From an uncultured Mycoplasmatota bacterium (GTDB lineage Bacteria; Bacillota_I; Bacilli_A; RF39; UBA660), in contig CAOJEH010000002.1 in NCBI GenBank assembly GCA_948434005.1, positions 62,001 to 126,000 of the forward strand: DNA of 64,000 bases. The letters run 5' to 3'. This document shows, in pieces, positions 1-64,000 of the stretch (position 1 is its first letter; every line of letters starts with the position of its first letter). Both the position numbers and the translations under genes were made by a program. A model generated the notes under the pieces. It saw only the letters and a list, made by a program, of their open reading frames with translations. It made no database searches and was not told the DNA's origin.

Positions 1-1
1 A

Positions 2-286
2 CTTATTATAACTGAAAAAGGTACAGATATGGCAAATGAAATATTTAAAAGATTAGGAAGAACTGTAACAAAAATAAAAGGTAGTGGTTTAATAAGTGGC
101 GAAAAAGAGGTTTTATATTGCGTGTTAACTAGAATGGAAGTATTTGAACTAAAAAAAATTTGTAATGAAATGGATGAAAGTAGTTTTATATCAATTTCAG
201 ATGTATCCGAAATAATAGGAGATCACATTAAATCAAATAGAAAACCACGACGTTTTAAGAAAATAAAATCTACTAATAAGGAATGA
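2..286 (+). CDS. YitT-family membrane protein, C-terminal DUF2179 domain (5' partial)
   Basis: The reading frame is open from base 2, so this is the C-terminal end of a gene that begins before the window; the ATG at 29 is internal. The visible part reads like the cytoplasmic DUF2179 domain that closes YitT-family membrane proteins: a pattern of the form GRTVTKIKGSG..SGEKEVLYCVLTR, then a helix and a strand SISDVSEIIG. In YitT proteins this domain follows five or six membrane helices, which are not visible here. The transport or regulatory role of the family is not settled. It ends in TGA, four bases before the next gene, suggesting co-transcription with the downstream hydrolase. The domain call is firm and the function is unknown. 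Confidence 0.8.
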   Translation, partial: LIITEKGTDMANEIFKRLGRTVTKIKGSGLISGEKEVLYCVLTRMEVFELKKICNEMDESSFISISDVSEIIGDHIKSNRKPRRFKKIKSTNKE

Positions 287-290
287 TAAT

Positions 291-815
291 ATGGAAGTAA
301 AAACTATAGTAACAGGTACCCTAGAAGAAAATTGCTATGTCTTAATAAAAGATGATAAATGCCTAGTAATAGATCCAGGTAGTGATTATTACAATATAAA
401 AGAAGCAATCGGAGATAAAAAGGTGCTAGGTGTTTTAATAACTCATTCACACTTTGACCATGTAGGTGCTTTAAGAAACTTTTTATCAAAAAAAAGTGTT
501 AAAATATTTAAAAAAAGTAATATGTTAGAAAAAGAATATGAAATAGGCGACTTTAAATTTTCTTGCATATATACACCAGGTCATTCAAGTGATTCAATAA
601 CATTTTTCTTCAAAGAGATTAATGCAATGTTCGTAGGAGATTTTATATTTAAAGAAAATATAGGAAGATGTGACCTACCAACGGGAAGTTATAGTGAAAT
701 GAAAAACAGCCTTGAAAAGATTAAAAAATATGATGATAGCATAATTATATATAATGGACATGGAGAACAGACCACATTAGGTTATGAAAAAGAAAATAAT
801 CCATATTTTAACTAA
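291..815 (+). CDS. Metallo-beta-lactamase-fold hydrolase (glyoxalase II-like)
   Basis: A 174-residue single-domain cytosolic MBL-fold protein. The zinc-binding signature THSHFDH is at residues 51-57, with further ligands in the expected order: H97 in TPGHSS, D117 in FVGDF and H157 in NGHGE. This small group (YqgX/GloB-like) is usually annotated as hydroxyacylglutathione hydrolase, but many Firmicutes that carry it lack glutathione, so the true thioester or other substrate is open. It lies four bases after the YitT-like gene and nine before a small membrane protein, as in an operon. All metal ligands are present, so it should be active. Confidence 0.88.
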   Translation: MEVKTIVTGTLEENCYVLIKDDKCLVIDPGSDYYNIKEAIGDKKVLGVLITHSHFDHVGALRNFLSKKSVKIFKKSNMLEKEYEIGDFKFSCIYTPGHSSDSITFFFKEINAMFVGDFIFKENIGRCDLPTGSYSEMKNSLEKIKKYDDSIIIYNGHGEQTTLGYEKENNPYFN

Positions 816-824
816 GGAGTATTT

Positions 825-1388
825 ATGAAAATAGAAATAAAAGAAATAAAAAATTCCTATAAATTTTATAACGAAATCTATGGAATTTTAAAAATGTATT
901 CAAAAAAATTATATAATAATCCCCATAAGAAAATAATTCCTCTTACTACTAGTTATTTATGGTATTGTATCCTTTGTATAGCTGCTATTGCATATATTTT
1001 AATATTTTTAATCATAACTAAATATTCTAATGTAATGTTAGTTTTTATAGGTATATTATTTATGTGTTTTATATTTGGGTTAGCAAGACTAATAGGTACT
1101 ATAAAAGCCATTAAATCATTAGTAAATAGAAAAACTGATTCAATATTTTCTATTAATAAAGATTCTGTATCACTAGAAAACAATGTAGTAAAACAAAAGA
1201 ATGAATTACTATGGAGTGATATCAATTATATTTTAGTAGGGAAATATTCAATCGGTTTTATGCCAAAAAAAGAAAGTGATAGAAAAGTAGCGATTTATTG
1301 TAGTATTGATTATATAGATAAAATAATTAAGGTATTAGAAAAATATAAAAAGCAAGATTTATTAAGAAAAAATATAAACTCAAATTAG
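825..1388 (+). CDS. Small membrane protein with YcxB-like C-terminal domain
   Basis: A 187-residue protein with a basic N-terminal segment, two adjacent membrane helices at about residues 45-90, and a cytoplasmic C-terminal domain. The latter has a beta-rich pattern (NELLWSDINYILVGKYSIGFMPK) resembling the PH-like domain of YcxB-type proteins. I assign only that resemblance; no catalytic motif is visible. A good AAGGAG ribosome-binding site overlaps the stop of the preceding hydrolase, so the gene belongs to the same operon. Confidence 0.6.
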   Translation: MKIEIKEIKNSYKFYNEIYGILKMYSKKLYNNPHKKIIPLTTSYLWYCILCIAAIAYILIFLIITKYSNVMLVFIGILFMCFIFGLARLIGTIKAIKSLVNRKTDSIFSINKDSVSLENNVVKQKNELLWSDINYILVGKYSIGFMPKKESDRKVAIYCSIDYIDKIIKVLEKYKKQDLLRKNINSN

Positions 1389-1442
1389 TAGAATTTTCTT
1401 AATAATCATGATATATTATATATAAGTAAAGTAGGTGTAGAT

Positions 1443-1757
1443 ATGTATATTGATTTGATTATATTTATAATATTACTAGTATTAGTAATAATGTTTTTTA
1501 AAAGGTTTTCATCATTTGTATTCTTTGTTGCTATATTCGATATGATACTTAGAATACTAACATTCTTTAAAAACAATATTCCTCTGCCAGATGTTTCAGC
1601 TTTGATAGATAAATATATACCTTCAGGAATACTAGGTATTATTGATAGATATTCATCTGGAGTAATTCAAACAATTCTTAATTGGTGCTATGTAATTATA
1701 ATGATTATATTCTTATGTTACATATGCAAAATATTCTTTAAAAAGAAAAAAATTTAA
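1443..1757 (+). CDS. Small membrane protein of unknown function
   Basis: A 104-residue protein with three hydrophobic segments (about residues 3-22, 24-42 and 80-100) separated by a short polar stretch containing SALIDKYIPSG, and a lysine-rich C-terminal tail. It resembles small CvpA-like or uncharacterised integral membrane proteins, but no family signature is clear. It is closely followed by a strong hairpin terminator, so it closes the first transcription unit. Confidence 0.55.
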   Translation: MYIDLIIFIILLVLVIMFFKRFSSFVFFVAIFDMILRILTFFKNNIPLPDVSALIDKYIPSGILGIIDRYSSGVIQTILNWCYVIIMIIFLCYICKIFFKKKKI

Positions 1758-1778
1758 GTAGCGTAAGCTACTTTTTTA
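1756..1778 (+). terminator. Intrinsic terminator
   Basis: A perfect 7-bp stem AAGTAGC / GCTACTT with a GTAA loop, followed by a run of T. It lies directly at the end of the small membrane protein gene. Confidence 0.85.
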
Positions 1779-1807
1779 TTGACTTAACAATTATAATATA
1801 ATATATT
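1779..1807 (+). promoter_or_regulatory. Sigma-A-type promoter
   Basis: TTGACT at 1779-1784 and TATATT at 1802-1807 with a 17-base spacer, about 20 bases upstream of the gene at 1827 and immediately after a terminator. Confidence 0.6.
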
Positions 1808-1826
1808 ATCAAAAGGAGCTGGTATA

Positions 1827-2651
1827 ATGGATAGAGAACAATTGCAGAGAATAATAGATAATTTTGAAGATTATAGAAATATCGATATTAAAGATTTATT
1901 TTCTATAAATAATGCAATATTAGATATCATTTTAAAATGCGATTCAGAATATCAAAATATATTAATTAATATGTATAAATATTCAGAAGAGCAAAAGAGA
2001 ACTATGAAAAATGTCGAAGCATATGAGAGAGTAGCAATTAGTTCCAAGAATAATGCAAAATTTATGGCTGAAGTTTATGTTAAAAATGAATATCTGATAA
2101 GTCTAGTATCTCAAATCTTAACCATCGAAGAGAAGAAAATAATACTTGATATTGCCAGTAATGAACTTTTAGGCAATGTTATTCCCAAACCAAATATAGC
2201 GTCACTTACAACTAAAATTCTTAATAAACCAGATTATGAAAAACAAAAACTATTAGTGGACTTTTTATGTGATTCACAAATTTTAAAAAATTGTACTGCT
2301 GAACAATTAAAAGGTTTCTTTTTTCAATCAGATGCAATGGATGATATAGAAAAATGTAAACAGCTTGTTGACTATCATAAAACAACTTCATTTAATAGCG
2401 ATGAAGAAACTAATTCTATATTGAAAACAGTACCTGATGAAATTATAGAAGAAACAATAGATACTGGTAGTAAAGAAGATTTAGAAAAACTAGCTAGAAT
2501 GTTAGATAGTGCAAATAAACAAGAAGTTACAGATAATACTAAAGAAATCGATGGAGACATTGTATATTTTAAAGTAAAATTTAAATCAAGCAAAAAAAAG
2601 CGACAATTAAGTCGTTTTCTTTTTGTTATAGTATCCTTGGTGATACCATGA
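1827..2651 (+). CDS. Uncharacterised helical protein upstream of spoIIGA
   Basis: A 274-residue, mostly helical, acidic protein with no recognised motif. It has an AAAGGAG ribosome-binding site and a good upstream promoter. Its last codons contain a terminator-like hairpin (2588-2622) and its TGA overlaps the ATG of spoIIGA (ATGA), so the two genes could be translationally coupled. The last 25 or so residues (basic, then hydrophobic) look unlike the acidic body of the protein. The functional protein may therefore end sooner, or the frame may have drifted into the spoIIGA leader. Function unknown. Confidence 0.6.
   Translation: MDREQLQRIIDNFEDYRNIDIKDLFSINNAILDIILKCDSEYQNILINMYKYSEEQKRTMKNVEAYERVAISSKNNAKFMAEVYVKNEYLISLVSQILTIEEKKIILDIASNELLGNVIPKPNIASLTTKILNKPDYEKQKLLVDFLCDSQILKNCTAEQLKGFFFQSDAMDDIEKCKQLVDYHKTTSFNSDEETNSILKTVPDEIIEETIDTGSKEDLEKLARMLDSANKQEVTDNTKEIDGDIVYFKVKFKSSKKKRQLSRFLFVIVSLVIP
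2588..2622 (+). terminator. Terminator-like hairpin inside the 3' end of the upstream gene
   Basis: AAAAGCGAC and GTCGTTTTC arms around an AATTAA loop, followed by TTTTTG. It lies within coding sequence, 26 bases before the spoIIGA start. The arms contain CGACA/GTCG cores similar to part of a Spo0A box (TGTCGAA), so it may be a terminator, an operator, or both. Confidence 0.5.
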
Positions 2652-3424
2652 AAATATATATAGATTTAGTTTTATTTATTAATTTTTTCTTTGATTTTAT
2701 CTTATTATATGGTGTAAAGATTCTCCTCAAAAAGAGTACTAAATTATATAGATTATTACTAGGTAGTATCATTGGAAGCATGAGCATTTTATTTTTATTT
2801 ATACCCGTTAATAGTATTTCTCTTTTTATATTAAAACTAATTATAAGTATTATTATAATTTTAGTAACCTTTGGAGATAAAAACTTCAAAAAGACATTCA
2901 TTTATTTTTATATTTTAAGTATCTTTTTAGGAGGTGTTATGTATTTATTAAATGATACATTTAGCTATAAAAACAAAGGAATAGTCTTTTTCTCTAATGG
3001 ATTAAGTATTAACCTTATAGTAATGCTATTAATAAGTCCTATAATAATTTATTTTTATGTAAAAGAAAAAAAAGAATACAAATATATATATCAAAATACA
3101 TATTTAATAGATATTTATATTAATAATTATAAATATAGCCTAACGGGTTACTTAGATACTGGTAATACTCTAAAAGATCCATATAAAAATAGGCCTGTAA
3201 TTATAACAGATTCTACTAAAATAAACTTTGATATAAAAAAGACTATTTTAGTACCATTTGAAACTATAAATGATAAAGGAATTATAAAATGTATTAAACC
3301 AGATAAAGTAATTATAAATGAGAAAGAATTTACTAATTGTTTAATAGGTAAAATTACTAAAGAAATAAAACTAAATGATAGTGATTGTATATTGCCAAAT
3401 AAGTTTAAGGAGGATTTATGTTAA
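2648..3424 (+). CDS. spoIIGA: SpoIIGA, sporulation sigma-E factor processing aspartic protease
   Basis: SpoIIGA is a membrane-embedded aspartic protease that removes the pro-sequence of sigma-E in the mother cell after polar septation. The N-terminal half has five hydrophobic helices beginning MKIYIDLVLFIN, the family's usual start. The cytoplasmic half carries the aspartic-protease motif LDTGNTL with the catalytic Asp at about residue 170, followed by the typical DPYKNRPVIITD pattern. At 258 residues it is shorter than the B. subtilis protein (about 309), mainly at the C-terminus. The start has a GGTGAT ribosome-binding site. It overlaps sigE by 7 bases, and the sigE ribosome-binding site lies inside its last codons, which fits the classical spoIIG operon. 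Confidence 0.93.
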   Translation: MKIYIDLVLFINFFFDFILLYGVKILLKKSTKLYRLLLGSIIGSMSILFLFIPVNSISLFILKLIISIIIILVTFGDKNFKKTFIYFYILSIFLGGVMYLLNDTFSYKNKGIVFFSNGLSINLIVMLLISPIIIYFYVKEKKEYKYIYQNTYLIDIYINNYKYSLTGYLDTGNTLKDPYKNRPVIITDSTKINFDIKKTILVPFETINDKGIIKCIKPDKVIINEKEFTNCLIGKITKEIKLNDSDCILPNKFKEDLC

Positions 3425-4107
3425 AAATTATAGAATTAATTAAGAAATTATTTAAAAAAGCAGGAAATATATTTTATGTAGGTGCAACAGATATACTACC
3501 AGAACCACTATCTAAAGAAAAAGAAGACTTTTATCTAGAACTTATGGAAGATGGAGATAATAAAGCCAGAGATATTTTAATAGAACATAATCTAAGATTA
3601 GTTGTATTTCTTGCTAAAAAATACGAAAACACTAATGTTGATTTAGAAGATTTAGTAAGTATTGGTACAATAGGTTTAATTAAAGGAATTAATACTTTTT
3701 CAAGAGATAAAAATATAAAACTAGCTACTTATGCATCACGTTGTATAGATAATGAAATTCTAATGTATTTAAGAAAAACAAAAAAATTAAAAACAGAAGT
3801 AAGTATAGAAGCATCTCTTTCTTATGATAGTGAAGGTAATGAACTTCATCTTGAAGATGTTATAGGTACAGATAAGGATATTGTTACAAGAGGTATAGAA
3901 GAAGAAAATGATAAGAAGATGATGATTAATGAAGTAATGAGATTAAATCCTAGAGATAGAGATATTATTATATTAAGGTATGGATTATTAGGTAAAAAAG
4001 AATTAACACAAAAAGAAGTCGCAGAAAAACTTGGTATAAGTCAATCATATATATCAAGAATTGAAAAAAAAGTGATTAAAAGATTAAAGACTTTAGTAAA
4101 TTACTAG
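3418..4107 (+). CDS. sigE: RNA polymerase sporulation sigma factor SigE
   Basis: A 229-residue sigma-70-family protein with an N-terminal amphipathic pro-sequence of about 20-25 residues (MLKIIELIKKLFKKAG), then region 2 (NLRLVVFLAKKYENT, LISIGTIG-like, LATYASRCIDNEILMYLR), region 3 and the region 4 helix-turn-helix (TQKEVAEKLGISQSYISRIEKK). The NEILMYLR stretch and the adjacency to spoIIGA identify it as sigma-E rather than sigma-K. It drives mother-cell transcription after asymmetric division once SpoIIGA has cleaved it. Length and order match the B. subtilis protein. A hairpin terminator overlaps the stop codon. Confidence 0.95.
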   Translation: MLKIIELIKKLFKKAGNIFYVGATDILPEPLSKEKEDFYLELMEDGDNKARDILIEHNLRLVVFLAKKYENTNVDLEDLVSIGTIGLIKGINTFSRDKNIKLATYASRCIDNEILMYLRKTKKLKTEVSIEASLSYDSEGNELHLEDVIGTDKDIVTRGIEEENDKKMMINEVMRLNPRDRDIIILRYGLLGKKELTQKEVAEKLGISQSYISRIEKKVIKRLKTLVNY

Positions 4108-4117
4108 GTCTTTTTTC
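4086..4117 (+). terminator. Intrinsic terminator of the spoIIG operon
   Basis: Outer arms AAAGAC / GTCTTT and an inner TTAGTA / TACTA pairing around the sigE stop codon, followed by TTTTTT. Confidence 0.8.
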
Positions 4118-4137
4118 TTTATGTACTTTTATAAATT

Positions 4138-4146
4138 TGATATAAT
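4138..4146 (+). promoter_or_regulatory. Extended -10 promoter of tdk
   Basis: TGATATAAT, an extended -10 element, 21 bases before the tdk start codon, directly after the sigE terminator. No good -35 element is visible. Confidence 0.5.
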
Positions 4147-4167
4147 AGTGATAATAAGGAGGCATAT

Positions 4168-4773
4168 ATGGCGAAACTATATTTTAGATATGGAGCGATG
4201 AGTTCTGGTAAAACAGCAATTTTATTACAAGCTGTATATAATTATGAATCAAGAGGGATGAATGTATTAGTAATGAAACCAATGATTGATACAAAAGGAG
4301 AAGATTTTCTAGTATCACGTATAGGTTTAAAACGTCAAATTGATCATTTGATTGATGAAGACGAAAATATTTATGAAACGTTCAAAGATAAACTAGATCA
4401 AATAGAATGTATATTTATTGATGAGGCACAATTTCTAAAACTTAAACAAGTTGATGAACTAATGAAGCTAGTTGTAAATAATGATATTCCTATAATATGT
4501 TATGGTCTAAGAACAGATTTTCAAACAAACGGTTTTGTTGGTTCACCAAGACTTTTAGAAATTGCCCATACAATCGAAGAATTAAAAACAATTTGCGCTT
4601 GTGGTAAAAAAGCAATTTATAATGTTAGAAAAGTAAATGGAAAAGTAGTGTTTGATGGTTCCCAGGTTGCTATTGATGGAGAAAACAAAGTAACTTATGA
4701 CTCTTTATGCCCAAAATGCTATTATGAAAAGTTAGAGAAATACAAAAAATTAAAAGTTACTACTAATAAATAG
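4168..4773 (+). CDS. tdk: Thymidine kinase
   Basis: Type II thymidine kinase of 201 residues. It phosphorylates thymidine to dTMP in the pyrimidine salvage pathway. The P-loop GAMSSGKT is at residues 9-16, the Walker B-like IFIDEAQFL near residue 90, the lid and substrate region GLRTDFQ follows, and a four-cysteine zinc site is formed by CACGKK and CPKCYY in the C-terminal domain. All key residues are present. AAGGAGG ribosome-binding site. It stands as a short unit of its own between sigE and ppdK. Confidence 0.95.
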   Translation: MAKLYFRYGAMSSGKTAILLQAVYNYESRGMNVLVMKPMIDTKGEDFLVSRIGLKRQIDHLIDEDENIYETFKDKLDQIECIFIDEAQFLKLKQVDELMKLVVNNDIPIICYGLRTDFQTNGFVGSPRLLEIAHTIEELKTICACGKKAIYNVRKVNGKVVFDGSQVAIDGENKVTYDSLCPKCYYEKLEKYKKLKVTTNK

Positions 4774-4816
4774 ATATTTGTGATAGAATAAATATAGAAG
4801 ATAGGGAGATGATAGT

Positions 4817-7450
4817 GTGAAATACGTATATTCATTTACAGAAGGAAATAAAGATATGAGAGAAACCCTAGGAGGAAAAGGTGCTAACCTTGCAGAAATG
4901 ACAAGTCTTTCTTTGCCAGTGCCTAGAGGTTTTACTGTATCTACAGATGCTTGTTTAAAGTATTATGATGATGGTAAAGAGTTAAGTAATGAAATAGTTA
5001 ATGAGATATTAGAAAAAGTAAAAGAACTAGAAAATACAACAGGTAAAGTTTTAGGTAATAAAGATAATCCATTATTAGTATCTGTGAGAAGTGGTGCTCG
5101 TGCATCAATGCCAGGTATGATGGATACAGTTCTTAATTTAGGAATGAACGACGAAGTAGCAGAAGGTTTTGCTAGTATAACTAATAATCCAAGGTTTGTA
5201 TATGATTCATATCGTAGATTTATTCAAATGTTTGCAGATGTAGTAATGGAATTTCCAAAAAGCGATTTTGAACGTCTTTTTGATAAAATAAAAGAGAGCA
5301 AAAATGTAGAGAATGATACAGAATTAACTGCAGAAGATTTGAAAGAAGTAGTTGTAATATATAAAGAGCAATATTTTAAACATGCTAACGCTCCATTTCC
5401 ACAAGACCCAAAATCACAATTAATCGAAGCAGTTAAAGCAGTATTTAGAAGTTGGAATAATGAACGTGCTATAACATATAGAAAACTAAACGAAATACCA
5501 GATAGTTGGGGAACTGCTGTAAATGTTCAAGAAATGGTATATGGTAATAGAGGCGAAACTTCAGGAACAGGAGTTGCTTTTACAAGAAATCCTGCAACAG
5601 GAGAAAAGCAATTATTTGGAGAATTTTTAATGAATGCTCAAGGAGAAGATGTTGTAGCAGGAATTAGGACTCCAAAAAGCATTACTACATTAAAAGAAAT
5701 AATGCCTGAATGTTTTGAGGAATTCCAAAGAATATGCAATATACTAGAAGATCATTATAAAGATATGCAAGATATGGAATTTACTATTGAAAATGGTAAG
5801 TTATTTATGCTACAAACAAGAAATGCAAAAAGAACAGCTAAAGCTGCAATTAAAGTTGCGGTTGATCTAGTGAATGAAGGAAAAATTTCAAAAGAGGAAG
5901 CTATTTTAAGGGTTGAAGCAAAAGCCCTAGATCAATTACTACACCCAACATTCGACAAAAATATATTAGATCAAAAAATACCTATAGCTAAAGGATTGCC
6001 TGCTTCACCCGGAGCAGCAACAGGTAAGATTTATTTTACAGCAGAAGACGCTAAAAATGCCTTTGATTCAGGTGAAAAAGATGTCTTATTGTTAAGATTA
6101 GAAACATCTCCAGAAGATATTGAAGGGATGACTGTAGCACATGGTATTTTAACAGTTAGGGGAGGAATGACTTCGCATGCCGCAGTAGTAGCGCGTGGAA
6201 TGGGCACTTGTTGTGTATCTGGTTGTAGTGACATCATGATAGATGAGACTAATAAAGAATTACGTACTACAGATGGTAAAACTTTTCACGAAGGCGATTA
6301 TATGAGTTTAGATGGAACAACCGGATATGTTTACGGAGAAAAAATTGCCACAGTAGATCCTGAAATATCAGGAGATTTTAAGACTTTTATGTCATGGGTA
6401 GATGAGGCTAGAATTCTTGGCGTTAGAACAAATGCAGATACTCCAAAAGATGCAGAAATAGCCAGAAACTTTGGAGCTGAAGGTATTGGTATTTGTAGAA
6501 CTGAGCATATGTTTTTTGATCCGGTAAGAATTTTCAATTTTAGAAAAATGATATGTTCCACTACTAAAGAAGAAAGAGAAAAAGCCTTAGAAAATATTTT
6601 ACCATATCAAAGAGAAGATTTTGAAGGTCTATTTAAAGCAATGAATGGTTATGAAGTAACAATCAGATTCTTAGACCCACCACTACATGAGTTCCTACCA
6701 CATACAGAAAGTGAGATTAGAGAACTTGCAAACTCATTAAATATAAGTATAGATAAATTAAAAGACAGAATAAATTCATTAAAAGAGTTTAATCCAATGA
6801 TGGGACATAGGGGTTGTAGGCTTGCTGTTACTTATCCCGAAATAGCTGTAATGCAAACTAAAGCAGTAATTGAAGCTGCTATAAATGTAAATAAAAATGG
6901 TATGAATGTAACTCCAGAAATAATGATTCCATTAATCGGAGATATTAATGAATTAAGATATGTAAAAAATATAATTACAACTACAGCAGACAAAATAATA
7001 AAAGAAAGTAATTCAAATATTAACTATAAAGTTGGTGCTATGATAGAAATACCAAGAGCAATACTTATTGCAGAAGATATTGCTAAAGAAATGGAATTTT
7101 TCTCTTTTGGTACTAATGATTTAACACAATTAACCTATGGTTTTTCACGCGATGATGCTTCTAAATTTCTAAAAGATTACTATGATAAAAAAATATTTGA
7201 AAAAGATCCTTTCGCATCAATAGATGAAGAAGGAGTAGGTAAGTTAGTAGATATTGGTGCCAAACTAGGAAGGCAAGCAAGGCCAAATATATCTTTAGGT
7301 ATTTGTGGAGAACATGGAGGAGATCCAAAATCGATAGAATTTTGTCATAAAATAGGTCTTAGTTATGTGTCTTGTTCACCATATAGAGTACCAATTGCAA
7401 GATTAGCTGCTGCACAAGCTGCTATTAAATCTAATAATAAAAATATTTAG
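4817..7450 (+). CDS. ppdK: Pyruvate, phosphate dikinase
   Basis: Full-length PPDK, 877 residues, starting with GTG after a GGGAG ribosome-binding site. It interconverts pyruvate, ATP and phosphate with phosphoenolpyruvate, AMP and pyrophosphate. In low-G+C anaerobes it often works as a glycolytic PPi-linked enzyme. Domain order is the N-terminal ATP-grasp domain (ETLGGKGANLAEM, residues 16-28), the phosphohistidine domain with GGMTSHAAVVARG (catalytic His at about residue 454), and the C-terminal TIM barrel ending with the catalytic Cys motif GICGEHGGDP at about 830. The next gene, a PfkB kinase, follows by 10 bases with its own GAGGTGAT site, so the two are probably one operon. Confidence 0.97.
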   Translation: MKYVYSFTEGNKDMRETLGGKGANLAEMTSLSLPVPRGFTVSTDACLKYYDDGKELSNEIVNEILEKVKELENTTGKVLGNKDNPLLVSVRSGARASMPGMMDTVLNLGMNDEVAEGFASITNNPRFVYDSYRRFIQMFADVVMEFPKSDFERLFDKIKESKNVENDTELTAEDLKEVVVIYKEQYFKHANAPFPQDPKSQLIEAVKAVFRSWNNERAITYRKLNEIPDSWGTAVNVQEMVYGNRGETSGTGVAFTRNPATGEKQLFGEFLMNAQGEDVVAGIRTPKSITTLKEIMPECFEEFQRICNILEDHYKDMQDMEFTIENGKLFMLQTRNAKRTAKAAIKVAVDLVNEGKISKEEAILRVEAKALDQLLHPTFDKNILDQKIPIAKGLPASPGAATGKIYFTAEDAKNAFDSGEKDVLLLRLETSPEDIEGMTVAHGILTVRGGMTSHAAVVARGMGTCCVSGCSDIMIDETNKELRTTDGKTFHEGDYMSLDGTTGYVYGEKIATVDPEISGDFKTFMSWVDEARILGVRTNADTPKDAEIARNFGAEGIGICRTEHMFFDPVRIFNFRKMICSTTKEEREKALENILPYQREDFEGLFKAMNGYEVTIRFLDPPLHEFLPHTESEIRELANSLNISIDKLKDRINSLKEFNPMMGHRGCRLAVTYPEIAVMQTKAVIEAAINVNKNGMNVTPEIMIPLIGDINELRYVKNIITTTADKIIKESNSNINYKVGAMIEIPRAILIAEDIAKEMEFFSFGTNDLTQLTYGFSRDDASKFLKDYYDKKIFEKDPFASIDEEGVGKLVDIGAKLGRQARPNISLGICGEHGGDPKSIEFCHKIGLSYVSCSPYRVPIARLAAAQAAIKSNNKNI

Positions 7451-7460
7451 AGGTGATTAT

Positions 7461-8366
7461 ATGAAACTTGTTTGTATTGGACATGCTACATATGATACAA
7501 CATTACCGCTTCCTGAATTTCCAATAGAAAATAAAAAAACTAGATTAAAAGAGAAAATAGAGTGTGGAGGTGGCCCTGCTGCCAATGCAGCATATTTACT
7601 AGCAAAATGGGGTATGGATACAACCTTTGTTGGTATAGTCGGAAATGATTACTATGGCAATAATATAATTAAAGAATTTAATGAAGTTGGTGTAAATACA
7701 GAATACATTGAAAAAAATAGTGAAATTGCTACAGATAGCAGTTATATAATATCTAATCTATCTAATGGAAGCAGGACTATAATAACAGCTAAAAATGATA
7801 CAATCGATGAATTAATAGAACCAGTAGAAATAAAAGATGCTGATATTATATTGGTTGATGGAGAACACTATAAAACAGCTATAAAAGTATTAAATGATAA
7901 TCCCAACGCTATAAGCATTTTAGATGCTGGAAGAGTAAATGAAAAAACTATAGAATTAGGCAAATTAGTAACATATTTAATATGTTCAAAAGACTTCGCA
8001 GAAGACTTTACAAAACAAACAATTGATTATAATAATAAGGAATCTTTAATAACAGTATATGAAACATTAAAGATGTACTTTAAAACTAATATTATTATTA
8101 CACTAGAGTCAGTAGGTTCTTTTACTAAATTTGAAGATTATGAAATTATACCAAGTATAAAAGTAAAAGCACTAGACTCTACAGGAGCAGGTGATATATA
8201 TCATGGTGCTTTCACATACTTTATTGCTAATAACTATACAATAAGAGATTCAATAAAATATGCTTCTATAACAGGTGCTTTATCAGTAACAAAAATAGGT
8301 AGTAGATATGCAATGCCTAATTTAGATGAAGTTATTGGAAATGAAGAAGATGTTGAGACTATATAA
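7461..8366 (+). CDS. PfkB-family carbohydrate/nucleoside kinase
   Basis: A 301-residue ribokinase-fold kinase. The N-terminal signature region has a GGGPAANAA stretch at about residues 36-45 and the C-terminal PfkB signature DSTGAGDIYHGAF at about 240-252, with its catalytic Asp in GAGD. The substrate cannot be read from sequence: ribose, adenosine, fructose or a related sugar are all possible. The lid strand contains TRLKEKIECGGGP. It follows ppdK by 10 bases, and the stop overlaps the beginning of the downstream Smr gene. Confidence 0.88.
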   Translation: MKLVCIGHATYDTTLPLPEFPIENKKTRLKEKIECGGGPAANAAYLLAKWGMDTTFVGIVGNDYYGNNIIKEFNEVGVNTEYIEKNSEIATDSSYIISNLSNGSRTIITAKNDTIDELIEPVEIKDADIILVDGEHYKTAIKVLNDNPNAISILDAGRVNEKTIELGKLVTYLICSKDFAEDFTKQTIDYNNKESLITVYETLKMYFKTNIIITLESVGSFTKFEDYEIIPSIKVKALDSTGAGDIYHGAFTYFIANNYTIRDSIKYASITGALSVTKIGSRYAMPNLDEVIGNEEDVETI

Positions 8367-8604
8367 GAACTGTCCTACTCTAGATCTACATGGTGAAACA
8401 GGAGATATAGCTGAAATACTAGTAAAAGATTTTATCTATGATAATTATAGATTAAAAAATAGTTGTATTATAATTATTCATGGAGTAGGAGCAGGAATAG
8501 TAAAAAAAAGAGTACATGAAGAGTTAAAAATAGATAAATATGTAAAAAAATATAAGCAAGATAATTTTAATCCAGGTGTAACAATAGTAGAATTAGACAT
8601 TTAA
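8350..8604 (+). CDS. Stand-alone Smr-domain protein
   Basis: About 84 residues forming one Smr (small MutS-related) domain with the signatures TLDLHGET and IIHGVGAGIVKKRV. This matches the C-terminal nuclease domain of MutS2, but no MutS core is attached. Smr domains are nicking endonucleases acting on branched DNA or on mRNA at stalled ribosomes. ATGs at 8326, 8341 and 8350 are all possible starts; 8350 gives the usual short N-terminus, but the choice is uncertain because no clear ribosome-binding site is visible. It overlaps the 3' end of the PfkB kinase gene by 17 bases. Confidence 0.75.
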   Translation: MLRLYKNCPTLDLHGETGDIAEILVKDFIYDNYRLKNSCIIIIHGVGAGIVKKRVHEELKIDKYVKKYKQDNFNPGVTIVELDI

Positions 8605-8614
8605 TGTCTTTTTT
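8595..8614 (+). terminator. Intrinsic terminator
   Basis: AGACAT / ATGTCT arms with a short TTA loop containing the Smr stop codon, followed by TTTTT. Confidence 0.75.
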
Positions 8615-8624
8615 ATTTGTAAGA

Positions 8625-8653
8625 TTGACTTATTTTAAGTTTTATGTTATAAT
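8625..8653 (+). promoter_or_regulatory. Sigma-A promoter
   Basis: TTGACT at 8625-8630, a 17-base spacer and a perfect TATAAT at 8648-8653, 28 bases before the start of the surface protein gene. Confidence 0.8.
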
Positions 8654-8680
8654 ATCAACCGTTATCAGGGGTGAGGATAT

Positions 8681-10087
8681 ATGTATAAAGAAGACTATAA
8701 TGATGAATTTCCATACAAAACATTTTTACTAAGATTCATATTAATAATCATAGCAGTAGCATTATTAGTATGCATTATTACTGTTCTAACATCAAAAAAC
8801 CAAAATGTAGAATCAAATTCAGGAACAGATGCTGTTTTTTCAGACAATTTAGAAAAATTAAAGGTTGAGGCGCTTAATTATTACAATGAAAGTAATATTC
8901 CAAAAGAAATTGGGAAAAGTACAGAATTAACATTAGATCAAATGATTGAAAAAAAGTTACTTGCATCTATAAAAGATAGAAATAATAAATTATGCAATGG
9001 TAAGAAATCATTTATTAAACTTACTAAAAAAGAAAATGAATATCAACTAAAAGTAAATTTATCTTGTGATAAAGAAAAAGATTATATGATTCTTCATCTA
9101 AATAAAAATACATACTGCACAGACACTTACTTATGTGAAAATAAAGTAAACAACATAGAAGAAGACAATGTATCAACTGATAGTGAGAAAGAATCAGAAA
9201 ATAGCTATGAATATACATCTAATCCATCAAATAAAGTTAAAAAGGCTACTAAAAAATCTAATAGTAAAAAGACTAAAAGAATTAGAAAAACAAAAATAAT
9301 AAAAACTAACAAAGGAACAATTACTATAACTGACACAACAATAAAATATAAATATGAATATGTCAAAAATTCTAGCTATAAACTATCTAATTGGAGTTCA
9401 TGGAGTGGTTGGCAAAAAGTAGATTGTGATACTAAGAAAATCAAATGTAATGATAATGATTATACTTGTTTAAAAGAACTAGAAAGATTTGATAGAAAAG
9501 AAATTATAGATTCACGTAATAAACAATATACTGTATCAAATAGTAGTTTAAAATATACAGGCAATACTACTAAAACTATATGTTCAAATTATGATTATGT
9601 AATTATAGACAACATTATATATAAATTAGCAAATAGTGAAGATTATAATTTGATAAATAATATAAATAAAAATACTAAAAAGACTATAGGTAGTTGGAAA
9701 TATAATGGAGAAAAAAGTTATAATGAGCCTCAAAATGATACATATAATACTCGTTATTTTCTAACAGGACTAGATTATAGTAATTGTACTAACACCTGCA
9801 ATGGTAAACAAAAATATAAATATGATAAATATACATATAGTAAAGATATATCAAAATTAGATACTATTTCGTGTAATAATAATAAAACTATAGTAATACC
9901 TACATATAGTAAAGAAAAAGAGAATGCGACATTTACAAGAGAAGAAAAATTATATGGAACTATATGCTATAAGAATGAGAGAACTAGAAGTTTAACTAGT
10001 AATTCCATAATTAAAAAATGGAGTAAATATAACGATAGAAATTTACTAGATAATGGATATTCATATACCGGAAATAGAAAAAAGTAA
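8681..10087 (+). CDS. Membrane-anchored extracellular protein with Cys and Trp-rich repeats
   Basis: A 468-residue protein with an acidic N-terminus, one membrane helix at about residues 16-38 and a long exterior part. The first exterior domain (about 50-150) has a pilin-like layout: a helix with LEKLKVEALNYYNES, then LTLDQMIEKKLL, then a small Cys-containing beta domain. A lysine/serine/threonine-rich linker follows, then a region rich in Asn, Tyr and paired cysteines. That region begins with WSSWSGW, reminiscent of thrombospondin type 1 repeats, and repeats a Cys-x-y-C layout (CNDNDYTC, CTNTCNG). No LPxTG sorting motif is seen. Function unknown; a surface or adhesin-like role is inferred only from topology and composition. 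It is followed after 19 bases by another anchored protein. Confidence 0.6.
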   Translation: MYKEDYNDEFPYKTFLLRFILIIIAVALLVCIITVLTSKNQNVESNSGTDAVFSDNLEKLKVEALNYYNESNIPKEIGKSTELTLDQMIEKKLLASIKDRNNKLCNGKKSFIKLTKKENEYQLKVNLSCDKEKDYMILHLNKNTYCTDTYLCENKVNNIEEDNVSTDSEKESENSYEYTSNPSNKVKKATKKSNSKKTKRIRKTKIIKTNKGTITITDTTIKYKYEYVKNSSYKLSNWSSWSGWQKVDCDTKKIKCNDNDYTCLKELERFDRKEIIDSRNKQYTVSNSSLKYTGNTTKTICSNYDYVIIDNIIYKLANSEDYNLINNINKNTKKTIGSWKYNGEKSYNEPQNDTYNTRYFLTGLDYSNCTNTCNGKQKYKYDKYTYSKDISKLDTISCNNNKTIVIPTYSKEKENATFTREEKLYGTICYKNERTRSLTSNSIIKKWSKYNDRNLLDNGYSYTGNRKK

Positions 10088-10106
10088 TTAAATAGGGGGA
10101 ATAATT

Positions 10107-11976
10107 ATGTTTGAATTAAATAAGATAGAAAGAATTATTTTTATTAAAGATAAAAAAAGAGTTTGTATATTTTATTCAGACGGTACATTAAAATATGTAT
10201 CTGTAGATGAAGGTAAAACAGCATTATCATCTTTAGCAAGAAAAGAAGGACTAGAAAAAGAAAATATTAAGAATTGGAATAAAGTAGAATTTTGTTCCTT
10301 CAAAGAGTTTGGAAATAAGTATGAAAATGAAATCTATATGAGAGAAAATAAAACAAGATTTGAATTTAATAAAAAAATCGAGGAAGATAGAAGAAAAGAA
10401 AAAAGAAGAATAAAAGATGCTAAAGTAAGAGAAAAGCAATCAACAGGAAGAGGATATGCAGCAGTAAGTCTTCTTGTCTCAGCTGGTTTTAGCAAGTGCT
10501 TCAGCTATTGGTGGAGGTCTTTATTTCATATACAATAAATTTTTAAATAATAATAGTCAAAATCAAGAAGCAGAAAGAGATATTGAATCAACAAACGCAG
10601 ATATAAAATCATCAGCAGAAATAGCTAATATTATCAATAATAATGATTTAAATACAACTAAAAGAAACTTTATAGTTTGTCTATACGAATACTTGCAAAA
10701 TTATAATGATACGTTTGCAAATAAGCACATAGATAGCAAAACATCAACAAAACCTGCTATTACAGTAGAAGAAGTAGTATCAGAATTATTAGTTTATAAA
10801 AACTACGATAAAGAGCAATTGTTTAAAATATTTGGATATGATAATTTTAGTTCAGAAGATATGTATAATGCTTATATGAGCTCAGTAGAATATGAAGCAA
10901 AAGCACATACTATACAAAAAGAATCATTGAATAAAAACTTTATAAAAGGTAAAAAGAAAGATATATATGATAAATATGAAGGACTAATGATAAATTACAA
11001 TATTCAAAATACAAAAGAGAGAAAAATCGAAGTAGCAAAACAATTTTGGAATGAAGTAAGAAATGATATAGATGTAGAAAATACAGAAACATTACCAAAA
11101 AATATGGAAGTAATATTGCCAATAATTAAAGCTATGAAAAAGATATGTAAAAATTTAGATATAGCTGAAAAATTAAATAGTAAAGAATATGAATGGTATT
11201 TAACTGAATGTGATCAAAGAATCAGAGAAAAACTATACGACTATGATGTACAATTAAAAGAAGTTGCTACAGTGAATAAAAGACTTGGTGCGACAGTTGC
11301 AATGTCTTTTAATGAAATAAAAGATACTATAATAAATCAATTAAAGAATGAAGGAACTTATAACGTAGAAGATTATGAAAGAGATATAAGTGATCACAAA
11401 GAATATAAAATTGCCATAGCATACTTCAAAAAGCAAAAAGAAGGAAGTTCTAGCAATAATGAAAATATTGATACTAGAAAAGAATCGGAAGATAGTTCAA
11501 ATGACTATGGTACAAATGATAGTGATATAAGTAGTGATAATAAAAAAGATTCTGATAAAAACAAATCATCTAAATCAAATAAGAAAAGAAATTCTAAATC
11601 TAATAAGCAGTCAAATCAATCTGATGCACCTGATGATGAGGCATCAAATGATGGCGATTCATATGACAGTAACAATGATGAAAACTATAATGATGATGAA
11701 GATACTAACGGAAATAATGATACTAATAATGACAGCGATTATGATAATGATACTTACACAGATCAAGACGAAACTGAAAATAAATCTGATGGTAGCAAAT
11801 ACCCAGGTTATATAAAAGATATTACAGACGATGAATCTGGTGCATATGAAGATTTTCCAAATTTAAACAGTATAAATAAAAAAATGACAAAAAGTCAATA
11901 TGCTGATTATATAATAAGCAATATGGAAAATCAAAAAGTAGATCCAACACCTAAAGTAAATTTAAAAAGAATATAA
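10107..11976 (+). pseudogene. Single-pass membrane protein split by a one-base frameshift
   Basis: Two overlapping frames form one protein. The first (10107-10538, frame 0) ends shortly after starting a membrane helix (TGRGYAAVSLLVSAG). The second, in the +1 frame and open from 10474 by a TTG with no ribosome-binding site, continues it (ASASAIGGGLYFIYNKF). Removing one T from the T4 run at 10487-10490 joins them into one 622-residue protein with a complete helix. The N-terminal 125 residues are cytoplasmic and basic. The exterior part is helical, then strongly Asp/Ser/Asn-rich between about 11450 and 11800, and ends in a short ordered segment. The cause may be a real mutation, an assembly error, or programmed +1 frameshifting. 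No homologous function is recognised. Confidence 0.7.
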
Positions 11977-11994
11977 ATATATCAACAAATTTAG

Positions 11995-12023
11995 TTGACA
12001 ATTACGCAATCTTATGATATAAT
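11995..12023 (+). promoter_or_regulatory. Consensus sigma-A promoter
   Basis: Perfect TTGACA at 11995-12000 and perfect TATAAT at 12018-12023 with a 17-base spacer, the strongest-looking promoter in the window. Confidence 0.92.
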
Positions 12024-12029
12024 ATGTGT

Positions 12030-12087
12030 ACTTTGAGGATATAGGGGATCCGAATAAGTCTATATTGTTATAGGGGGTTGAATATAT
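12030..12087 (+). promoter_or_regulatory. G-rich leader with possible stem-loop
   Basis: The predicted 58-base leader contains ATATAG and CTATAT arms (6 bp) around a 15-base loop with GGGGATCCG, then an AGGGGG ribosome-binding site. This is unusually G-rich for this genome. It matches no riboswitch class I recognise. Confidence 0.35.
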
Positions 12088-12504
12088 ATGAAATCTTATA
12101 TATTTGAATATTTGGACGAAAACGATTTTAGAAAAAAAGAAAGATCAGTTAGAAAATACAATATGTTAGCATATAAAAAACTAACGTTTAGCTATTATCC
12201 AGAACTAAGAAAAGGTAATTTTTTAGGAGAAGAAGTTAGTAAAGATGAAAAAGCTAAAACTGTATCCTATGAATTAAAATTACCAACAGACGAATTATTT
12301 TCAAAAGTTCATGGAGAAATAAGACTACATTATACTGTATATACTGAAAAAGGTGTTATATTATTAACTAACATTACTCCTGAAGGAATATTAGATGAAG
12401 GGCATAGAGCCGAATTATCTACATATAAAGGTGTAATGGTTTCTAAAACAGATCCAGATAGAGATATGTTTAAAATTAATTTATTAAATATGTTAGGAAA
12501 ATAG
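12088..12504 (+). CDS. Conserved-looking orphan protein under a strong promoter
   Basis: A 138-residue cytosolic protein without a signal, membrane helix or recognised motif. It is beta-rich in the middle (KVHGEIRLHYTVYTEKG) and ends in a segment with ELSTYKGVMVSKTDPDRD. The exact consensus promoter, short G-rich leader and dedicated terminator show it is a strongly transcribed single gene, so it is likely abundant. It lies just upstream of two tRNA genes, which have their own promoter. I do not recognise the family. Confidence 0.7.
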   Translation: MKSYIFEYLDENDFRKKERSVRKYNMLAYKKLTFSYYPELRKGNFLGEEVSKDEKAKTVSYELKLPTDELFSKVHGEIRLHYTVYTEKGVILLTNITPEGILDEGHRAELSTYKGVMVSKTDPDRDMFKINLLNMLGK

Positions 12505-12525
12505 AGTAAAAACTCTATTTTTTTG
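12499..12525 (+). terminator. Intrinsic terminator
   Basis: AATAGAGT / ACTCTATT arms with an A-only loop, followed by a run of seven T. It overlaps the stop codon of the orphan gene. Confidence 0.85.
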
Positions 12526-12554
12526 TTGCACTATTAAAAAAAATATGCTATTAT
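12526..12554 (+). promoter_or_regulatory. tRNA promoter
   Basis: TTGCAC at 12526-12531 and TATTAT at 12549-12554 with a 17-base spacer, 12 bases before the first tRNA. Confidence 0.7.
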
Positions 12555-12565
12555 TAAATAGCAAC

Positions 12566-12642
12566 GGACCCTTAGCTCAGTTGGTTAGAGCATCCGGCTC
12601 ATAACCGGACGGTCATTGGTTCGAGTCCAATAGGGTCCACCA
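12566..12642 (+). tRNA. tRNA with CAT anticodon, probably Ile2 (lysidine-modified)
   Basis: A complete 77-base cloverleaf with encoded CCA: acceptor GGACCCT / AGGGTCC fully paired, D arm GCTC / GAGC, anticodon stem TCCGG / CCGGA, loop CTCATAA, and T arm ATTGG / CCAAT with TTCGAGT. The paired 1-72 position and the lack of three G-C pairs in the anticodon stem exclude initiator tRNA. The acceptor has C4-G69 and C5-G68, reported as determinants for TilS lysidine synthetase in E. coli, and the acceptor and D-arm sequence resembles Ile2 tRNAs. Elongator Met remains possible. Confidence 0.9.
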
Positions 12643-12653
12643 TTTTTTATTTT

Positions 12654-12738
12654 GCGAGTATGGCGGAATTGGCAGACGCGCTAGACTTAGGATCTAGTGC
12701 CGCAAGGCTTGCAGGTTCAACTCCTGTTACTCGCACCA
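12654..12738 (+). tRNA. tRNA-Leu (anticodon TAG)
   Basis: An 85-base class II tRNA with a long variable arm and encoded CCA. Acceptor GCGAGTA / TACTCGC (with the CCA following), anticodon stem CTAGA / TCTAG with loop CTTAGGA giving anticodon TAG, and T arm GCAGG / CCTGT with TTCAACT. It follows the CAT tRNA by 11 bases and is co-transcribed with it. Confidence 0.95.
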
Positions 12739-12748
12739 GATTGATAGG

Positions 12749-12776
12749 AAACTCGAACTTTCATAGTTCGAGTTTG
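12749..12776 (+). terminator. Hairpin ending the tRNA transcript
   Basis: A perfect 10-bp stem AAACTCGAAC / GTTCGAGTTT with a seven-base loop, 10 bases after the tRNA-Leu CCA end. The following T run is short, so termination may need the T-rich upper stem. Confidence 0.7.
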
Positions 12777-12888
12777 TATATACCTAAATTTATATTATAA
12801 TAATTATAAAATATTTAATTTAACTTATAATGTCAATTATAAATATAAAATCATGTATCACTAAGTATTATATGGAAGGATTTATTTT

Positions 12889-13425
12889 ATGAAAAGATAT
12901 AGAAAAACAGCATATGAAATACTTGACATTTCTCAGAAGATATATCAAATGCAGGAAGCAACTAATCCTACTGCAATTTTTGGAAAGAAGGAATTTATAA
13001 TAGGGTCAGAAGAAACTCGAGAAGAAATTTTTGTAAAACCAAGCCATAAGAAAGATAGATTTTATTATTTTGAGCATCCAAAAATTGAAGGAGTTATTAT
13101 AAAAAAAGAAAACGGTAGTTATTGCATTAAAGGAATGGTAAAATATACAAATAGTAGTAATCAAGATTTATGGTTTGCCAAAATCAGAATAGAACATAAC
13201 GAAGAAGATATCCAATTAAAAGGAAGTTGGGGCGGAAGTTGGCAAACGCCTGACTTTTATGATAAAAATTTAATTGAAGATTCTAACCCAGATTTTCCTA
13301 TTGCAATAGTTTCGATGAAAGAACATTTAGTTGATATTTATAATAATCTTTGCAAAAACAATGGTCAAAACAGTAATTCATACGATTCTAAAGACGTCAA
13401 AAAATTAAAAAAATACAACAATTAA
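12889..13425 (+). CDS. Orphan cytosolic protein at the head of the accessory block
   Basis: A 178-residue protein with no signal peptide or membrane helix. The N-terminal helix (YEILDISQKIYQMQ) is followed by a beta-rich core containing KGMVKYTNSSNQDLWFAKIRI and a Trp/Gly-rich turn (GSWGGSWQTPDFYD), and the C-terminus is Asn/Ser/Lys-rich. The core pattern could be a small beta-sandwich, but I recognise no family. It has a GAAGGA ribosome-binding site and its own strong terminator, so it is a single-gene unit directly downstream of the tRNA pair. Confidence 0.6.
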   Translation: MKRYRKTAYEILDISQKIYQMQEATNPTAIFGKKEFIIGSEETREEIFVKPSHKKDRFYYFEHPKIEGVIIKKENGSYCIKGMVKYTNSSNQDLWFAKIRIEHNEEDIQLKGSWGGSWQTPDFYDKNLIEDSNPDFPIAIVSMKEHLVDIYNNLCKNNGQNSNSYDSKDVKKLKKYNN

Positions 13426-13446
13426 TAATTGTTGTATTTTTTATAT
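13409..13446 (+). terminator. Intrinsic terminator
   Basis: A long AAAATACAACAATTA / TAATTGTTGTATTTT hairpin with a minimal loop around the stop codon, followed by T residues. Confidence 0.85.
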
Positions 13447-13613
13447 AAGGTACTAATGATAATTCTAACTAAGACCTTATAACATTATGATTAATTATAA
13501 AATTAAATCTAATTCAAATAATTTGTTTCAATATCTCTAAATAATATTGAATAAAATTTAAAAATAATATAATATAAAATAAAGTATATATTTTTAGAAG
13601 TGAGGTTTTACGT

Positions 13614-14582
13614 ATGAAAATTAATTATCCAATAAAATATGCAGTAATGCCAATTATAGATGAGATAAATTGGGATTGTTATCATGAAATAGATAGAGTA
13701 GATGACGTTTTATGCTATATAGTATCTAAATGTTATAAAATACGTGATATAACAAATTATTATAAAGATGGGAGATTATACAATGAATATGAAATTGTTT
13801 TTCCTTATCAAAAATCTGAATTTAGTAGATGGCGTAGAACTATTCCAGAATATAATTTAATGAATGGAAATTGTATTAATTCAGATAAAGTTCCACAAGT
13901 ATTTGATTCTTACGAAGAAGCGCTAATTCAAGCTACAGCTCAAAATGATGAGTTATTTAAAAAATCTTTAGGCTATTTAGCATTTACCAAAGATACAGCA
14001 GAAAAAATTAAAAAAATGAAGAAAAACTTCGATACCATATTAGCTAAATACAAAGTATTAGAGCAACAAATATTGCTTTTAACAGACAATCTTGAAATAG
14101 GTCAAAAGAAAGTAAATGATGTTATAAAAATTGCTAATAATAAACAAGCTGTATTATCATGTGATATATATGAAATATTAAGACTATTCGATAATGATAA
14201 ATTCATTGTTTATAGTATTAAACAAGAGCAATATGATATTTTAGCAAAATCAATTATAAAAAAAGAGGATAACAAAGATACTGCTGATAAGATAAACCAA
14301 ATATCAAAAGAAGCACAAGTATTATTATTCCACAAAGAAAAAGATATGCCTATAGAAATAGCAACTACAAAAGACCAAGGAATCTACTATATTAAAAACG
14401 ATATTTTATATTATGATGAAGGCACCGATAAAGTAGAAAAAGATAACATCGGAAATATAGAACCAGATACTTTAATTTTTTATACTACAGAAACTAGAGA
14501 GGATTTATTAAAAAGTTATGAGGAATATCCAGAAATCAACTTAAAAAACATCCCAGTACAGTTATCAAAAAAAAGCACATAA
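13614..14582 (+). CDS. Orphan protein with helical middle
   Basis: A 322-residue cytosolic protein in three parts. The N-terminal alpha/beta domain (about 1-110) begins KINYPIKYAVMPI and contains YEIVFPYQKSEFSRW. A lysine-rich, probably coiled-coil middle (about 115-185) follows, and the C-terminal domain has a strand-rich end (DQGIYYIKNDILYYDEG). The N-terminal domain looks like a conserved unit seen in hypothetical proteins of gut low-G+C bacteria, from memory and without a search. No catalytic motif is visible. The ribosome-binding site is GAGG, nine bases from ATG. The next gene starts 25 bases later, so it is probably co-transcribed with the ADP-ribosyltransferase-like gene. Confidence 0.55.
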   Translation: MKINYPIKYAVMPIIDEINWDCYHEIDRVDDVLCYIVSKCYKIRDITNYYKDGRLYNEYEIVFPYQKSEFSRWRRTIPEYNLMNGNCINSDKVPQVFDSYEEALIQATAQNDELFKKSLGYLAFTKDTAEKIKKMKKNFDTILAKYKVLEQQILLLTDNLEIGQKKVNDVIKIANNKQAVLSCDIYEILRLFDNDKFIVYSIKQEQYDILAKSIIKKEDNKDTADKINQISKEAQVLLFHKEKDMPIEIATTKDQGIYYIKNDILYYDEGTDKVEKDNIGNIEPDTLIFYTTETREDLLKSYEEYPEINLKNIPVQLSKKST

Positions 14583-14607
14583 ATACTATATTAAATTGGT
14601 GATATTA

Positions 14608-15318
14608 ATGAAAAAATACAAGCTATCTTTAAAAGATATAAATTCTAATTATTTTCATTTTACACTAGGAAATAATTTAGAAAGTATAGATAAAAATGGA
14701 TTAATTCCTAAAAAAGGAAAACATGCAAAATATATTGAAGAAACAAAAAAAGTATTTTTTGTAGAAGGACTTAATAATTTACTAATACTATTTGATTGTT
14801 GGATAAATGTCTATAAAAAATGTCCACTATTACCAGAAGTAAAGTTAACCTATGGATTAGCTTCTAAATTAATGCGTTCCAAATATTTTCCCATGTTCAT
14901 TGTAGATTTTTATTTTTTTATAATCAAAAACAGTAGACGTCATAAAAAGTATGCATATAAAGAATTTGATAAATTATTTGATGAATGTATCTTATTACAA
15001 TTAGATATAAAAGAAAATCTAGACTTTAGTTTTTCTGATATTGACGAAATCAAATCAAAAGGGTATAAAAAAAGACATCTTATTGAAATGGGATATTCAT
15101 TAAAATATTCTGATATGAATTCAAACAAAATGGATAAATGGAACCTTCATACTCTAAGTAATAAAATAATTAGTCCAAGCAAAATTAAACTATGCTATAT
15201 AAATAATTTTACTAATATTAGAGATATTTTTAACTATGCATTAAAAAACACAACATTAGATTTAAAAGACATGTGTCCAGTCTTATATGACTATATAAAG
15301 AGCAAAAAAGCATTATAA
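14608..15318 (+). CDS. Possible ADP-ribosyltransferase-fold protein
   Basis: A 236-residue protein starting at the ATG after GGTGATATTA; the upstream GTG at 14596 is part of the ribosome-binding region. The N-terminus reads YFHFTLGNNLESIDKNGLIPK. This is the 'H-x-T ... L..I..+GL' pattern that opens ART-superfamily proteins such as KptA/Tpt1 RNA phosphotransferases and DarT-like toxins, where the His binds NAD. A second element, VFFVEG, could be the next core strand. The rest is Lys/Tyr-rich and helical with a pattern KGYKKRHLIEMGYSLKYSD. The catalytic Glu cannot be placed, so enzyme activity is unproven. It lies between the coiled-coil orphan and the DIT1-like protein, 25 and 40 bases away, apparently in one operon. 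Confidence 0.4.
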   Translation: MKKYKLSLKDINSNYFHFTLGNNLESIDKNGLIPKKGKHAKYIEETKKVFFVEGLNNLLILFDCWINVYKKCPLLPEVKLTYGLASKLMRSKYFPMFIVDFYFFIIKNSRRHKKYAYKEFDKLFDECILLQLDIKENLDFSFSDIDEIKSKGYKKRHLIEMGYSLKYSDMNSNKMDKWNLHTLSNKIISPSKIKLCYINNFTNIRDIFNYALKNTTLDLKDMCPVLYDYIKSKKAL

Positions 15319-15358
15319 TTAAATTTCATAAAATTTACAAAAAGGAGAATACAAATTT

Positions 15359-16549
15359 ATGAATATATTAAAAGAAGAGTATTTTAGGTTCAATGTAAAT
15401 ACAAATATAAAAACTAAATCAGCACTAATAAAATGTCTAGAAAATAAAAAAGATATAGAATTATATAAAAAATGGATAGCAAAAGAGTATAATACAAATA
15501 TTGATGATGAAAAAGTTACAACCAGATTAAATTTAATTATAGAATTAAAAGATAAAATTGATACTGTTAAACAAGATAAAGATAAAACCCAAATTATAAG
15601 TTATTTGCAAAGATTATTATCAGCCAAATTTTCTGGAAACAAGCAGTCTGATACTATGATTAAATTATTATTAGAAAAATTAATTTATTCTTTTAACAAT
15701 AAAAAGCCAATTATATTTGTTTTTGGATTTGGTGGTTATAAAAACTATAATTCACAATCATTTCCGGAAGTAGATTATGCTGAATTATTTCATATGAAAT
15801 ATATAACTGAATTTCTATGGCCAATTATAACAACTTATAAATATGGAGTAGTTTTTGAATATGAAAGTGAAGAAGTTTCAATAGAATTTAATAATGTAGT
15901 GCAAGAAACAACTAATAGGTATACAAAATCATTTGAAAATTTATTAAACTATTTTGTAAAAAAAGTAGAGGAACAAAACAATATTAAATTAAATTACAAA
16001 TTAGTACTAGCCAGAGATATGTATAACGTTTTAGATTTATATAAGAAAATGAACGAATACTATCCAAAAATGAAAGAAAAATTTAACAAATTATCAAAAG
16101 AAGAAAAAGAAATATGGATAAAAAGAGCTAGAACAAATTTCTTAATTAAAGGCAAAATAGACTATTCAAATCTTTCACAAGAAGAACTAAATAATAAGTT
16201 TATAGAAGCTAGAATAAATAATGAATGTTTTTTAGCAGCAGATTATTATTTACGCATTGATTTTTGGGAAAGACCAGGTGCAATATCATTATTCGGAACT
16301 TGGGGTAAAACTCCATGTGCTTCACCAACTGATTGTGGCCTACATCTAAAATCAACAAAAGCATCTAATACAGATTTTTGGATTGGTACAGGAATATTTA
16401 AATTAAAAAAAGACAATGATTTTCAAGAGTTAATACTATCAAAAACACAATTAGATAATGTAAAAGAAAAAATAGTAATAGAAAAATCAACAAATGAGGA
16501 ATTAAAACAAATTTCAAATAACTTTAATACATTTCCATATATAAAATAA
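15359..16549 (+). CDS. Protein resembling DIT1/isocyanide-synthase family
   Basis: A 396-residue cytosolic protein. The middle (about residues 115-205) has KPIIFVFGFGGYKN, then PEVDYAELFHMKYITEFLWPI, then YKYGVVFEYESEE, then a RYTKSFENLL helix. The order and spacing resemble the core of DIT1 / pyoverdine-dityrosine / IsnA isocyanide synthases (FPxKxxN, PDxGE, PGxxIxIxSDG). A C-terminal part (about 285-345) with FWERPGAISLFGTWGKTPCASPTDCGLH is distinctive. I recognise this as a fold-level resemblance only, and the FPxKxPN-type residues are not exact. A good AAAGGAG site precedes ATG. It ends the plus-strand series before a convergent gene six bases away. Confidence 0.35.
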   Translation: MNILKEEYFRFNVNTNIKTKSALIKCLENKKDIELYKKWIAKEYNTNIDDEKVTTRLNLIIELKDKIDTVKQDKDKTQIISYLQRLLSAKFSGNKQSDTMIKLLLEKLIYSFNNKKPIIFVFGFGGYKNYNSQSFPEVDYAELFHMKYITEFLWPIITTYKYGVVFEYESEEVSIEFNNVVQETTNRYTKSFENLLNYFVKKVEEQNNIKLNYKLVLARDMYNVLDLYKKMNEYYPKMKEKFNKLSKEEKEIWIKRARTNFLIKGKIDYSNLSQEELNNKFIEARINNECFLAADYYLRIDFWERPGAISLFGTWGKTPCASPTDCGLHLKSTKASNTDFWIGTGIFKLKKDNDFQELILSKTQLDNVKEKIVIEKSTNEELKQISNNFNTFPYIK

Positions 16550-16554
16550 TATAA

Positions 16555-17526
16555 TTAATTTTCTAAAAGAATATCCTGATTATTTTTAAGAGAAAATGTA
16601 ATTAACTCATTACTATCTACATTCTCATCCCACATATTAACAGCAGTTATTCTACTATTATTATATGACTTATAATAATAAATACATTTATCAATATTAA
16701 CACAAGAAGTATATAATGTTAGGTAATCACTAACGTTTTTTAATACTATACAACCATCTACTACAAACACACTATCCAATATATGAAAGAATCTTGATAT
16801 ATCGTCATCATTATATTTTTTAGAATTCAAAAGTAAATATGCTGTTTTAATAAATCTTGATGTTGATGAATAATCGCCTGGTAAACCAATACTACCTATA
16901 CCTTTACAGAATGGTTTAATACCAAGTTCATCTGTAAAACAATTAGTAGGAATATGTGTTTCTAAATTTAAATACAATGCTAAATTATTCATATGAAAAC
17001 TAAATTCAGGGTTATTAGTAAGAATTTCTGCTTTATTATCATATATATGCATACCAGTTTTTGTAACCTCAACTGTTATAGATTTTTCTTTATCAGCAAT
17101 ATGCCAATGAAGAGGGGTTAAGGGTATATTATCATTAAAATATATATCTATTATATTAGTTTTATTTAATAGATTAACTGTATCATCAATAGTTCTACAT
17201 TGACCTAAAATCCATAGAATTAATTCAGAAGGAGTAACATTATATTTATGTATATCCATTTCTCTTTCATAATAAGCATTATCAGGAAAAGCTAATGATG
17301 CAATAGAAAGTCCAAATTCGTTAGTTGCATCTGCATATAAAGGATAATTATCTATAACTGTACCCATACCAATAATAGAGTAGTGTTTATTTAAAGAATC
17401 AACTCTTTTAAAACTAATTATATGGTTTCTAGGAGTTATAATAATCCTTTGCCCAAAACCATTTTCAATATCCATATTTCTTCCAAAATAAGAATTATCA
17501 GATCTCAATACCATACTTGTACACAT
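16555..17526 (-). CDS. Linear amide C-N hydrolase (bile salt hydrolase / penicillin V acylase family)
   Basis: A 323-residue Ntn hydrolase of the choloylglycine hydrolase family. It begins MCTSM, so removal of Met1 exposes the nucleophilic Cys2. R16 and D19 (GRNMD), the region ADATNEFGLSIASLAFP at about 65-81, NNPEF near 175 and GLPGDYSSTSRF near 216-227 match residues that build the active site and substrate loop in bile salt hydrolases. The enzyme deconjugates glycine- or taurine-conjugated bile acids or hydrolyses related amides; bile acids and penicillin V cannot be told apart here. No signal peptide, so it is intracellular. It starts after GGTGATATT. It is on the minus strand inside a run of plus-strand accessory genes, with its own promoter. 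Confidence 0.9.
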   Translation of the reverse strand: MCTSMVLRSDNSYFGRNMDIENGFGQRIIITPRNHIISFKRVDSLNKHYSIIGMGTVIDNYPLYADATNEFGLSIASLAFPDNAYYEREMDIHKYNVTPSELILWILGQCRTIDDTVNLLNKTNIIDIYFNDNIPLTPLHWHIADKEKSITVEVTKTGMHIYDNKAEILTNNPEFSFHMNNLALYLNLETHIPTNCFTDELGIKPFCKGIGSIGLPGDYSSTSRFIKTAYLLLNSKKYNDDDISRFFHILDSVFVVDGCIVLKNVSDYLTLYTSCVNIDKCIYYYKSYNNSRITAVNMWDENVDSNELITFSLKNNQDILLEN

Positions 17527-17548
17527 AATATCACCAATATCATTCTAC

Positions 17549-17578
17549 GTTATAGAATTAATTAATATACCTTATCAA
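17549..17578 (-). promoter_or_regulatory. Promoter of the amide hydrolase gene
   Basis: On the minus strand TTGATA (17578-17573) and TATAAC (17554-17549) are separated by 18 bases, 23 bases before the start codon. An inverted repeat TACCT / AGGTA (17567-17588) overlaps the -35 element and could be an operator shared with the divergent ATPase gene. Confidence 0.5.
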
Positions 17579-17656
17579 ATATAGGTATTAAGATTGCTTT
17601 TTAATAAATAATGTTATATGATAATATAAATTTAGTTACAAAGCGGTGATATCAAT

Positions 17657-19513
17657 ATGAAACACATAACTGAAATATATTTAACCACCAAATACATTAA
17701 CCAAGATGAATGGCAACAACTAATAAATACAATTTCTAAGTATAATGGTTATTTTAAAAAGTGGAAGATTATTATATCGTTTAAAGATAAAAAAATAAGA
17801 TATTTTTGTAAAACTAATTGTAAATTACCGGTTTCTATAAATGGACTAAAATCATTTGTTTTAAAAGAAAGTAATCTAAATTATAAAGAAAACTATATTA
17901 TTCCAAAACCATATTTTATATCAAGTGATAATAATATAGCTGATATATATAATTACATTAATATAAAAAAAGATAGCAAACTTATATTATTAGAAATAGC
18001 TTTCAATAAACTTACAAAAAATTTAATCAAAAATAGAGTATCAATAATAACTAAAAAGAAAAGCTGCTTTAAAAGATATATAATACCTTTTGCAATACCA
18101 AAAACTATTTTATCAGTAAATTTTGAAACTAATTATAATTTATTATATAAGGGCGCTCCTAAATATCTAGATATAAGTAAAAGCCTTCATCTATTAAAAA
18201 CGGAACCTACAGATTCAATACTAGAAGTAGATACATTTCCATATTTACAAGGAAAATACTATTTAGAGCAACAAAGTATAAATTTTGATAGGCATTCTAT
18301 TATATTTGGTGCTAGTGGATGCGGTAAATCTAAATTTATAAGTTTAATGATTAATAATATCTATAAAAATAATTTATATAAAGATAGATATAAAATAGTT
18401 GTAATAGATCCACATGCCTCATTAGAAAATGATATTGGAGGTCTTGGAAGAGTTATCGACTTTAATAATAATTGTGATACAGTAAACTTATTTTCTAATA
18501 GTAGCCGTGATGTAGTGGTATCAGTTGAGTTATTATTAGATGTATTTAAAGGTTTAATACCTAATAGCTATAATTCAAAACTAGAAAGAGTATTAAGACA
18601 TAGTTTATATTTACTACTGTATAGCAAATCATTTAATTTTACAAATCTTAGAAAGCTATTATTAGAATTAGATTATCGTAATGATAAAGTTAAACAATAT
18701 GAACAATCCCTTCCAATGAGTATCATAGAGTTCTTTTTATCAGAATTTAATGATATAAAGACAAAATCATATACAGAAGCCATTTCTCCAATAATTGCCT
18801 TAATTGATGAAATGGAAATGATTCCAGTATTTAATAAAGATATAAAAAGTGATAATTTAGAAAAAACTATAAAAGATAATTTTTTAACTATTATCTCTCT
18901 TGATAGAACAAAATTAGGAGATAAAGTAACAAAGACAATATCAGGTTTAGTAATGCAACAACTGCTGACTTTAGTTCAAAATTATACTTTTAATGAACAT
19001 ATTATATTCATAGTAGATGAGGTTGCTGTAGTAGAAAATCCTATTTTAAATAGATTTTTGGCTGAAGCTAGAAAATATAGGCTATCACTTATTCTAGCAG
19101 GGCAATACTTTGGCGGTGTATCAGAAAGCTTAAGGAAAGCTATATTTGCAAATGTAATCAATTACTATATGTTTAGAGTATCAAAAGATGACGCTACTAT
19201 ACTAGTTGATAATTTTAATATGAAAGTTCCTCTAAACGATAGTAAAGAACAAAAAATAAAGATAATAACAGAACTTCAAGATAGAGAATGTTTAATTAGA
19301 GTTAATTCAAATAATATATTACTGCCTGCTATAAAATGTAAAACTCTATTTTTTAAGAGTATTCCAAGAATAAAGACTAAAAATAACGAAGATATAAAAG
19401 GAATCAAAAGAGAGTCTAAATTCACTAAGTTTAATAGTAATACTAATATAAAATTAAAAGATATATTAATATCTAATTCGACGAGTAGAAAGGTTGTAGG
19501 AAAAGATGAATGA
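17657..19513 (+). CDS. HerA/VirB4-like DNA-pumping ATPase (DUF87 type)
   Basis: A 618-residue P-loop ATPase. The first 200 residues form a beta-rich N-terminal domain of its own. Walker A is GASGCGKSK at about residues 218-226, the next strand is VVIDPHASL, and Walker B IIFIVDEVAVV lies near 450-460. A late motif NVINYYMFRVSKDDA (about 499-513) is typical of HerA, VirB4 and TraG-type ATPases. No membrane helix is visible. The relatives move or unwind DNA in conjugation, DNA repair or phage defence, but no relaxase, mating-pore or nuclease gene is beside it. It starts after CGGTGATATC, and its last 8 bases overlap the start of the hexad-repeat protein, implying coupled translation. Confidence 0.8.
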   Translation: MKHITEIYLTTKYINQDEWQQLINTISKYNGYFKKWKIIISFKDKKIRYFCKTNCKLPVSINGLKSFVLKESNLNYKENYIIPKPYFISSDNNIADIYNYINIKKDSKLILLEIAFNKLTKNLIKNRVSIITKKKSCFKRYIIPFAIPKTILSVNFETNYNLLYKGAPKYLDISKSLHLLKTEPTDSILEVDTFPYLQGKYYLEQQSINFDRHSIIFGASGCGKSKFISLMINNIYKNNLYKDRYKIVVIDPHASLENDIGGLGRVIDFNNNCDTVNLFSNSSRDVVVSVELLLDVFKGLIPNSYNSKLERVLRHSLYLLLYSKSFNFTNLRKLLLELDYRNDKVKQYEQSLPMSIIEFFLSEFNDIKTKSYTEAISPIIALIDEMEMIPVFNKDIKSDNLEKTIKDNFLTIISLDRTKLGDKVTKTISGLVMQQLLTLVQNYTFNEHIIFIVDEVAVVENPILNRFLAEARKYRLSLILAGQYFGGVSESLRKAIFANVINYYMFRVSKDDATILVDNFNMKVPLNDSKEQKIKIITELQDRECLIRVNSNNILLPAIKCKTLFFKSIPRIKTKNNEDIKGIKRESKFTKFNSNTNIKLKDILISNSTSRKVVGKDE

Positions 19514-20204
19514 TAAAAAAGCTTTAGAAATTGTAAATAAAATATTTAACAATGTATTTAATAAAGATAATAAATTTACTTTAGATGAAATATTAGAAAA
19601 GTTTGCTTTTGATGTTAAGCTTCCAAAAAAAGTATATGATAGTGTTACCAATGAAGAAACATGGGCTGATTCTATAAATAGTGGTAAATATATAACTTTA
19701 AAAAATATGGAAAAGAAAGATTCATCAACAGGATGGATGTTAGAAAAAAAAGAAGTAAATAATTTAGAAGATTTAGTTAACATTTGGAATTCTATTAATT
19801 TAACAACTACTGAAAGAGTATATGATTCTATAAATGTGGCGAAAAGTGATACTATATATAGATCAGAAAATATATATAATTCAACTGATACAAGTGATTC
19901 TAAAAATATGGTTTTTTGTGATTCTTGTGGTAACAGTGAATATATGTTAGCTTCTCAAAGAACTGGCAAATCAAATTTTTGTATTAGATGTGATGATTCT
20001 ACAGATTGTAGTAGTAGTTATAATGTAGTATGTTCCAAAAAAGTAATTAACTCATTATTTATACAAGATTCATTCGATTTATACGAATGCATATTTTGTT
20101 CTCATATTGCTAGTAAAAAATACTGTATTGCTAATATGCAGTTTGAACGTGAAGAATATTTTGAAATTAAAAAAATTATAGTTGATTGGATTATGAACTC
20201 CTAA
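19506..20204 (+). CDS. Cys/Ser hexad-repeat protein coupled to the HerA-like ATPase
   Basis: A 232-residue cytosolic protein. After a helical N-terminus (residues 1-45) and a Trp-containing linker, residues 108-168 place Ser or Cys at every sixth position, eleven times without a break (108, 114, 120, 126, 132, 138, 144, 150, 156, 162, 168). The six-residue period continues with small hydrophobics to about 198. Such a six-residue period (18 per turn) is what a beta-helix would give. Ten or more cysteines in the second half (FCDSCGN, FCIRC, YECIFCSH, YCIAN) could also bind zinc or form a disulfide-rich solenoid. The C-terminus is a helix, EREEYFEIKKIIVDW. No function is known to me. Its coupling to the ATPase suggests they act as a pair. 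Confidence 0.65.
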   Translation: MNDKKALEIVNKIFNNVFNKDNKFTLDEILEKFAFDVKLPKKVYDSVTNEETWADSINSGKYITLKNMEKKDSSTGWMLEKKEVNNLEDLVNIWNSINLTTTERVYDSINVAKSDTIYRSENIYNSTDTSDSKNMVFCDSCGNSEYMLASQRTGKSNFCIRCDDSTDCSSSYNVVCSKKVINSLFIQDSFDLYECIFCSHIASKKYCIANMQFEREEYFEIKKIIVDWIMNS

Positions 20205-20280
20205 TTAACTTTTAAATATTGCTTATAATGTACACTTATATAATAAGGATTTAACAATTTATTAAAAACAATCGATTCAA

Positions 20281-20312
20281 AATAAAATACTAAACTGCTA
20301 GTATTTTATTTG
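20281..20312 (+). terminator. Strong hairpin terminator of the ATPase-hexad pair
   Basis: A perfect 12-bp stem AATAAAATACTA / TAGTATTTTATT with a six-base loop, 76 bases after the hexad gene. It separates the accessory block from the conserved aminopeptidase gene. Confidence 0.8.
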
Positions 20313-20348
20313 ATATGTGTTATAATAATTAGAAAAAAGGAGATTATT

Positions 20349-21677
20349 ATGAAAAATATAAATAATGGGTTAATGAAATTTATTAATACTACACCTAATG
20401 CATTTTCTTGTGTTGAAAATATTAAAAAAATACTTGATAAGAACGGATTTATAGAGCATGATGAAACTTCTGAATATAAATGGGTTTCTGACTTATCTGA
20501 TAAGTTTTATATTGTAAGAGGCGACTCATCTATAATAGCCTTTGATAAAGGAAGCGATGTAAATAGTTTTAATATTGTATCAACTCATACAGATCAACCA
20601 TCTTTTACTATAAAACCTAATTCAGAAATAACAGAAAATGGATATGTGAAACTTAATATTAGTGGGTATGGCGCTATGATAAGTGAAAGTTGGCTAGATA
20701 GGCCTCTATCTATAGCAGGAAGAGTAATTTTAAGAAAAAATGATACTTTTTCTAGTCAAATAATAGATATTGATAGAGACTTATTGATAATACCAAGACA
20801 AGCAATACATATTAATCATGAAGCAGAGCAAGGCAAAAAGTTAAATCCTCAAATAGATATGTTACCAGTTATAGGTTTGGAAACATCAAACGGTAAAGCA
20901 ATAAAAATAGAAGATATAATAAAAGAAGAATTAAAAAAGAAAGATATTAGTTATGACTCTATTTGTGATTATGATATGTCATTATATAATAGAGACAAAG
21001 CTAAAATTATAGGTGCTAATAAAGAGATGATTTCAGCACCAAGACTAGATGATTTAGCTTGCGTATATACATCATTAATGGCATTTGTTGATGCTGGTAG
21101 TAATAGTAATGATGTTACTAACGTTTTCTGCGCTTTTAACAACGAAGAAATAGGTAGTTTATCAATGCAAGGAGCAAATTCACCATTTTTATCAGATAAT
21201 TTAAATAGAATTCTAAATTCAAATAGATATAGTCTTAGAGCCTGTTTAAATAATAGTTTTATAGTTAGTGCTGATAATGCTCATGCAATTCATCCTAATG
21301 CTGCAAACAAAAGTGATCCAACAAATAAAGTTAAATTAAATAACGGTGTAGTTATAAAACATCATACAAATTATACAACTGATGCCCTAACTTCCTCAGT
21401 TTTTAAATCGTTATGTGATAATGCAGATGCTTTATATCAAGATTTTGCATGTAAATCAGGTATGCATTGTGGTTCTACATTAGGAAAAATAAGTCAAAGC
21501 CAAGTTCCAATAAGATCAGTAGATATTGGAATCCCACAACTTGCAATGCATTCTGCTAATGAACTAATAGGAACTAAAGATACAGAATATATGTATAAAG
21601 CTTTAATGGAATTTTATCAAGCATCATTTATGAAAGATATATATTCTGATAGTTTAAAAGTAAAAATGAAAAAATAA
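20349..21677 (+). CDS. M18-family aminopeptidase
   Basis: A 442-residue cytosolic zinc metallo-aminopeptidase of family M18, which releases N-terminal (often acidic or neutral) residues from peptides. Metal and catalytic motifs appear in order: THTDQPSF (first His and Asp), APRLDDLACVYT, NNEEIGSLSMQGA (catalytic Glu pair), SADNAHAIHPN, and near the end QVPIRSVDIGIPQLAMHSANEL with the last His. The start is the ATG preceded by AAAAAGGAG; an in-frame upstream ATG at 20310 lies within promoter and terminator sequence and is not used. Length is typical for the family. Confidence 0.93.
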   Translation: MKNINNGLMKFINTTPNAFSCVENIKKILDKNGFIEHDETSEYKWVSDLSDKFYIVRGDSSIIAFDKGSDVNSFNIVSTHTDQPSFTIKPNSEITENGYVKLNISGYGAMISESWLDRPLSIAGRVILRKNDTFSSQIIDIDRDLLIIPRQAIHINHEAEQGKKLNPQIDMLPVIGLETSNGKAIKIEDIIKEELKKKDISYDSICDYDMSLYNRDKAKIIGANKEMISAPRLDDLACVYTSLMAFVDAGSNSNDVTNVFCAFNNEEIGSLSMQGANSPFLSDNLNRILNSNRYSLRACLNNSFIVSADNAHAIHPNAANKSDPTNKVKLNNGVVIKHHTNYTTDALTSSVFKSLCDNADALYQDFACKSGMHCGSTLGKISQSQVPIRSVDIGIPQLAMHSANELIGTKDTEYMYKALMEFYQASFMKDIYSDSLKVKMKK

Positions 21678-21693
21678 TTTAAAAGGTGTTTAA

Positions 21694-22224
21694 ATGGAAG
21701 TAAATGAAGCAATAGAAAAAAGAAGAAGTATTAGAAAATTTATAGATAAAGAAGTAGATGAGAAATTAATAAAAAAAATAATTAATTCTGCAAGACTAGC
21801 GCCATCTGCTAAAAATAGACAACCTTGGTTATTCAAAATAACCACTAAAGAAGAGAAAGATAAAATTGCTAATTTAATGATTGAATATGATAAAAATAAT
21901 CCTTCTACATCGTCAAGTATTAGTTATACAGCAAATGCTATAAAACAAGCTAGTGAGTTAATTATTGTACTATATGAAAAAGATGATTTTTGGAAAGAAT
22001 ATGATTTATTATCTATAGGTGCTGCTATTGAAAACATGCTACTAGAAGCAGAAAGCTTGGCTCTATCAACACTATGGATTGGCGATACTAAATATATAAA
22101 TAAAGAAATTTGTAAAGAATTAGGTATTAATAAATATGATATAATATCTGCTGTTGCAGTAGGTTATAAAAATCAAGATCCAAAACCAAGACCTAGAAAA
22201 ACAATGGATGAAATACTTATATAA
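21694..22224 (+). CDS. Nitroreductase-family FMN oxidoreductase
   Basis: A 176-residue flavoprotein of the nitroreductase fold. The FMN phosphate-binding N-terminus reads EKRRSIRKFIDKEV, followed by ARLAPSAKNRQPWLF, and the C-terminal half has SIGAAIENMLLEAESLALSTLWIG and a conserved basic end PKPRPRK. It is expected to reduce nitro compounds, quinones or similar acceptors with NAD(P)H; the physiological substrate is unknown. It follows the aminopeptidase by 16 bases with an AAAGGTG site. Confidence 0.9.
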   Translation: MEVNEAIEKRRSIRKFIDKEVDEKLIKKIINSARLAPSAKNRQPWLFKITTKEEKDKIANLMIEYDKNNPSTSSSISYTANAIKQASELIIVLYEKDDFWKEYDLLSIGAAIENMLLEAESLALSTLWIGDTKYINKEICKELGINKYDIISAVAVGYKNQDPKPRPRKTMDEILI

Positions 22225-22296
22225 TATATAATTTTACAAAACTTAGTAAATATGATATAAAATAATTACTAATAATAAAAGGAGTTAAGTGTTTTT

Positions 22297-24285
22297 ATGA
22301 GACTAATTAAAAATAATAATAATCCAATTAACGAGGAAAAGATTATTAATCAAATACGAGCATTAAGCATTGATATGATTGATATAGCAAAAAGCGGTCA
22401 TCCAGGTATTGCTTTGGGTGCTGCACCAATAATGTATACTTTATATGCAAAGCATTTAAGATACGATGTAGATAATCCTAATTATTTCAATAGAGATAGA
22501 TTTATCCTTTCAGCAGGTCATGGTTCTTCACTATTATACTCAACACTTTTTATGGCAGGAATAGATTTAGAAATAGACGATTTAAAAAGGTTTAGACAGA
22601 TAAATTCTAAAACTCCCGGTCATCCAGAATTAGGAGTAACAAAAGGTGTAGAAATGACTACTGGACCACTTGGTCAAGGTTTAGCAACTGCTGTTGGTAT
22701 AGCTATTGCAGAAGCTCATTTAGAAGCAAGATATAATAAGTTTTCTAAAAATTTATTTAACTTTAATACTTATGTTTTATGTGGAGATGGGGACTTAGAA
22801 GAAGGAATTAGTTATGAGGCATGTTCTCTAGCAGGAACATTAGGTTTAAACAAATTAATCGTATTATACGATTCAAATGACACTCAAATTGATAGTAATA
22901 CTGATTTAGTTTTTACAGAAAATATTAAAATGCGTTTTGAAGCATGCAATTGGAATTATATTAAAGTAGTAGATGGAGAAGATATTAATTCAATATCAAA
23001 AGCCATAGATGAAGCTAAAAAAGCTACTAAACCAACTATTATAGAAATTAAAACTAAAATTGGTAAATTTTCTAAAGATGAAGGAACAAATATAATTCAC
23101 GGTGGGCCCTTAGAAAAAGAAGATATAACTAATATAAAAGAAAAGCTAAATTTACGAGATATACCCTTTAATGTCACTAATGATACTATAGAAGATTTTC
23201 AATATTTGATTACGAAACGTTGTAAAAAAATATCTGATAAATTCAATAAAAAATTAAATAGATTAAACGATGATATTAAAGAAGAAATTATGTATCTAAT
23301 AAATGATAATAAGAAAATAGATTTTAAAGATTTAATATATGATGAACCTGAAGAAAAAGAAGAATCACCTAAAGTAACTTCTGGTAAAGTCTTAAATGAA
23401 TTAGTAAAATTAAATAAATCAATTATAGGGGGAAGTGCTGATGTATTTAGAGCTACAAATACTATAATTGAAAAAGAATCTTCATTCTCAAATAAAGATT
23501 ACAACGGAAGAAATATCTATTTTGGAGTAAGAGAGCATGGAATGGGTGCTATTTTAAATGGACTTGCTATAACAGGTTTTAGACCATATGGTTCAACATT
23601 TTTAAGTTTTTCTAATTATTTATTGCCTGCTATTAGAATGGCTGCCATGTTAAAATTGCCCATCACGTACATATTTACTCACGACTCAATAAGTTTAGGT
23701 GAAGATGGTCCTACTCATCAACCAGTAGAACAATTAGCACAACTTCGAGTCATTCCAAATCTTGAAGTATTTAGACCTTGTGATGCTAATGAAGTAATTG
23801 GTACATATAAAACTATAATGAAAAAAGAAAATTCCCCAGCTGTTATCGCATTATCTAAAAATTCTCTACCAATATTAGAAAATACTAATTCTAACGAGGC
23901 AGAAAAAGGTGGTTATATAGTAAGAGATAATTTAAGAAAACTAGATGGTATAATAATTTCATCCGGTGAAGAAGTACACCTTGCTATAGAAGTAGCAAAT
24001 AGACTTAATATTAAAGGTTTTGATATTAGAGTAGTAAGTATGCCATCAATAGAAAGATTTTTAAGCAACAGTAAAGACTATATCGAAGAAATATTACCAG
24101 TAGGTATTAAAAAGATAGTTATCGAAGCATCTTCTAAAATGTCATGGAATGAAATAGTATTTAATAAAAAATATTTAATAACTTTAGATACTTACGGTAA
24201 ATCAGGTAAAAAAGATGATATTTATAAAGAATTTGGTTTTGATGTTGATTCACTAGAAGAAAAAGTCGAAAAATTACTAAAATAA
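22297..24285 (+). CDS. tkt: Transketolase
   Basis: Full-length transketolase, 662 residues, in the non-oxidative pentose phosphate pathway, transferring two-carbon units with thiamine diphosphate. The N-terminal domain has SGHPGIALGAAP and the ThDP motif GDGDLEEGISYEA with a downstream YDSN; the pyrimidine domain has GVREHGMGAILNGLA, with the catalytic Glu; HDSISLGEDGPTHQPVEQ follows. All cofactor residues are present. The next genes are sirA and yneF, the same order as in B. subtilis, which supports vertical inheritance of this segment in Bacilli. Confidence 0.97.
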   Translation: MRLIKNNNNPINEEKIINQIRALSIDMIDIAKSGHPGIALGAAPIMYTLYAKHLRYDVDNPNYFNRDRFILSAGHGSSLLYSTLFMAGIDLEIDDLKRFRQINSKTPGHPELGVTKGVEMTTGPLGQGLATAVGIAIAEAHLEARYNKFSKNLFNFNTYVLCGDGDLEEGISYEACSLAGTLGLNKLIVLYDSNDTQIDSNTDLVFTENIKMRFEACNWNYIKVVDGEDINSISKAIDEAKKATKPTIIEIKTKIGKFSKDEGTNIIHGGPLEKEDITNIKEKLNLRDIPFNVTNDTIEDFQYLITKRCKKISDKFNKKLNRLNDDIKEEIMYLINDNKKIDFKDLIYDEPEEKEESPKVTSGKVLNELVKLNKSIIGGSADVFRATNTIIEKESSFSNKDYNGRNIYFGVREHGMGAILNGLAITGFRPYGSTFLSFSNYLLPAIRMAAMLKLPITYIFTHDSISLGEDGPTHQPVEQLAQLRVIPNLEVFRPCDANEVIGTYKTIMKKENSPAVIALSKNSLPILENTNSNEAEKGGYIVRDNLRKLDGIIISSGEEVHLAIEVANRLNIKGFDIRVVSMPSIERFLSNSKDYIEEILPVGIKKIVIEASSKMSWNEIVFNKKYLITLDTYGKSGKKDDIYKEFGFDVDSLEEKVEKLLK

Positions 24286-24336
24286 TATTCGACATATTTA
24301 GACTCTTATATTTATTACAATACAATTGGTGATAAT

Positions 24337-24762
24337 ATGAGAGTTTTTTATATTTTTAAAATCAAAGATGAGTTTAAATATTTATATAAAGATAGAAATT
24401 CAACATTATTTAACATATTAAAACATATTTACAATTTACCAATAAATGATATAAAATACAGTAAAACATTGCTTAGTCAAATTGTAAATGACATAGATAA
24501 AGAAAAGATAGATAGAGATTTATTTATAAAACTACATCAAAAAATACCATATAGTAAACGCGGAGAAGTACATTATATGAACAATTTATATAAAGATGAA
24601 ATTTCTAAATTAACAGTTAAAAATAAATTTATAAAAATAGAGACAGAAACAAATTTTTCTAGTTTCTTTGAAATATTAAAAAAAATAGATGAAGATTTAT
24701 TTGTATGTGATTTCAAATATTCAGATTTTTTCTTTATCGATAGAATAAAAACTCTTGTCTAA
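24337..24762 (+). CDS. sirA: SirA, sporulation inhibitor of replication
   Basis: A 141-residue protein. SirA binds the N-terminal domain of DnaA during sporulation and blocks new rounds of replication. Identification rests on three points: position exactly between tkt and yneF as in B. subtilis (yneE/sirA); matching length (B. subtilis about 148); and a similar pattern, starting with an aromatic strand and KDEF...Y.. (MRVFYIFKIKDEFKYLYKDR), a central L..LH.K. segment, and an end of the form FFEILKKI.......FDFKY. Sequence similarity is weak, as expected for this fast-evolving family. The start follows a GGTGATAAT site. Confidence 0.75.
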   Translation: MRVFYIFKIKDEFKYLYKDRNSTLFNILKHIYNLPINDIKYSKTLLSQIVNDIDKEKIDRDLFIKLHQKIPYSKRGEVHYMNNLYKDEISKLTVKNKFIKIETETNFSSFFEILKKIDEDLFVCDFKYSDFFFIDRIKTLV

Positions 24763-24803
24763 TAATATAAATTTTAGTACAATACTAATAAGGAGATGAT
24801 AAT

Positions 24804-25013
24804 ATGTTGCATGATATTTTAATGATTTTACTAGGACTAGTCATTGGTCTTATTATAGGTTTTTTTGTTGCTAGAACTTTAATGAAAAAATATATGAAAA
24901 AAAATCCTCCAATAAATGAGGAAATGATTAAAGCCTTAATGATGCAGATGGGAAGAAAACCTAATCAAAAACAAATTAATCAAATGATGAAAAATATGAA
25001 TAAGTATATGTAA
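24804..25013 (+). CDS. yneF: YneF, UPF0154 small membrane protein
   Basis: A 69-residue protein with one N-terminal membrane helix ([19 protein letters not shown]) followed by the family signature [31 protein letters not shown], which identifies UPF0154 (YneF). Function unknown although it is widely conserved in Bacilli. AAGGAGATGATAAT site. It lies downstream of sirA in the canonical order. Confidence 0.93.
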
Positions 25014-25024
25014 AAGGTGATAAT

Positions 25025-25279
25025 ATGATAATAAATGGTATGACCAAAAGACAACTAGAAAAAGCCTGTGAGGAGATATTACATAATAACAATGTACCTG
25101 TAGTTGAGGATAGTGAAAAAGTTTCAGAAGCATATGAAGGCATCCTTAGATTAAGTGAGAAAGAAAATGAAATAATGATAGATCAAAACGAAAAGCAAAG
25201 AACAAATGAAGTTGATAGTAGTTGTTTTGAAACAGCAAATAAAGGTTTCAAAATATTTCAAAAATATAGAAGAAAATAA
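25025..25279 (+). CDS. Small orphan protein after yneF
   Basis: An 84-residue hydrophilic protein, acidic in its centre and basic at its end, with GGTGATAAT ribosome-binding site 11 bases after yneF. No recognised motif; possibly helical (MTKRQLEKACEEILHNN). It is co-transcribed with yneF and ends at a terminator. Confidence 0.5.
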   Translation: MIINGMTKRQLEKACEEILHNNNVPVVEDSEKVSEAYEGILRLSEKENEIMIDQNEKQRTNEVDSSCFETANKGFKIFQKYRRK

Positions 25280-25303
25280 AGAGTTCTAAAGAATTCTTTT
25301 TCT
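25278..25303 (+). terminator. Intrinsic terminator
   Basis: AAAGAGTTC / GAATTCTTT arms (one G-T pair) with a TAAA loop, followed by TTTCTTTT. Confidence 0.7.
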
Positions 25304-25340
25304 TTTCTCTAAATTAAGGTATAATAAAACTGGTGGTAAT

Positions 25341-27098
25341 ATGAAAGACTTTAAAGAAAAACTAGCTTTAGTACCAACTTCACCAGGTAGTTATCAAATG
25401 AAAAACAAAGATGGAGTAATTATCTATGTAGGAAAAGCTAAAAATTTACAAAGAAGATTACGCTCATATTTTACAAGAAGTTTAACAGGAAAAACTGCTA
25501 TGTTAGTTGAAGATATAGATGATTTTGAATATATTGTAACTTCATCAGAATTAGAATCATTAATATTAGAAATTAATCTAATTAAGAAATATAACCCTAA
25601 ATACAATATTTTATTAAAAGATGATAAATCGTATCCATATATCGAATTAACTAAAGATAAATTTCCTATTTTAAAAGTAGTTAGAAATGTAAAAAGAAAG
25701 AAAAATAAAAACTATTTATACGGACCATATCCAAATGCATATGCTGCAAGAAGAACTGTTGAAATGCTAAATAGAATTTATCCACTTAGAAAATGTAATA
25801 ACCTAAAGAAAGAATTGTGCCTATATTATCATATAAATGAGTGTTTAGGCTATTGCAAAAAAGAGGTTAACAAAGAGGAAATAAATACTATGACTAAAGA
25901 AATAACTAGTTTTTTAAAAGGAGACTCTAAAGCTGTAATCGATAAAATTACTAATGAAATGTATAAAGCCAGTAATAGTCTAAATTATGAAAGAGCAAAT
26001 GAATTAAAGATTATGTTAAATGATATTAACATTACATTAGATAAACAAAAAATAGATCTTAACAATAACTATAATTTCGATTTACTTAATTATTATCAAG
26101 ATAAAAGTTATTTATCCATTCAAATCTTTTTTGTACGAGGAGGTCTACTTGTAGGAAGACATGAAGAAATAGTCGGTTTTTTAGATAATGAAGAAATTAT
26201 AGAATATGTAATTAAATTTTATGATAATAGATCATTGCTTCCAAAACAATTACTCGTACCAGAAGAACTAGACAGTAATTTATTAAAAGAATATTTTGAT
26301 ATAAAAGTAGAAACACCAAAAAGAGGTAAATTATATTCCCTTATGAAACTAGCAGGTGAAAATGCTAAACAAAAACTTGATGTGGAAGAAGAGATTTTAA
26401 AGAAAAAAGATGATTTAAGAATAGAAGCTATTAATGAACTTAAAGATATATTAAAACTAGATAAAGTATCTAGAATGGAATCATTTGATAATTCTCATCT
26501 CTTTGGAACATTTTATGTAGGTGGTATGGTTGTATTTAATGATTTTATTCCATTAAAAAACGAATATAGAAAATATAAGCTAAAAGCAGAAGTTAATGAT
26601 GATTTATCTGCTATGAAGGAAGTAATATATAGAAGATACTATAAAGTAATAATGGAAAACCTAGAAAAGCCTGATTTAATTGTATTAGATGGAGGCAAAA
26701 CTCAAATAACTATATGTAAAGAAATAATCAAGAGTCTAGGTCTAAATATACCTATAATTGGACTAGTAAAAAATAAAAGTCATAAAACAAATGAAATTAT
26801 GGATAGTAACTATAATATCTTGCCTGTAAAAAAAGATAGTAATTTGTTTTTATTTCTAACAAGAATTCAAGATGAAGTCCATAGATATGCTATTACATAT
26901 CATAGAAATATAAAAGCTAAAGGTGCACTTTCTTCACTTCTAGATATAGCACCCGGTATAGGAAACGTTAAGAAAAAAGAATTATTAAAAACATTTGGAT
27001 CCTTAAAGAAAATGAAAGAAGCGTCTTTAAAAGATTTAGAAAAAGTGTTAAATAAAAAAGTTGCTAAAAACTTGTTTTTATATTTAAAAGATTTGTAG
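25341..27098 (+). CDS. uvrC: UvrC, excinuclease ABC subunit C
   Basis: A 585-residue UvrC, which makes both incisions around bulky DNA lesions in nucleotide excision repair. The N-terminal GIY-YIG nuclease (residues about 12-95) shows SPGSYQMKN and VIYVGKAKNLQRRL. The UVR motif that binds UvrB lies near 200-235. The RNase H-like endonuclease half has ESFDNSHLFGTFYVGGMVVF and DLIVLDGGKTQI. A C-terminal helix-hairpin-helix region (IAPGIGNVKKKELLKTFG) closes the protein. All catalytic stretches are present. Start after GGTGGTAAT. Confidence 0.97.
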   Translation: MKDFKEKLALVPTSPGSYQMKNKDGVIIYVGKAKNLQRRLRSYFTRSLTGKTAMLVEDIDDFEYIVTSSELESLILEINLIKKYNPKYNILLKDDKSYPYIELTKDKFPILKVVRNVKRKKNKNYLYGPYPNAYAARRTVEMLNRIYPLRKCNNLKKELCLYYHINECLGYCKKEVNKEEINTMTKEITSFLKGDSKAVIDKITNEMYKASNSLNYERANELKIMLNDINITLDKQKIDLNNNYNFDLLNYYQDKSYLSIQIFFVRGGLLVGRHEEIVGFLDNEEIIEYVIKFYDNRSLLPKQLLVPEELDSNLLKEYFDIKVETPKRGKLYSLMKLAGENAKQKLDVEEEILKKKDDLRIEAINELKDILKLDKVSRMESFDNSHLFGTFYVGGMVVFNDFIPLKNEYRKYKLKAEVNDDLSAMKEVIYRRYYKVIMENLEKPDLIVLDGGKTQITICKEIIKSLGLNIPIIGLVKNKSHKTNEIMDSNYNILPVKKDSNLFLFLTRIQDEVHRYAITYHRNIKAKGALSSLLDIAPGIGNVKKKELLKTFGSLKKMKEASLKDLEKVLNKKVAKNLFLYLKDL

Positions 27099-27121
27099 TA
27101 TAATGAAAATAGGTGATTTAT

Positions 27122-27565
27122 ATGAAAAAGAATAATAAAGGTTTTACATTAATAGAAATTTTAGCTACAGTAGTAATATTAGGTATACTAGCAACAATTG
27201 CTATAGTTGGAACAATAAAATATTTAAATAAATCTCGAGAAAAATCTTATACAATGATGTCACAAAGTATATATGAATCTGCACAAAACTGCATAATAGA
27301 TAATAAATGCAAACTATATGATAACATATCTACCGATGCCTTAATAGAATATGGATATTTAGATAAACTTAAAAATCCTGTAGCATCAAAAAAAGACTGT
27401 GAAGGTTCTGTCTATATAGATGATGATTACTCAAATACAAATAAAACTGGATTTAAAAAATACACCTTCAAAGTCACATTAGAATGTGATGGAATAAATG
27501 TTAAAGAAAAAACACTAATTTGGCCAGAAGCAAAAAAGAAGAAAAAAGATAGATATAATTATTAA
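27122..27565 (+). CDS. Type IV pilin-like protein with prepilin cleavage motif
   Basis: A 147-residue protein with a class III signal: positively charged MKKNNKG, cleavage site G/FTLIE, then a hydrophobic helix EILATVVILGILATIAI with Glu5 of the mature form. After cleavage it would be a pilin or pseudopilin. The C-terminal domain is small, with four Cys (CIIDNKC, KKDCEGS, LECDG), and a strongly basic tail follows. The true start is the ATG after GGTGATTT; the upstream GTG at 27113 is in the ribosome-binding site. No pilus ATPase, platform protein or prepilin peptidase gene is in the window. It sits between uvrC and mutL. Confidence 0.85.
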   Translation: MKKNNKGFTLIEILATVVILGILATIAIVGTIKYLNKSREKSYTMMSQSIYESAQNCIIDNKCKLYDNISTDALIEYGYLDKLKNPVASKKDCEGSVYIDDDYSNTNKTGFKKYTFKVTLECDGINVKEKTLIWPEAKKKKKDRYNY

Positions 27566-27575
27566 AGGTGATTTT

Positions 27576-29318
27576 ATGTCAAATATAAAAGTAATGGATG
27601 AAAATTTAGCTAATAAAATTGCTGCTGGAGAAGTAGTTGAGAAGACTATGAACGTAGTAAAAGAATTAGTTGAAAACAGTATTGATGCAGAAAGTTCTAT
27701 TATTAAAATAGAACTAATTGATTCTGGAGTAAAAGAAATAAAAGTAACTGATAATGGTAGGGGTATGGATAAAGAAGACGCAGAGCTTGCTTTTTCTCGT
27801 CACGCTACTTCTAAATTAAAGGATATAGATGATTTATTTAATATAGAATCCTTAGGTTTTAGAGGTGAGGCTTTACCATCTATTGCTGCAGTATCCAACG
27901 TAGAATTAAAGACATCTAATAAAGAAGTAGGAACAAAAATAACTATATCAGGCGGCAAGAATAAAAAAATAGAAACCTCTGATTTACAAGAAGGTACAAC
28001 AATTACTGTATCTGATTTATTTTATAACACTCCTGTACGTTTAAAATATTTAAAGAATTTATATATAGAACTTGCTAATATAACTGAATATATAAACAAA
28101 ATGGCGCTAGCTTATCCAAATATTAAATTCACTTTAATTAATAATGATAAAGTTCTACTAGATACAACAGGCAAGGGAGATTTATTAAAAGTTATTTATA
28201 ATATATATGGCGTTGATACAGCGAAGAAAATGATAGAAATAAGTGGAGAAAATGACGATTACTATATCTCGGGATATATTTCATACCCAGAAATTGCTAG
28301 ATCAAATAGAAATTCGATAACTACATTAGTAAATGGTAGAGTCATTAAAAATAATAGATTAAATAAAGCCATAATAGATAGCTATCATACATATATACCT
28401 AAAGAAAAATTCCCAGTAGTAGTTTTAAATATAGATGTTGATCCAGTATTAATAGATATTAATATTCATCCTACTAAAATGGATATAAAATTTTCCAAAT
28501 TTGATGAATTAGAAAAATTAATAATTAAAGAGGTAAAAGATAAATTAGAAAAACTCTTATTAATACCAAATGTAGCAGTAAGAGATGAAGAAGTTGATTA
28601 TGAAATCAGTAAACCAAAATCATCTATAAAAAAAGAAGTAAAAGAAGAAAATATAGAAAATAACACTACTACTTATGAAGAAATATCACTAGATTTTGAA
28701 GTGAATGATGGTGAGACTAGTGAAGAAGTAACTAGAATCAAAAAGATGATTCCAAAAGGTATTGTATATTCTACTTACATAATAGCAGAAAACGAAGATG
28801 GAATGTATATAATAGATCAGCATGCTGCAGCTGAAAGAATTAATTATGAAAAAGTCTTAAAAGAAGTAACTAAAGATAATCCAGTTATTTTGGATTTATT
28901 AGTACCAATAAAAATAGAACTACCTAGTAATGAATATTTAATATTAAAAGAAAAACTAGATACTTTAATTAATATGGGGTTTAATATCGAAGATTTTGGA
29001 ACTAATACTATTATTATTAGAAGTCATCCTAATTGGATAAAAGAAGGATATGAAGAAGAAGATATAAAAAAAGTAATAGATATTATTATCGTAAATGAAA
29101 AATTTGATTTAGATAAATTTGTATGGAGAATATCAGCTACTCAAGCATGTAGAATGAGCATAAAAGCTAACGACTATATAAACTATGAAGATCAAGAATA
29201 TTTATTAGATGAATTAAGAAAATGTGAAAATCCTTTTACTTGTCCTCATGGAAGACCTACTATAATAACTTATACAAAATATGATTTAGAAAAACTATTT
29301 AAAAGGGCGATGGATTAA
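27576..29318 (+). CDS. mutL: MutL, DNA mismatch repair protein
   Basis: A 580-residue GHKL-ATPase. It couples mismatch recognition by MutS to strand incision. N-terminal ATPase motifs: KELVENSIDAES, DNGRGM, FSRHATSKL, SLGFRGEALPSI. The C-terminal dimerisation domain carries the metal-dependent endonuclease motifs IIDQHAAAERINYE and CPHGRPT, as in MutL proteins of bacteria that lack MutH. A middle linker is acidic and Ser/Glu-rich. Its stop overlaps the miaA start by one base, giving a mutL-miaA pair. Start after GGTGATTTT. Confidence 0.97.
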   Translation: MSNIKVMDENLANKIAAGEVVEKTMNVVKELVENSIDAESSIIKIELIDSGVKEIKVTDNGRGMDKEDAELAFSRHATSKLKDIDDLFNIESLGFRGEALPSIAAVSNVELKTSNKEVGTKITISGGKNKKIETSDLQEGTTITVSDLFYNTPVRLKYLKNLYIELANITEYINKMALAYPNIKFTLINNDKVLLDTTGKGDLLKVIYNIYGVDTAKKMIEISGENDDYYISGYISYPEIARSNRNSITTLVNGRVIKNNRLNKAIIDSYHTYIPKEKFPVVVLNIDVDPVLIDINIHPTKMDIKFSKFDELEKLIIKEVKDKLEKLLLIPNVAVRDEEVDYEISKPKSSIKKEVKEENIENNTTTYEEISLDFEVNDGETSEEVTRIKKMIPKGIVYSTYIIAENEDGMYIIDQHAAAERINYEKVLKEVTKDNPVILDLLVPIKIELPSNEYLILKEKLDTLINMGFNIEDFGTNTIIIRSHPNWIKEGYEEEDIKKVIDIIIVNEKFDLDKFVWRISATQACRMSIKANDYINYEDQEYLLDELRKCENPFTCPHGRPTIITYTKYDLEKLFKRAMD

Positions 29319-30199
29319 TGAAAGAAATTATAGTGATTGTTGGGCCTACTGGAGTAGGAAAAACAAAATTAAGTATAGAACTAGCAAAAAAAATAAATGG
29401 TGAAATTATAAACGCTGATTCTGTAAGTATTTATAAACATCTAAATATTGGTAGCGCTAAACCTACTGAGCAAGAGCAAAAAGAAGCAAAACACCACCTA
29501 ATAGATATTAAAGAATTAGATGAAGTATATAGCATTTATGATTATCAAATAGATGCTAGAAAAAAAATAGACGAAATATCTTCCAAAGAAAAAAGAGTAA
29601 TTATAGTAGGCGGAACTGGTCTTTATATTAAAGCTGCACTTTATGATTATAGATTTACTAAAGGAACAACATATAATACATATGATAGTCTAACTAATGA
29701 AGAAATTATAGAAAAAATAACTAGTAAAAATATGCAACTAGATATTCATCCAAATAATAGAAAAAGATTAGTAAGAACACTTAACAAATTAGAAAATAAT
29801 GAAGATATAACTAACTATAAAAATAAACCTTTATATAAATTAAAAATCATTGGTCTAACTACTGCTAGAGATAACCTATATAAAAGAATAAATAATAGAG
29901 TAGAGAAAATGATAGATAATGGCTTACTAGATGAAGTAAATAATCTAAAAGATAAATATACTAATTCTAATATATTAAATAATGCTATTGGATATAAAGA
30001 ATTTAGAGATTATTTATTTAAAAATAAGCCTCTTTCAGATGTTATAGAAGATATAAAGAAAAATTGTAGACATTATGCCAAAAGACAATATACATTTTTT
30101 AATAACCAAATGGAAGTTAAATGGTTTAATGTAGACTATAACGACTTTAATAATACAATTAATGAAGTAGAAGAATATTTAAAATTGACAAATATATAA
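29318..30199 (+). CDS. miaA: MiaA, tRNA dimethylallyltransferase
   Basis: A 293-residue enzyme that adds a dimethylallyl group to A37 of tRNAs reading UNN codons. P-loop GPTGVGKTKLS at residues 8-18, followed by INADSVSIYKHLNIGSAKPT, HHLID and VGGTGLYIKAAL. It overlaps mutL by a single base, so it is translationally coupled. The catalytic and substrate-binding motifs are intact. It is a little shorter than the usual 300-320 residues. Confidence 0.97.
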   Translation: MKEIIVIVGPTGVGKTKLSIELAKKINGEIINADSVSIYKHLNIGSAKPTEQEQKEAKHHLIDIKELDEVYSIYDYQIDARKKIDEISSKEKRVIIVGGTGLYIKAALYDYRFTKGTTYNTYDSLTNEEIIEKITSKNMQLDIHPNNRKRLVRTLNKLENNEDITNYKNKPLYKLKIIGLTTARDNLYKRINNRVEKMIDNGLLDEVNNLKDKYTNSNILNNAIGYKEFRDYLFKNKPLSDVIEDIKKNCRHYAKRQYTFFNNQMEVKWFNVDYNDFNNTINEVEEYLKLTNI

Positions 30200-30241
30200 T
30201 AACATATTATAATAAGTGGCATTAATGGAGGTATTTATATT

Positions 30242-30832
30242 ATGGATGAGGATACAAAAACACTTATAGAATGGTATGAAGATTTAAAAGCATATGTCTA
30301 TCAAGAAATTGAAGGTATTACTATAACAGGATTAGTAATTTTAGGAGTAGCCTCAGTATTAACTGGTGTATATTTAAATAAGAAGGAACAAGCTGATACA
30401 GAAGCTACGAATAAAGCAAAAATAGAAAAAGAAATTAATAGTGAAGATAACATCATAACATGGAATAATATTGCAAACACTGACGTTCTTAAAATCAAAA
30501 CTCTAGACGGTAAAGAGGACATTATATTTGTCAATTACGAACGTATTGTTATTAAAGAAGGTTATACAATATACAATGTAACGGATATATTAAAAGAATT
30601 CCCATCATTTCAAGTAAATTCAGATAAGAACAAAGTTCTAACAAACTCATTTACTATAGAAGAACAATTAGGAGATCTAACAAGCTATTTAACAGTAAAT
30701 AATTATATTCAAAACTCTTATACAGAAGAAGAACTAGAAAACTTTAGAACAGAAATCAAAGCAGCCGAGTTAAATAACAAAAAGCAAGACAAACCAAAAG
30801 GTATGTGCAAATCAAATTCCAACTATAAATAG
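30242..30832 (+). CDS. Single-pass membrane protein of unknown function
   Basis: A 196-residue protein with a helix at about residues 25-45 (ITGLVILGVASVLTGVYL) preceded by an acidic N-terminus and followed by a charged, mostly beta region. GGAGG ribosome-binding site. It lies between miaA and mutS with its own terminator. No recognised domain; the repeated pattern of strands in the middle (VLKIKTLDGKEDIIFVNYERIVIKEG) could be a small beta domain. Function unknown. Confidence 0.5.
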   Translation: MDEDTKTLIEWYEDLKAYVYQEIEGITITGLVILGVASVLTGVYLNKKEQADTEATNKAKIEKEINSEDNIITWNNIANTDVLKIKTLDGKEDIIFVNYERIVIKEGYTIYNVTDILKEFPSFQVNSDKNKVLTNSFTIEEQLGDLTSYLTVNNYIQNSYTEEELENFRTEIKAAELNNKKQDKPKGMCKSNSNYK

Positions 30833-30847
30833 TAATTGTAATTAAAT

Positions 30848-30872
30848 AGAGATTAATTTCTCTTTTTTTATT
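30848..30872 (+). terminator. Intrinsic terminator
   Basis: TAGAGA / TCTCTT-type hairpin (GAGATTAATTTCTC) followed by a run of seven T. Confidence 0.7.
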
Positions 30873-30888
30873 TATGTATGTCAAATTA

Positions 30889-30917
30889 TAGACTTATATT
30901 TCTTATTTTGATACAAT
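30889..30917 (+). promoter_or_regulatory. mutS promoter
   Basis: TAGACT at 30889-30894 and TACAAT at 30912-30917 with a 17-base spacer; the TGA before TACAAT makes an extended -10. Confidence 0.5.
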
Positions 30918-30933
30918 AAATATGGTGAATACG

Positions 30934-33489
30934 ATGAAAAGAAGTAGCGTAGATAGAGAAAAATTAAGTCCAATGATGAAAGACTATATGATTTTAAAAG
31001 ATAATTACGAAGACTGTATTGTCTTTTATAGACTTGGTGATTTCTATGAAATGTTTTTTGAAGATGCAATTACAGCATCAAGAGAGTTAGAGCTTACTCT
31101 AACAGGTAAATCAGCTGGTCTAGAAGAAAAAGTTCCTATGTGTGGTATACCTCATCATGCATATTCAAATTATATAGACAGTTTAATAGAAAAAGGTTAT
31201 AAAGTAGCAATAGCAGAACAATTAGAAGATCCAAAAACAGCTAAAGGTATAGTAAAAAGAGATGTAATTCAGGTCGTAACAAGAGGAACAAGACTTGATA
31301 ATAATTTAGATAGTAAAAATAATAACTACATCGCTAATATATATGATTTTGGCTACTGTAAAGGTATATCATATACAGATGTATCTACAGGAGAATTTTA
31401 TATAGAATTATTAGAACAAGATAATGATCAAATTATACGTGAAATAATGAAGCGAGGGTTTAGGGAATTAATTGTAAATGATGCTATCGATAGAGAACTT
31501 ATAAATACCTTAAGAGTTACGTATGGAATATTAATTTCTATTACAAAAGATTTATATGAAGAAGATGACTATAAATACATTTATGAAAACATTGAAGATA
31601 TTAGATTAATAACTACTATAAAACATTTGTTAAGTTACATAATAGATGCCAAAAAAGGTGATTTGCATCATCTTAAAGAATGTGAAATAATAAAAAGAAA
31701 TTCTACTTTAATATTTGATAATAATACTAAGAGAAACTTAGAACTTGTAGAGACTATTAGAACAAGAGATAGACAATACAGTCTTTTATGGTTACTTGAT
31801 AAAAATAAAACTGCTATGGGATCAAGATATTTAAAAAATCAAATTGAAAATCCGTTAACTAATAAAAAGGAGTTAGAAAGAAGATATGATTTTATAGAGA
31901 AAATATCTACTGAATTTATAATAAGAGATGACTTAAGACTAGCCCTAGATGAAGTATATGATTTAGAACGACTAGCAGGTCGTATTAGTTATGGTAATTT
32001 AAATGCTAGAGATATGTTACAACTAAAAAGAAGTTTAAATGCATTACCAAAAATTAATAATTTATTAAAACAATTAAACTATGATAAGGAAATTGACATC
32101 TTAGAAGAAGTTGCAAGTTTATTAGAAAAAACTATAAACGAAGATCCACCATTATCATTAAAAGAGGGTTCTATAATAAAAGATGGATATAATAGCGAAT
32201 TAGATGAATTAAGAAGTATAAGCAGTGGTTCTAAAGATTTTATTTTAAATATTGAAAAAGTAGAAAAAGAAAGAACTGGTATAAAGACACTAAAAGTAGG
32301 TTTTAATAAAATATTTGGATATTATATAGAAATAAGTAAAGGTCAAAAACATTTAGTTAAAGATGAATATGGGTATGAGAGAAGACAAACTCTTGCCAAT
32401 TGTGAAAGATATATTACTAAAGAATTAAAAGAAAAAGAAAATATAATACTTGGAGCAGAAGAAAAAATAATAAATTTGGAATATAAATTATTTATGGATA
32501 TTAGAGAAATTGTAAAAAGATACATTTCTAAAATACAAGAAATATCTAAAATAATTAGTGAAGTAGATATGTTGCAATCTTTTTCTATTGTAAGCGATGA
32601 AAATAAATTTGTAAGACCTAAATTAACTAAAGATAAAGATTTAGAACTAGTTGAATGTCGTCATCCTGTAGTTGAAAAAGTAATGAAAGATAAATATGTA
32701 TCTAATGATATTATTATGAATAAAGACACTAACATTTTACTAATAACTGGTCCAAATATGGCAGGTAAATCTACATATATGAGACAATGTGCTATTACAG
32801 TTATAATGGCTCAAATAGGTTGTTTTGTACCTTGTAAAAGTGCTAAAATGCCAATATTTGATAAGATATTTACAAGAATTGGAGCTAGTGATGATTTAGT
32901 AAGTGGGGAATCAACCTTTATGATAGAAATGAAAGAAGCTAACTACGCAATCAGTGAAGCAACTGAAAATAGTTTAATCTTATTTGATGAATTAGGAAGA
33001 GGAACTGCCACATATGACGGAATGAGTCTAGCTCAAGCCATATTAGAATATATTCACGATAATATAAAAGCTAAAACCATGTTTTCGACTCATTATCATG
33101 AACTAACTTCTTTAGAAAAGGATTTAAAGAATTTAAAAAACGTTCACGTATCTGCACAAGAAGAAGCAGGAAATCTTACTTTTTTACATAAAGTTAAAAG
33201 TGGAGCAGTAGATAAGAGTTATGGTATAAATGTAGCATCACTAGCAAAGTTACCTAAAGAATTAATAAAAAGAAGTGAAGAAATATTGAATATCTACGAA
33301 AATAAAAGTATAAAAAAAGAAGTATTCACACAAACAAGTTTATTTGAGGATACTATAGAAGAAGTAATAGAAATTGAACAGGAAAACGAAATAGAATCTA
33401 AAGTTAAAGATATAAATCCATTAGAAATGACACCAATAGAAGCATTAAGTTTTTTATATGAATTGAAAAAAGAAATTGATAAAAAATAG
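30934..33489 (+). CDS. mutS: MutS, DNA mismatch recognition ATPase
   Basis: A MutS of 851 residues. The mismatch-recognition domain has FYRLGDFYEMFFEDA, containing the Phe-x-Glu that reads the mismatch. The P-loop TGPNMAGKSTYMRQ is at about residue 605 and Walker B LFDELGRGTATYDGM near 683. Clamp and lever domains make up the middle. The C-terminal tail is acidic. The start at 30934 follows GGTGAATACG; the ATG at 30922 lies before this site and is not preferred. It works with the MutL encoded upstream. In most Bacilli mutS directly precedes mutL; here the order is reversed, with mutL-miaA upstream. Confidence 0.96.
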   Translation: MKRSSVDREKLSPMMKDYMILKDNYEDCIVFYRLGDFYEMFFEDAITASRELELTLTGKSAGLEEKVPMCGIPHHAYSNYIDSLIEKGYKVAIAEQLEDPKTAKGIVKRDVIQVVTRGTRLDNNLDSKNNNYIANIYDFGYCKGISYTDVSTGEFYIELLEQDNDQIIREIMKRGFRELIVNDAIDRELINTLRVTYGILISITKDLYEEDDYKYIYENIEDIRLITTIKHLLSYIIDAKKGDLHHLKECEIIKRNSTLIFDNNTKRNLELVETIRTRDRQYSLLWLLDKNKTAMGSRYLKNQIENPLTNKKELERRYDFIEKISTEFIIRDDLRLALDEVYDLERLAGRISYGNLNARDMLQLKRSLNALPKINNLLKQLNYDKEIDILEEVASLLEKTINEDPPLSLKEGSIIKDGYNSELDELRSISSGSKDFILNIEKVEKERTGIKTLKVGFNKIFGYYIEISKGQKHLVKDEYGYERRQTLANCERYITKELKEKENIILGAEEKIINLEYKLFMDIREIVKRYISKIQEISKIISEVDMLQSFSIVSDENKFVRPKLTKDKDLELVECRHPVVEKVMKDKYVSNDIIMNKDTNILLITGPNMAGKSTYMRQCAITVIMAQIGCFVPCKSAKMPIFDKIFTRIGASDDLVSGESTFMIEMKEANYAISEATENSLILFDELGRGTATYDGMSLAQAILEYIHDNIKAKTMFSTHYHELTSLEKDLKNLKNVHVSAQEEAGNLTFLHKVKSGAVDKSYGINVASLAKLPKELIKRSEEILNIYENKSIKKEVFTQTSLFEDTIEEVIEIEQENEIESKVKDINPLEMTPIEALSFLYELKKEIDKK

Positions 33490-33517
33490 TAAGATTTAAA
33501 CGTTAGAGGTGAAACAA

Positions 33518-34258
33518 ATGACAAAAATTATTATTTCTGATTTTGATGATACATTATATTTCGATGGATATATTAGTAACATAGATATTAATAGCATAAA
33601 TGAATTTAGAAAAGAAGGTAATCTATTTGTAATAGCAACTGGTTCTTCTTATACTTCGTTTATTGAAAAAATCAAATCATATCCTATAAAATATGATTAT
33701 CTAATTGTAAATCATGGAAGCTCTATATATAAAAATAATTTATTGATTAGTAATACCATTATAGATGAAGATACCCTAAATCAAATTATATCAAGATATG
33801 ATTTAGATAATCCAAATAAATATATCTTAAAAAGCAATACCTATGGTAATTTCTTTTCAACTGCAAAAGAAGGATTAGTTAAACCTACCGAATCAAAAAT
33901 AACTAAAATTCACCTTTTCTTTAATGAGCAAAATTATAGTAAAGAAATCAAATATTTACAAAAAAATTTCAAGGATAAACTTAACATCTATGAAGTATTT
34001 GCTAATCATATTGAAATTATTTCAAAAAAAGCTAGTAAAATAATCGCTATAAAAGAAGTTATTAAAAACGAAAATATAAAAGATAACGATATATATACAA
34101 TCGGTGATGGGTATAGTGATATAGAAATGATAAAAGAATTTAGTGGATATAGTATGAAAAATGCAGTTTTAGAATTAAAAAAATATTCAATCAATGAAGT
34201 AGATAGTGTATCTAGTCTAATTAATACTATAAAGGGGCAATATAATGAAAAATGTTAG
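33518..34258 (+). CDS. HAD-superfamily phosphatase (Cof-like)
   Basis: A 246-residue Cof-type HAD hydrolase: motif I SDFDDTLYFDG, motif II ATGSS, motif IV GDGYSDIEMIKEF, and cap typical of type IIB. Substrates are probably sugar or nucleotide phosphates. Start at the ATG after GAGGTGAAACAA; the GTG at 33509 belongs to the ribosome-binding site. The stop overlaps the start of the MFS-like transporter by 14 bases, which suggests the phosphatase and transporter are co-translated and may act on the same solute. Confidence 0.88.
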   Translation: MTKIIISDFDDTLYFDGYISNIDINSINEFRKEGNLFVIATGSSYTSFIEKIKSYPIKYDYLIVNHGSSIYKNNLLISNTIIDEDTLNQIISRYDLDNPNKYILKSNTYGNFFSTAKEGLVKPTESKITKIHLFFNEQNYSKEIKYLQKNFKDKLNIYEVFANHIEIISKKASKIIAIKEVIKNENIKDNDIYTIGDGYSDIEMIKEFSGYSMKNAVLELKKYSINEVDSVSSLINTIKGQYNEKC

Positions 34259-35441
34259 TAAAAACTTAGAAGAAAACGTGATTATTATGATAGGTGCTAT
34301 AAAAAAGATAATGCAAGTATTTTTAGGGCCATTTTTAACTGCTTATTTCATTAAAACATCAGCTGAAAGTATATCTGATTTATCTATTTATTATATATTT
34401 TCATATATTATGTTAGCACTTAGTACTTTCTTTGCTGCTAGCATTATCAAAAATAAATTTAGAATAGGAATGTTTAGAATAGGGGTTATTTTAAATCTTA
34501 TCTATATTATGACAATTATTATATTAAAACAAAAAATAGTCGACCATCTCCTTCTTATTTCTATACTTTATGGAATTTCATCAGGTTTATACTGGCTTCC
34601 TTATAACTTATTTTCAATTAACAAGATAGATAATCAAAATCGCACAAGATATATGGTTAAACAAAAGAGTATTACTTTATTAGTAGGTATTTTATGTCCC
34701 ATATTATTAGGAGGAATAATAACTGCAACAAATTATGAATTAACCGCAATTATCATATTTTTTATATCTATAATCCAAATTGTTCTATCCTTTATTTTAA
34801 AACCAGAAGAAAATCAATCTCTATCAAAGTATAATATTAAAAAAACATGGAGCAAATTAAAAGATAATAATCAAATAAGAAAAAGCCTTTTTTCTGAATT
34901 TTTAGTAGGAATGAATATTAGTGATGGTGCTTTAGAAGTAGTAATGACATTAATTATCTTTAACTCATTTAAAACAAATATAAATTTAGGAATTATCACA
35001 TCTATAGTAACTATCATAACAACAATTGCAGTAAAATTATATGGAAAAATATATAATCATAAAGATGATAGAAAACTAATAATAATTGCAGGTATTATTC
35101 CTATTATATCCTTAATATTAGTACTATTTATAAAAAACAATTTCACCATTATTCTTTATAATTTTTGTTATGTAATATTTACCCATATATTGGCTCTTGC
35201 TAAAGATATTAGACTATTTAATTTGTGCAATAGCAAACTTGTTGATCAAAACAACCAAATTGAGTATTTTTCAATAAGAGAAGGAGTTTTAAATTTAGGA
35301 AGAATTGTTGGCTATACTATTTTACTTATTGCCGGATTAACTGCTTCAACATTAGCTTTAAATATTGTTATGATTGTATTAACATTATCAATTTTAATAA
35401 TGAGCTTTAATATTAAGAAAATGAACAAATTCGAAAATTAA
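34245..35441 (+). CDS. MFS-like multi-pass transporter
   Basis: A 398-residue integral membrane protein with about 12 predicted helices (starting around residue 12 and pausing for a polar loop at about 190-210), the topology of the major facilitator superfamily. No conserved MFS A-motif (GxLaDrxGrkr) is visible, so the transported compound is unknown. Because it overlaps a HAD phosphatase gene, import of a phosphorylated metabolite or sugar is a possible but weakly supported idea. Confidence 0.7.
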   Translation: MKNVSKNLEENVIIMIGAIKKIMQVFLGPFLTAYFIKTSAESISDLSIYYIFSYIMLALSTFFAASIIKNKFRIGMFRIGVILNLIYIMTIIILKQKIVDHLLLISILYGISSGLYWLPYNLFSINKIDNQNRTRYMVKQKSITLLVGILCPILLGGIITATNYELTAIIIFFISIIQIVLSFILKPEENQSLSKYNIKKTWSKLKDNNQIRKSLFSEFLVGMNISDGALEVVMTLIIFNSFKTNINLGIITSIVTIITTIAVKLYGKIYNHKDDRKLIIIAGIIPIISLILVLFIKNNFTIILYNFCYVIFTHILALAKDIRLFNLCNSKLVDQNNQIEYFSIREGVLNLGRIVGYTILLIAGLTASTLALNIVMIVLTLSILIMSFNIKKMNKFEN

Positions 35442-35500
35442 AACTAAAATAAATAGGTATCAATAATTATAGTAGACTATATAATATAGTAGTAAAACAA

Positions 35501-35528
35501 TTGACTTATTCATAAATTGTGCTATAAT
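35501..35528 (+). promoter_or_regulatory. Sigma-A promoter
   Basis: TTGACT at 35501-35506 and TATAAT at 35523-35528, spacer 16 bases, 26 bases before the GTG start of the PP2C-like gene. Confidence 0.7.
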
Positions 35529-35554
35529 ATACTAAAATTAGGAAGTGAAAAGTT

Positions 35555-36922
35555 GTGAATCAAGTAGTTTTAGGTTCTAAACAAATGACATTTTTATTGA
35601 GATTACTGAATCCAAATGCAGATATTAGAGAAATTGATGCTAGTGTTAATTGTGGAGAAAATATGCTTTTTTCAAAAACACCGGGTGAGAAATTAATTCT
35701 TCCATTTGGATATCATTATACCAAAAAAGAGGGAATTACCAATAAGTGGGATGAAGAATATACACCAGGAGAATATTATACTACTTGCAAAGTATATTCT
35801 CATGAGCATGCAAAGAAGATGGGAAAACTACTAGAGCCAAAGCAATTAGTAATAGGTAATAAAAAAGAGAATCTAAGAATTAAAAAAGTTTATATATATG
35901 AAGAGTATAATAATAAAATTAAAACTAAAAAAGCTTTAGTTTGTTATATAAATAAATCTGCTCAAGGATATAAGATTGTAGATTATAAAGACTTTTGGGA
36001 TATATTAGTAGAACTAGAAAAACAATCAAAAAGAAAAATAGGCATAAAAGAAATATTAAAAGATAAAAGGATATCAACAAACACACCAAAATCATCAGTA
36101 GATAAAATTATAAAATCTATAGTCCCATTCGATATTGATGATTATTTGCAAGGAAAAAATACATATTTTAATTTTAGACCAAAAGCTTCTAAAATATTAG
36201 AAAACAACTATGTAATTGTGAAATCAAAATCACTAATGGGTAAAAGAAGAAATATAAATACAGACTCATCCTTAGTATTAACACATCCAATAGATAAAAA
36301 CATAAAACTTTTAGCTGTAGCAGATAGTGACCAAAATGAACTTAAAATAGTCGCTGCTAACGCTGCTACAGAATCATTAAAAGATTGGTTTAACAAACTA
36401 GAAGTTAATAGTTTAGAGAATACTCAAGAAATAATTAATAGGCTAGGAGAAAAAATATACAACATTAATTGTACTTTATATAACATAGGATATAAAAACA
36501 ATGTTGCTAATAAAATTGCAACCACTTTAACTGTTGCAATTATACTAAAAGAAGTAACTGTAGTAGCAAATATCGGTAGCTCTATGATATATAAAGTAAA
36601 AGATGGTATTTTAACACCGCTAAAAAATACAGACCAATTACCAGAAGATATAGTAAAAAAAGATAACACTAAAAAATTAGGAAAGCATGATGACTATAAC
36701 GTTTATATAGATAGTATTCCAAATGATAGTTATGATAAACTTCTATTATTAACAGATGGTATAACTTACTCACTTGAAAATAATGTTATAGAATCTATTG
36801 TAAATAAAACTAGAAAAAGTGATATAGCAAATGAACTAGTAGATAATGCTATAGGAAATTATGATGATAATACAAGTTATGGCAGTGATAATGCAACCGC
36901 TGTAGTTTATATAAAAAAATAG
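35555..36922 (+). CDS. PP2C-like protein with altered metal-binding motifs
   Basis: A 455-residue cytosolic protein starting with GTG after GGAAGTG. The first 200 residues are an uncharacterised basic domain. The C-terminal half (about 225-455) follows the order of a PP2C phosphatase: KRRNINTDSS (normally R..NEDs), KLLAVADSD (normally VaDGmGG), a helix, TTLTVAIIL, VVANIGSSMIY (normally GDSR), LLLLTDGI and SDNATAVVY (normally DNiT). The GMGG metal loop is replaced and the first Asp pattern is shifted, so metal-dependent phosphatase activity may be lost or changed while the fold is kept. A small, probably linked gene follows by 21 bases. Confidence 0.6.
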   Translation: MNQVVLGSKQMTFLLRLLNPNADIREIDASVNCGENMLFSKTPGEKLILPFGYHYTKKEGITNKWDEEYTPGEYYTTCKVYSHEHAKKMGKLLEPKQLVIGNKKENLRIKKVYIYEEYNNKIKTKKALVCYINKSAQGYKIVDYKDFWDILVELEKQSKRKIGIKEILKDKRISTNTPKSSVDKIIKSIVPFDIDDYLQGKNTYFNFRPKASKILENNYVIVKSKSLMGKRRNINTDSSLVLTHPIDKNIKLLAVADSDQNELKIVAANAATESLKDWFNKLEVNSLENTQEIINRLGEKIYNINCTLYNIGYKNNVANKIATTLTVAIILKEVTVVANIGSSMIYKVKDGILTPLKNTDQLPEDIVKKDNTKKLGKHDDYNVYIDSIPNDSYDKLLLLTDGITYSLENNVIESIVNKTRKSDIANELVDNAIGNYDDNTSYGSDNATAVVYIKK

Positions 36923-36943
36923 TTTATTATTCAGGAGGTTATT

Positions 36944-37450
36944 ATGAAAATAAAGAATTTAAAGTTTACAATATCAGTTTATATGAATAGATTAGATATG
37001 TTCGTTGGAAAAGAGATAACTGAAAATCAATTAAGTGCAGGATTTAGTTATCATAAGACATATGAAAATGTTGGAAACAAAATATTAAAGACATATGAAC
37101 AAATACCTATTATATGTGAAGACATCCATTTATCAACTATAATAGACCCAAAAACAGGAGAAATTATATATGGTCCAGGAAGTGTATTAGAAGATTATAA
37201 TAAAAAGTTTTTTGGTTTTGAACTAGACGAATCAGAATTTGAACTTTGTTATAAACCTTCACTTGGAGAAATAAGATACGGATATGAATACACAAAAGGC
37301 GGAACAAAATATACGAACAATACATTTACAACACAGCAAGAAAGAGATAAATCATGTTTAAATGAAACAGGTATTAATTTTGAATCAACTGATTATAGCG
37401 ATAGATTACACACTATTAAAGAAAGTAATAAAGAATATTCAAAAAAATGA
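36944..37450 (+). CDS. Orphan protein downstream of the PP2C-like gene
   Basis: A 168-residue protein with an AGGAGG site, 21 bases after the PP2C-like gene and with the terminator overlapping its stop. It is rich in Tyr, Lys and Glu, without a signal peptide or membrane helix. No family is recognised; possibly a partner or target of the preceding protein. Confidence 0.55.
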   Translation: MKIKNLKFTISVYMNRLDMFVGKEITENQLSAGFSYHKTYENVGNKILKTYEQIPIICEDIHLSTIIDPKTGEIIYGPGSVLEDYNKKFFGFELDESEFELCYKPSLGEIRYGYEYTKGGTKYTNNTFTTQQERDKSCLNETGINFESTDYSDRLHTIKESNKEYSKK

Positions 37451-37473
37451 AACTGTCAATTGACAGTTTTTAT
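37450..37473 (+). terminator. Intrinsic terminator
   Basis: A palindromic hairpin AAACTGTC / GACAGTTT with an AATT loop, followed by TTTATT; it overlaps the stop codon. Confidence 0.8.
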
Positions 37474-37568
37474 TATTAATTTAATTAATACAATATTTAT
37501 ATATAAATGTTGCATTATAGTGTGTTTTTATAAATTTTATGTTAAAATAATAATGAGGTGGACTTTAT

Positions 37569-37979
37569 ATGAAAAATAGAAGCGAACTAAGAGAAATAAT
37601 AATGAAAGTAATATATCAAATAAATATTTTAAAAAATTCAAATCTTGAGTATGATATAAATTCATTAATTAAAGAGCAGATAGAAGTAAAAAATGATTTT
37701 GTAGAAGAAACAATTAATGGCATTATCAAGTATCAAAGTAAAATTAATGAACTTGCAAATAAATATTTAGAAAATTGGACTATAGATAGATTAAATAAAG
37801 TTGATCAAGCTATATTATCAATCGGAATATATGAACTAATGTATACTAAAACCCCTTCAGTAGTATCTATAAATGAAGCTATAGAATTGTCTAAAAAATA
37901 TAGTGATTTAGATGTTACTAAAATGATAAATGGAGTACTTGATAATATATATCATAGTGGGTTAGAGCATGAACAATGA
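37569..37979 (+). CDS. nusB: NusB, transcription antitermination factor
   Basis: A 136-residue all-helical NusB protein. It binds boxA RNA with NusE and keeps RNA polymerase processive on rRNA operons. The signature pattern at the C-terminus is [32 protein letters not shown], followed by VNGVLDNI-like ([11 protein letters not shown]). It is encoded before xseA with an 11-base overlap, the common nusB-xseA-xseB order. Confidence 0.95.
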
Positions 37980-39225
37980 TAAATATATTACCGTAAGCAG
38001 GTTAACTAGATATATTAAATATAAGATTGATAATGATACTAATTTACAAGAAGTTTTCTTAAAAGGAGAAATTTCAAACTTCAAAGCTCATACTAGAGGG
38101 CACTATTATTTCACTTTAAAAGATGAAAATAGTAGGATAAATGCGATAATGTTTTCATCTCAAACTAAAAATATAAAATTTATACCAGAAGATGGAATGA
38201 AAGTATTAGTAACAGGAAAAATAAGTGTTTATGAAGCTAATGGTGGCTATCAAGTCTATGTATCTGATATGATTGAGGATGGAGTAGGGAATTTATATAT
38301 TGCTTATGAACAATTAAAAAAGAAATTAGAACAAGAAGGATTATTTGCAAAAGAAAAGAAAAAATCCATTCCAAAAATTCCTAAGAGAGTAGGAGTAATT
38401 ACTGCACCAACAGGGGCCGCTATTAGGGACATAATATCTACTATCAAAAGAAGATTCCCACTAACTGAAATTATTTTACTACCAGCACTTGTTCAAGGAG
38501 CTGAAGCTGCCCCATCAATATTAGAACAAATAAAAAGAGCAGAAGAATATAATCTAGATACATTAATAGTAGGTAGAGGTGGAGGAAGCATTGAAGATAT
38601 GTGGTGTTTCAATGATGAAGAAGTAGCATACGCTATCTATAACTGTAATATACCTATTATATCAGCTGTCGGTCATGAGATAGATTTTACGATTGCAGAC
38701 TTTGTCGCAGACTTAAGAGCACCAACACCAACAGGGGCCGCAGAACTAGCAGTACCAAACAGAATAGATGTAATAAATTATATTGACCAGTTAAATATCA
38801 GGAGCAAAAAAGTAATAAAAAACAAACTAGACTTTCTAAACCAAAGATTAACTGATGTTACAAATAAATATATCTTAAAAAATCCAATGAGTATTTATGA
38901 AATAAAAGAACAACAATTTTCAGGGATTATAGATAAACTAAAATATAGTATTACAAATATCTATAATCAAAAAGAAAGAAAATATCTAAATATTAAAAGT
39001 AGTTTCATTTTTAAAGAACCTACTAAGTTAATAGATAAAACTAAACAAAGATATTTACAAATAATATCTAAACTAGATGCTCTGTCACCACTATCTACAA
39101 TAAAAAGAGGATATAGCGTATTAAGAAAAGATAATAAAGTTATAACTTCTAAAAAAGATTTATCAAAAAAAGATAAAGTAGAGCTAGAATTAGTAGATGG
39201 AAAAGTAAATATGGAAGTAATATAG
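37969..39225 (+). CDS. xseA: XseA, exodeoxyribonuclease VII large subunit
   Basis: A 418-residue catalytic subunit of Exo VII, which degrades single-stranded DNA. The N-terminal OB fold contains [21 protein letters not shown]; the core has [23 protein letters not shown], and [22 protein letters not shown] and [23 protein letters not shown] supply the conserved active-site stretches. The C-terminal third is helical (coiled coil). Length matches the family. It overlaps nusB by 11 bases. Confidence 0.96.
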
Positions 39226-39238
39226 AAAGGAATTAATT

Positions 39239-39466
39239 ATGGCTGAAAAAAAAGAAAAAAGTTTTGAAGAAAATTTAGAAAAATTAGAAAATATTGTTAA
39301 AAAATTAGAAAACGGAGATATCCCATTAGATGATGCAATTAATGAATTTAATGAAGCTATGAAGTTAGCAAAAATTTGTGATGATAAACTAAAAAGCGCA
39401 GAAGAATCTCTAACTAAAATAGTTAACCCAGATGGTTCTACAGAAGATTTTGAAATTAAAGACTAA
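39239..39466 (+). CDS. xseB: XseB, exodeoxyribonuclease VII small subunit
   Basis: A 75-residue helical protein, FEENLEKLENIVKKLENGDIPLDDAINEFNEA, the conserved core of XseB. It wraps around XseA to form the Exo VII holoenzyme. GAAAGGAA ribosome-binding site 13 bases after xseA, followed by a terminator that closes the nusB-xseAB unit. Confidence 0.95.
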   Translation: MAEKKEKSFEENLEKLENIVKKLENGDIPLDDAINEFNEAMKLAKICDDKLKSAEESLTKIVNPDGSTEDFEIKD

Positions 39467-39479
39467 AAGTCTTTTTTAT
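39458..39479 (+). terminator. Intrinsic terminator of nusB-xseA-xseB
   Basis: AAAGACT / AGTCTTT arms with an AAA loop, overlapping the xseB stop, followed by TTTATTT. Confidence 0.85.
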
Positions 39480-39529
39480 TTTACAATAATATGTTATTAT
39501 ATATGGAAAAAAGGGAAGAGGACGATATA

Positions 39530-40516
39530 ATGGATTCTGATAAGAAAATAGATGATATGTCTATCCAAGAACTATTAAATCTAATAAAAAAAGATCGTAT
39601 TCTAGCTATTAAACTAGAAGAACAAATAAATAAATTAAAAAATATAGTGAAAGAAGAAACTGTCCCCACGAAATCAAGAAAACCCATTCAACTAAACAGT
39701 TCCGAAATAATCAAAGAAGGAAATGAAGACGATGACGATATAGAATTTAAAAATGAAGTAGATTATTACTATTCATTAATAGATTTGGTGGAAGATACAT
39801 CTATTAATATAGATAGCATTATGACTAATTTACCATCAAAAAGTAAAGTAAACTATAGTAGTATAGTTTTAGGTATAAAATTAAGACTATTAAAAACTAT
39901 CAAGGAATATAAAGATATGATTCAGGAAGAAAGAGAAGAAATCAGTAATGACTTTTTGCGTGATATAAAAAAAGAGATAGTAGCTATCCAAACTAAAATA
40001 GATATGATTGGACAAGTAGAAAACGGTAAAACAGTTAATAATGTAATTGAGCCTGAAAGAAATAATTTATTCTTTTCTTTAACATCAAACGGTAATATTA
40101 CTGCTATAGACGATATAGTAAAAGATGTTCCCAAAGAAGCATATGGTGATTTTAAACTTTTATTTAACTCAATAATAGATGGAACATTTAAAGGAGTCAA
40201 AAGGTTTTCTGGTAATTACTATTATAGTTTTATGGCGGAAGTTATATATCACGAAGCTAGGGTTATCTTTGATAGAGTAGGTAAAAATGATTATGTAATA
40301 CTTGGTGCTTTTCTAAAAAAAACAACTACCGGGAAAAGTTATAAAGCTAATTTATTATCTGATGTAAACACATACTTATTATATAAAGAAAATATAGTTA
40401 ATAATTTAGACAACGAAGACTTCAGAAATCAAAATCATAAATATGAAGAGACACTATTTTCAATTTTAGATGGAAATAAAGAGAAGAGCAAACAATATAG
40501 AAAAGGGGAAGAATAA
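39530..40516 (+). CDS. Orphan cytosolic protein
   Basis: A 328-residue protein from the ATG after GAGGACGAT; the ATG at 39491 lies in promoter-like sequence. It has an acidic, probably coiled-coil N-terminus (about residues 10-60), a middle helical part and a C-terminal part with FSGNYYYSFMAEVIYHEARVIFDRVG. No catalytic motif is visible. Three bases separate it from the next large orphan, so the pair is one operon. Confidence 0.55.
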   Translation: MDSDKKIDDMSIQELLNLIKKDRILAIKLEEQINKLKNIVKEETVPTKSRKPIQLNSSEIIKEGNEDDDDIEFKNEVDYYYSLIDLVEDTSINIDSIMTNLPSKSKVNYSSIVLGIKLRLLKTIKEYKDMIQEEREEISNDFLRDIKKEIVAIQTKIDMIGQVENGKTVNNVIEPERNNLFFSLTSNGNITAIDDIVKDVPKEAYGDFKLLFNSIIDGTFKGVKRFSGNYYYSFMAEVIYHEARVIFDRVGKNDYVILGAFLKKTTTGKSYKANLLSDVNTYLLYKENIVNNLDNEDFRNQNHKYEETLFSILDGNKEKSKQYRKGEE

Positions 40517-40519
40517 ATA

Positions 40520-42367
40520 ATGAATTTTGAGGCTCAAATTGATAAATTAAAGAAAAAGTATGAAGAAATAGAACCATATAAAGAAGATAAAGATGAAGAA
40601 TTTATACTATTTAATAAATTATTAAATGAAAAGCAAGCTGAAGATTTACTTCATTATTGCAGTGAAGATTATATAATTGCATTATTTAGTGCAAATACAA
40701 ATATTGATTTTAATACCATTAAAAATGCAATACATAACAATATGAATTTATTTAAAAAAGGATATATGCCATTATATTCAATATCTTTTTCCATCGCAAT
40801 TTTAGTAGATAATATAGGCTGTGATAAATTAATAAAATCATTAAACAGTAGTGGTACTTCTATTGACTCCTCTTTAAAAAAGCACTTTTATAGAATAAAA
40901 AATGCAAAAAAGTGCTACGACAATATAGAAAATTTTATAAAACTATTCGATTTAGATATAAATAATGTATGTAAATGTTTAACCGCTTTAATTAATATGA
41001 AATCTTTAAGGAAGGATTTAAAATTTTATAATGGATGTACAAAGTTTGCCCATAAAGCCATACCAAACAAGAAAAAACGCGATGACTGTATAAAGAAAAT
41101 TAGAAATAATCAAAAAATAGATGATACAATCAAAAAGATAATAGAGCCTTATAAAGAGATTAAAAACTATGGCCATAATATAGCTAAACAAGCATCCTTA
41201 AAAGAAAAAAAATGTAGAAGAAAAATTGAAGCATATGCAAATATTATAGAATGGCTAACTCAAAATAAAGAAAGTAAAAAAATACACAATATCCCAAAAC
41301 AGTTATATAAAATAGATGAAGAACTGCAATTAGAAATATTAAGAGAAATTTGCAAACTAAATCAAAAATACTATAACAGTTTAGCAGAAGAATATAAAAA
41401 ACTATCAATTCAAAATAAGGAAAACATAGCTATAATATTTAGAAAATTTGGAATTCATATAAACGAAAATGAAATTGGCACTAATATAGATGTTAACAAT
41501 TTAGAAAATATATTATCTATGATAACTAAAATGAAGATAACAGATCAAAATCTAATTATAAAAGTAATTAATGAAACACCTCTAGAAAATATAGAAAAAT
41601 TATACGATTTATACCAAAGAGGTGCAATATCAACTAATTTTATTTCAAAAAACTTGGAATCTATTTTAGAAAGATTTTCTATTTTTATAAACAATATAAA
41701 TCTCATAAGTGATAATAATTTTTCTAATTCAAGTATAAAATCTATAGAAAGTGTGTTACTAGAAGATACTAGCAAATTAATAAGAAATTTTAACATATTA
41801 AAAGAATATAACTTATTTAATTCTAAAAAAATAGCTTCAAATCCAAACTTATTAGATGCAGATGACTTAAACATAAGAATAGATGCAGTCTTAGAGTTAG
41901 GATACGAATCTTATTTAATAGATAATCTATATTTGCTTAATTTAGATCCAACAATTTTTAAAAGATTAATTGTATTAAGAAGATTAAATATAGAACTTCA
42001 AAATCCTGAACAATTATACAATATATTAACTAATAGTAAATTCGTAGTGAAAGATGATGATTTAGATAACTATATTTATATTGAATCTATTCATAAAGAA
42101 GAATTAGAAGATTTATCTAAAGATGACTTTATGACTATGCTAGAAAGTTTTAAAAATACAGAGCGCACTTATAATTTTAACGGAGTTATTATTTCTAGTA
42201 ATAAAATAAAAAGAAATGTAAATAATATAGATAATATAGATAATGATATATTAAATAGTAAAGAACAAATAAATTCAATAATATCTAATAGTTATTTAGA
42301 TGATGTAGAATATACCAAAGTTATAAATTGCTTAACTGCCAAAAATAAGCAATTTAATAAATCATAA
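40520..42367 (+). CDS. Large orphan protein with helical repeats
   Basis: A 615-residue cytosolic, strongly helical, Asn/Lys/Ile-rich protein, three bases downstream of another orphan. A Cys/Lys-rich stretch lies at about residues 110-205 and repeated helical segments between about 280 and 520. I see no enzymatic motif. The long leucine-rich helices could be helical repeats (ARM/TPR-like), but no repeat unit is convincing. Composition is like its neighbours. Function unknown. Confidence 0.5.
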   Translation: MNFEAQIDKLKKKYEEIEPYKEDKDEEFILFNKLLNEKQAEDLLHYCSEDYIIALFSANTNIDFNTIKNAIHNNMNLFKKGYMPLYSISFSIAILVDNIGCDKLIKSLNSSGTSIDSSLKKHFYRIKNAKKCYDNIENFIKLFDLDINNVCKCLTALINMKSLRKDLKFYNGCTKFAHKAIPNKKKRDDCIKKIRNNQKIDDTIKKIIEPYKEIKNYGHNIAKQASLKEKKCRRKIEAYANIIEWLTQNKESKKIHNIPKQLYKIDEELQLEILREICKLNQKYYNSLAEEYKKLSIQNKENIAIIFRKFGIHINENEIGTNIDVNNLENILSMITKMKITDQNLIIKVINETPLENIEKLYDLYQRGAISTNFISKNLESILERFSIFINNINLISDNNFSNSSIKSIESVLLEDTSKLIRNFNILKEYNLFNSKKIASNPNLLDADDLNIRIDAVLELGYESYLIDNLYLLNLDPTIFKRLIVLRRLNIELQNPEQLYNILTNSKFVVKDDDLDNYIYIESIHKEELEDLSKDDFMTMLESFKNTERTYNFNGVIISSNKIKRNVNNIDNIDNDILNSKEQINSIISNSYLDDVEYTKVINCLTAKNKQFNKS

Positions 42368-42468
42368 GTATATAAAGAAAATATTATAATTGGTAATTTT
42401 TTAAAGATATATTTTTTTAAAATAAGAAGAAGATAATATTGTAGGAAGTTTTTAATGAGGTGATTTTT

Positions 42469-43452
42469 ATGAAAATTAAAAACAAACTACTAAAATTTAT
42501 TGCACTTCTTCTTTTTATTATACCACTAAATGTTTTTGCTTATTCATCTTATATAATTCCAGGTGGAGAAACTATAGGAATAGAAGTTAATTCGAAAGGA
42601 GTATTAGTAGTAGGATTTTATAAAGTAAATAACTCCTATATAGGACGTGAAGCTGGTTTTCAAGTTGGAGATAAAATAACTAAAATTGATAGTAAAGATG
42701 TTAACTCCATAGAAGAATTAATAGAAACCATTAATAATAAAGATACTAATACAGTAGATATAACTCTAGAAAGAAATAAAGAAATAAAAAATATTAAACT
42801 AGAATTAAAAAAAGATACAGATAATATTTTAAAAACTGGTTTATATGTAAAAGATGAAATAACAGGTATAGGAACACTTTCTTATATAGATCCAGATACA
42901 AAATTATTTGGAGCTTTAGGACATGAAATAATTGAAAAAACGACTGCAAAAAAATTTGACATAAAAGGTGGAATTATATTTGGAGCAGATGTAGTAAGTA
43001 TTGAAAAAAGTGGAAGTGGATCAGCTGGAGAAAAAAATGCTAGGTATGATAAAACTGAGGTGTTAGGAACCATTAACGGAAATGAAATTTCTGGAATATT
43101 TGGATCATATACTAGTGTAATTGATGAAAATAAAAAATTAGCTGTAGGTGAAGCTAAAGATATAAAAACAGGAAATGCTATAATAAAAACCGTAATAAAA
43201 GATAATAAAGTAGAAGATTTCAGCATTAATATTTTAAAAATTGAAGATGACAGTGATACAAAAAATATTTTATTTGAGGTGACTGACGAAAGACTTTTAA
43301 AGGCTACTGGAGGTATTGTTCAGGGAATGAGTGGTTCACCAATTATACAGGATAATAAAATAATAGGTGCAGTTACTCATGTAATAGTAAATGAACCTAC
43401 TAAAGGTTATGGTATCTTTATAACATCAATGTTAAAAGAAGGAGAAAATTAG
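42469..43452 (+). CDS. spoIVB: SpoIVB-like serine peptidase (family S55)
   Basis: A 327-residue SpoIVB-type protease. In B. subtilis it is secreted from the forespore and cleaves SpoIVFA to start pro-sigma-K processing. An N-terminal hydrophobic anchor lies at about residues 8-26, then a PDZ domain (REAGFQVGDKITKIDS at about 60-75), then the S55 peptidase part with the catalytic His in LFGALGHEI (about residue 150) and catalytic Ser in QGMSGSPI (about 288). All key residues are present. The start is the ATG after GAGGTGATT; the GTG at 42460 lies inside the ribosome-binding site. No spoIVFA/B or sigK gene is in the window. Confidence 0.93.
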   Translation: MKIKNKLLKFIALLLFIIPLNVFAYSSYIIPGGETIGIEVNSKGVLVVGFYKVNNSYIGREAGFQVGDKITKIDSKDVNSIEELIETINNKDTNTVDITLERNKEIKNIKLELKKDTDNILKTGLYVKDEITGIGTLSYIDPDTKLFGALGHEIIEKTTAKKFDIKGGIIFGADVVSIEKSGSGSAGEKNARYDKTEVLGTINGNEISGIFGSYTSVIDENKKLAVGEAKDIKTGNAIIKTVIKDNKVEDFSINILKIEDDSDTKNILFEVTDERLLKATGGIVQGMSGSPIIQDNKIIGAVTHVIVNEPTKGYGIFITSMLKEGEN

Positions 43453-43476
43453 GAAGAGAAGGTCTTCCTCTTTTTC
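43451..43476 (+). terminator. Intrinsic terminator of spoIVB
   Basis: AGGAAGA / TCTTCCT arms with a GAAGG loop and a following CTTTTT, overlapping the stop. Confidence 0.85.
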
Positions 43477-43533
43477 ATTTATATTTTTTCGTATAAAATA
43501 TAAATTAAATATAATACTAATAATGGTGATTAT

Positions 43534-44250
43534 ATGAATATTGATTATTTAGAAGCTTTTAATATTATACCTAGAAGTATAGGATCATTAATAGTATTAT
43601 TTCTTATTACAAAACTAATGGGTAAAAAGCAAGTATCTGAACTTAGTTTATTTGATTACGTTATCGGTATATCAATAGGTAATTTTACTGCAGAAATGGT
43701 AATGAATTTTGATTATCAATATATTAATGGAATAATTGCAATTTCATCTTTTGGTATAGTATCATATTTAGTATCGATTATTACTATGAAAAGCATCAAA
43801 TTAAGGCGTCTTTTAATAGGAGTACCTACAGTTATAATATCAGATGGCAAAATAAGTAGAGAAGCCTTAAAAAGCACCAAATTAGATATAAATGATTTAC
43901 TTGAACAATGTAGAACTATGGGATACTTTGATATAACACAAATAAGTTATGCTATATTAGAAGTAAATGGTAAAATGTCTATCTTACCAAAGAGTGATTA
44001 TCAAGTTCCTAATTTAGTAGATTTAAATATAAAAACAGAAAAAGCCTATCTATCAGCAAATATAATAATAGATGGTAAATTAATGGATGAAAATTTAAAA
44101 AATACAAATAAAAATGAAGAATGGTTAAAAAAAGAATTAAAAAAACAAGGTTATTCAAATTATAACAACATCTTATTAGCAACTCTAACTAATGGCAATC
44201 TAGCTGTATTTGAAAAAGATCATAAAGAAGCAAAAAAGGTATTAGAGTAA
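43534..44250 (+). CDS. DUF421 (YetF-like) membrane protein
   Basis: A 238-residue protein with three N-terminal membrane helices and a cytoplasmic DUF421 domain: GKKQVSELSLFDYVIGISIGN in the membrane part, and GKISREALKSTKLDINDLLEQCRTMGYFDITQISYAILEVNGKMSILPK in the cytosolic part is given here only as short stretches (SREALK, DLLEQCR, ILEVNGK). The fold is that of YetF/YrbG/SpoVAE-like proteins found in spore formers, and the function is unsettled. GGTGATTAT ribosome-binding site. It stands alone between spoIVB and the small-peptide locus. Confidence 0.9.
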   Translation: MNIDYLEAFNIIPRSIGSLIVLFLITKLMGKKQVSELSLFDYVIGISIGNFTAEMVMNFDYQYINGIIAISSFGIVSYLVSIITMKSIKLRRLLIGVPTVIISDGKISREALKSTKLDINDLLEQCRTMGYFDITQISYAILEVNGKMSILPKSDYQVPNLVDLNIKTEKAYLSANIIIDGKLMDENLKNTNKNEEWLKKELKKQGYSNYNNILLATLTNGNLAVFEKDHKEAKKVLE

Positions 44251-44286
44251 TACGTTTATAAAATTATTTTGTTCTTAATCTAAACA

Positions 44287-44295
44287 TGATATAAT
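44287..44295 (+). promoter_or_regulatory. Extended -10 promoter of candidate small RNA
   Basis: TGATATAAT, an extended -10 element with perfect TATAAT at 44290-44295, with only a weak -35. No coding sequence follows. Confidence 0.5.
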
Positions 44296-44301
44296 ATATT
44301 C

Positions 44302-44418
44302 AAAGAATTATAAGAAGTTATTAATTTAAAATATTTTCTTTCAAAATCACTTGAAAACATAGATAAATTCGATAATGATTTAGAATCATAAAAAAGGAAC
44401 CAATTGGTTCTTTTTATA
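44302..44418 (+). ncRNA. Candidate antisense small RNA facing a hydrophobic peptide gene
   Basis: A predicted transcript of about 115 bases from the extended -10 promoter to the terminator at 44391-44416. It contains TTCAAAATCACTT at 44340-44352, which resembles the plus-strand copy TTCAAAATATTCACCT at 44496-44511 lying across the peptide ribosome-binding site and start codon. The RNA could therefore pair with that region, with a 3-base bulge, as well as through the shared 3' end. Not tested; a prediction from sequence arrangement. Confidence 0.35.
44391..44416. terminator. Bidirectional terminator shared by the small RNA and peptide gene
   Basis: GAACC / GGTTC with AATT loop flanked by an A-run on one side and a T-run on the other, so it can work in either direction. 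Confidence 0.8.
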
Positions 44419-44500
44419 TATAAATTAATACACTAAAGAATGTAATTAACATAATAACTACTAAAATAATTGAAACTATCTTTATAACTTTTTTATTCAA
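44414..44500 (-). CDS. 28-residue hydrophobic peptide (toxin-like or DUF4044-like)
   Basis: Starts with TTG after a GAGGTGA site (six-base spacing) and reads MNKKVIKIV, then an uninterrupted hydrophobic stretch to the TAA at 44416-44414, which is a single membrane helix with a basic N-terminus. A promoter TTTACT / TATAAT with 17-base spacing lies upstream on the minus strand (about 44547-44519). The design matches type I toxins such as Fst, but small conserved membrane proteins (for example DUF4044) look alike. It has no acidic C-terminal tail as Fst has. Confidence 0.45.
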   Translation of the reverse strand: MNKKVIKIVSIILVVIMLITFFSVLIYI

Positions 44501-44603
44501 AATATTCACCTCTATATATAATTATAAATTAATTGTAGAAAAAAGTAAATCAATAATAATTCTAAATAAATCTATTACATAATATTATTTGATAGGTGAT
44601 ATT

Positions 44604-45191
44604 ATGAAAAAGAAGATAATAAAGAATAAAAAACTATTTAGACTACTAATCATAATTTTAATATCAATTATTTTAGGTATACTATATATAGCAATTCTTT
44701 CTAAATCAAATAAAGCTATGATAAAGGAAAACTTAGACATATATTTTTCTAGTTTAGATAAATTTAACTACTCTAAAGCTATAACTAATATTTTAATAAC
44801 CAATTCTTTATATGTAATAGGTATATGGTTATTAGGTATTTCTATAATAGGAGCACCTTTAATTATAGTTTTATTATTATATAAAAGTTTTACATTAGGA
44901 TTTACTATAAGTAGTATTATTTATTTTTATAAATTAAAAGGTATACTTATTGCTATTATTTATATGATACCCTTAATAATAAACCTATATTTAGTCTTAT
45001 TTTTAAGTTATTACAGTTTAACATTTTCTAATAATCTAAATAGATTATTATTTTTAAAAAGAGAAGTAAATTTCAAAAATATAATGAGAAGATATATAAA
45101 AATATTAATATTTGTTTTAATAGGTATATTAATTAGTAGTTTAATAGAGGTATTTGTTGTTCCGAATATTTTAAGACTTTTACAAATATAA
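44604..45191 (+). CDS. spoIIM: SpoIIM-like stage II sporulation membrane protein
   Basis: A 195-residue protein with five to six membrane helices. In B. subtilis SpoIIM works with SpoIID and SpoIIP in septal peptidoglycan dissolution and engulfment. The start is at the ATG after AGGTGATATT. The pattern fits SpoIIM: an N-terminal basic part followed by a helix, a polar loop (residues about 45-65, with NLDIYFSSLDKFN), then a cluster of helices and a final one ending VVPNILRLLQI. SpoIIM-like proteins are also found outside sporulation, so a strict sporulation role is inferred from other spore genes in the window. Confidence 0.8.
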   Translation: MKKKIIKNKKLFRLLIIILISIILGILYIAILSKSNKAMIKENLDIYFSSLDKFNYSKAITNILITNSLYVIGIWLLGISIIGAPLIIVLLLYKSFTLGFTISSIIYFYKLKGILIAIIYMIPLIINLYLVLFLSYYSLTFSNNLNRLLFLKREVNFKNIMRRYIKILIFVLIGILISSLIEVFVVPNILRLLQI

Positions 45192-45224
45192 ATTATTATT
45201 GTATAATATCTCCAGGTGGTAGAT

Positions 45225-46331
45225 ATGAAAAAAGTAATTGTAGGCATATCAGGAGGAGTTGATTCTTCAGTTGCAGCACTTCTATTAAAAAAAGAAGGAT
45301 ATGAAGTAGAAGGATTATTTATGCGTAATTGGGATTCTTCCTTAAATAATGATATATTAGGTAATCCGAATATTAATACTTTAGATATATGTCCTCAAGA
45401 AAAAGATTATAATGATGCACTAGAAGTATGTAAAAAGCTAAATATTAAACTACATAGGATAGATTTTGTTAAAGAATATTGGGATTATGTATTTGAATAT
45501 TTCTTAGATGAATTAAAAAAAGGGAGAACTCCTAATCCAGATATAATGTGTAATAAGTATATAAAATTTGATTATTTCGTAAAAGAAGCTAAAAAATTAG
45601 GTGCTGATTATATAGCAACAGGACACTATGCTAAAATAGAAGATAAATATTTAAAGAAAAGTTACGATATTAATAAAGATCAAACCTATTTTTTATCACA
45701 ATTATCTAAAGAGCAATTAAAAAATGTATTATTCCCATTAGGTAATATAGATAAAAAAGAAGTACGAAAAATCGCTAAAGAAGAAGGTTTAATTACTGCA
45801 GATAAGAAAGATTCTACTGGAATATGTTTTATAGGAGAAAGAAACTTTAAAAAGTTTTTAGAAAATTATTTACCGGCTGAGCCAGGTGAAGTAGTTGATA
45901 TAGATACTAATAAAATTGTAGGAAAACATAATGGATTAATGTATTACACAATAGGGCAGAGAAAAGGCCTAGATATTGGTGGTAATAAAGAAAAAATGTT
46001 TGTTGTAGGTAAAAATCTAGATAAGAATATTTTATATGTAGCTTTTGGCGATAATAATTACTTATATTCTAATAGTTGTATTGTAGATACTCTAAACTTT
46101 AATTGTGAATTAAGGCCTACTAAATGCAAAGCTAAATTTAGATATAGGCAAGATGATATCGAAGTGAATATAAAGTATTTAAGTGATGACGAAATAGAAG
46201 TTACTTATGATAATGTTAAAGCTGTAACACCAGGACAAGCATGTGTTTTATATGATAATGATATATGTATTGGTGGAGGTATTATTAAAGAAGTACGAAA
46301 AGACAGTAAAAAACTTTGGTATTTATTATAA
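45225..46331 (+). CDS. mnmA: MnmA, tRNA 2-thiouridylase
   Basis: A 368-residue tRNA-specific thiouridylase that puts the sulfur on U34 of Lys, Glu and Gln tRNAs. PP-loop [13 protein letters not shown] at about residues 8-20; the catalytic cysteines are in [12 protein letters not shown] (about 107) and TGICFIGER (about 200); the central motif [11 protein letters not shown] and end PGQACVLYD are conserved. Start is ATG after AGGTGGTAGAT. Its Cys pair is intact. It is followed by a strong terminator. Confidence 0.97.
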
Positions 46332-46345
46332 TAGATAAAACAAAC

Positions 46346-46380
46346 AAGAAATGATGTAAAGTATTTTACATCTTTTTTCT
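46346..46380 (+). terminator. Intrinsic terminator of mnmA
   Basis: AAGAAATGATGTAAA and TTTACATC arms around a GTAT loop, then TTTTTTCTT. Confidence 0.85.
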
Positions 46381-46408
46381 TGACACACTTGACAAAAACC
46401 TGTACAAT
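46380..46408 (+). promoter_or_regulatory. Overlapping tandem promoters of the XRE-type gene
   Basis: A TTGACA at 46380-46385 with TACAAT at 46403-46408 (spacer 17). A second TTGACA at 46389-46394 is paired less well with TATTGA, about 16 bases downstream. The first overlaps the end of the mnmA terminator. Confidence 0.75.
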
Positions 46409-46426
46409 TATATTGAAGGTGATAAT

Positions 46427-47194
46427 ATGAAAGACTTAAATAAATTATTAACTGAACTAGGAATCAGTAAAGTAAGATTAGCAAAATATTTAGGAGTATC
46501 AAGACAAATGTTATATAACTATTTAGCCCTTGATTCACTAGCAGATTGGCCTAAAGAAAAATCTGTGAAATTACTTAGTTTATTAAATATAACTAATGAA
46601 GAAGAATTTACAAAAGTTGAAGTAACTGGAGAATATATAATAGAAGTAGAATCTAGATTAAATGAAGGAGTTAAAGACTCTGCTAATAGAGAAATACTTA
46701 CAGATTTAAAAGGATTTAATAAAAAAGAACAAGAATTACTATCTGATATAATAAATTTATTAAAAGAAAAACTAGCAGATGATAAAACTAAAGATACATA
46801 TAATGCTTATAGTTATTTATACCATTTCTTACAAGCAATGGAAACTACTAAGGAAATAAATTATCTACTAGCATATATGTCAAAATCATTAGGATTTACT
46901 GAGCCAATGGAGTTTTTATTCAATAAGGACCAACAATTTATCTTTGAAAGTATTATCTTTAGTGCTATGACATTATATAATAATGGAGGAGCATCTAAAA
47001 ATAAAATTACAGAAACACATAAAAGATTTGTAGAAGATATTGAACACAAAAATGAAGAAAAGCTAAGTCGTACTCAAGAGTTAAATACTGCTAAAGTACA
47101 GGCTTTAAAAGAATTAGGATATACCGAAATAAATGAAACTAATGCTAAAGAAGTATTAGAAAAAATTGCAGAAATACAATCAAGGAAAGTTTAA
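46427..47194 (+). CDS. XRE-type helix-turn-helix regulator with uncharacterised C-terminal domain
   Basis: A 255-residue protein. An N-terminal helix-turn-helix, ELGISKVRLAKYLGVSRQMLYNYLAL (about residues 11-36; each half shown within the limit as GISKVRLAKYLGVSRQ), is followed by a helical C-terminal domain (about 70-250) that lacks a ligand-binding signature I recognise. GAAGGTGATAAT site. It is under a strong consensus promoter with a strong terminator, so it is a single-gene unit. It may autoregulate or control adjacent genes. Confidence 0.7.
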   Translation: MKDLNKLLTELGISKVRLAKYLGVSRQMLYNYLALDSLADWPKEKSVKLLSLLNITNEEEFTKVEVTGEYIIEVESRLNEGVKDSANREILTDLKGFNKKEQELLSDIINLLKEKLADDKTKDTYNAYSYLYHFLQAMETTKEINYLLAYMSKSLGFTEPMEFLFNKDQQFIFESIIFSAMTLYNNGGASKNKITETHKRFVEDIEHKNEEKLSRTQELNTAKVQALKELGYTEINETNAKEVLEKIAEIQSRKV

Positions 47195-47220
47195 TAAAAT
47201 CCTTCATATTTTCTTTACTT

Positions 47221-47266
47221 AACCTCTAATTCATAATATAATAAGCTATGAATTAGAGGTTTTTAT
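47221..47266 (+). terminator. Long-stem intrinsic terminator
   Basis: A 15-bp perfect stem, AACCTCTAATTCATA / TATGAATTAGAGGTT, with an 11-base loop and following T run. Confidence 0.85.
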
Positions 47267-47304
47267 ATACAAAAAAATAAAAAGAAAGGGGAAGTAAAAC
47301 TATT

Positions 47305-48420
47305 ATGAACGAGTTAGATATTTTAGAATTAGAACATAAATTACTAAAGAGTTATATATCAACTGAAAATATGAAACTTTTCAATATATACAAAAACCAT
47401 GAAAAACATAATATCTTAAATACGTTAATGATATGGATGCCAATAGGATGTATAGAAATGGGATACATCAATCATTTATATCCCTTTTATGGAATAGCAG
47501 CCTTATCATTACTTACAGGTTTAAAGCACATGAAATCAATACAAAAAATCAAAATAAACCAAGAAATAAGAGAAGATATTATAGAGCATATTAAAACAAC
47601 AGATACATATAAAAAATTAGAAAATGAATACCTATCTTATATATCTGTTTTAGCTAATTTCATAAAAGAAATAGGAATGACATCTGGTATAGAGGTAGCA
47701 ATATTTTACAATTTTCTACTAGATTTAGGTTATCTTTCTAAAAATCATTTCCATCAATATGAATATATAAAACCAAAAAAAGAAGAGCAAATGCTTAGAT
47801 ATGAAATTCCGGAACTACTAGGAAGTAGAGTAGTAACTGGAGAATCTGTATGTAGACATATGGCTAGTATGCTAACAGATTTAGAAAATGAAATAGGAAA
47901 TAAAGCAATCAATATCCCAGTCAAACAAACAACAAATATCAATAGAGATAGTAAACAAAAAATCATATTCACAAATCATTTAACTTCTATAATACAAGAT
48001 CATAAGACAAAATTAGTATTTGGATATTGTCCTACACATAGACAAATACTTCAAGTAGGAACAAATAATTATCAAGTAATGTTAGAAAATAATATTGTAA
48101 AATATTTAAGTTATAATATCCTGGATATTATAACCAATCATAAAATGATTGGTTATAACAGTAGATATTTAAAACATCTTGAGACTATATTTTGTGGCAA
48201 TCTAAAAGAAGAAAGAGATATCAAATTATATATTCCTACTAAAGAACCATATAAAGCAATCAATATTATAAACTCATATTTATTAGAAAATCAAAAGGAA
48301 CTATATGAATTTTATAAATCAACAAAGGGACAATTACAACAAATAGATTCATTATTAACTGGGTTATACCCACAAGAATATAATAATAGAGGAAAAGTAA
48401 TTAAATATACAATTAAATAA
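47305..48420 (+). CDS. Orphan protein with two N-terminal membrane helices
   Basis: A 371-residue protein. Two hydrophobic helices at about residues 35-70 (ILNTLMIWMPIG and a following helix with ALSLLTG), then a cytoplasmic-looking body with a segment GSRVVTGESVCRHMASMLTDLENE and FGYCPTHRQILQVGTNNY. The SVCRH segment could suggest a cysteine-protease-like or metal-binding site, but no full motif is present. AAGGGGAAG site, spaced long before ATG. Function unknown. Single-gene unit between two terminators. Confidence 0.55.
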   Translation: MNELDILELEHKLLKSYISTENMKLFNIYKNHEKHNILNTLMIWMPIGCIEMGYINHLYPFYGIAALSLLTGLKHMKSIQKIKINQEIREDIIEHIKTTDTYKKLENEYLSYISVLANFIKEIGMTSGIEVAIFYNFLLDLGYLSKNHFHQYEYIKPKKEEQMLRYEIPELLGSRVVTGESVCRHMASMLTDLENEIGNKAINIPVKQTTNINRDSKQKIIFTNHLTSIIQDHKTKLVFGYCPTHRQILQVGTNNYQVMLENNIVKYLSYNILDIITNHKMIGYNSRYLKHLETIFCGNLKEERDIKLYIPTKEPYKAINIINSYLLENQKELYEFYKSTKGQLQQIDSLLTGLYPQEYNNRGKVIKYTIK

Positions 48421-48897
48421 ACTTCCTATAATTGATATTATGTTAACTTCTATAATAGATAATAATTATATTACTGTATATTATAATATCACTCAATTAG
48501 TGTAATTCGTTATATACTTATAACTATCTATTCTATTAGTAGTAATATACTTAATTAATATATTTAACTTAGCTTATGATAAATTTTATAAGTTTTTATT
48601 TACTAATATTTTATATTGCTTATTTACGAATACACACATATCTATATATAGATAAATAAATAATAAAATAACTTTTATAACTCATCATAATATTAGCATT
48701 AACTATAACTATTATATATCCTACTCCTCTACTAGAAATAAATATAAGTAGGGGAAGCATCTTAAAATTAATGCGTTCATTTTAAGGCATCGAGTTCAAT
48801 TTAGACAGGTAATTATCCATCTCAATTCAAAATAAAAAAAGAATTAAATGTATAAAAATATGAGAATACAACCATAATATAGATGGAGGTTAAATTT
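48421..48897. other. Long non-coding stretch with possible structured RNA
   Basis: No ORF is credible here. From about 48700 to 48860 the sequence changes from very AT-rich to having hairpin-forming arms: CCTACT and CCTCTACT (48721-48732) both can pair with the same AGTAGGGG (48748-48755), and CTTAAAAT / ATTTTAAG (48761-48786) form another hairpin. It ends before a GGAGG site for the DUF1540 gene. It may be a leader or a small RNA; it matches no known riboswitch I can recognise. The left part looks like plain AT-rich spacer. Confidence 0.35.
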
Positions 48898-49131
48898 ATG
48901 GCAAAAAAGCAAAAAATCAAATGTGATGTAGACAGTTGTAAACATCAAAATTCAGATGACAAGGTATGCGAATTAGACGAAATTAAAGTATCTTGTACAT
49001 GTAATAACGATGAATGTGAATGTAATGATGAAACAGTATGTGAAAGCTTTGATAGTGTTGAAGAGGATATAGATGAATCTGATATCGAAGTAGATACTGA
49101 AGACGATGAAGAAGAAACAGAAGATGAATAA
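48898..49131 (+). CDS. DUF1540-type cysteine-rich small protein
   Basis: A 77-residue protein starting at the ATG preceded by GATGGAGGTTAAATTT; the upstream ATG at 48883 is inside this ribosome-binding site. The Cys pattern C-x(4)-C-x(8)-C ... SCTCNNDECECNDETVC resembles DUF1540, a small metal-binding domain common in spore formers. The C-terminal third is a strongly acidic tail (Glu/Asp). Function unknown. A bidirectional terminator follows. Confidence 0.8.
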   Translation: MAKKQKIKCDVDSCKHQNSDDKVCELDEIKVSCTCNNDECECNDETVCESFDSVEEDIDESDIEVDTEDDEEETEDE

Positions 49132-49159
49132 AATAGGGGACTAATCCCCTATTTTTATT
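49131..49159. terminator. Bidirectional terminator between DUF1540 and deoB
   Basis: AAATAGGGG / CCCCTATTT arms with an ACTAAT loop. The T run follows on the plus side and the A run on the minus side. Confidence 0.85.
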
Positions 49160-49160
49160 T

Positions 49161-50327
49161 TTATATTAATTTATCTAATACACTCTTACCTATTTCAGAT
49201 TGTTCTAATTCAAAATTATCTGCTATAGTAGCACCTATATCTGCCAAAGTATCTAAAATTGGTAGTGCCTTAGGTTCTGTAAATCCCCTACTATAAAATA
49301 TTACTGGAACATTCTCTCTTGTATGATCACATCCTTCAAAAGTAGGATCGTTACCATGATCTGCAGTTATTATTAATAAATCATCAAGTTCTAGTTTATT
49401 AAGTATCATAGGAATTTCTACATCTAATTCCTCTAAAGCCTTAGCATATCCGTCTACATCTCTTGTATGACCGTATAAACTATCAAAATCAGCTAAATTT
49501 GCCATACATAACCCTGTAAAGTTTTTTCCCATTATATCCGTTAACTTATTAATAGCTTCCATATTACTAGTAGCTTTAATACTCTTATTAATACCTGTAC
49601 CGTCAAATATATCGTTCATTTTACCTAAAGCTATAACATTATACTTATTTTCTGCTAAAGAGTCTAAAATAGTCCTTTTAGGAGGTTTTACAGCATAATC
49701 TTTTCTACCACTATTTGAGAATTTATAATTACCATTAGTTCCAGTAAAAGGTCTTGCTATAACTCTCCCTACTCTCCAATCTTCTTTTAATGTAATAGCT
49801 CTAATCTTTTCACAATACTGATGTAATACAGAAACAGGAATAACATCTTCATGAGCTGCAACTTGTAAATCAGAATCTGCAGATGTATATACAATCAAAG
49901 AACCATAATTTAATTGTCTTTCGCCTAACTCTTTAATAACTTGATCATTATTACAACAAACATTACCAATTACTCTTCTTCCAGTAACTTGTTCTATATT
50001 ATCAAGAAGTTCTGCAGGAAAACCTTTATTAAATGTTTTAAACTCAATATTATTAGTAATACCCATCATTTCATAATGACCATTTAAAGTATCTTTACCA
50101 GCGTTATTAGGTCTAGCAATCGTATAATAAGCTTCCACTTTATCATTTTCATTCATATTTAATGTATCTAAAAAACCTATTTTTTTCAAATTAGGTACAA
50201 ATAAATCACAAGATTCTTTTACATGAGCCAATGTATTAGCTCCAACATCTCCATAGTTAATAGCGTCTATTGCTTCCCCTACTCCTACTGAATCTAATAC
50301 CATTAAAAAAATTCTTTTAAATTTCAT
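49161..50327 (-). CDS. deoB: DeoB, phosphopentomutase
   Basis: A 388-residue alkaline-phosphatase-superfamily enzyme that interconverts (deoxy)ribose 1- and 5-phosphate in nucleoside catabolism. Metal and phosphothreonine motifs: LDSVGVGEAID, GANTLAHV, GKDTLNGHYEMMG (nucleophile Thr), the C-terminal ITADHGNDPTFEGCDHTRE and VPVIFY. Length matches the family. AAGGAG site. It starts two bases after the end of xerD, so it is in the same operon. Confidence 0.96.
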   Translation of the reverse strand: MKFKRIFLMVLDSVGVGEAIDAINYGDVGANTLAHVKESCDLFVPNLKKIGFLDTLNMNENDKVEAYYTIARPNNAGKDTLNGHYEMMGITNNIEFKTFNKGFPAELLDNIEQVTGRRVIGNVCCNNDQVIKELGERQLNYGSLIVYTSADSDLQVAAHEDVIPVSVLHQYCEKIRAITLKEDWRVGRVIARPFTGTNGNYKFSNSGRKDYAVKPPKRTILDSLAENKYNVIALGKMNDIFDGTGINKSIKATSNMEAINKLTDIMGKNFTGLCMANLADFDSLYGHTRDVDGYAKALEELDVEIPMILNKLELDDLLIITADHGNDPTFEGCDHTRENVPVIFYSRGFTEPKALPILDTLADIGATIADNFELEQSEIGKSVLDKLI

Positions 50328-50329
50328 AA

Positions 50330-51229
50330 TTATTCTCCTTTATGTTCTCTAGGATGATATTTTAAATAATCATTTTCTACTTTTTCATCACTAACATGTG
50401 TATATATTTTAGTAGTTGCAATATCAGAATGTCCAAGCAACTCCTGTATACTTCTAAGATCTGCTCCATTACTAAGTAAATGTGTTGCAAATGAGTGTCT
50501 CAATGTATGAGGATGTATATTTGGATTAAGACCTTGTTTTTTTAATATAGCTTTTAAATTTTTAAAAAAACCTTGTCTTGTCATTCTTTTACCATGATTA
50601 TTTAAAAACAATGCATCAGTTGCCTCTTTTTTTAACATAGAATTTCTTCTATCTAAATATTCTTTTAAATAATACATACTATATTCACCAATAGGAACAA
50701 TTCTTTCTTTAGAACCTTTACCTATTATTCTAATAATACAATTTGTAAAATCAATACTATGTACATCTAAACTAATAAGTTCTGAAACTCTTAGTCCTGC
50801 ACCATACATCAATTCTATCATAGCTTTATTACGATAGTCAAATTCGCTTTCCAATTTAATATCTAGTAATTTATCAATATCTTCTATACTTACAGCTTTA
50901 GGAATTTTTTTTCTAAGTTTAGGTCTAGAAATAGATTCTGACACATCATTATTAACTACTTTAATTTTAAATAAGTAGGAATGAAAATTCTTAATAACTG
51001 TTAAATTATGTGCTATAGTAGATACCTCCTCATTACTATTATTTCGATACTTTAAAAAATCTTCTATATCATTAGTGCATATATTATTAACATTGTTAAT
51101 ATTTTTATCAGATAAATATTCATTATAGACTTTTAAATCGTATTTATATGATTCTTTAGTCTTATCAGATAAACCCTTTTCAAATACACAATAATTTATA
51201 AAATCATCTATAGCATCTTTTATATTCAT
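50330..51229 (-). CDS. xerD: XerD-type tyrosine recombinase
   Basis: A 299-residue site-specific recombinase that resolves chromosome dimers at dif. The N-terminal SAM-like domain is followed by the catalytic domain with Arg in YGAGLRVSEL (about residue 148), HTLRHSFATHLL (about 241), LGHSDIATT (about 266) and the nucleophile Tyr in TKIYTHV (about 276). The start is ATG after AGGTGAATATT; the GTG at 51238 is part of the ribosome-binding site. Position before deoB fits the XerD assignment; other tyrosine recombinases cannot be excluded from sequence alone. Confidence 0.92.
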   Translation of the reverse strand: MNIKDAIDDFINYCVFEKGLSDKTKESYKYDLKVYNEYLSDKNINNVNNICTNDIEDFLKYRNNSNEEVSTIAHNLTVIKNFHSYLFKIKVVNNDVSESISRPKLRKKIPKAVSIEDIDKLLDIKLESEFDYRNKAMIELMYGAGLRVSELISLDVHSIDFTNCIIRIIGKGSKERIVPIGEYSMYYLKEYLDRRNSMLKKEATDALFLNNHGKRMTRQGFFKNLKAILKKQGLNPNIHPHTLRHSFATHLLSNGADLRSIQELLGHSDIATTKIYTHVSDEKVENDYLKYHPREHKGE

Positions 51230-51261
51230 AATATTCACCTATATATATTTTAACATATTTT

Positions 51262-51298
51262 CAAAAGAAAAAAGAGAAAATTATATCTTAATTTTCCC
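51262..51298 (-). terminator. Intrinsic terminator on the minus strand
   Basis: GAAAATT / AATTTTC arms around an AAGATAT loop, then CTCTTTTTT on the minus strand. It lies between the 51317-52357 gene and xerD. Confidence 0.75.
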
Positions 51299-51316
51299 AT
51301 CTTAATAAACTATTTA

Positions 51317-52357
51317 TTATATCAATTTAACTTTTTGTACTCTACCTCTATCATTTCTCATATAAATATCTGTATTAGTATCAAAACTATCAATATTATT
51401 ACATTTTAAGGTATTATAAAATTTCTTCATATCAGCTTCTTTACCAAAACATAATTCAATTGTTGGAGAAATAATATTTATTTGATCAATTATACTATTA
51501 TAGGTTATATCACTCTTATTTTCTTCACCATATATTTGTTCAATATAGGCATATATTTTTTTAACCTTATCAATATCTTTTTCTGCAGCCATTTCTAATA
51601 ATATATTCATATTATCCCTATGACTACCCAAATCAAGAAGACAAGCAGCCTTTGCAATATAATCTTTTTCTTCATCTCGAACTGTATTTAATATATTTAG
51701 AATTTCATTTTGTTCGTCAAATGTTGTATTTTTTAATATATTGGGATTAGTATATATAGATAATCTTAATTCAATTGCCTTTTCATCATTAATATCCACC
51801 CAATATAGCATTTTTCTTATTTCTTTAGAATCCCTATATTCAAATATATTTCTATCATTCATAACTTTTATTTGGGATTTCAATCCACAATAACTTCTAG
51901 TATTTGGTACAAATCCATCAATTATATTTAACCTATCACCAGAAGACCTCTCTAAATTAAGTCCACTATAAAATAAATATAACGAATTCATTTTATCTGG
52001 CTCAATTTTAGAAACATAATCTAACTCGTTTATCATATCATCAAATTTATCTTCACAGTCTTCTTTAAAAAAGGTTAATGGCATAATTACACTTACCATA
52101 AAATCAAGAAGTTCTGATTGTTTAGTTTCAGATAATATTTTTATTAAACGAGTTAGTTCATCAACAGATCTAGTTTTTTTAATGACCTTATCATCTAAAA
52201 CTTTCTTATAAACATCATATTTTGAACTACGTCCTTCATTAAGTATAATATCACTAATTTCATCAGGCATATTAATTAATTCAATTGAGCCAAAAGCGCC
52301 AAACGAACCATAGAATCCATCACTTTTAAGCATACTAGCTAATACTTCTGTTTTCAT
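51317..52357 (-). CDS. Orphan helical protein upstream of xerD
   Basis: A 346-residue, acidic, mostly helical cytosolic protein. It starts with ATG after GAGGGGTGAGG; the GTG nine bases upstream belongs to that site. No recognised motif. Segments such as ELRLSIYTNPNILKNTTF suggest helical repeats. It is separated from xerD by a terminator. Function unknown. Confidence 0.5.
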   Translation of the reverse strand: MKTEVLASMLKSDGFYGSFGAFGSIELINMPDEISDIILNEGRSSKYDVYKKVLDDKVIKKTRSVDELTRLIKILSETKQSELLDFMVSVIMPLTFFKEDCEDKFDDMINELDYVSKIEPDKMNSLYLFYSGLNLERSSGDRLNIIDGFVPNTRSYCGLKSQIKVMNDRNIFEYRDSKEIRKMLYWVDINDEKAIELRLSIYTNPNILKNTTFDEQNEILNILNTVRDEEKDYIAKAACLLDLGSHRDNMNILLEMAAEKDIDKVKKIYAYIEQIYGEENKSDITYNSIIDQINIISPTIELCFGKEADMKKFYNTLKCNNIDSFDTNTDIYMRNDRGRVQKVKLI

Positions 52358-52471
52358 AAACCTCACCCCTCATTAGTTCTGTATATTATATCATATTATA
52401 CTAAAAAAATCAATAAAAACATAACCGATAGTATCTAAATTCAATCCTGCAAAATAATTTATACTAGAAAG

Positions 52472-53839
52472 CTATACTTTAATTTTCTTTTTTGCATCAA
52501 GTAAATCATTAACTGGTTGAATACCTATTTTACTTAGTTTATATTCATGATATTCTTGAACTAATCCACTATCAGATTTCATCTTATCTAATTCATTTTT
52601 TAAGAAAGTTTCTAATGGATTGTGATATGAATCTATATCTAAATTACCAACTACATTATAATATTCAACCAATTTATTATAGTTATCATACCAGTTTCTT
52701 TCTTGTAAAAAATCTATTTTTAAAAATTCTTCAAACAACTTAGTACTATAATCATCAAGTTTTTTATTCTTAATCTTTTGTTTTAGATTATTTAAATAAC
52801 TACCTACATTAGTACCATCTGAATAAAATACAACTCTAGGATCAATATAACTAGAAGAAGTTGCTATAGGTAAAGTACCAATAGATATAGCTATATCCAT
52901 TGTTTCAAATAATTTATTTTTAAATATATATCTGTCATATTCACTTTTTTTATTATTAACCATTTTTAAATATAGTGAAAACATTCTTTCTTCATAGCCA
53001 TCTAATTCTTCATTTTCTAATTTATTTCTATATTTAGAAACAAATATACCCATATCACTACCATCAGAGAATGTCCCTATTTTACAAGAAGAGTAGTATT
53101 TTTGATTAGGAAAATCATGTATCTCGTAAGAGAATTTAACTAACTGTCTCATTTTAGAAACAAATGCTTTCATATCGGATATTTTTTTTGAAAATAAATA
53201 CTTTTCATAATAACATCTATTTGCATATGATAATTGATTATTTCTATATTTTTGGCTACACTTTCTTAAAAATTGATTTATAGAAGTTTTATTAGAAGAT
53301 AAATTCCCAGACCTTATATCTTTTATAGCTATATCTAATTTTTGTTTAAATTTTTCATCTACAATATAGCTTTTAATATTAAGAAGATCAACAACTAATG
53401 CTTTTGTTCTAGGATTAAATCTATTAGTATTTAAATCTGATTTACAATTAGCTATAAAACTACCTACATCAGTATTATCCGAAAAAGTAAGAATTTTATC
53501 ACTATCTTTATTTTTATCAGTTAACGGTGTCGGAAATACTTTATTTTTTATAATTAAAGTAGTAGCTTCATTTATTTTTTTACATAATTTTAGTTCTGGA
53601 AATTGATATTTTAATTCTACTAAATTGATAAATAGTTGTGCTCTAGAAGCAAGCATCTTTAAATCACAAAACTCTTTATATTGTTCATGATACCAAGTGC
53701 CCATATCAGTATAATCAGAAAATCTTCTACTATAAAAATTAGATAAATTATTTTCATCATATACAGAAGGATATCTAAGCATTTTATAAGCTTCTTTTAA
53801 AAATTCTTCATATCTTTCTTCCCAAGTCATTTTCCTCAT
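52472..53839 (-). CDS. Tandem helicase-associated-domain-like repeat protein 1
   Basis: A 455-residue cytosolic protein built from about five repeats of roughly 75 residues. Each has an aromatic/Gly turn followed by a helix: FSDYTDMGTWYHEQ, FSDNTDVGSFIANC, a degenerate copy, FSDGSDMGIFVSKYRNKL, YSDGTNVGSYLNN. The C-terminal segment (WYDNYNKLVEYYNV) is like a helicase-associated (HA) domain. The repeat pattern resembles the HA domain tail of large DEAD/H helicases, but no ATPase motif is attached. Ribosome-binding site GGAAGAG. A paralogue lies on the other side of rarA. Confidence 0.6.
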   Translation of the reverse strand: MRKMTWEERYEEFLKEAYKMLRYPSVYDENNLSNFYSRRFSDYTDMGTWYHEQYKEFCDLKMLASRAQLFINLVELKYQFPELKLCKKINEATTLIIKNKVFPTPLTDKNKDSDKILTFSDNTDVGSFIANCKSDLNTNRFNPRTKALVVDLLNIKSYIVDEKFKQKLDIAIKDIRSGNLSSNKTSINQFLRKCSQKYRNNQLSYANRCYYEKYLFSKKISDMKAFVSKMRQLVKFSYEIHDFPNQKYYSSCKIGTFSDGSDMGIFVSKYRNKLENEELDGYEERMFSLYLKMVNNKKSEYDRYIFKNKLFETMDIAISIGTLPIATSSSYIDPRVVFYSDGTNVGSYLNNLKQKIKNKKLDDYSTKLFEEFLKIDFLQERNWYDNYNKLVEYYNVVGNLDIDSYHNPLETFLKNELDKMKSDSGLVQEYHEYKLSKIGIQPVNDLLDAKKKIKV

Positions 53840-53926
53840 ATAATCTCTTCCTTAAAATACTAATTATTATACTACAACAGTATAAAATAGTAAATGATTA
53901 TGTTATAATATTTATAGGTGATTTTT

Positions 53927-55144
53927 ATGAATAAACCCTTAGCTTTGAAATTAGCACCTTTAAGTACAAAAGATGTTATTGGACAAAAACATTTATTAGG
54001 TAAAGATAAAATTATAACTAATTTGGTTAAAAATAGAAAAATATTTTCTATGATTTTATATGGCCCTCCAGGTGTCGGGAAAACATCTATCGCCAATGCT
54101 ATAGTAAACGATTTAAATGTAAAATATAGATTTTTAAATGCTACAATTAATAATAAAAAAGATTTTGATACAGTTATAGAAGAAGCTAAAATGTATGATG
54201 GCTTAGTTCTTATAATGGATGAAATTCATAGAATGAATAAAGATAAACAAGATTTATTACTTCCTGAACTTGAGAGTGGTTTAATTACTTTAATAGGTAT
54301 GACTACATCCAATCCATATCATTCAATTAATCCTGCTATTAGAAGTAGATGTCAATTATTTGAACTACAAGAACTAGATGAAGATGATATTGTAAAAGGT
54401 TTAAAAAAAGCAATAAAACATCCTGATTTAGATGGAATAAAAATAGATTCTAAAGCTATTAAAACAATTGCAAAACTATCAGGAAATGATTTAAGATATG
54501 CCTATAACTTACTAGAAATAGCTTTCTACTCTACTAGTGATAAAACAGTTACTGAAGATGTTATAAGAAAAATTAATAATAAACCTGCATTCTTTTCAGA
54601 TAAAAATGGTGATGGACATTATGATGTATTATCTGGATTTCAAAAATCAATTAGAGGTAGTGATATCGATGCTGCACTCCACTATTTAGGAAGACTAATA
54701 ATGGAAGGAGACTTAGATTCAATTTATAGAAGAATAAGTGTTATTGCTTATGAAGATATTGGTCTAGCTAATCCTAGTATTGGACCTAAAGTAGATGCCG
54801 CTATAAATGCTGCAGAGCGTGTTGGTCTTCCAGAAGCTAGAATACCTCTAGGAACTATAGTCGCAGAAATGGCATTATCTCCAAAAAGTAATACTGCTCA
54901 TATCGCTTTAGATGAAGCTATAAAAGATATAGAAAATGGCTCAGTAGGTACAATACCAAAACATTTAAAGACAACTTCCAAAGATTATAAATACCCTCAT
55001 AATTATAAAGGAAGTTATGTAGTACAACAATACTTGCCCGATAAATTAAAGGATAAAAAATACTATCATCCAAAAAATATTGGTTATGAAAAAGGATTAA
55101 AAGAAATATATGAGAAATTAGAAGAAATAAAAAAACAAAATTAA
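53927..55144 (+). CDS. rarA: RarA/MgsA, replication-associated AAA+ ATPase
   Basis: A 405-residue AAA+ protein that acts at blocked replication forks. Walker A GPPGVGKTS at about residues 45-53, Walker B-like LIMDEIHRMN, sensor region LIGMTTSNPY, and the conserved RarA C-terminal region with GSVGTIPKHLK and the end YHPKNIGYE. It starts after GGTGATTTTT; the GTG at 53918 is in that site. It is divergently arranged with the first HA-repeat gene (start at 53839) and converges with the second. Confidence 0.95.
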   Translation: MNKPLALKLAPLSTKDVIGQKHLLGKDKIITNLVKNRKIFSMILYGPPGVGKTSIANAIVNDLNVKYRFLNATINNKKDFDTVIEEAKMYDGLVLIMDEIHRMNKDKQDLLLPELESGLITLIGMTTSNPYHSINPAIRSRCQLFELQELDEDDIVKGLKKAIKHPDLDGIKIDSKAIKTIAKLSGNDLRYAYNLLEIAFYSTSDKTVTEDVIRKINNKPAFFSDKNGDGHYDVLSGFQKSIRGSDIDAALHYLGRLIMEGDLDSIYRRISVIAYEDIGLANPSIGPKVDAAINAAERVGLPEARIPLGTIVAEMALSPKSNTAHIALDEAIKDIENGSVGTIPKHLKTTSKDYKYPHNYKGSYVVQQYLPDKLKDKKYYHPKNIGYEKGLKEIYEKLEEIKKQN

Positions 55145-55162
55145 TTATATTTTGTTTTTTAT
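55130..55162. terminator. Bidirectional terminator after rarA
   Basis: AAAAAACAAAAT / ATTTTGTTTTTT arms with a TAATTAT loop. The stop codons of rarA and the HA-repeat gene are on either side. Confidence 0.8.
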
Positions 55163-56490
55163 TACGATTTTACTTTTCTTTTTCTACCTTTTCTACCATA
55201 ATTAATCCAATTAGGATCTAATTCAAATAGTTTTTCTTCAAAAACTTCCTGAACAATATTTTTATTATCAGTACTATAATATCGTTCTTGTTGTTCATAA
55301 ATAAATTCAGAAAACTTGCTATTACTACTAGCAGACTTCAAACTATTATGAGTTTTTCTATATTCTTTTAACCCTTGATAATTACTAATCCAATTTTCAT
55401 GTTTTGAAAAATCAAAATTCATTAATTCCTTAAATAACATATATTTTTCATCATCTAATTTTTTATTTATAAAGTAATGTCTATTATTACTAATAAATGA
55501 TCCTACATAAGTACCATCCGAGAATTTATATTTTCTTTGACTAGTTTTGCTAGAATATGGAATATATCCTATATCAATAGCTAAACTTAAAGTTTTCTTA
55601 ACTTTTTCTCTAAATGTACGTTTTCTTAATCTATTATAAATATTTAAAAATTCATCAGCTATTTCGCCTTTTAATTCACCATTACTTATTTTATTTAATA
55701 TTCCTTGTACCCAAGACCCAACATCTGTACCATCTGAAAATTTTCTTACTTTATTCTTATTACTATCTTTCTTATCTGCAACAGGAATAAGACCACTACT
55801 CTTGGATATATCCACTAATTCAATTAACTTTAACTTGGTATAATCATACTTTTCAAATAAAGCTATAGCCTTTTCTTGTTCTTCTGATGACAATTCGTTA
55901 TTTTTTAATTTCGATCTCATTTTTGTAATATAGAATCCCATATCTGTACCATCTGAAAATTTTCTAACATAATTTGAATTTGAATCTTTGGTATTTTGAA
56001 CAGGTAATTTTCCAATTTCTGATGCAGCCATATCAATTTCTCTCAATTTAACATTAAAATTATTATAATAATCTAAAAAATATTCCAAAGTTTTCATATC
56101 AGGTAAAGATAATTCCTGATTTAGCATTTTTTCTTTATAATATCTTAAAAAATCATTAACATCCTGTCCATTTGAAAGTTTTAAATCATAAGGAATATAA
56201 CCTATGGAGCTAACTAAATCAGCAAGTTCATTTATTTTTATATTAAATTTAATATCTCTACATTCTTTTTTCATATCAAGCAATTTATTTAACATAATTA
56301 CTTCGTCTGCTGTTAATAAACCATTATGAAGTTTCTTTATTTGTGTACTAATAAAGGATCCTACATCTGTACCATCTGGAAAATAATGTGTAAAAATACT
56401 ATTTTGATGCTTAGGTAAAGGAAAATATTCAATTTTATCTACTAGTTCAATTGTATAATTTATTTTTTCATAAAATTTACTTTTACGCAT
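55162..56490 (-). CDS. Tandem helicase-associated-domain-like repeat protein 2
   Basis: A 442-residue cytosolic protein with five clear repeats of about 75 residues, each headed by a motif of the form F(S/P)DGTDVGS(F/W)(I/V): FPDGTDVGSFIS, LSNGQDVNDFLR, FSDGTDMGFYIT, FSDGTDVGSWVQ, FSDGTYVGSFIS. A C-terminal HA-like end (NWISNYQGLKEYRKT...) and a basic tail (GRKGRKRKVKS) follow; the tail could touch nucleic acid. It is a paralogue of the 52472-53839 protein. The start follows a GGAGATGATA site. No ATPase motif is visible. Confidence 0.6.
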   Translation of the reverse strand: MRKSKFYEKINYTIELVDKIEYFPLPKHQNSIFTHYFPDGTDVGSFISTQIKKLHNGLLTADEVIMLNKLLDMKKECRDIKFNIKINELADLVSSIGYIPYDLKLSNGQDVNDFLRYYKEKMLNQELSLPDMKTLEYFLDYYNNFNVKLREIDMAASEIGKLPVQNTKDSNSNYVRKFSDGTDMGFYITKMRSKLKNNELSSEEQEKAIALFEKYDYTKLKLIELVDISKSSGLIPVADKKDSNKNKVRKFSDGTDVGSWVQGILNKISNGELKGEIADEFLNIYNRLRKRTFREKVKKTLSLAIDIGYIPYSSKTSQRKYKFSDGTYVGSFISNNRHYFINKKLDDEKYMLFKELMNFDFSKHENWISNYQGLKEYRKTHNSLKSASSNSKFSEFIYEQQERYYSTDNKNIVQEVFEEKLFELDPNWINYGRKGRKRKVKS

Positions 56491-56524
56491 ACTATCATCT
56501 CCAAAATACTAGGACATATTATAC

Positions 56525-56554
56525 CAAAAAATAAGGAAAAGTTCAACCTTTCCC
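56525..56554 (-). terminator. Intrinsic terminator of the alaS-holA operon
   Basis: GGAAAGG / CTTTTCC arms (one G-U pair) on the minus strand, followed by TTATTTTTT, overlapping the holA stop. Confidence 0.7.
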
Positions 56555-57489
56555 TATAGATTTATTATAAGCATATCAATTGCAATAAGAGAATCCATCT
56601 TCCCACTTTTTACTTTATAATCAATATCAGCTAATTTATGTATAAAATTATATATTTCATTATATGTATAATTATAAATATATTCTTTAATCTTTTTTAC
56701 TTGATATATAGATTTTAAATTAAGTCTAGCTGCGATATCTTGATTATTTAAATTATCATCTGCTAGTAATTTTATTTGATAAGTTAATTTTATTTGAGAG
56801 GCCATTAAACCTATAATAGAGTTCATATCAACATTATATAAAGAAAGTTCATTATAAGTTTTTAAAGCTTGCTTTTTATCTTTTGAAATAATATATTTAA
56901 TTAATGAAAACAATAATTCATTAGAGTCTCCCAATTTCTTTATAACTAAACTTTCTATATCATTTTTAGTAATTTCTTTATCATCATTTTTATAAATCAT
57001 TAGTTTATTACATTCACTAGTTAATCTAGTAATATCACTTTTACATAAATCCACTAATAATCTTATATTAGAATTATCTATAGTATAGCCATTAAGTAAA
57101 TCTACTGCATATTTATATGGATCAACTTCTATACTAATAATTTCTATATTAGAACTCTTTTTAAGTGATTTAACTATATTTAATCTATTATCTATTTTTT
57201 TAGTAGTTAATATAAGTAAATTATCACTATTAGGATTATCTATATATTTAAGTAAATGCTCTAATCTTTTAGAGTCATTATCATTAAAACAATTCTTTAT
57301 AATAATTATCTTTTTATCACTTAAAAAACTATAAGTATCTAAGTCTTCTAAGGCTTTATCTAAAGTATCAAAGTCTAAATCATATAAACCTCTATAACTA
57401 TTATTAAATGAAGTCTTATTTATAAGTTCTTCTATTTTATTTTCTAATAATACACTATCATCTGTTTCTAATAAATAATTATTTTTCAT
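56554..57489 (-). CDS. holA: HolA, DNA polymerase III delta subunit
   Basis: A 311-residue protein, part of the clamp loader that opens the beta clamp. It has an AAA+-like N-terminal domain without a Walker A (as usual for delta) with segments DSVLLENKIEELINK, YSFLSDKKIIIIKNCF and DNPNSDNLLILTT, and a helical C-terminal collar domain. Length and order fit HolA. It overlaps alaS by 11 bases, so it is translated in coupling with it. Confidence 0.88.
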   Translation of the reverse strand: MKNNYLLETDDSVLLENKIEELINKTSFNNSYRGLYDLDFDTLDKALEDLDTYSFLSDKKIIIIKNCFNDNDSKRLEHLLKYIDNPNSDNLLILTTKKIDNRLNIVKSLKKSSNIEIISIEVDPYKYAVDLLNGYTIDNSNIRLLVDLCKSDITRLTSECNKLMIYKNDDKEITKNDIESLVIKKLGDSNELLFSLIKYIISKDKKQALKTYNELSLYNVDMNSIIGLMASQIKLTYQIKLLADDNLNNQDIAARLNLKSIYQVKKIKEYIYNYTYNEIYNFIHKLADIDYKVKSGKMDSLIAIDMLIINL

Positions 57490-60172
57490 TTTGGATTTCT
57501 TTCTCTACATATTCATAAATTTCTTTTAGTTTAGAAATATCACTGCCTCCACCTTGGGCAAAAGTAGGACTTCCTCCTCCATTACCTAAGGCAGCCTTAG
57601 ATACTTCTTTAATTATATATGAAGCATTAACTGTAGTAGTACTTCTAGCAATAAAATTAATACTATTTTTATTCTTTATATTAGCAAAGAATACAAATCC
57701 CTCTTTCATATAATTAACTAAAGAATCTGCAATAGATTTTAGTACAGATACTTCCATAGATGTAGTTTCCATAATTAAAGCTTTAGTACCATTGTAATCT
57801 TTAATCTTTTCTTTATAAGAATCTAAATTATTTAGGGCACTTTCAAGTTTTAAATCATTATATTTTTTTTCAAAAGCTTTTACTTCATCTTTTACATATG
57901 ATAATTCATTTTTATTAAATATTATATCTTTATACGATGTTGGTTTAGAATTATCTATAGAAACATCAAAATCAATTTTAATATTTTCACGTTTAGCTTG
58001 AATCATTAACTCTTTTACTTTCATAAGTAGTTTCATCATTTCATCATTATAAGGTTTAATTACATCAAATAGTATTGAATCTATTTTACTACCAGTAGCA
58101 GCTTCTATTCTATATACATTACTTCCTTTAGATTCAATATTATAAATTGCAAATTTCTTAATATCAGATGTATTATTAGCGTGCGTTCCACCACATAATT
58201 CTATAGATTTCCCTATTTTTACAACTCGAACCATATCACCATATTTTTCACTAAATAATGCCGTTGCACCTAATTCCCTGGCCTTATCTATAGGCATAAT
58301 TTCAGTAGAAACAATTATATTTTTATTAATATATTCATTTACAAAATCTTCTACTTTTATAATTTCTTCATCTGATATTTTAGAAGGATATGTAAAATCA
58401 AATCTAAGACGATCGTGATCTACATAACTACCTGCTTGCTTAATAGAGTCTGATATAACGGTTTGTAGGGCAAGCTGCAGGATATGAACACTTGAATGAT
58501 TCGCTTCTATCATTCTACGTCTATCTTTATCTACTACTATTTCACAATCATCATTTACATTAATTTCACCATCAAGTAATCTAACTTTATGAATATGTTG
58601 ACCATTAGGACCTTTAAATACATCTACTACTCTAGCTTTAAAGCCTTTACCAATAATCATACCAGTATCGCTAACTTGACCTCCGCTCTCCGCATAAAGA
58701 CAAGTTCTCTTTAGTGCAATATAACCATCATGAGTAAGTTTCTTTTCTAAATCATCTTTAGAAAAAATTGCCAAGACATTACTTTTTATTCTATAAACAC
58801 CATATACAAATTTAGAGTCTTTCTTAAAATCTAATAATACTTTTTTCTGACTAGCCATAGATGCTTTATTTAAGGAATTTTTCTTTGCTAATTCTTTTTG
58901 TTTTTCCATCAGTTTATCAAATTCTTCTTTATTAGTTTTATAACCAGCTTCTTCTAAATACTCTAAAGTAAGTTCAAATGGAAAACCATATGTATCATAT
59001 AATCTAAAAGCTTCTTCACCACTAATTACTTTATCAGGTGAATTTTTCATTGCTTCTTTAAGTCTTCTTTCTCCAGCATCAAGTGTTTTTAAAAATAATT
59101 TTTCTTCTTCCAATACAATAACTTCAACAACTGGTCTTTTTTCTTTTAATATAGGATACGCATCATTCATAATATCAACTACATCAGATACTAATTTATA
59201 CATAAAAGGACCTTCTATATTTAAAGATTTACCCATTCTAATACTTCTACGAAGTAGACGTCTTAAAACATAACCTCTTCCTACATTTTCAAAACTAGCT
59301 CCATCTGATAATGCAAAAACTATTGTTCTTATATGATCTGCAATTACTTTGAATTCTTTTTGAGAATTATATAAAACCCCAGTTAACTCTTCAATATGTT
59401 TAATTATTGGTTGAAATAAATCTGTATCAAAGTTACTATCTACATTTTGGAATATACAACACCATCTTTCTAAACCTGCTCCTGTATCAATATTTTTATG
59501 AGGAAGTTCTTTATATTTTTTTCTATCTACATTAGGTTTGGAATTAAATTGACTAAATACTAAATTCCAAATTTCTACAAAGCGTTCTTGTTCTAAATCA
59601 TTTTTAAAATTATCTAAAGCATCACCTGAAGAATCATACTCTTTACCACGATCAAAAAATATTTCAGAATCAGGCCCACATGGTCCCTCTCCTATTTCCC
59701 AAAAGTTTCCTTCTAACTTTATGATATGTTCTTCATCCATTCCTACTTCAATCCATTTATTGTAAGCATCTATATCATCAGGATATACTGTAACATAAAG
59801 TAAATCTTTAGGAATAGAAAACCAATCAGATGATGTCAATAACTCATATGCATAACTAATAGCTTCTTCTTTAAAATAGTCCCCAATTGAAAAGTTACCC
59901 ATCATTTCAAAGAAAGTTTGATGACGTTTAGTAACCCCTACATTTTCTATATCATTAGTACGTATACATTTTTGGATACTAGTAATTTTTTTCTCATTAG
60001 GTACAATAGTACCATCAAAGTATTTTTTTAATGGCGTAACTCCAGCATTAATCCAAAGTAAGCTATCATCATTAATAGGAACTAAAGGAGCTGACTCATA
60101 TTCTTTATGACCTTTACTTATAAAAAAGTCTAACCACATTTTTCTAATTTCATTACTAGTCATTTTCCTCAT
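57479..60172 (-). CDS. alaS: AlaS, alanyl-tRNA synthetase
   Basis: A full-length 897-residue class II alanyl-tRNA synthetase. The catalytic domain has TSNEIRKMWLDFF, ALVPINDDSLLWINAGV and MGNFSIGDYFKEEAI. The editing domain contains the zinc-binding NHSSVH (about residue 557) and CGGTHA (about 659). The C-terminal C-Ala region ends GNGGGSPTFAQGGG. Its ATG overlaps the kinase stop as ATGA, and the ribosome-binding AAGGAGG lies within the last codons of the kinase. The first ATG (60172) has the better spacing; an alternative ATG lies nine bases downstream. Expression is probably controlled by the upstream T-box. Confidence 0.97.
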   Translation of the reverse strand: MRKMTSNEIRKMWLDFFISKGHKEYESAPLVPINDDSLLWINAGVTPLKKYFDGTIVPNEKKITSIQKCIRTNDIENVGVTKRHQTFFEMMGNFSIGDYFKEEAISYAYELLTSSDWFSIPKDLLYVTVYPDDIDAYNKWIEVGMDEEHIIKLEGNFWEIGEGPCGPDSEIFFDRGKEYDSSGDALDNFKNDLEQERFVEIWNLVFSQFNSKPNVDRKKYKELPHKNIDTGAGLERWCCIFQNVDSNFDTDLFQPIIKHIEELTGVLYNSQKEFKVIADHIRTIVFALSDGASFENVGRGYVLRRLLRRSIRMGKSLNIEGPFMYKLVSDVVDIMNDAYPILKEKRPVVEVIVLEEEKLFLKTLDAGERRLKEAMKNSPDKVISGEEAFRLYDTYGFPFELTLEYLEEAGYKTNKEEFDKLMEKQKELAKKNSLNKASMASQKKVLLDFKKDSKFVYGVYRIKSNVLAIFSKDDLEKKLTHDGYIALKRTCLYAESGGQVSDTGMIIGKGFKARVVDVFKGPNGQHIHKVRLLDGEINVNDDCEIVVDKDRRRMIEANHSSVHILQLALQTVISDSIKQAGSYVDHDRLRFDFTYPSKISDEEIIKVEDFVNEYINKNIIVSTEIMPIDKARELGATALFSEKYGDMVRVVKIGKSIELCGGTHANNTSDIKKFAIYNIESKGSNVYRIEAATGSKIDSILFDVIKPYNDEMMKLLMKVKELMIQAKRENIKIDFDVSIDNSKPTSYKDIIFNKNELSYVKDEVKAFEKKYNDLKLESALNNLDSYKEKIKDYNGTKALIMETTSMEVSVLKSIADSLVNYMKEGFVFFANIKNKNSINFIARSTTTVNASYIIKEVSKAALGNGGGSPTFAQGGGSDISKLKEIYEYVEKEIQNEK

Positions 60173-60705
60173 TTTAGCTCCTCCTTAACTATTCTTAAAG
60201 CTTCTTGTTCCAAAGATTCTAAATCTTTATTTATAATATTATAATCATAATCACTGTAATTATCTAAGCCTACTTCTGTAATATGTTTTTGTTCGCTACT
60301 AGATAGTTCACTAACAAGTTCTGGTCTTTTGATACTCATTTTTACAGTATCAGGATATATATTTTTTATAGTATCAAACTCTATAGGTAATCTAACATCT
60401 GCAACAATAGCAACATCAAAGAAATTATCTAATACTTCAATATCTTGTAGTAATCTATCAATGAAAAAATTGGGTTTATTCATTTTAACTCTAATAACAT
60501 CTGTACCAATTTGTTGAAGTAATGTTCTAGGTTTTGTTTCATCATTACCATCCCAACCAAAATAATCTATAGCAAAATGCTTAATATAATTACCAATATG
60601 CATAATGCATGTTTTTTTACCTTGTTCTTCAAAATGTTTTTGCATAAAACCTGCTAAAGTATCCTTTCCATTTCTTGCTTTTCCACCTATCATATAAATT
60701 TTCAT
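60169..60705 (-). CDS. Nucleotide-kinase-like P-loop protein in the alaS operon
   Basis: A 178-residue P-loop protein starting MKIYMIGGKARNGKDT. Walker A GGKARNGKDT at residues 7-16 matches deoxynucleoside monophosphate kinases; a second stretch is VAIVADVRLPIEFD, with DVR as in the family's base-binding region. The substrate is unproven. The start at 60705 follows AAGGAGAGGATATT; an open frame that begins further upstream (60771) lies across the T-box and is not coding. Overlaps alaS by four bases (ATGA). Confidence 0.8.
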   Translation of the reverse strand: MKIYMIGGKARNGKDTLAGFMQKHFEEQGKKTCIMHIGNYIKHFAIDYFGWDGNDETKPRTLLQQIGTDVIRVKMNKPNFFIDRLLQDIEVLDNFFDVAIVADVRLPIEFDTIKNIYPDTVKMSIKRPELVSELSSSEQKHITEVGLDNYSDYDYNIINKDLESLEQEALRIVKEELK

Positions 60706-60717
60706 AATATCCTCTCC

Positions 60718-60870
60718 TTTTTCTACAAATAAAAGACCAACAATTAGGAGGACATATATGCCCGGTACCATCCTAAAATTGGTCTTAATTAGATAACGGT
60801 TTCCCTTTTAAACTATGGAAGTAGCTTTCGTAACTAATTTATGCTAATTTTCACCAAACATTAACTCTCT
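60718..60870 (-). promoter_or_regulatory. T-box riboswitch, probably tRNA-Ala specific
   Basis: On the minus strand the leader contains the antiterminator core AGGATGGTACCG (60774-60763), whose TGGT bulge can pair with the ACCA end of tRNA-Ala. Arms TTAGGA / TCCTAA form the antiterminator stem. A terminator pairing AAGACCAA / TTGGTCTT, followed by TTTT, is at 60785-60732. In stem I a specifier GCU (60825-60823), an Ala codon, follows a GAAA stretch (CGAAAGCTAC). The leader lies directly upstream of the kinase-alaS-holA operon, which fits regulation by alanine starvation. Specifier assignment is by position and gene context. Confidence 0.85.
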
Positions 60871-60886
60871 AAAATAAATTAAATTA

Positions 60887-62056
60887 CTACTTTTCTCCCT
60901 CAACGTCTAATTCATTTTGTATTTTCTTTACTAATTGAATTTTTTCATCAATAAATGTAATAATTACTTTAAATGTCGCAATCACAGGTGTTGCAACAAT
61001 CATACCTATAATACCAAAGAAATGTTCAAAAATCAATAGCCCAACCATAATAGTTACAGGATGAAGTTTCATAGCATGGCCCATAATTAATGGTTGATAG
61101 AAATTATTTTCAAGTAATTGAACAATAACTATTGCAACTATACAAAATACTCCAGTAAGCGGCGACATAGTAAATCCTACTAAAACAGCAGGAACTGCTC
61201 CTATATAAGGTCCAAAATATGGTATAACATCTGTTAGAGCACAAAATAATGCAAATACTAAAGGGGCTTCTAAACCGACTATACTTAAACATATACTTTG
61301 AGTTATAAATACTAAAAGCATTACAATTAATACTCCACTAACATAACCCCTTAATGAATGATTTACTCTACTAATTAATTCAGTAGCGTTCTTTTTCCAA
61401 GTTTTTGGTAAGATTTTTATAAAATGTTCATTTATTTTATCAAAATCATATAACATATAAAACCCTATCATTATACCAAGGATTAAAAACATACCTCCAC
61501 TAATAAGTTTTTTAGCAACAGTGACTAAGATATTAGGTAAATTAGTAGTTAAGCTATTTCCCAATACTTCTAAATTACTAAATATCTGAATCTTTAATCC
61601 AGTTAAATCAAGATTATGATTATTACTGAAATTATTAACTAAACCTGCAATAAACTTTTTAGCATCACTGAGAATCCCAGGTGTTGCATTAACAAAATCT
61701 TTAAGTTGATCAATAAACGAAGGAATTATCAATACGAACATTAGAGTAAGACCACCTAAAAATACTAAATATACTAAGATACATGAAAGTATTCTAGGTA
61801 TTTTCTTACTAGTTAAAAATTTTACTGTAGGATCAAATAACCACGCTATCAGAGTTCCAATAAACACTGGTGATATAACTACCAATAAGTCTTTTGCAAT
61901 TCCTACTAAATGTAGAGCTTTTAAAATATTAAGAATTAATAAAATAAGTGCAATAACAGAAAGAACAAAACCAACATGTAAAATCTTTCTACTTATAGAA
62001 ATAATTTCATTAACTCCCTCTACATCGATTTCTTTATCTCTTTTTTTTCTAAACAT
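60887..62056 (-). CDS. AI-2E family (YtvI/PerM-like) membrane permease
   Basis: A 389-residue protein with eight predicted membrane helices and a long extracytoplasmic loop (about residues 120-190). Conserved stretches of the family are present: VGLEAPLVFALFCALTDVIPYFGPYIGAVPA and ENNFYQPLIMGHAMKLHPVTIM (here in short parts: IPYFGPYIG, QPLIMGHAMKLHP). Members transport varied solutes or sodium-proton; the name AI-2E does not prove autoinducer transport. Starts after AGGTGATTCG. Confidence 0.9.
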   Translation of the reverse strand: MFRKKRDKEIDVEGVNEIISISRKILHVGFVLSVIALILLILNILKALHLVGIAKDLLVVISPVFIGTLIAWLFDPTVKFLTSKKIPRILSCILVYLVFLGGLTLMFVLIIPSFIDQLKDFVNATPGILSDAKKFIAGLVNNFSNNHNLDLTGLKIQIFSNLEVLGNSLTTNLPNILVTVAKKLISGGMFLILGIMIGFYMLYDFDKINEHFIKILPKTWKKNATELISRVNHSLRGYVSGVLIVMLLVFITQSICLSIVGLEAPLVFALFCALTDVIPYFGPYIGAVPAVLVGFTMSPLTGVFCIVAIVIVQLLENNFYQPLIMGHAMKLHPVTIMVGLLIFEHFFGIIGMIVATPVIATFKVIITFIDEKIQLVKKIQNELDVEGEK

Positions 62057-62193
62057 CGAATCACCTATTATAATTATATCATATTTATAAATAATGTAAA
62101 TTAGTCTTTTTTATTTTATGTAAATAAATAATATGAATAATTGGTACTATAGATATTTTTATAAATATAATATATAATATATTTGGTGATATT

Positions 62194-62772
62194 ATGTACG
62201 TTATAGATAAGAATTACATAAATGAAATCGTTATTAAAAATTCACGTTTTATTACATTACTTATCAAAATAAATAATAGAGAAGATGTAAAAAAACATTT
62301 AGAAGTTATTAAAATAAAATACCCTAAAGCTACACACTACTGCTATGGATATATAATAGATAATTATAAAAAATCAAGTGATGATGGTGAACCAGGTGGT
62401 ACTGCAGGTATACCCATTTTAAGCATATTAGAAAAAGATAATATAACTAATATACTAGCGGTTGTAGTAAGATACTTTGGAGGTATAAAATTAGGTGCAG
62501 GAGGGCTAACAAGAGCCTATTCTAAAAGCGTAAGAGATACTATAAAAATTTCTAATTTAATAGAATTAATAGAAGGAAAAAAAATAGAACTAACTTTTTC
62601 TTATGATAAAGAAAAACAAATTAACTATATTTTAAAAGACGAACAAATAATTAAAAAAGATTATAGTGATAATATTACCTATATAGTTTTAATAAAAAAT
62701 GAAATACTAGATAATATAAAAAGTTATAACTATAAAATTATTGAAAATAACTACATTGAAAAAAGGAGTTAA
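62194..62772 (+). CDS. yvyE: YvyE/YigZ (IMPACT-family) protein
   Basis: A 192-residue protein. The N-terminal UPF0029 domain has SRFITLLIKI, ATHYCYGYII, SSDDGEPGGTAGIPIL, VVVRYFGGIKLGAGGLTRAYS, the family signature; a short C-terminal domain (about 130-192) follows. YigZ/IMPACT relates to translation control or proline peptide processing, but its exact role is unknown. GGTGATATT site. A bidirectional terminator follows. Confidence 0.94.
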   Translation: MYVIDKNYINEIVIKNSRFITLLIKINNREDVKKHLEVIKIKYPKATHYCYGYIIDNYKKSSDDGEPGGTAGIPILSILEKDNITNILAVVVRYFGGIKLGAGGLTRAYSKSVRDTIKISNLIELIEGKKIELTFSYDKEKQINYILKDEQIIKKDYSDNITYIVLIKNEILDNIKSYNYKIIENNYIEKRS

Positions 62773-62787
62773 TACTCCTTTTATTCT
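62761..62787. terminator. Bidirectional terminator
   Basis: AAAAGGAGT / ACTCCTTTT arms with a TAAT loop. It contains the yvyE stop, and its right side abuts the stop of the convergent membrane protein gene. Confidence 0.8.
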
Positions 62788-64000
62788 TCGTCATAATCAT
62801 CATAATCATGGTCATTTTCATATACTGTTTCTCTATTATGCTTAATTTTTTCAATATTTCCCCTACTAGCAAAAACCCTAATATTAACATTAGATAAGTT
62901 CTCATAGTTATAGAATTTTTTATCTTTTAAATTACTAATAATTTCATCTACATATTTACTTATTTTTATGGATTCAGGAGAATCAATATGTACAAAAATA
63001 GATTCTTCATTAGTATCAGCATTATTTTTTATACTAATATCATTTATATAACTATAATAGTCTACAGATATTTTTACTTTATCTTCTAGGCTATCATCTT
63101 CTATATATTCTATATCACCATAATAACTATCATGAACAAACAACTTATCAGTCATAGGTACTATTTCTTCTTTAGTAGTTAGTTTATATTTATTAGGAAG
63201 TTTATTTACTACTTCTATATTACAAAAATATACTATACTAAGTCCTATTCCAATAGATGCAACTACAACAGTTGATATACAAGTAATAAATATTCTTTTA
63301 AAGTTAGTTTTTTTATTTACTATAAAGTTAAATAGTATTTCTAATATAGCTATACAAAATACAATAAATGAAATTGCTATTAAGATTGGTCCAAGTAGAA
63401 GTAAGCCCTTAAATATTAATCCAACTAATAGTATTAAACCTATAGTAGATATAACAACTGAAAAGATAATAAACAACATAAATATTATAAAAATAAATTT
63501 TATAAACCAAACACATAGTGTCATTAAAAAATCTAAAATAGATAATCCATCTTTTTTAATAGTAATGCTTTCTTTTTTTACTAATTTCTTTTTATCTATT
63601 TTTACTTCATCTTTATTATCATCACTTTTTTCATTAGATTCTACTTCTATTATATTATCTAAAAACTTAACTTTATAAATATAGAAGAAAGTTACTATTG
63701 CAAAAGAACTATATAAAATAGCTATTATAAAATTACATAATGAAGATACAAAAGTATAAATAGAGCTTTCTCTAAAAGCATTACTAATAACATCACCTAT
63801 CATCATAAACGGAATACTACACATAGAAATAACTGCAATAATTATAAGTAATTGACATAGAAATTTAATTAATTCTTTAAAGCTAAAATTCTCTAACATT
63901 CTAATCGTTTTAGTTATTCCATTTCCAATAGATTTAAAGAAATTAGCTATTATCTTTTTAGAAGAGGTTAAATCTTTTACCTCATCAATATTTTTATTAA
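62781..64000 (-). CDS. Multi-pass membrane protein (5' partial)
   Basis: A membrane protein whose reading frame stays open from the ATG at 63899 through to the window edge with no ribosome-binding site before that ATG, so the gene begins outside. The visible part has helices at about 15-35, 45-70, 120-145, 147-175 and 185-215 counted from 63899, a lysine/glutamate-rich loop between the second and third, and a C-terminal exterior or cytoplasmic domain with DKLFVHDSYYGDIEYIEDDS and an Asp/Tyr-rich tail. No family is recognised; the C-terminal part could be a DUF4097-like beta domain, but I cannot confirm this. Confidence 0.6.
   Translation of the reverse strand, partial: NKNIDEVKDLTSSKKIIANFFKSIGNGITKTIRMLENFSFKELIKFLCQLLIIIAVISMCSIPFMMIGDVISNAFRESSIYTFVSSLCNFIIAILYSSFAIVTFFYIYKVKFLDNIIEVESNEKSDDNKDEVKIDKKKLVKKESITIKKDGLSILDFLMTLCVWFIKFIFIIFMLFIIFSVVISTIGLILLVGLIFKGLLLLGPILIAISFIVFCIAILEILFNFIVNKKTNFKRIFITCISTVVVASIGIGLSIVYFCNIEVVNKLPNKYKLTTKEEIVPMTDKLFVHDSYYGDIEYIEDDSLEDKVKISVDYYSYINDISIKNNADTNEESIFVHIDSPESIKISKYVDEIISNLKDKKFYNYENLSNVNIRVFASRGNIEKIKHNRETVYENDHDYDDYDEE

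What the first reader, a model, noticed from the sequence alone, without database searches (positions are those of the whole stretch)
17657..20204. Coupled HerA/VirB4-like ATPase and Ser/Cys hexad-repeat protein
The two genes overlap by 8 bases and are closed by one terminator. The ATPase has Walker A GASGCGKS and Walker B FIVDEVA with a DNA-pump-like C-terminus. The partner places Ser or Cys at every sixth residue for eleven steps (108-168), then ends in cysteine-dense segments (YECIFCSH, YCIAN). No mating-pore, relaxase or nuclease gene is adjacent, so this is neither a normal conjugation module nor a known HerA-nuclease defence pair. The regular hexad suggests a beta-helix or Cys/zinc solenoid that an ATPase could load or remodel. 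A dedicated two-gene DNA-handling or defence system is an inference.
Basis: partly seen in the sequence, partly recalled or inferred. Interest (0 to 1): 0.75.

Follow-up and report, generated by a model that had tools for sequence, protein, structure and literature searches.

The report
Motor protein with beta-solenoid partner
Two linked genes in a small-genome gut bacterium encode a ring-type ATP-driven motor and a spiral-shaped partner protein; the same pairing, sometimes with more than a dozen partner genes per motor, recurs in ultra-small bacteria and archaea, so it looks like an undescribed molecular machine whose job is not yet known.

Summary
ORF A (17657-19513) is a HerA/VirB4/TrwB-type ATPase. 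ORF B (19506-20204) overlaps it by 8 bases and has Ser/Cys at every sixth residue from 108 to 168 (0 of 20,000 shuffles match). AlphaFold2 makes that stretch a beta-solenoid. B has no Pfam or NCBIfam family.

The pair is stable and stand-alone. In 243 genomes of the same GTDB family, 21 carry A, and all 21 have B adjacent. Most Bacillota copies have a third gene upstream, an AraC/GyrI-like regulator; the window lacks it. Neighbours are otherwise unrelated genes: no mating pore, relaxase, nuclease, phage or defence island.

The same partnership, expanded, occurs in CPR bacteria and Micrarchaeota: arrays of one- or two-domain B relatives with one A-like ATPase, within 3 kb of a B relative in 29 of 38 array genomes. 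Among paralogs within one genome the C-terminal cap is conserved (69-77% identity) while the solenoid diverges (38-42%).

Best reading: a cytosolic ring ATPase working with interchangeable solenoid adaptors, the cap being shared and the solenoid giving specificity. What it acts on is unknown. Defence is possible but unsupported; conjugation is disfavoured. The limited paper search found no description.

The parts
17657..19513 (+). ORF A: HerA/VirB4/TrwB-type ATPase, 618 aa; N-terminal alpha/beta domain about 1-166, motor domain about 167-575, flexible tail 576-618; no transmembrane segment
   Evidence: DUF87 5.5e-9; DndH C-domain Z 23.3, VirB4 Z 23.1, TrwB Z 21.0, HerA up to Z 18.9; no TM
18308..18331 (+). 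Walker A, GASGCGKS (residues 218-225)
   Evidence: key residues invariant
19007..19027 (+). Walker B, FIVDEVA (residues 451-457)
   Evidence: D454 and E455 invariant
19454..19492 (+). C-terminal short motif of A, LKDILISNSTSRK (residues 600-612), after a low-complexity linker; conserved in Bacillota, possible docking motif (inference)
   Evidence: consensus 'sLkdIl.s.Stsrk'; low-confidence region in the AF2 model; CPR L102 and L101 end in similar sequences, L054-L057 and L059 lack it
19506..20204 (+). ORF B: beta-solenoid partner, 232 aa, acidic (pI 4.96), no TM segment
   Evidence: (pLDDT 84, pTM 0.85)
19506..19790 (+). B N-terminal domain (residues 1-95), mixed helix/strand
19827..20009 (+). 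Ser/Cys hexad run, residues 108-168 (11 steps), core of the solenoid
   Evidence: 0/20,000 shuffles; strands 109-112, 115-118, 121-124, 127-130, 133-136, 145-148, 157-160
20076..20201 (+). B cap, residues 191-232: EC..C ... KKYC.AN.Q....EY...K.....W; the most conserved part of the family and among paralogs
20277..20315 (+). AT-rich hairpin after B, possible terminator
   Evidence: z -2.5; not listed by the consensus scan

Best explanation
A and B are the core of a stand-alone cytosolic machine. A assembles, like its HerA/VirB4/TrwB relatives, into a ring-shaped ATP-driven translocase. B is its dedicated partner: the conserved C-terminal cap is the common module that contacts or is driven by the motor, and the solenoid face recognises the target. 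Gut Bacillota keep one B per motor, usually under a ligand-responsive AraC/GyrI-like regulator; CPR bacteria and Micrarchaeota run one motor with a repertoire of B relatives. The likely job is inducible capture and ATP-driven remodelling or threading of a macromolecule, in stress or conflict rather than in conjugation. Shown here: the genes, motor fold, predicted solenoid, strict linkage, co-divergence, cap-versus-solenoid conservation, array organisation. Inferred: ring assembly, direct A-B contact, adaptor role, target, induction.
For: Linkage: A homolog in 59 of 64 loci encoding B; 21 of 21 A-positive genomes of the family have B adjacent. Distances of A and B co-vary (Mantel r 0.94 within 50 Bacillota loci, 0/2000 permutations). 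Purifying selection on both in one close pair (dN/dS about 0.06 for B, 0.09 for A). Motor fold. Solenoid. Arrays with one A-like ATPase. Paralogs of one genome: cap 69-77% identical, solenoid 38-42%, whereas Bacillota orthologs keep the solenoid at 65%; same trend in every array tested. No TM segments. Regulator: AraC + GyrI-like/Cass2, same strand within 2 kb upstream of A in 16 of the 21 A-B genomes; TrmB directly upstream of A in CPR locus L102; AsnC-type regulators among Micrarchaeota arrays.
Against: No physical contact between A and B was tested (no complex prediction available). Co-divergence partly reflects shared species history. The cap lies where the AF2 model of B is least confident (residues 171-210, block means 52-59). 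Cap conservation could reflect folding rather than motor docking. In two-domain relatives the cap occurs twice, once internally. The regulator is absent from this window and from CPR single pairs L054-L057. No target, nuclease or toxin is known. The CPR and Micrarchaeota samples cover only part of those radiations.
Confidence: 0.4

Rival explanations
1. Cargo reading: A is a coupling ATPase of the VirD4/VirB4 kind and the B proteins are its cargo, exported to the cell surface or into neighbouring cells. Arrays in episymbiotic CPR and DPANN cells would then be effector or adhesin repertoires.
For: Array ATPases of CPR match T4SS-DNA_transf (1.1e-11) and A's motor resembles TrwB and VirB4. A survey of Patescibacteria reports 5,713 VirD4-like proteins in 2,918 genomes, with only 148 encoded near virB4 (PMC12102498). 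Conserved cap with variable body resembles signal plus passenger.
Against: No membrane segment in A or in the array ATPases checked, and no pore gene adjacent. B has no hydrophobic signal segment; in two-domain relatives the cap is internal as well and roughly 150 residues follow the second cap. In Bacillota only one, conserved, B exists.
Confidence: 0.2
2. Stress or antimicrobial response: the AraC/GyrI-like regulator senses a drug-like molecule and induces A-B, which removes or protects a poisoned macromolecular complex.
For: The regulator has GyrI-like/Cass2 ligand-binding domains and is co-located in most Bacillota loci. In the window a bile-salt-hydrolase-family gene sits where the regulator is usually found.
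Against: The window and CPR single pairs L054-L057 lack the regulator; ligand unknown; B is only mildly acidic and array relatives range from -18 to +8 net charge, so DNA mimicry is not a family trait.
Confidence: 0.2
3. Defence reading: an anti-phage pair analogous to HerA-SIR2, HerA-DUF4297 or HerA-NurA, with B as sensor.
For: HerA-type motor; patchy presence (20 of 172 good genomes of the family); diversified array paralogs; best PADLOC match is mad8 of MADS (1.8e-15).
Against: No nuclease or NADase; 140 neighbour proteins of Bacillota loci show no defence-island enrichment. No B relative in viral contigs, phages or plasmids. The PADLOC match covers the generic motor.
Confidence: 0.15
4. 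Remnant or degraded conjugative module with a chance neighbour.
For: Motor resembles T4SS ATPases.
Against: Strict adjacency in 21/21 genomes, purifying selection in the pair tested, and recurrence in CPR and Micrarchaeota next to solenoid genes rather than conjugation genes.
Confidence: 0.02

Closest known systems
HerA-partner systems (HerA-NurA, HerA-SIR2, HerA-DUF4297)
   Same: Same motor fold (Z 14-19); dedicated partner encoded next to the motor; no membrane anchor
   Different: Partner is a beta-solenoid with no nuclease or NADase domain found; the N-terminal domain of A was not matched to the HAS barrel; partner genes can form arrays of more than a dozen per motor
VirB4 / VirD4 (TrwB, TraG) ATPases of type IV secretion
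   Same: Motor domain is as close to VirB4 and TrwB as to HerA (Z 20-23); CPR array ATPases hit PF02534
   Different: No transmembrane segment, no pore, pilus or relaxase genes nearby
DndH (phosphorothioation-linked restriction), C-domain
   Same: Best structural match of the motor, tied with VirB4 (Z 23.3, rmsd 3.5, 326 residues)
   Different: No Dnd genes stood out in the neighbour survey; the rest of the protein differs
Solenoid folds: hexapeptide left-handed beta-helix, YadA-like heads, pentapeptide-repeat proteins
   Same: Short regular repeat giving a beta-solenoid
   Different: No Foldseek match with E <= 0.001, best VIA-align Z 4.6; no hexapeptide or pentapeptide Pfam match; Ser/Cys at the repeat position; own N-domain and cap
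VirD4-like ATPases of Patescibacteria not encoded near virB4 (PMC12102498)
   Same: Motor of the same superfamily, away from T4SS genes
   Different: That paper does not mention a solenoid or zinc partner (term search); here a subset sits inside solenoid gene arrays

Membership tests
HerA/FtsK-superfamily ATPase (A) | Walker A and Walker B intact and conserved | tested here: met
   G218, G221, G223, K224, D454, E455 invariant
HerA/FtsK-superfamily ATPase (A) | Motor fold of the superfamily | tested here: met
   VirB4 Z 23.1, TrwB Z 21.0, HerA up to Z 18.9; DUF87 above its cut-off
HerA-nuclease / HerA-SIR2 defence pair | Adjacent nuclease or NADase effector | tested here: not met
   B matches no family; no nuclease next to A
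HerA-nuclease / HerA-SIR2 defence pair | N-terminal HAS barrel in the ATPase | tested here: inconclusive
   residues 1-166 barely covered by the structural matches; domain not folded alone
HerA-nuclease / HerA-SIR2 defence pair | Protects against phage | not testable with these tools
   needs plaque assays
Type IV secretion / conjugation module | Pore, pilus or relaxase genes encoded with the ATPase | tested here: not met
Type IV secretion / conjugation module | Membrane-anchored ATPase or membrane partner | tested here: not met
   no hydrophobic segment in A, B or the array ATPases checked (simple hydropathy scan)
Beta-solenoid protein (B) | Regular strand-turn repeat forming a coil | tested here: met
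   (prediction and periodicity; no experimental structure)
Hexapeptide left-handed beta-helix / acyltransferase | Structural match to LpxA/GlmU-type helices | tested here: inconclusive
   Z up to about 4.5, no E <= 0.001
Pentapeptide-repeat DNA mimic (Qnr/MfpA kind) | Pentapeptide repeat sequence | tested here: not met
   period is six, no pentapeptide match
Zinc-binding solenoid | Bound metal at a conserved Cys set | not testable with these tools
   C195, C198, C207 invariant; zinc content needs measurement
Virus- or plasmid-borne gene pair | Found in viral or plasmid records | tested here: not met
   B: no match in phages, plasmids or IMG/VR. A: three IMG/VR contigs and one phage record match the generic motor at 23-37% identity

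The most novel reading that the evidence does not exclude
A previously undescribed class of motor-adaptor machine shared by ultra-small bacteria and archaea and by gut Bacillota: one cytosolic HerA/VirB4-type ring ATPase serves a replaceable set of beta-solenoid receptor proteins, one per genome in Bacillota and up to dozens in some Micrarchaeota, giving an expandable recognition system in cells with very small genomes.
Probability: 0.4. Interest if true: 0.9.

Novelty: categorically new. Interest (0 to 1): 0.72.

Why it matters
CPR bacteria and DPANN archaea are among the least understood cells, and some devote large gene arrays to this protein family (15 genes in about 32 kb of a 1.3 Mb genome in G787). 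Linking those arrays to one ATPase, and finding a minimal one-motor, one-partner version in gut Bacillota, turns a collection of unannotated repeat proteins into a defined, testable machine. It also offers a partner for some of the many VirD4-like ATPases of Patescibacteria that are not encoded near T4SS genes (PMC12102498).

Tried and rejected
Filing B under a known fold: Foldseek against PDB and BFVD gave nothing at E <= 0.001; VIA-align best Z 4.6; the phmmer match to 9euf (E 0.076) and phrog_15341 (E 0.0055, not seen in CPR/Micrarchaeota copies) look like composition. Phage origin: phrog_5156 and phrog_7035 are matches of the generic motor; no B relative in viral contigs. Plasmid origin: none. 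Defence island: 140 neighbour proteins show scattered families only, none in more than 4 members. DNA mimicry: net charge is not consistently negative. Empty-site comparison in the same genus: the downstream aminopeptidase was not found in G310 or G443 at the threshold used, so it was dropped. dN/dS for distant pairs is saturated; only L030-L031 gave a value. Direct repeats around the pair are short AT-rich two-copy matches, no sign of insertion ends. The neighbour-protein alignment A4 was made only to scan many proteins in one call. Papers: eight searches of an open-access library found no description; this is not proof of novelty.

Full report
Observation. Both ORFs are real open frames at the stated coordinates, overlapping by 8 bases. 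A (618 aa) has intact, invariant Walker motifs. B (232 aa) carries Ser or Cys at 108, 114 ... 168; the run of 11 is never reached in 20,000 shuffles. Family-wide, the hexad position is Ser/Cys in about two thirds of cells, and alternate hexads differ (Asn versus Asp at the third position), which would fit a 12-residue coil (inference). AlphaFold2 predicts B with pLDDT 84 and pTM 0.85, strands every six residues over 109-160, a helix-containing N-domain and a C-terminal helix; residues 171-210 are poorly defined.

What A is. Pfam gives DUF87/HerA above cut-off. The AF2 model aligns over residues 167-575 with DndH C-domain (Z 23.3), VirB4 (23.1), TrwB (21.0) and HerA (up to 18.9). The N-domain (1-166) was barely tested. 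A has no transmembrane segment and is basic (pI 9.4); B is acidic (pI 4.96). In Bacillota A ends in a low-complexity linker plus a conserved short motif, sLkdIl.s.Stsrk.

Linkage. B relatives occur in 64 genome loci, full length in most; an A homolog lies with B in 59 of them. In 243 genomes of the window's GTDB family, A is in 21 and B is adjacent in all 21. The four B hits without A there are a fragment, a partial copy with two stop codons, and two weak partial matches. About 12% of good genomes of the family (20 of 172) and 30 of 238 genomes of the order around a Clostridia copy (two or three of these only fragments) have it; only the own genome did in a 295-genome phylum sample. A and B distances correlate at r 0.94 within Bacillota, and one close pair shows purifying selection. 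The pair is thus an accessory but maintained unit.

Third gene. 40 loci encode an AraC-type regulator with a GyrI-like/Cass2 ligand domain, mostly directly upstream of A. Across the family its ortholog group lies on the same strand within 2 kb of A in 16 of 21 A-B genomes, and has only a few orphans. The window lacks it and carries a choloylglycine-hydrolase-family gene there instead; the window genome has only distant paralogs.

Surroundings. Flanks differ between loci. Among 140 neighbour proteins no Pfam family exceeds 4 members, and PADLOC matches are scattered. B is absent from phage, plasmid and viral-contig collections at the sensitivities used.

Beyond Bacillota. Single pairs occur in CPR genomes: L054-L057 (B 41-42% identical to the window's), L101 and L102. 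In Micrarchaeota contig L059 one A precedes a run of six or more B copies; genome G531 has nine copies. Searching the CPR phylum of G528 (287 genomes) found 3 true pairs and 20 genomes with many distant, mostly two-domain relatives of 550-600 aa; the Micrarchaeota phylum of G532 (116 genomes) gave 19 positive genomes, some with 25 or more hits. Fetched arrays show tandem B relatives with one A-like ATPase. Of 38 array genomes, 37 have an A-like ATPase, mostly just one, and in 29 (16 of 20 CPR, 13 of 18 Micrarchaeota) it lies within about 3 kb of a B relative, by my reading. CPR members start with CxxC...CPDCR zinc-ribbon-like sequences; treble-clef matches are below cut-off. TrmB- and AsnC-type regulators sit among these genes. 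In the ATPase tree Bacillota form one clade (99/99) and the Micrarchaeota L059 copy falls among CPR copies (90/85), suggesting transfer between domains; array ATPases sit on long branches.

Division of labour. Among paralogs of one Micrarchaeota genome the cap is 69-77% identical and the solenoid 38-42%, while Bacillota orthologs keep solenoid 65% and cap 73%. Entropy profiles show the cap less variable than the solenoid in eight further arrays. This is what one expects if the cap is the common interface and the solenoid the specific one; it is not proof.

Mechanism. I favour a cytosolic ring motor with interchangeable solenoid adaptors, induced by ligands, acting on an unknown macromolecule (0.4). 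Export of B as cargo, a stress response, and anti-phage defence remain open; a conjugative remnant is disfavoured. Membership: A is a HerA/FtsK-superfamily ATPase; the pair is not a HerA-nuclease system (no nuclease or NADase) and not a T4SS module (no pore, no membrane anchor). Eight searches of an open library found no description, and a survey of Patescibacteria T4SS reports many VirD4-like proteins away from virB4 (PMC12102498), some of which could be the array motors seen here (inference).

Limits. No complex prediction could be run; genomes are mostly MAGs; group samples are partial; neighbour statistics are descriptive and without a control region; the novelty label rests on absence from the libraries and papers searched, and on failing the membership tests for the two nearest kinds, not on a demonstrated function.

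Noticed in passing
window 16555-17526 (-): Choloylglycine hydrolase family gene (NF038245 above cut-off) lies divergently next to A, where most Bacillota loci have the AraC/GyrI-like regulator.
   Followed up: partly
window 12088-16549: Run of five ORFs (138-396 aa) without a convincing Pfam or NCBIfam match; 14596-15318 has relatives in locus L062.
   Followed up: no
L094:2740-17477, L095:199-15863 (G787), L096 and L097 (G670): CPR arrays of about 15 or more zinc-ribbon plus double-solenoid genes; the G787 array surrounds one ATPase and is interrupted by TrmB-like regulator genes.
   Followed up: yes
L059:7007-11452, L060:170-5258: Micrarchaeota tandem B paralogs with nearly abutting reading frames.
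   Followed up: yes
L128 (G926:C21), L034: A-like ATPase split into two ORFs, a possible frameshift or assembly error.
   Followed up: no
G378:C26:50260-51051: Close ortholog of the AraC/GyrI-like regulator (428 bits) without a detected A or B; contig end or loss not checked.
   Followed up: no
L098:6234-7247, L098:8944-9930, L104:3811-4794: AsnC/Lrp-type regulators, one of them with duplicated HTH, interleaved with Micrarchaeota solenoid genes.
   Followed up: partly
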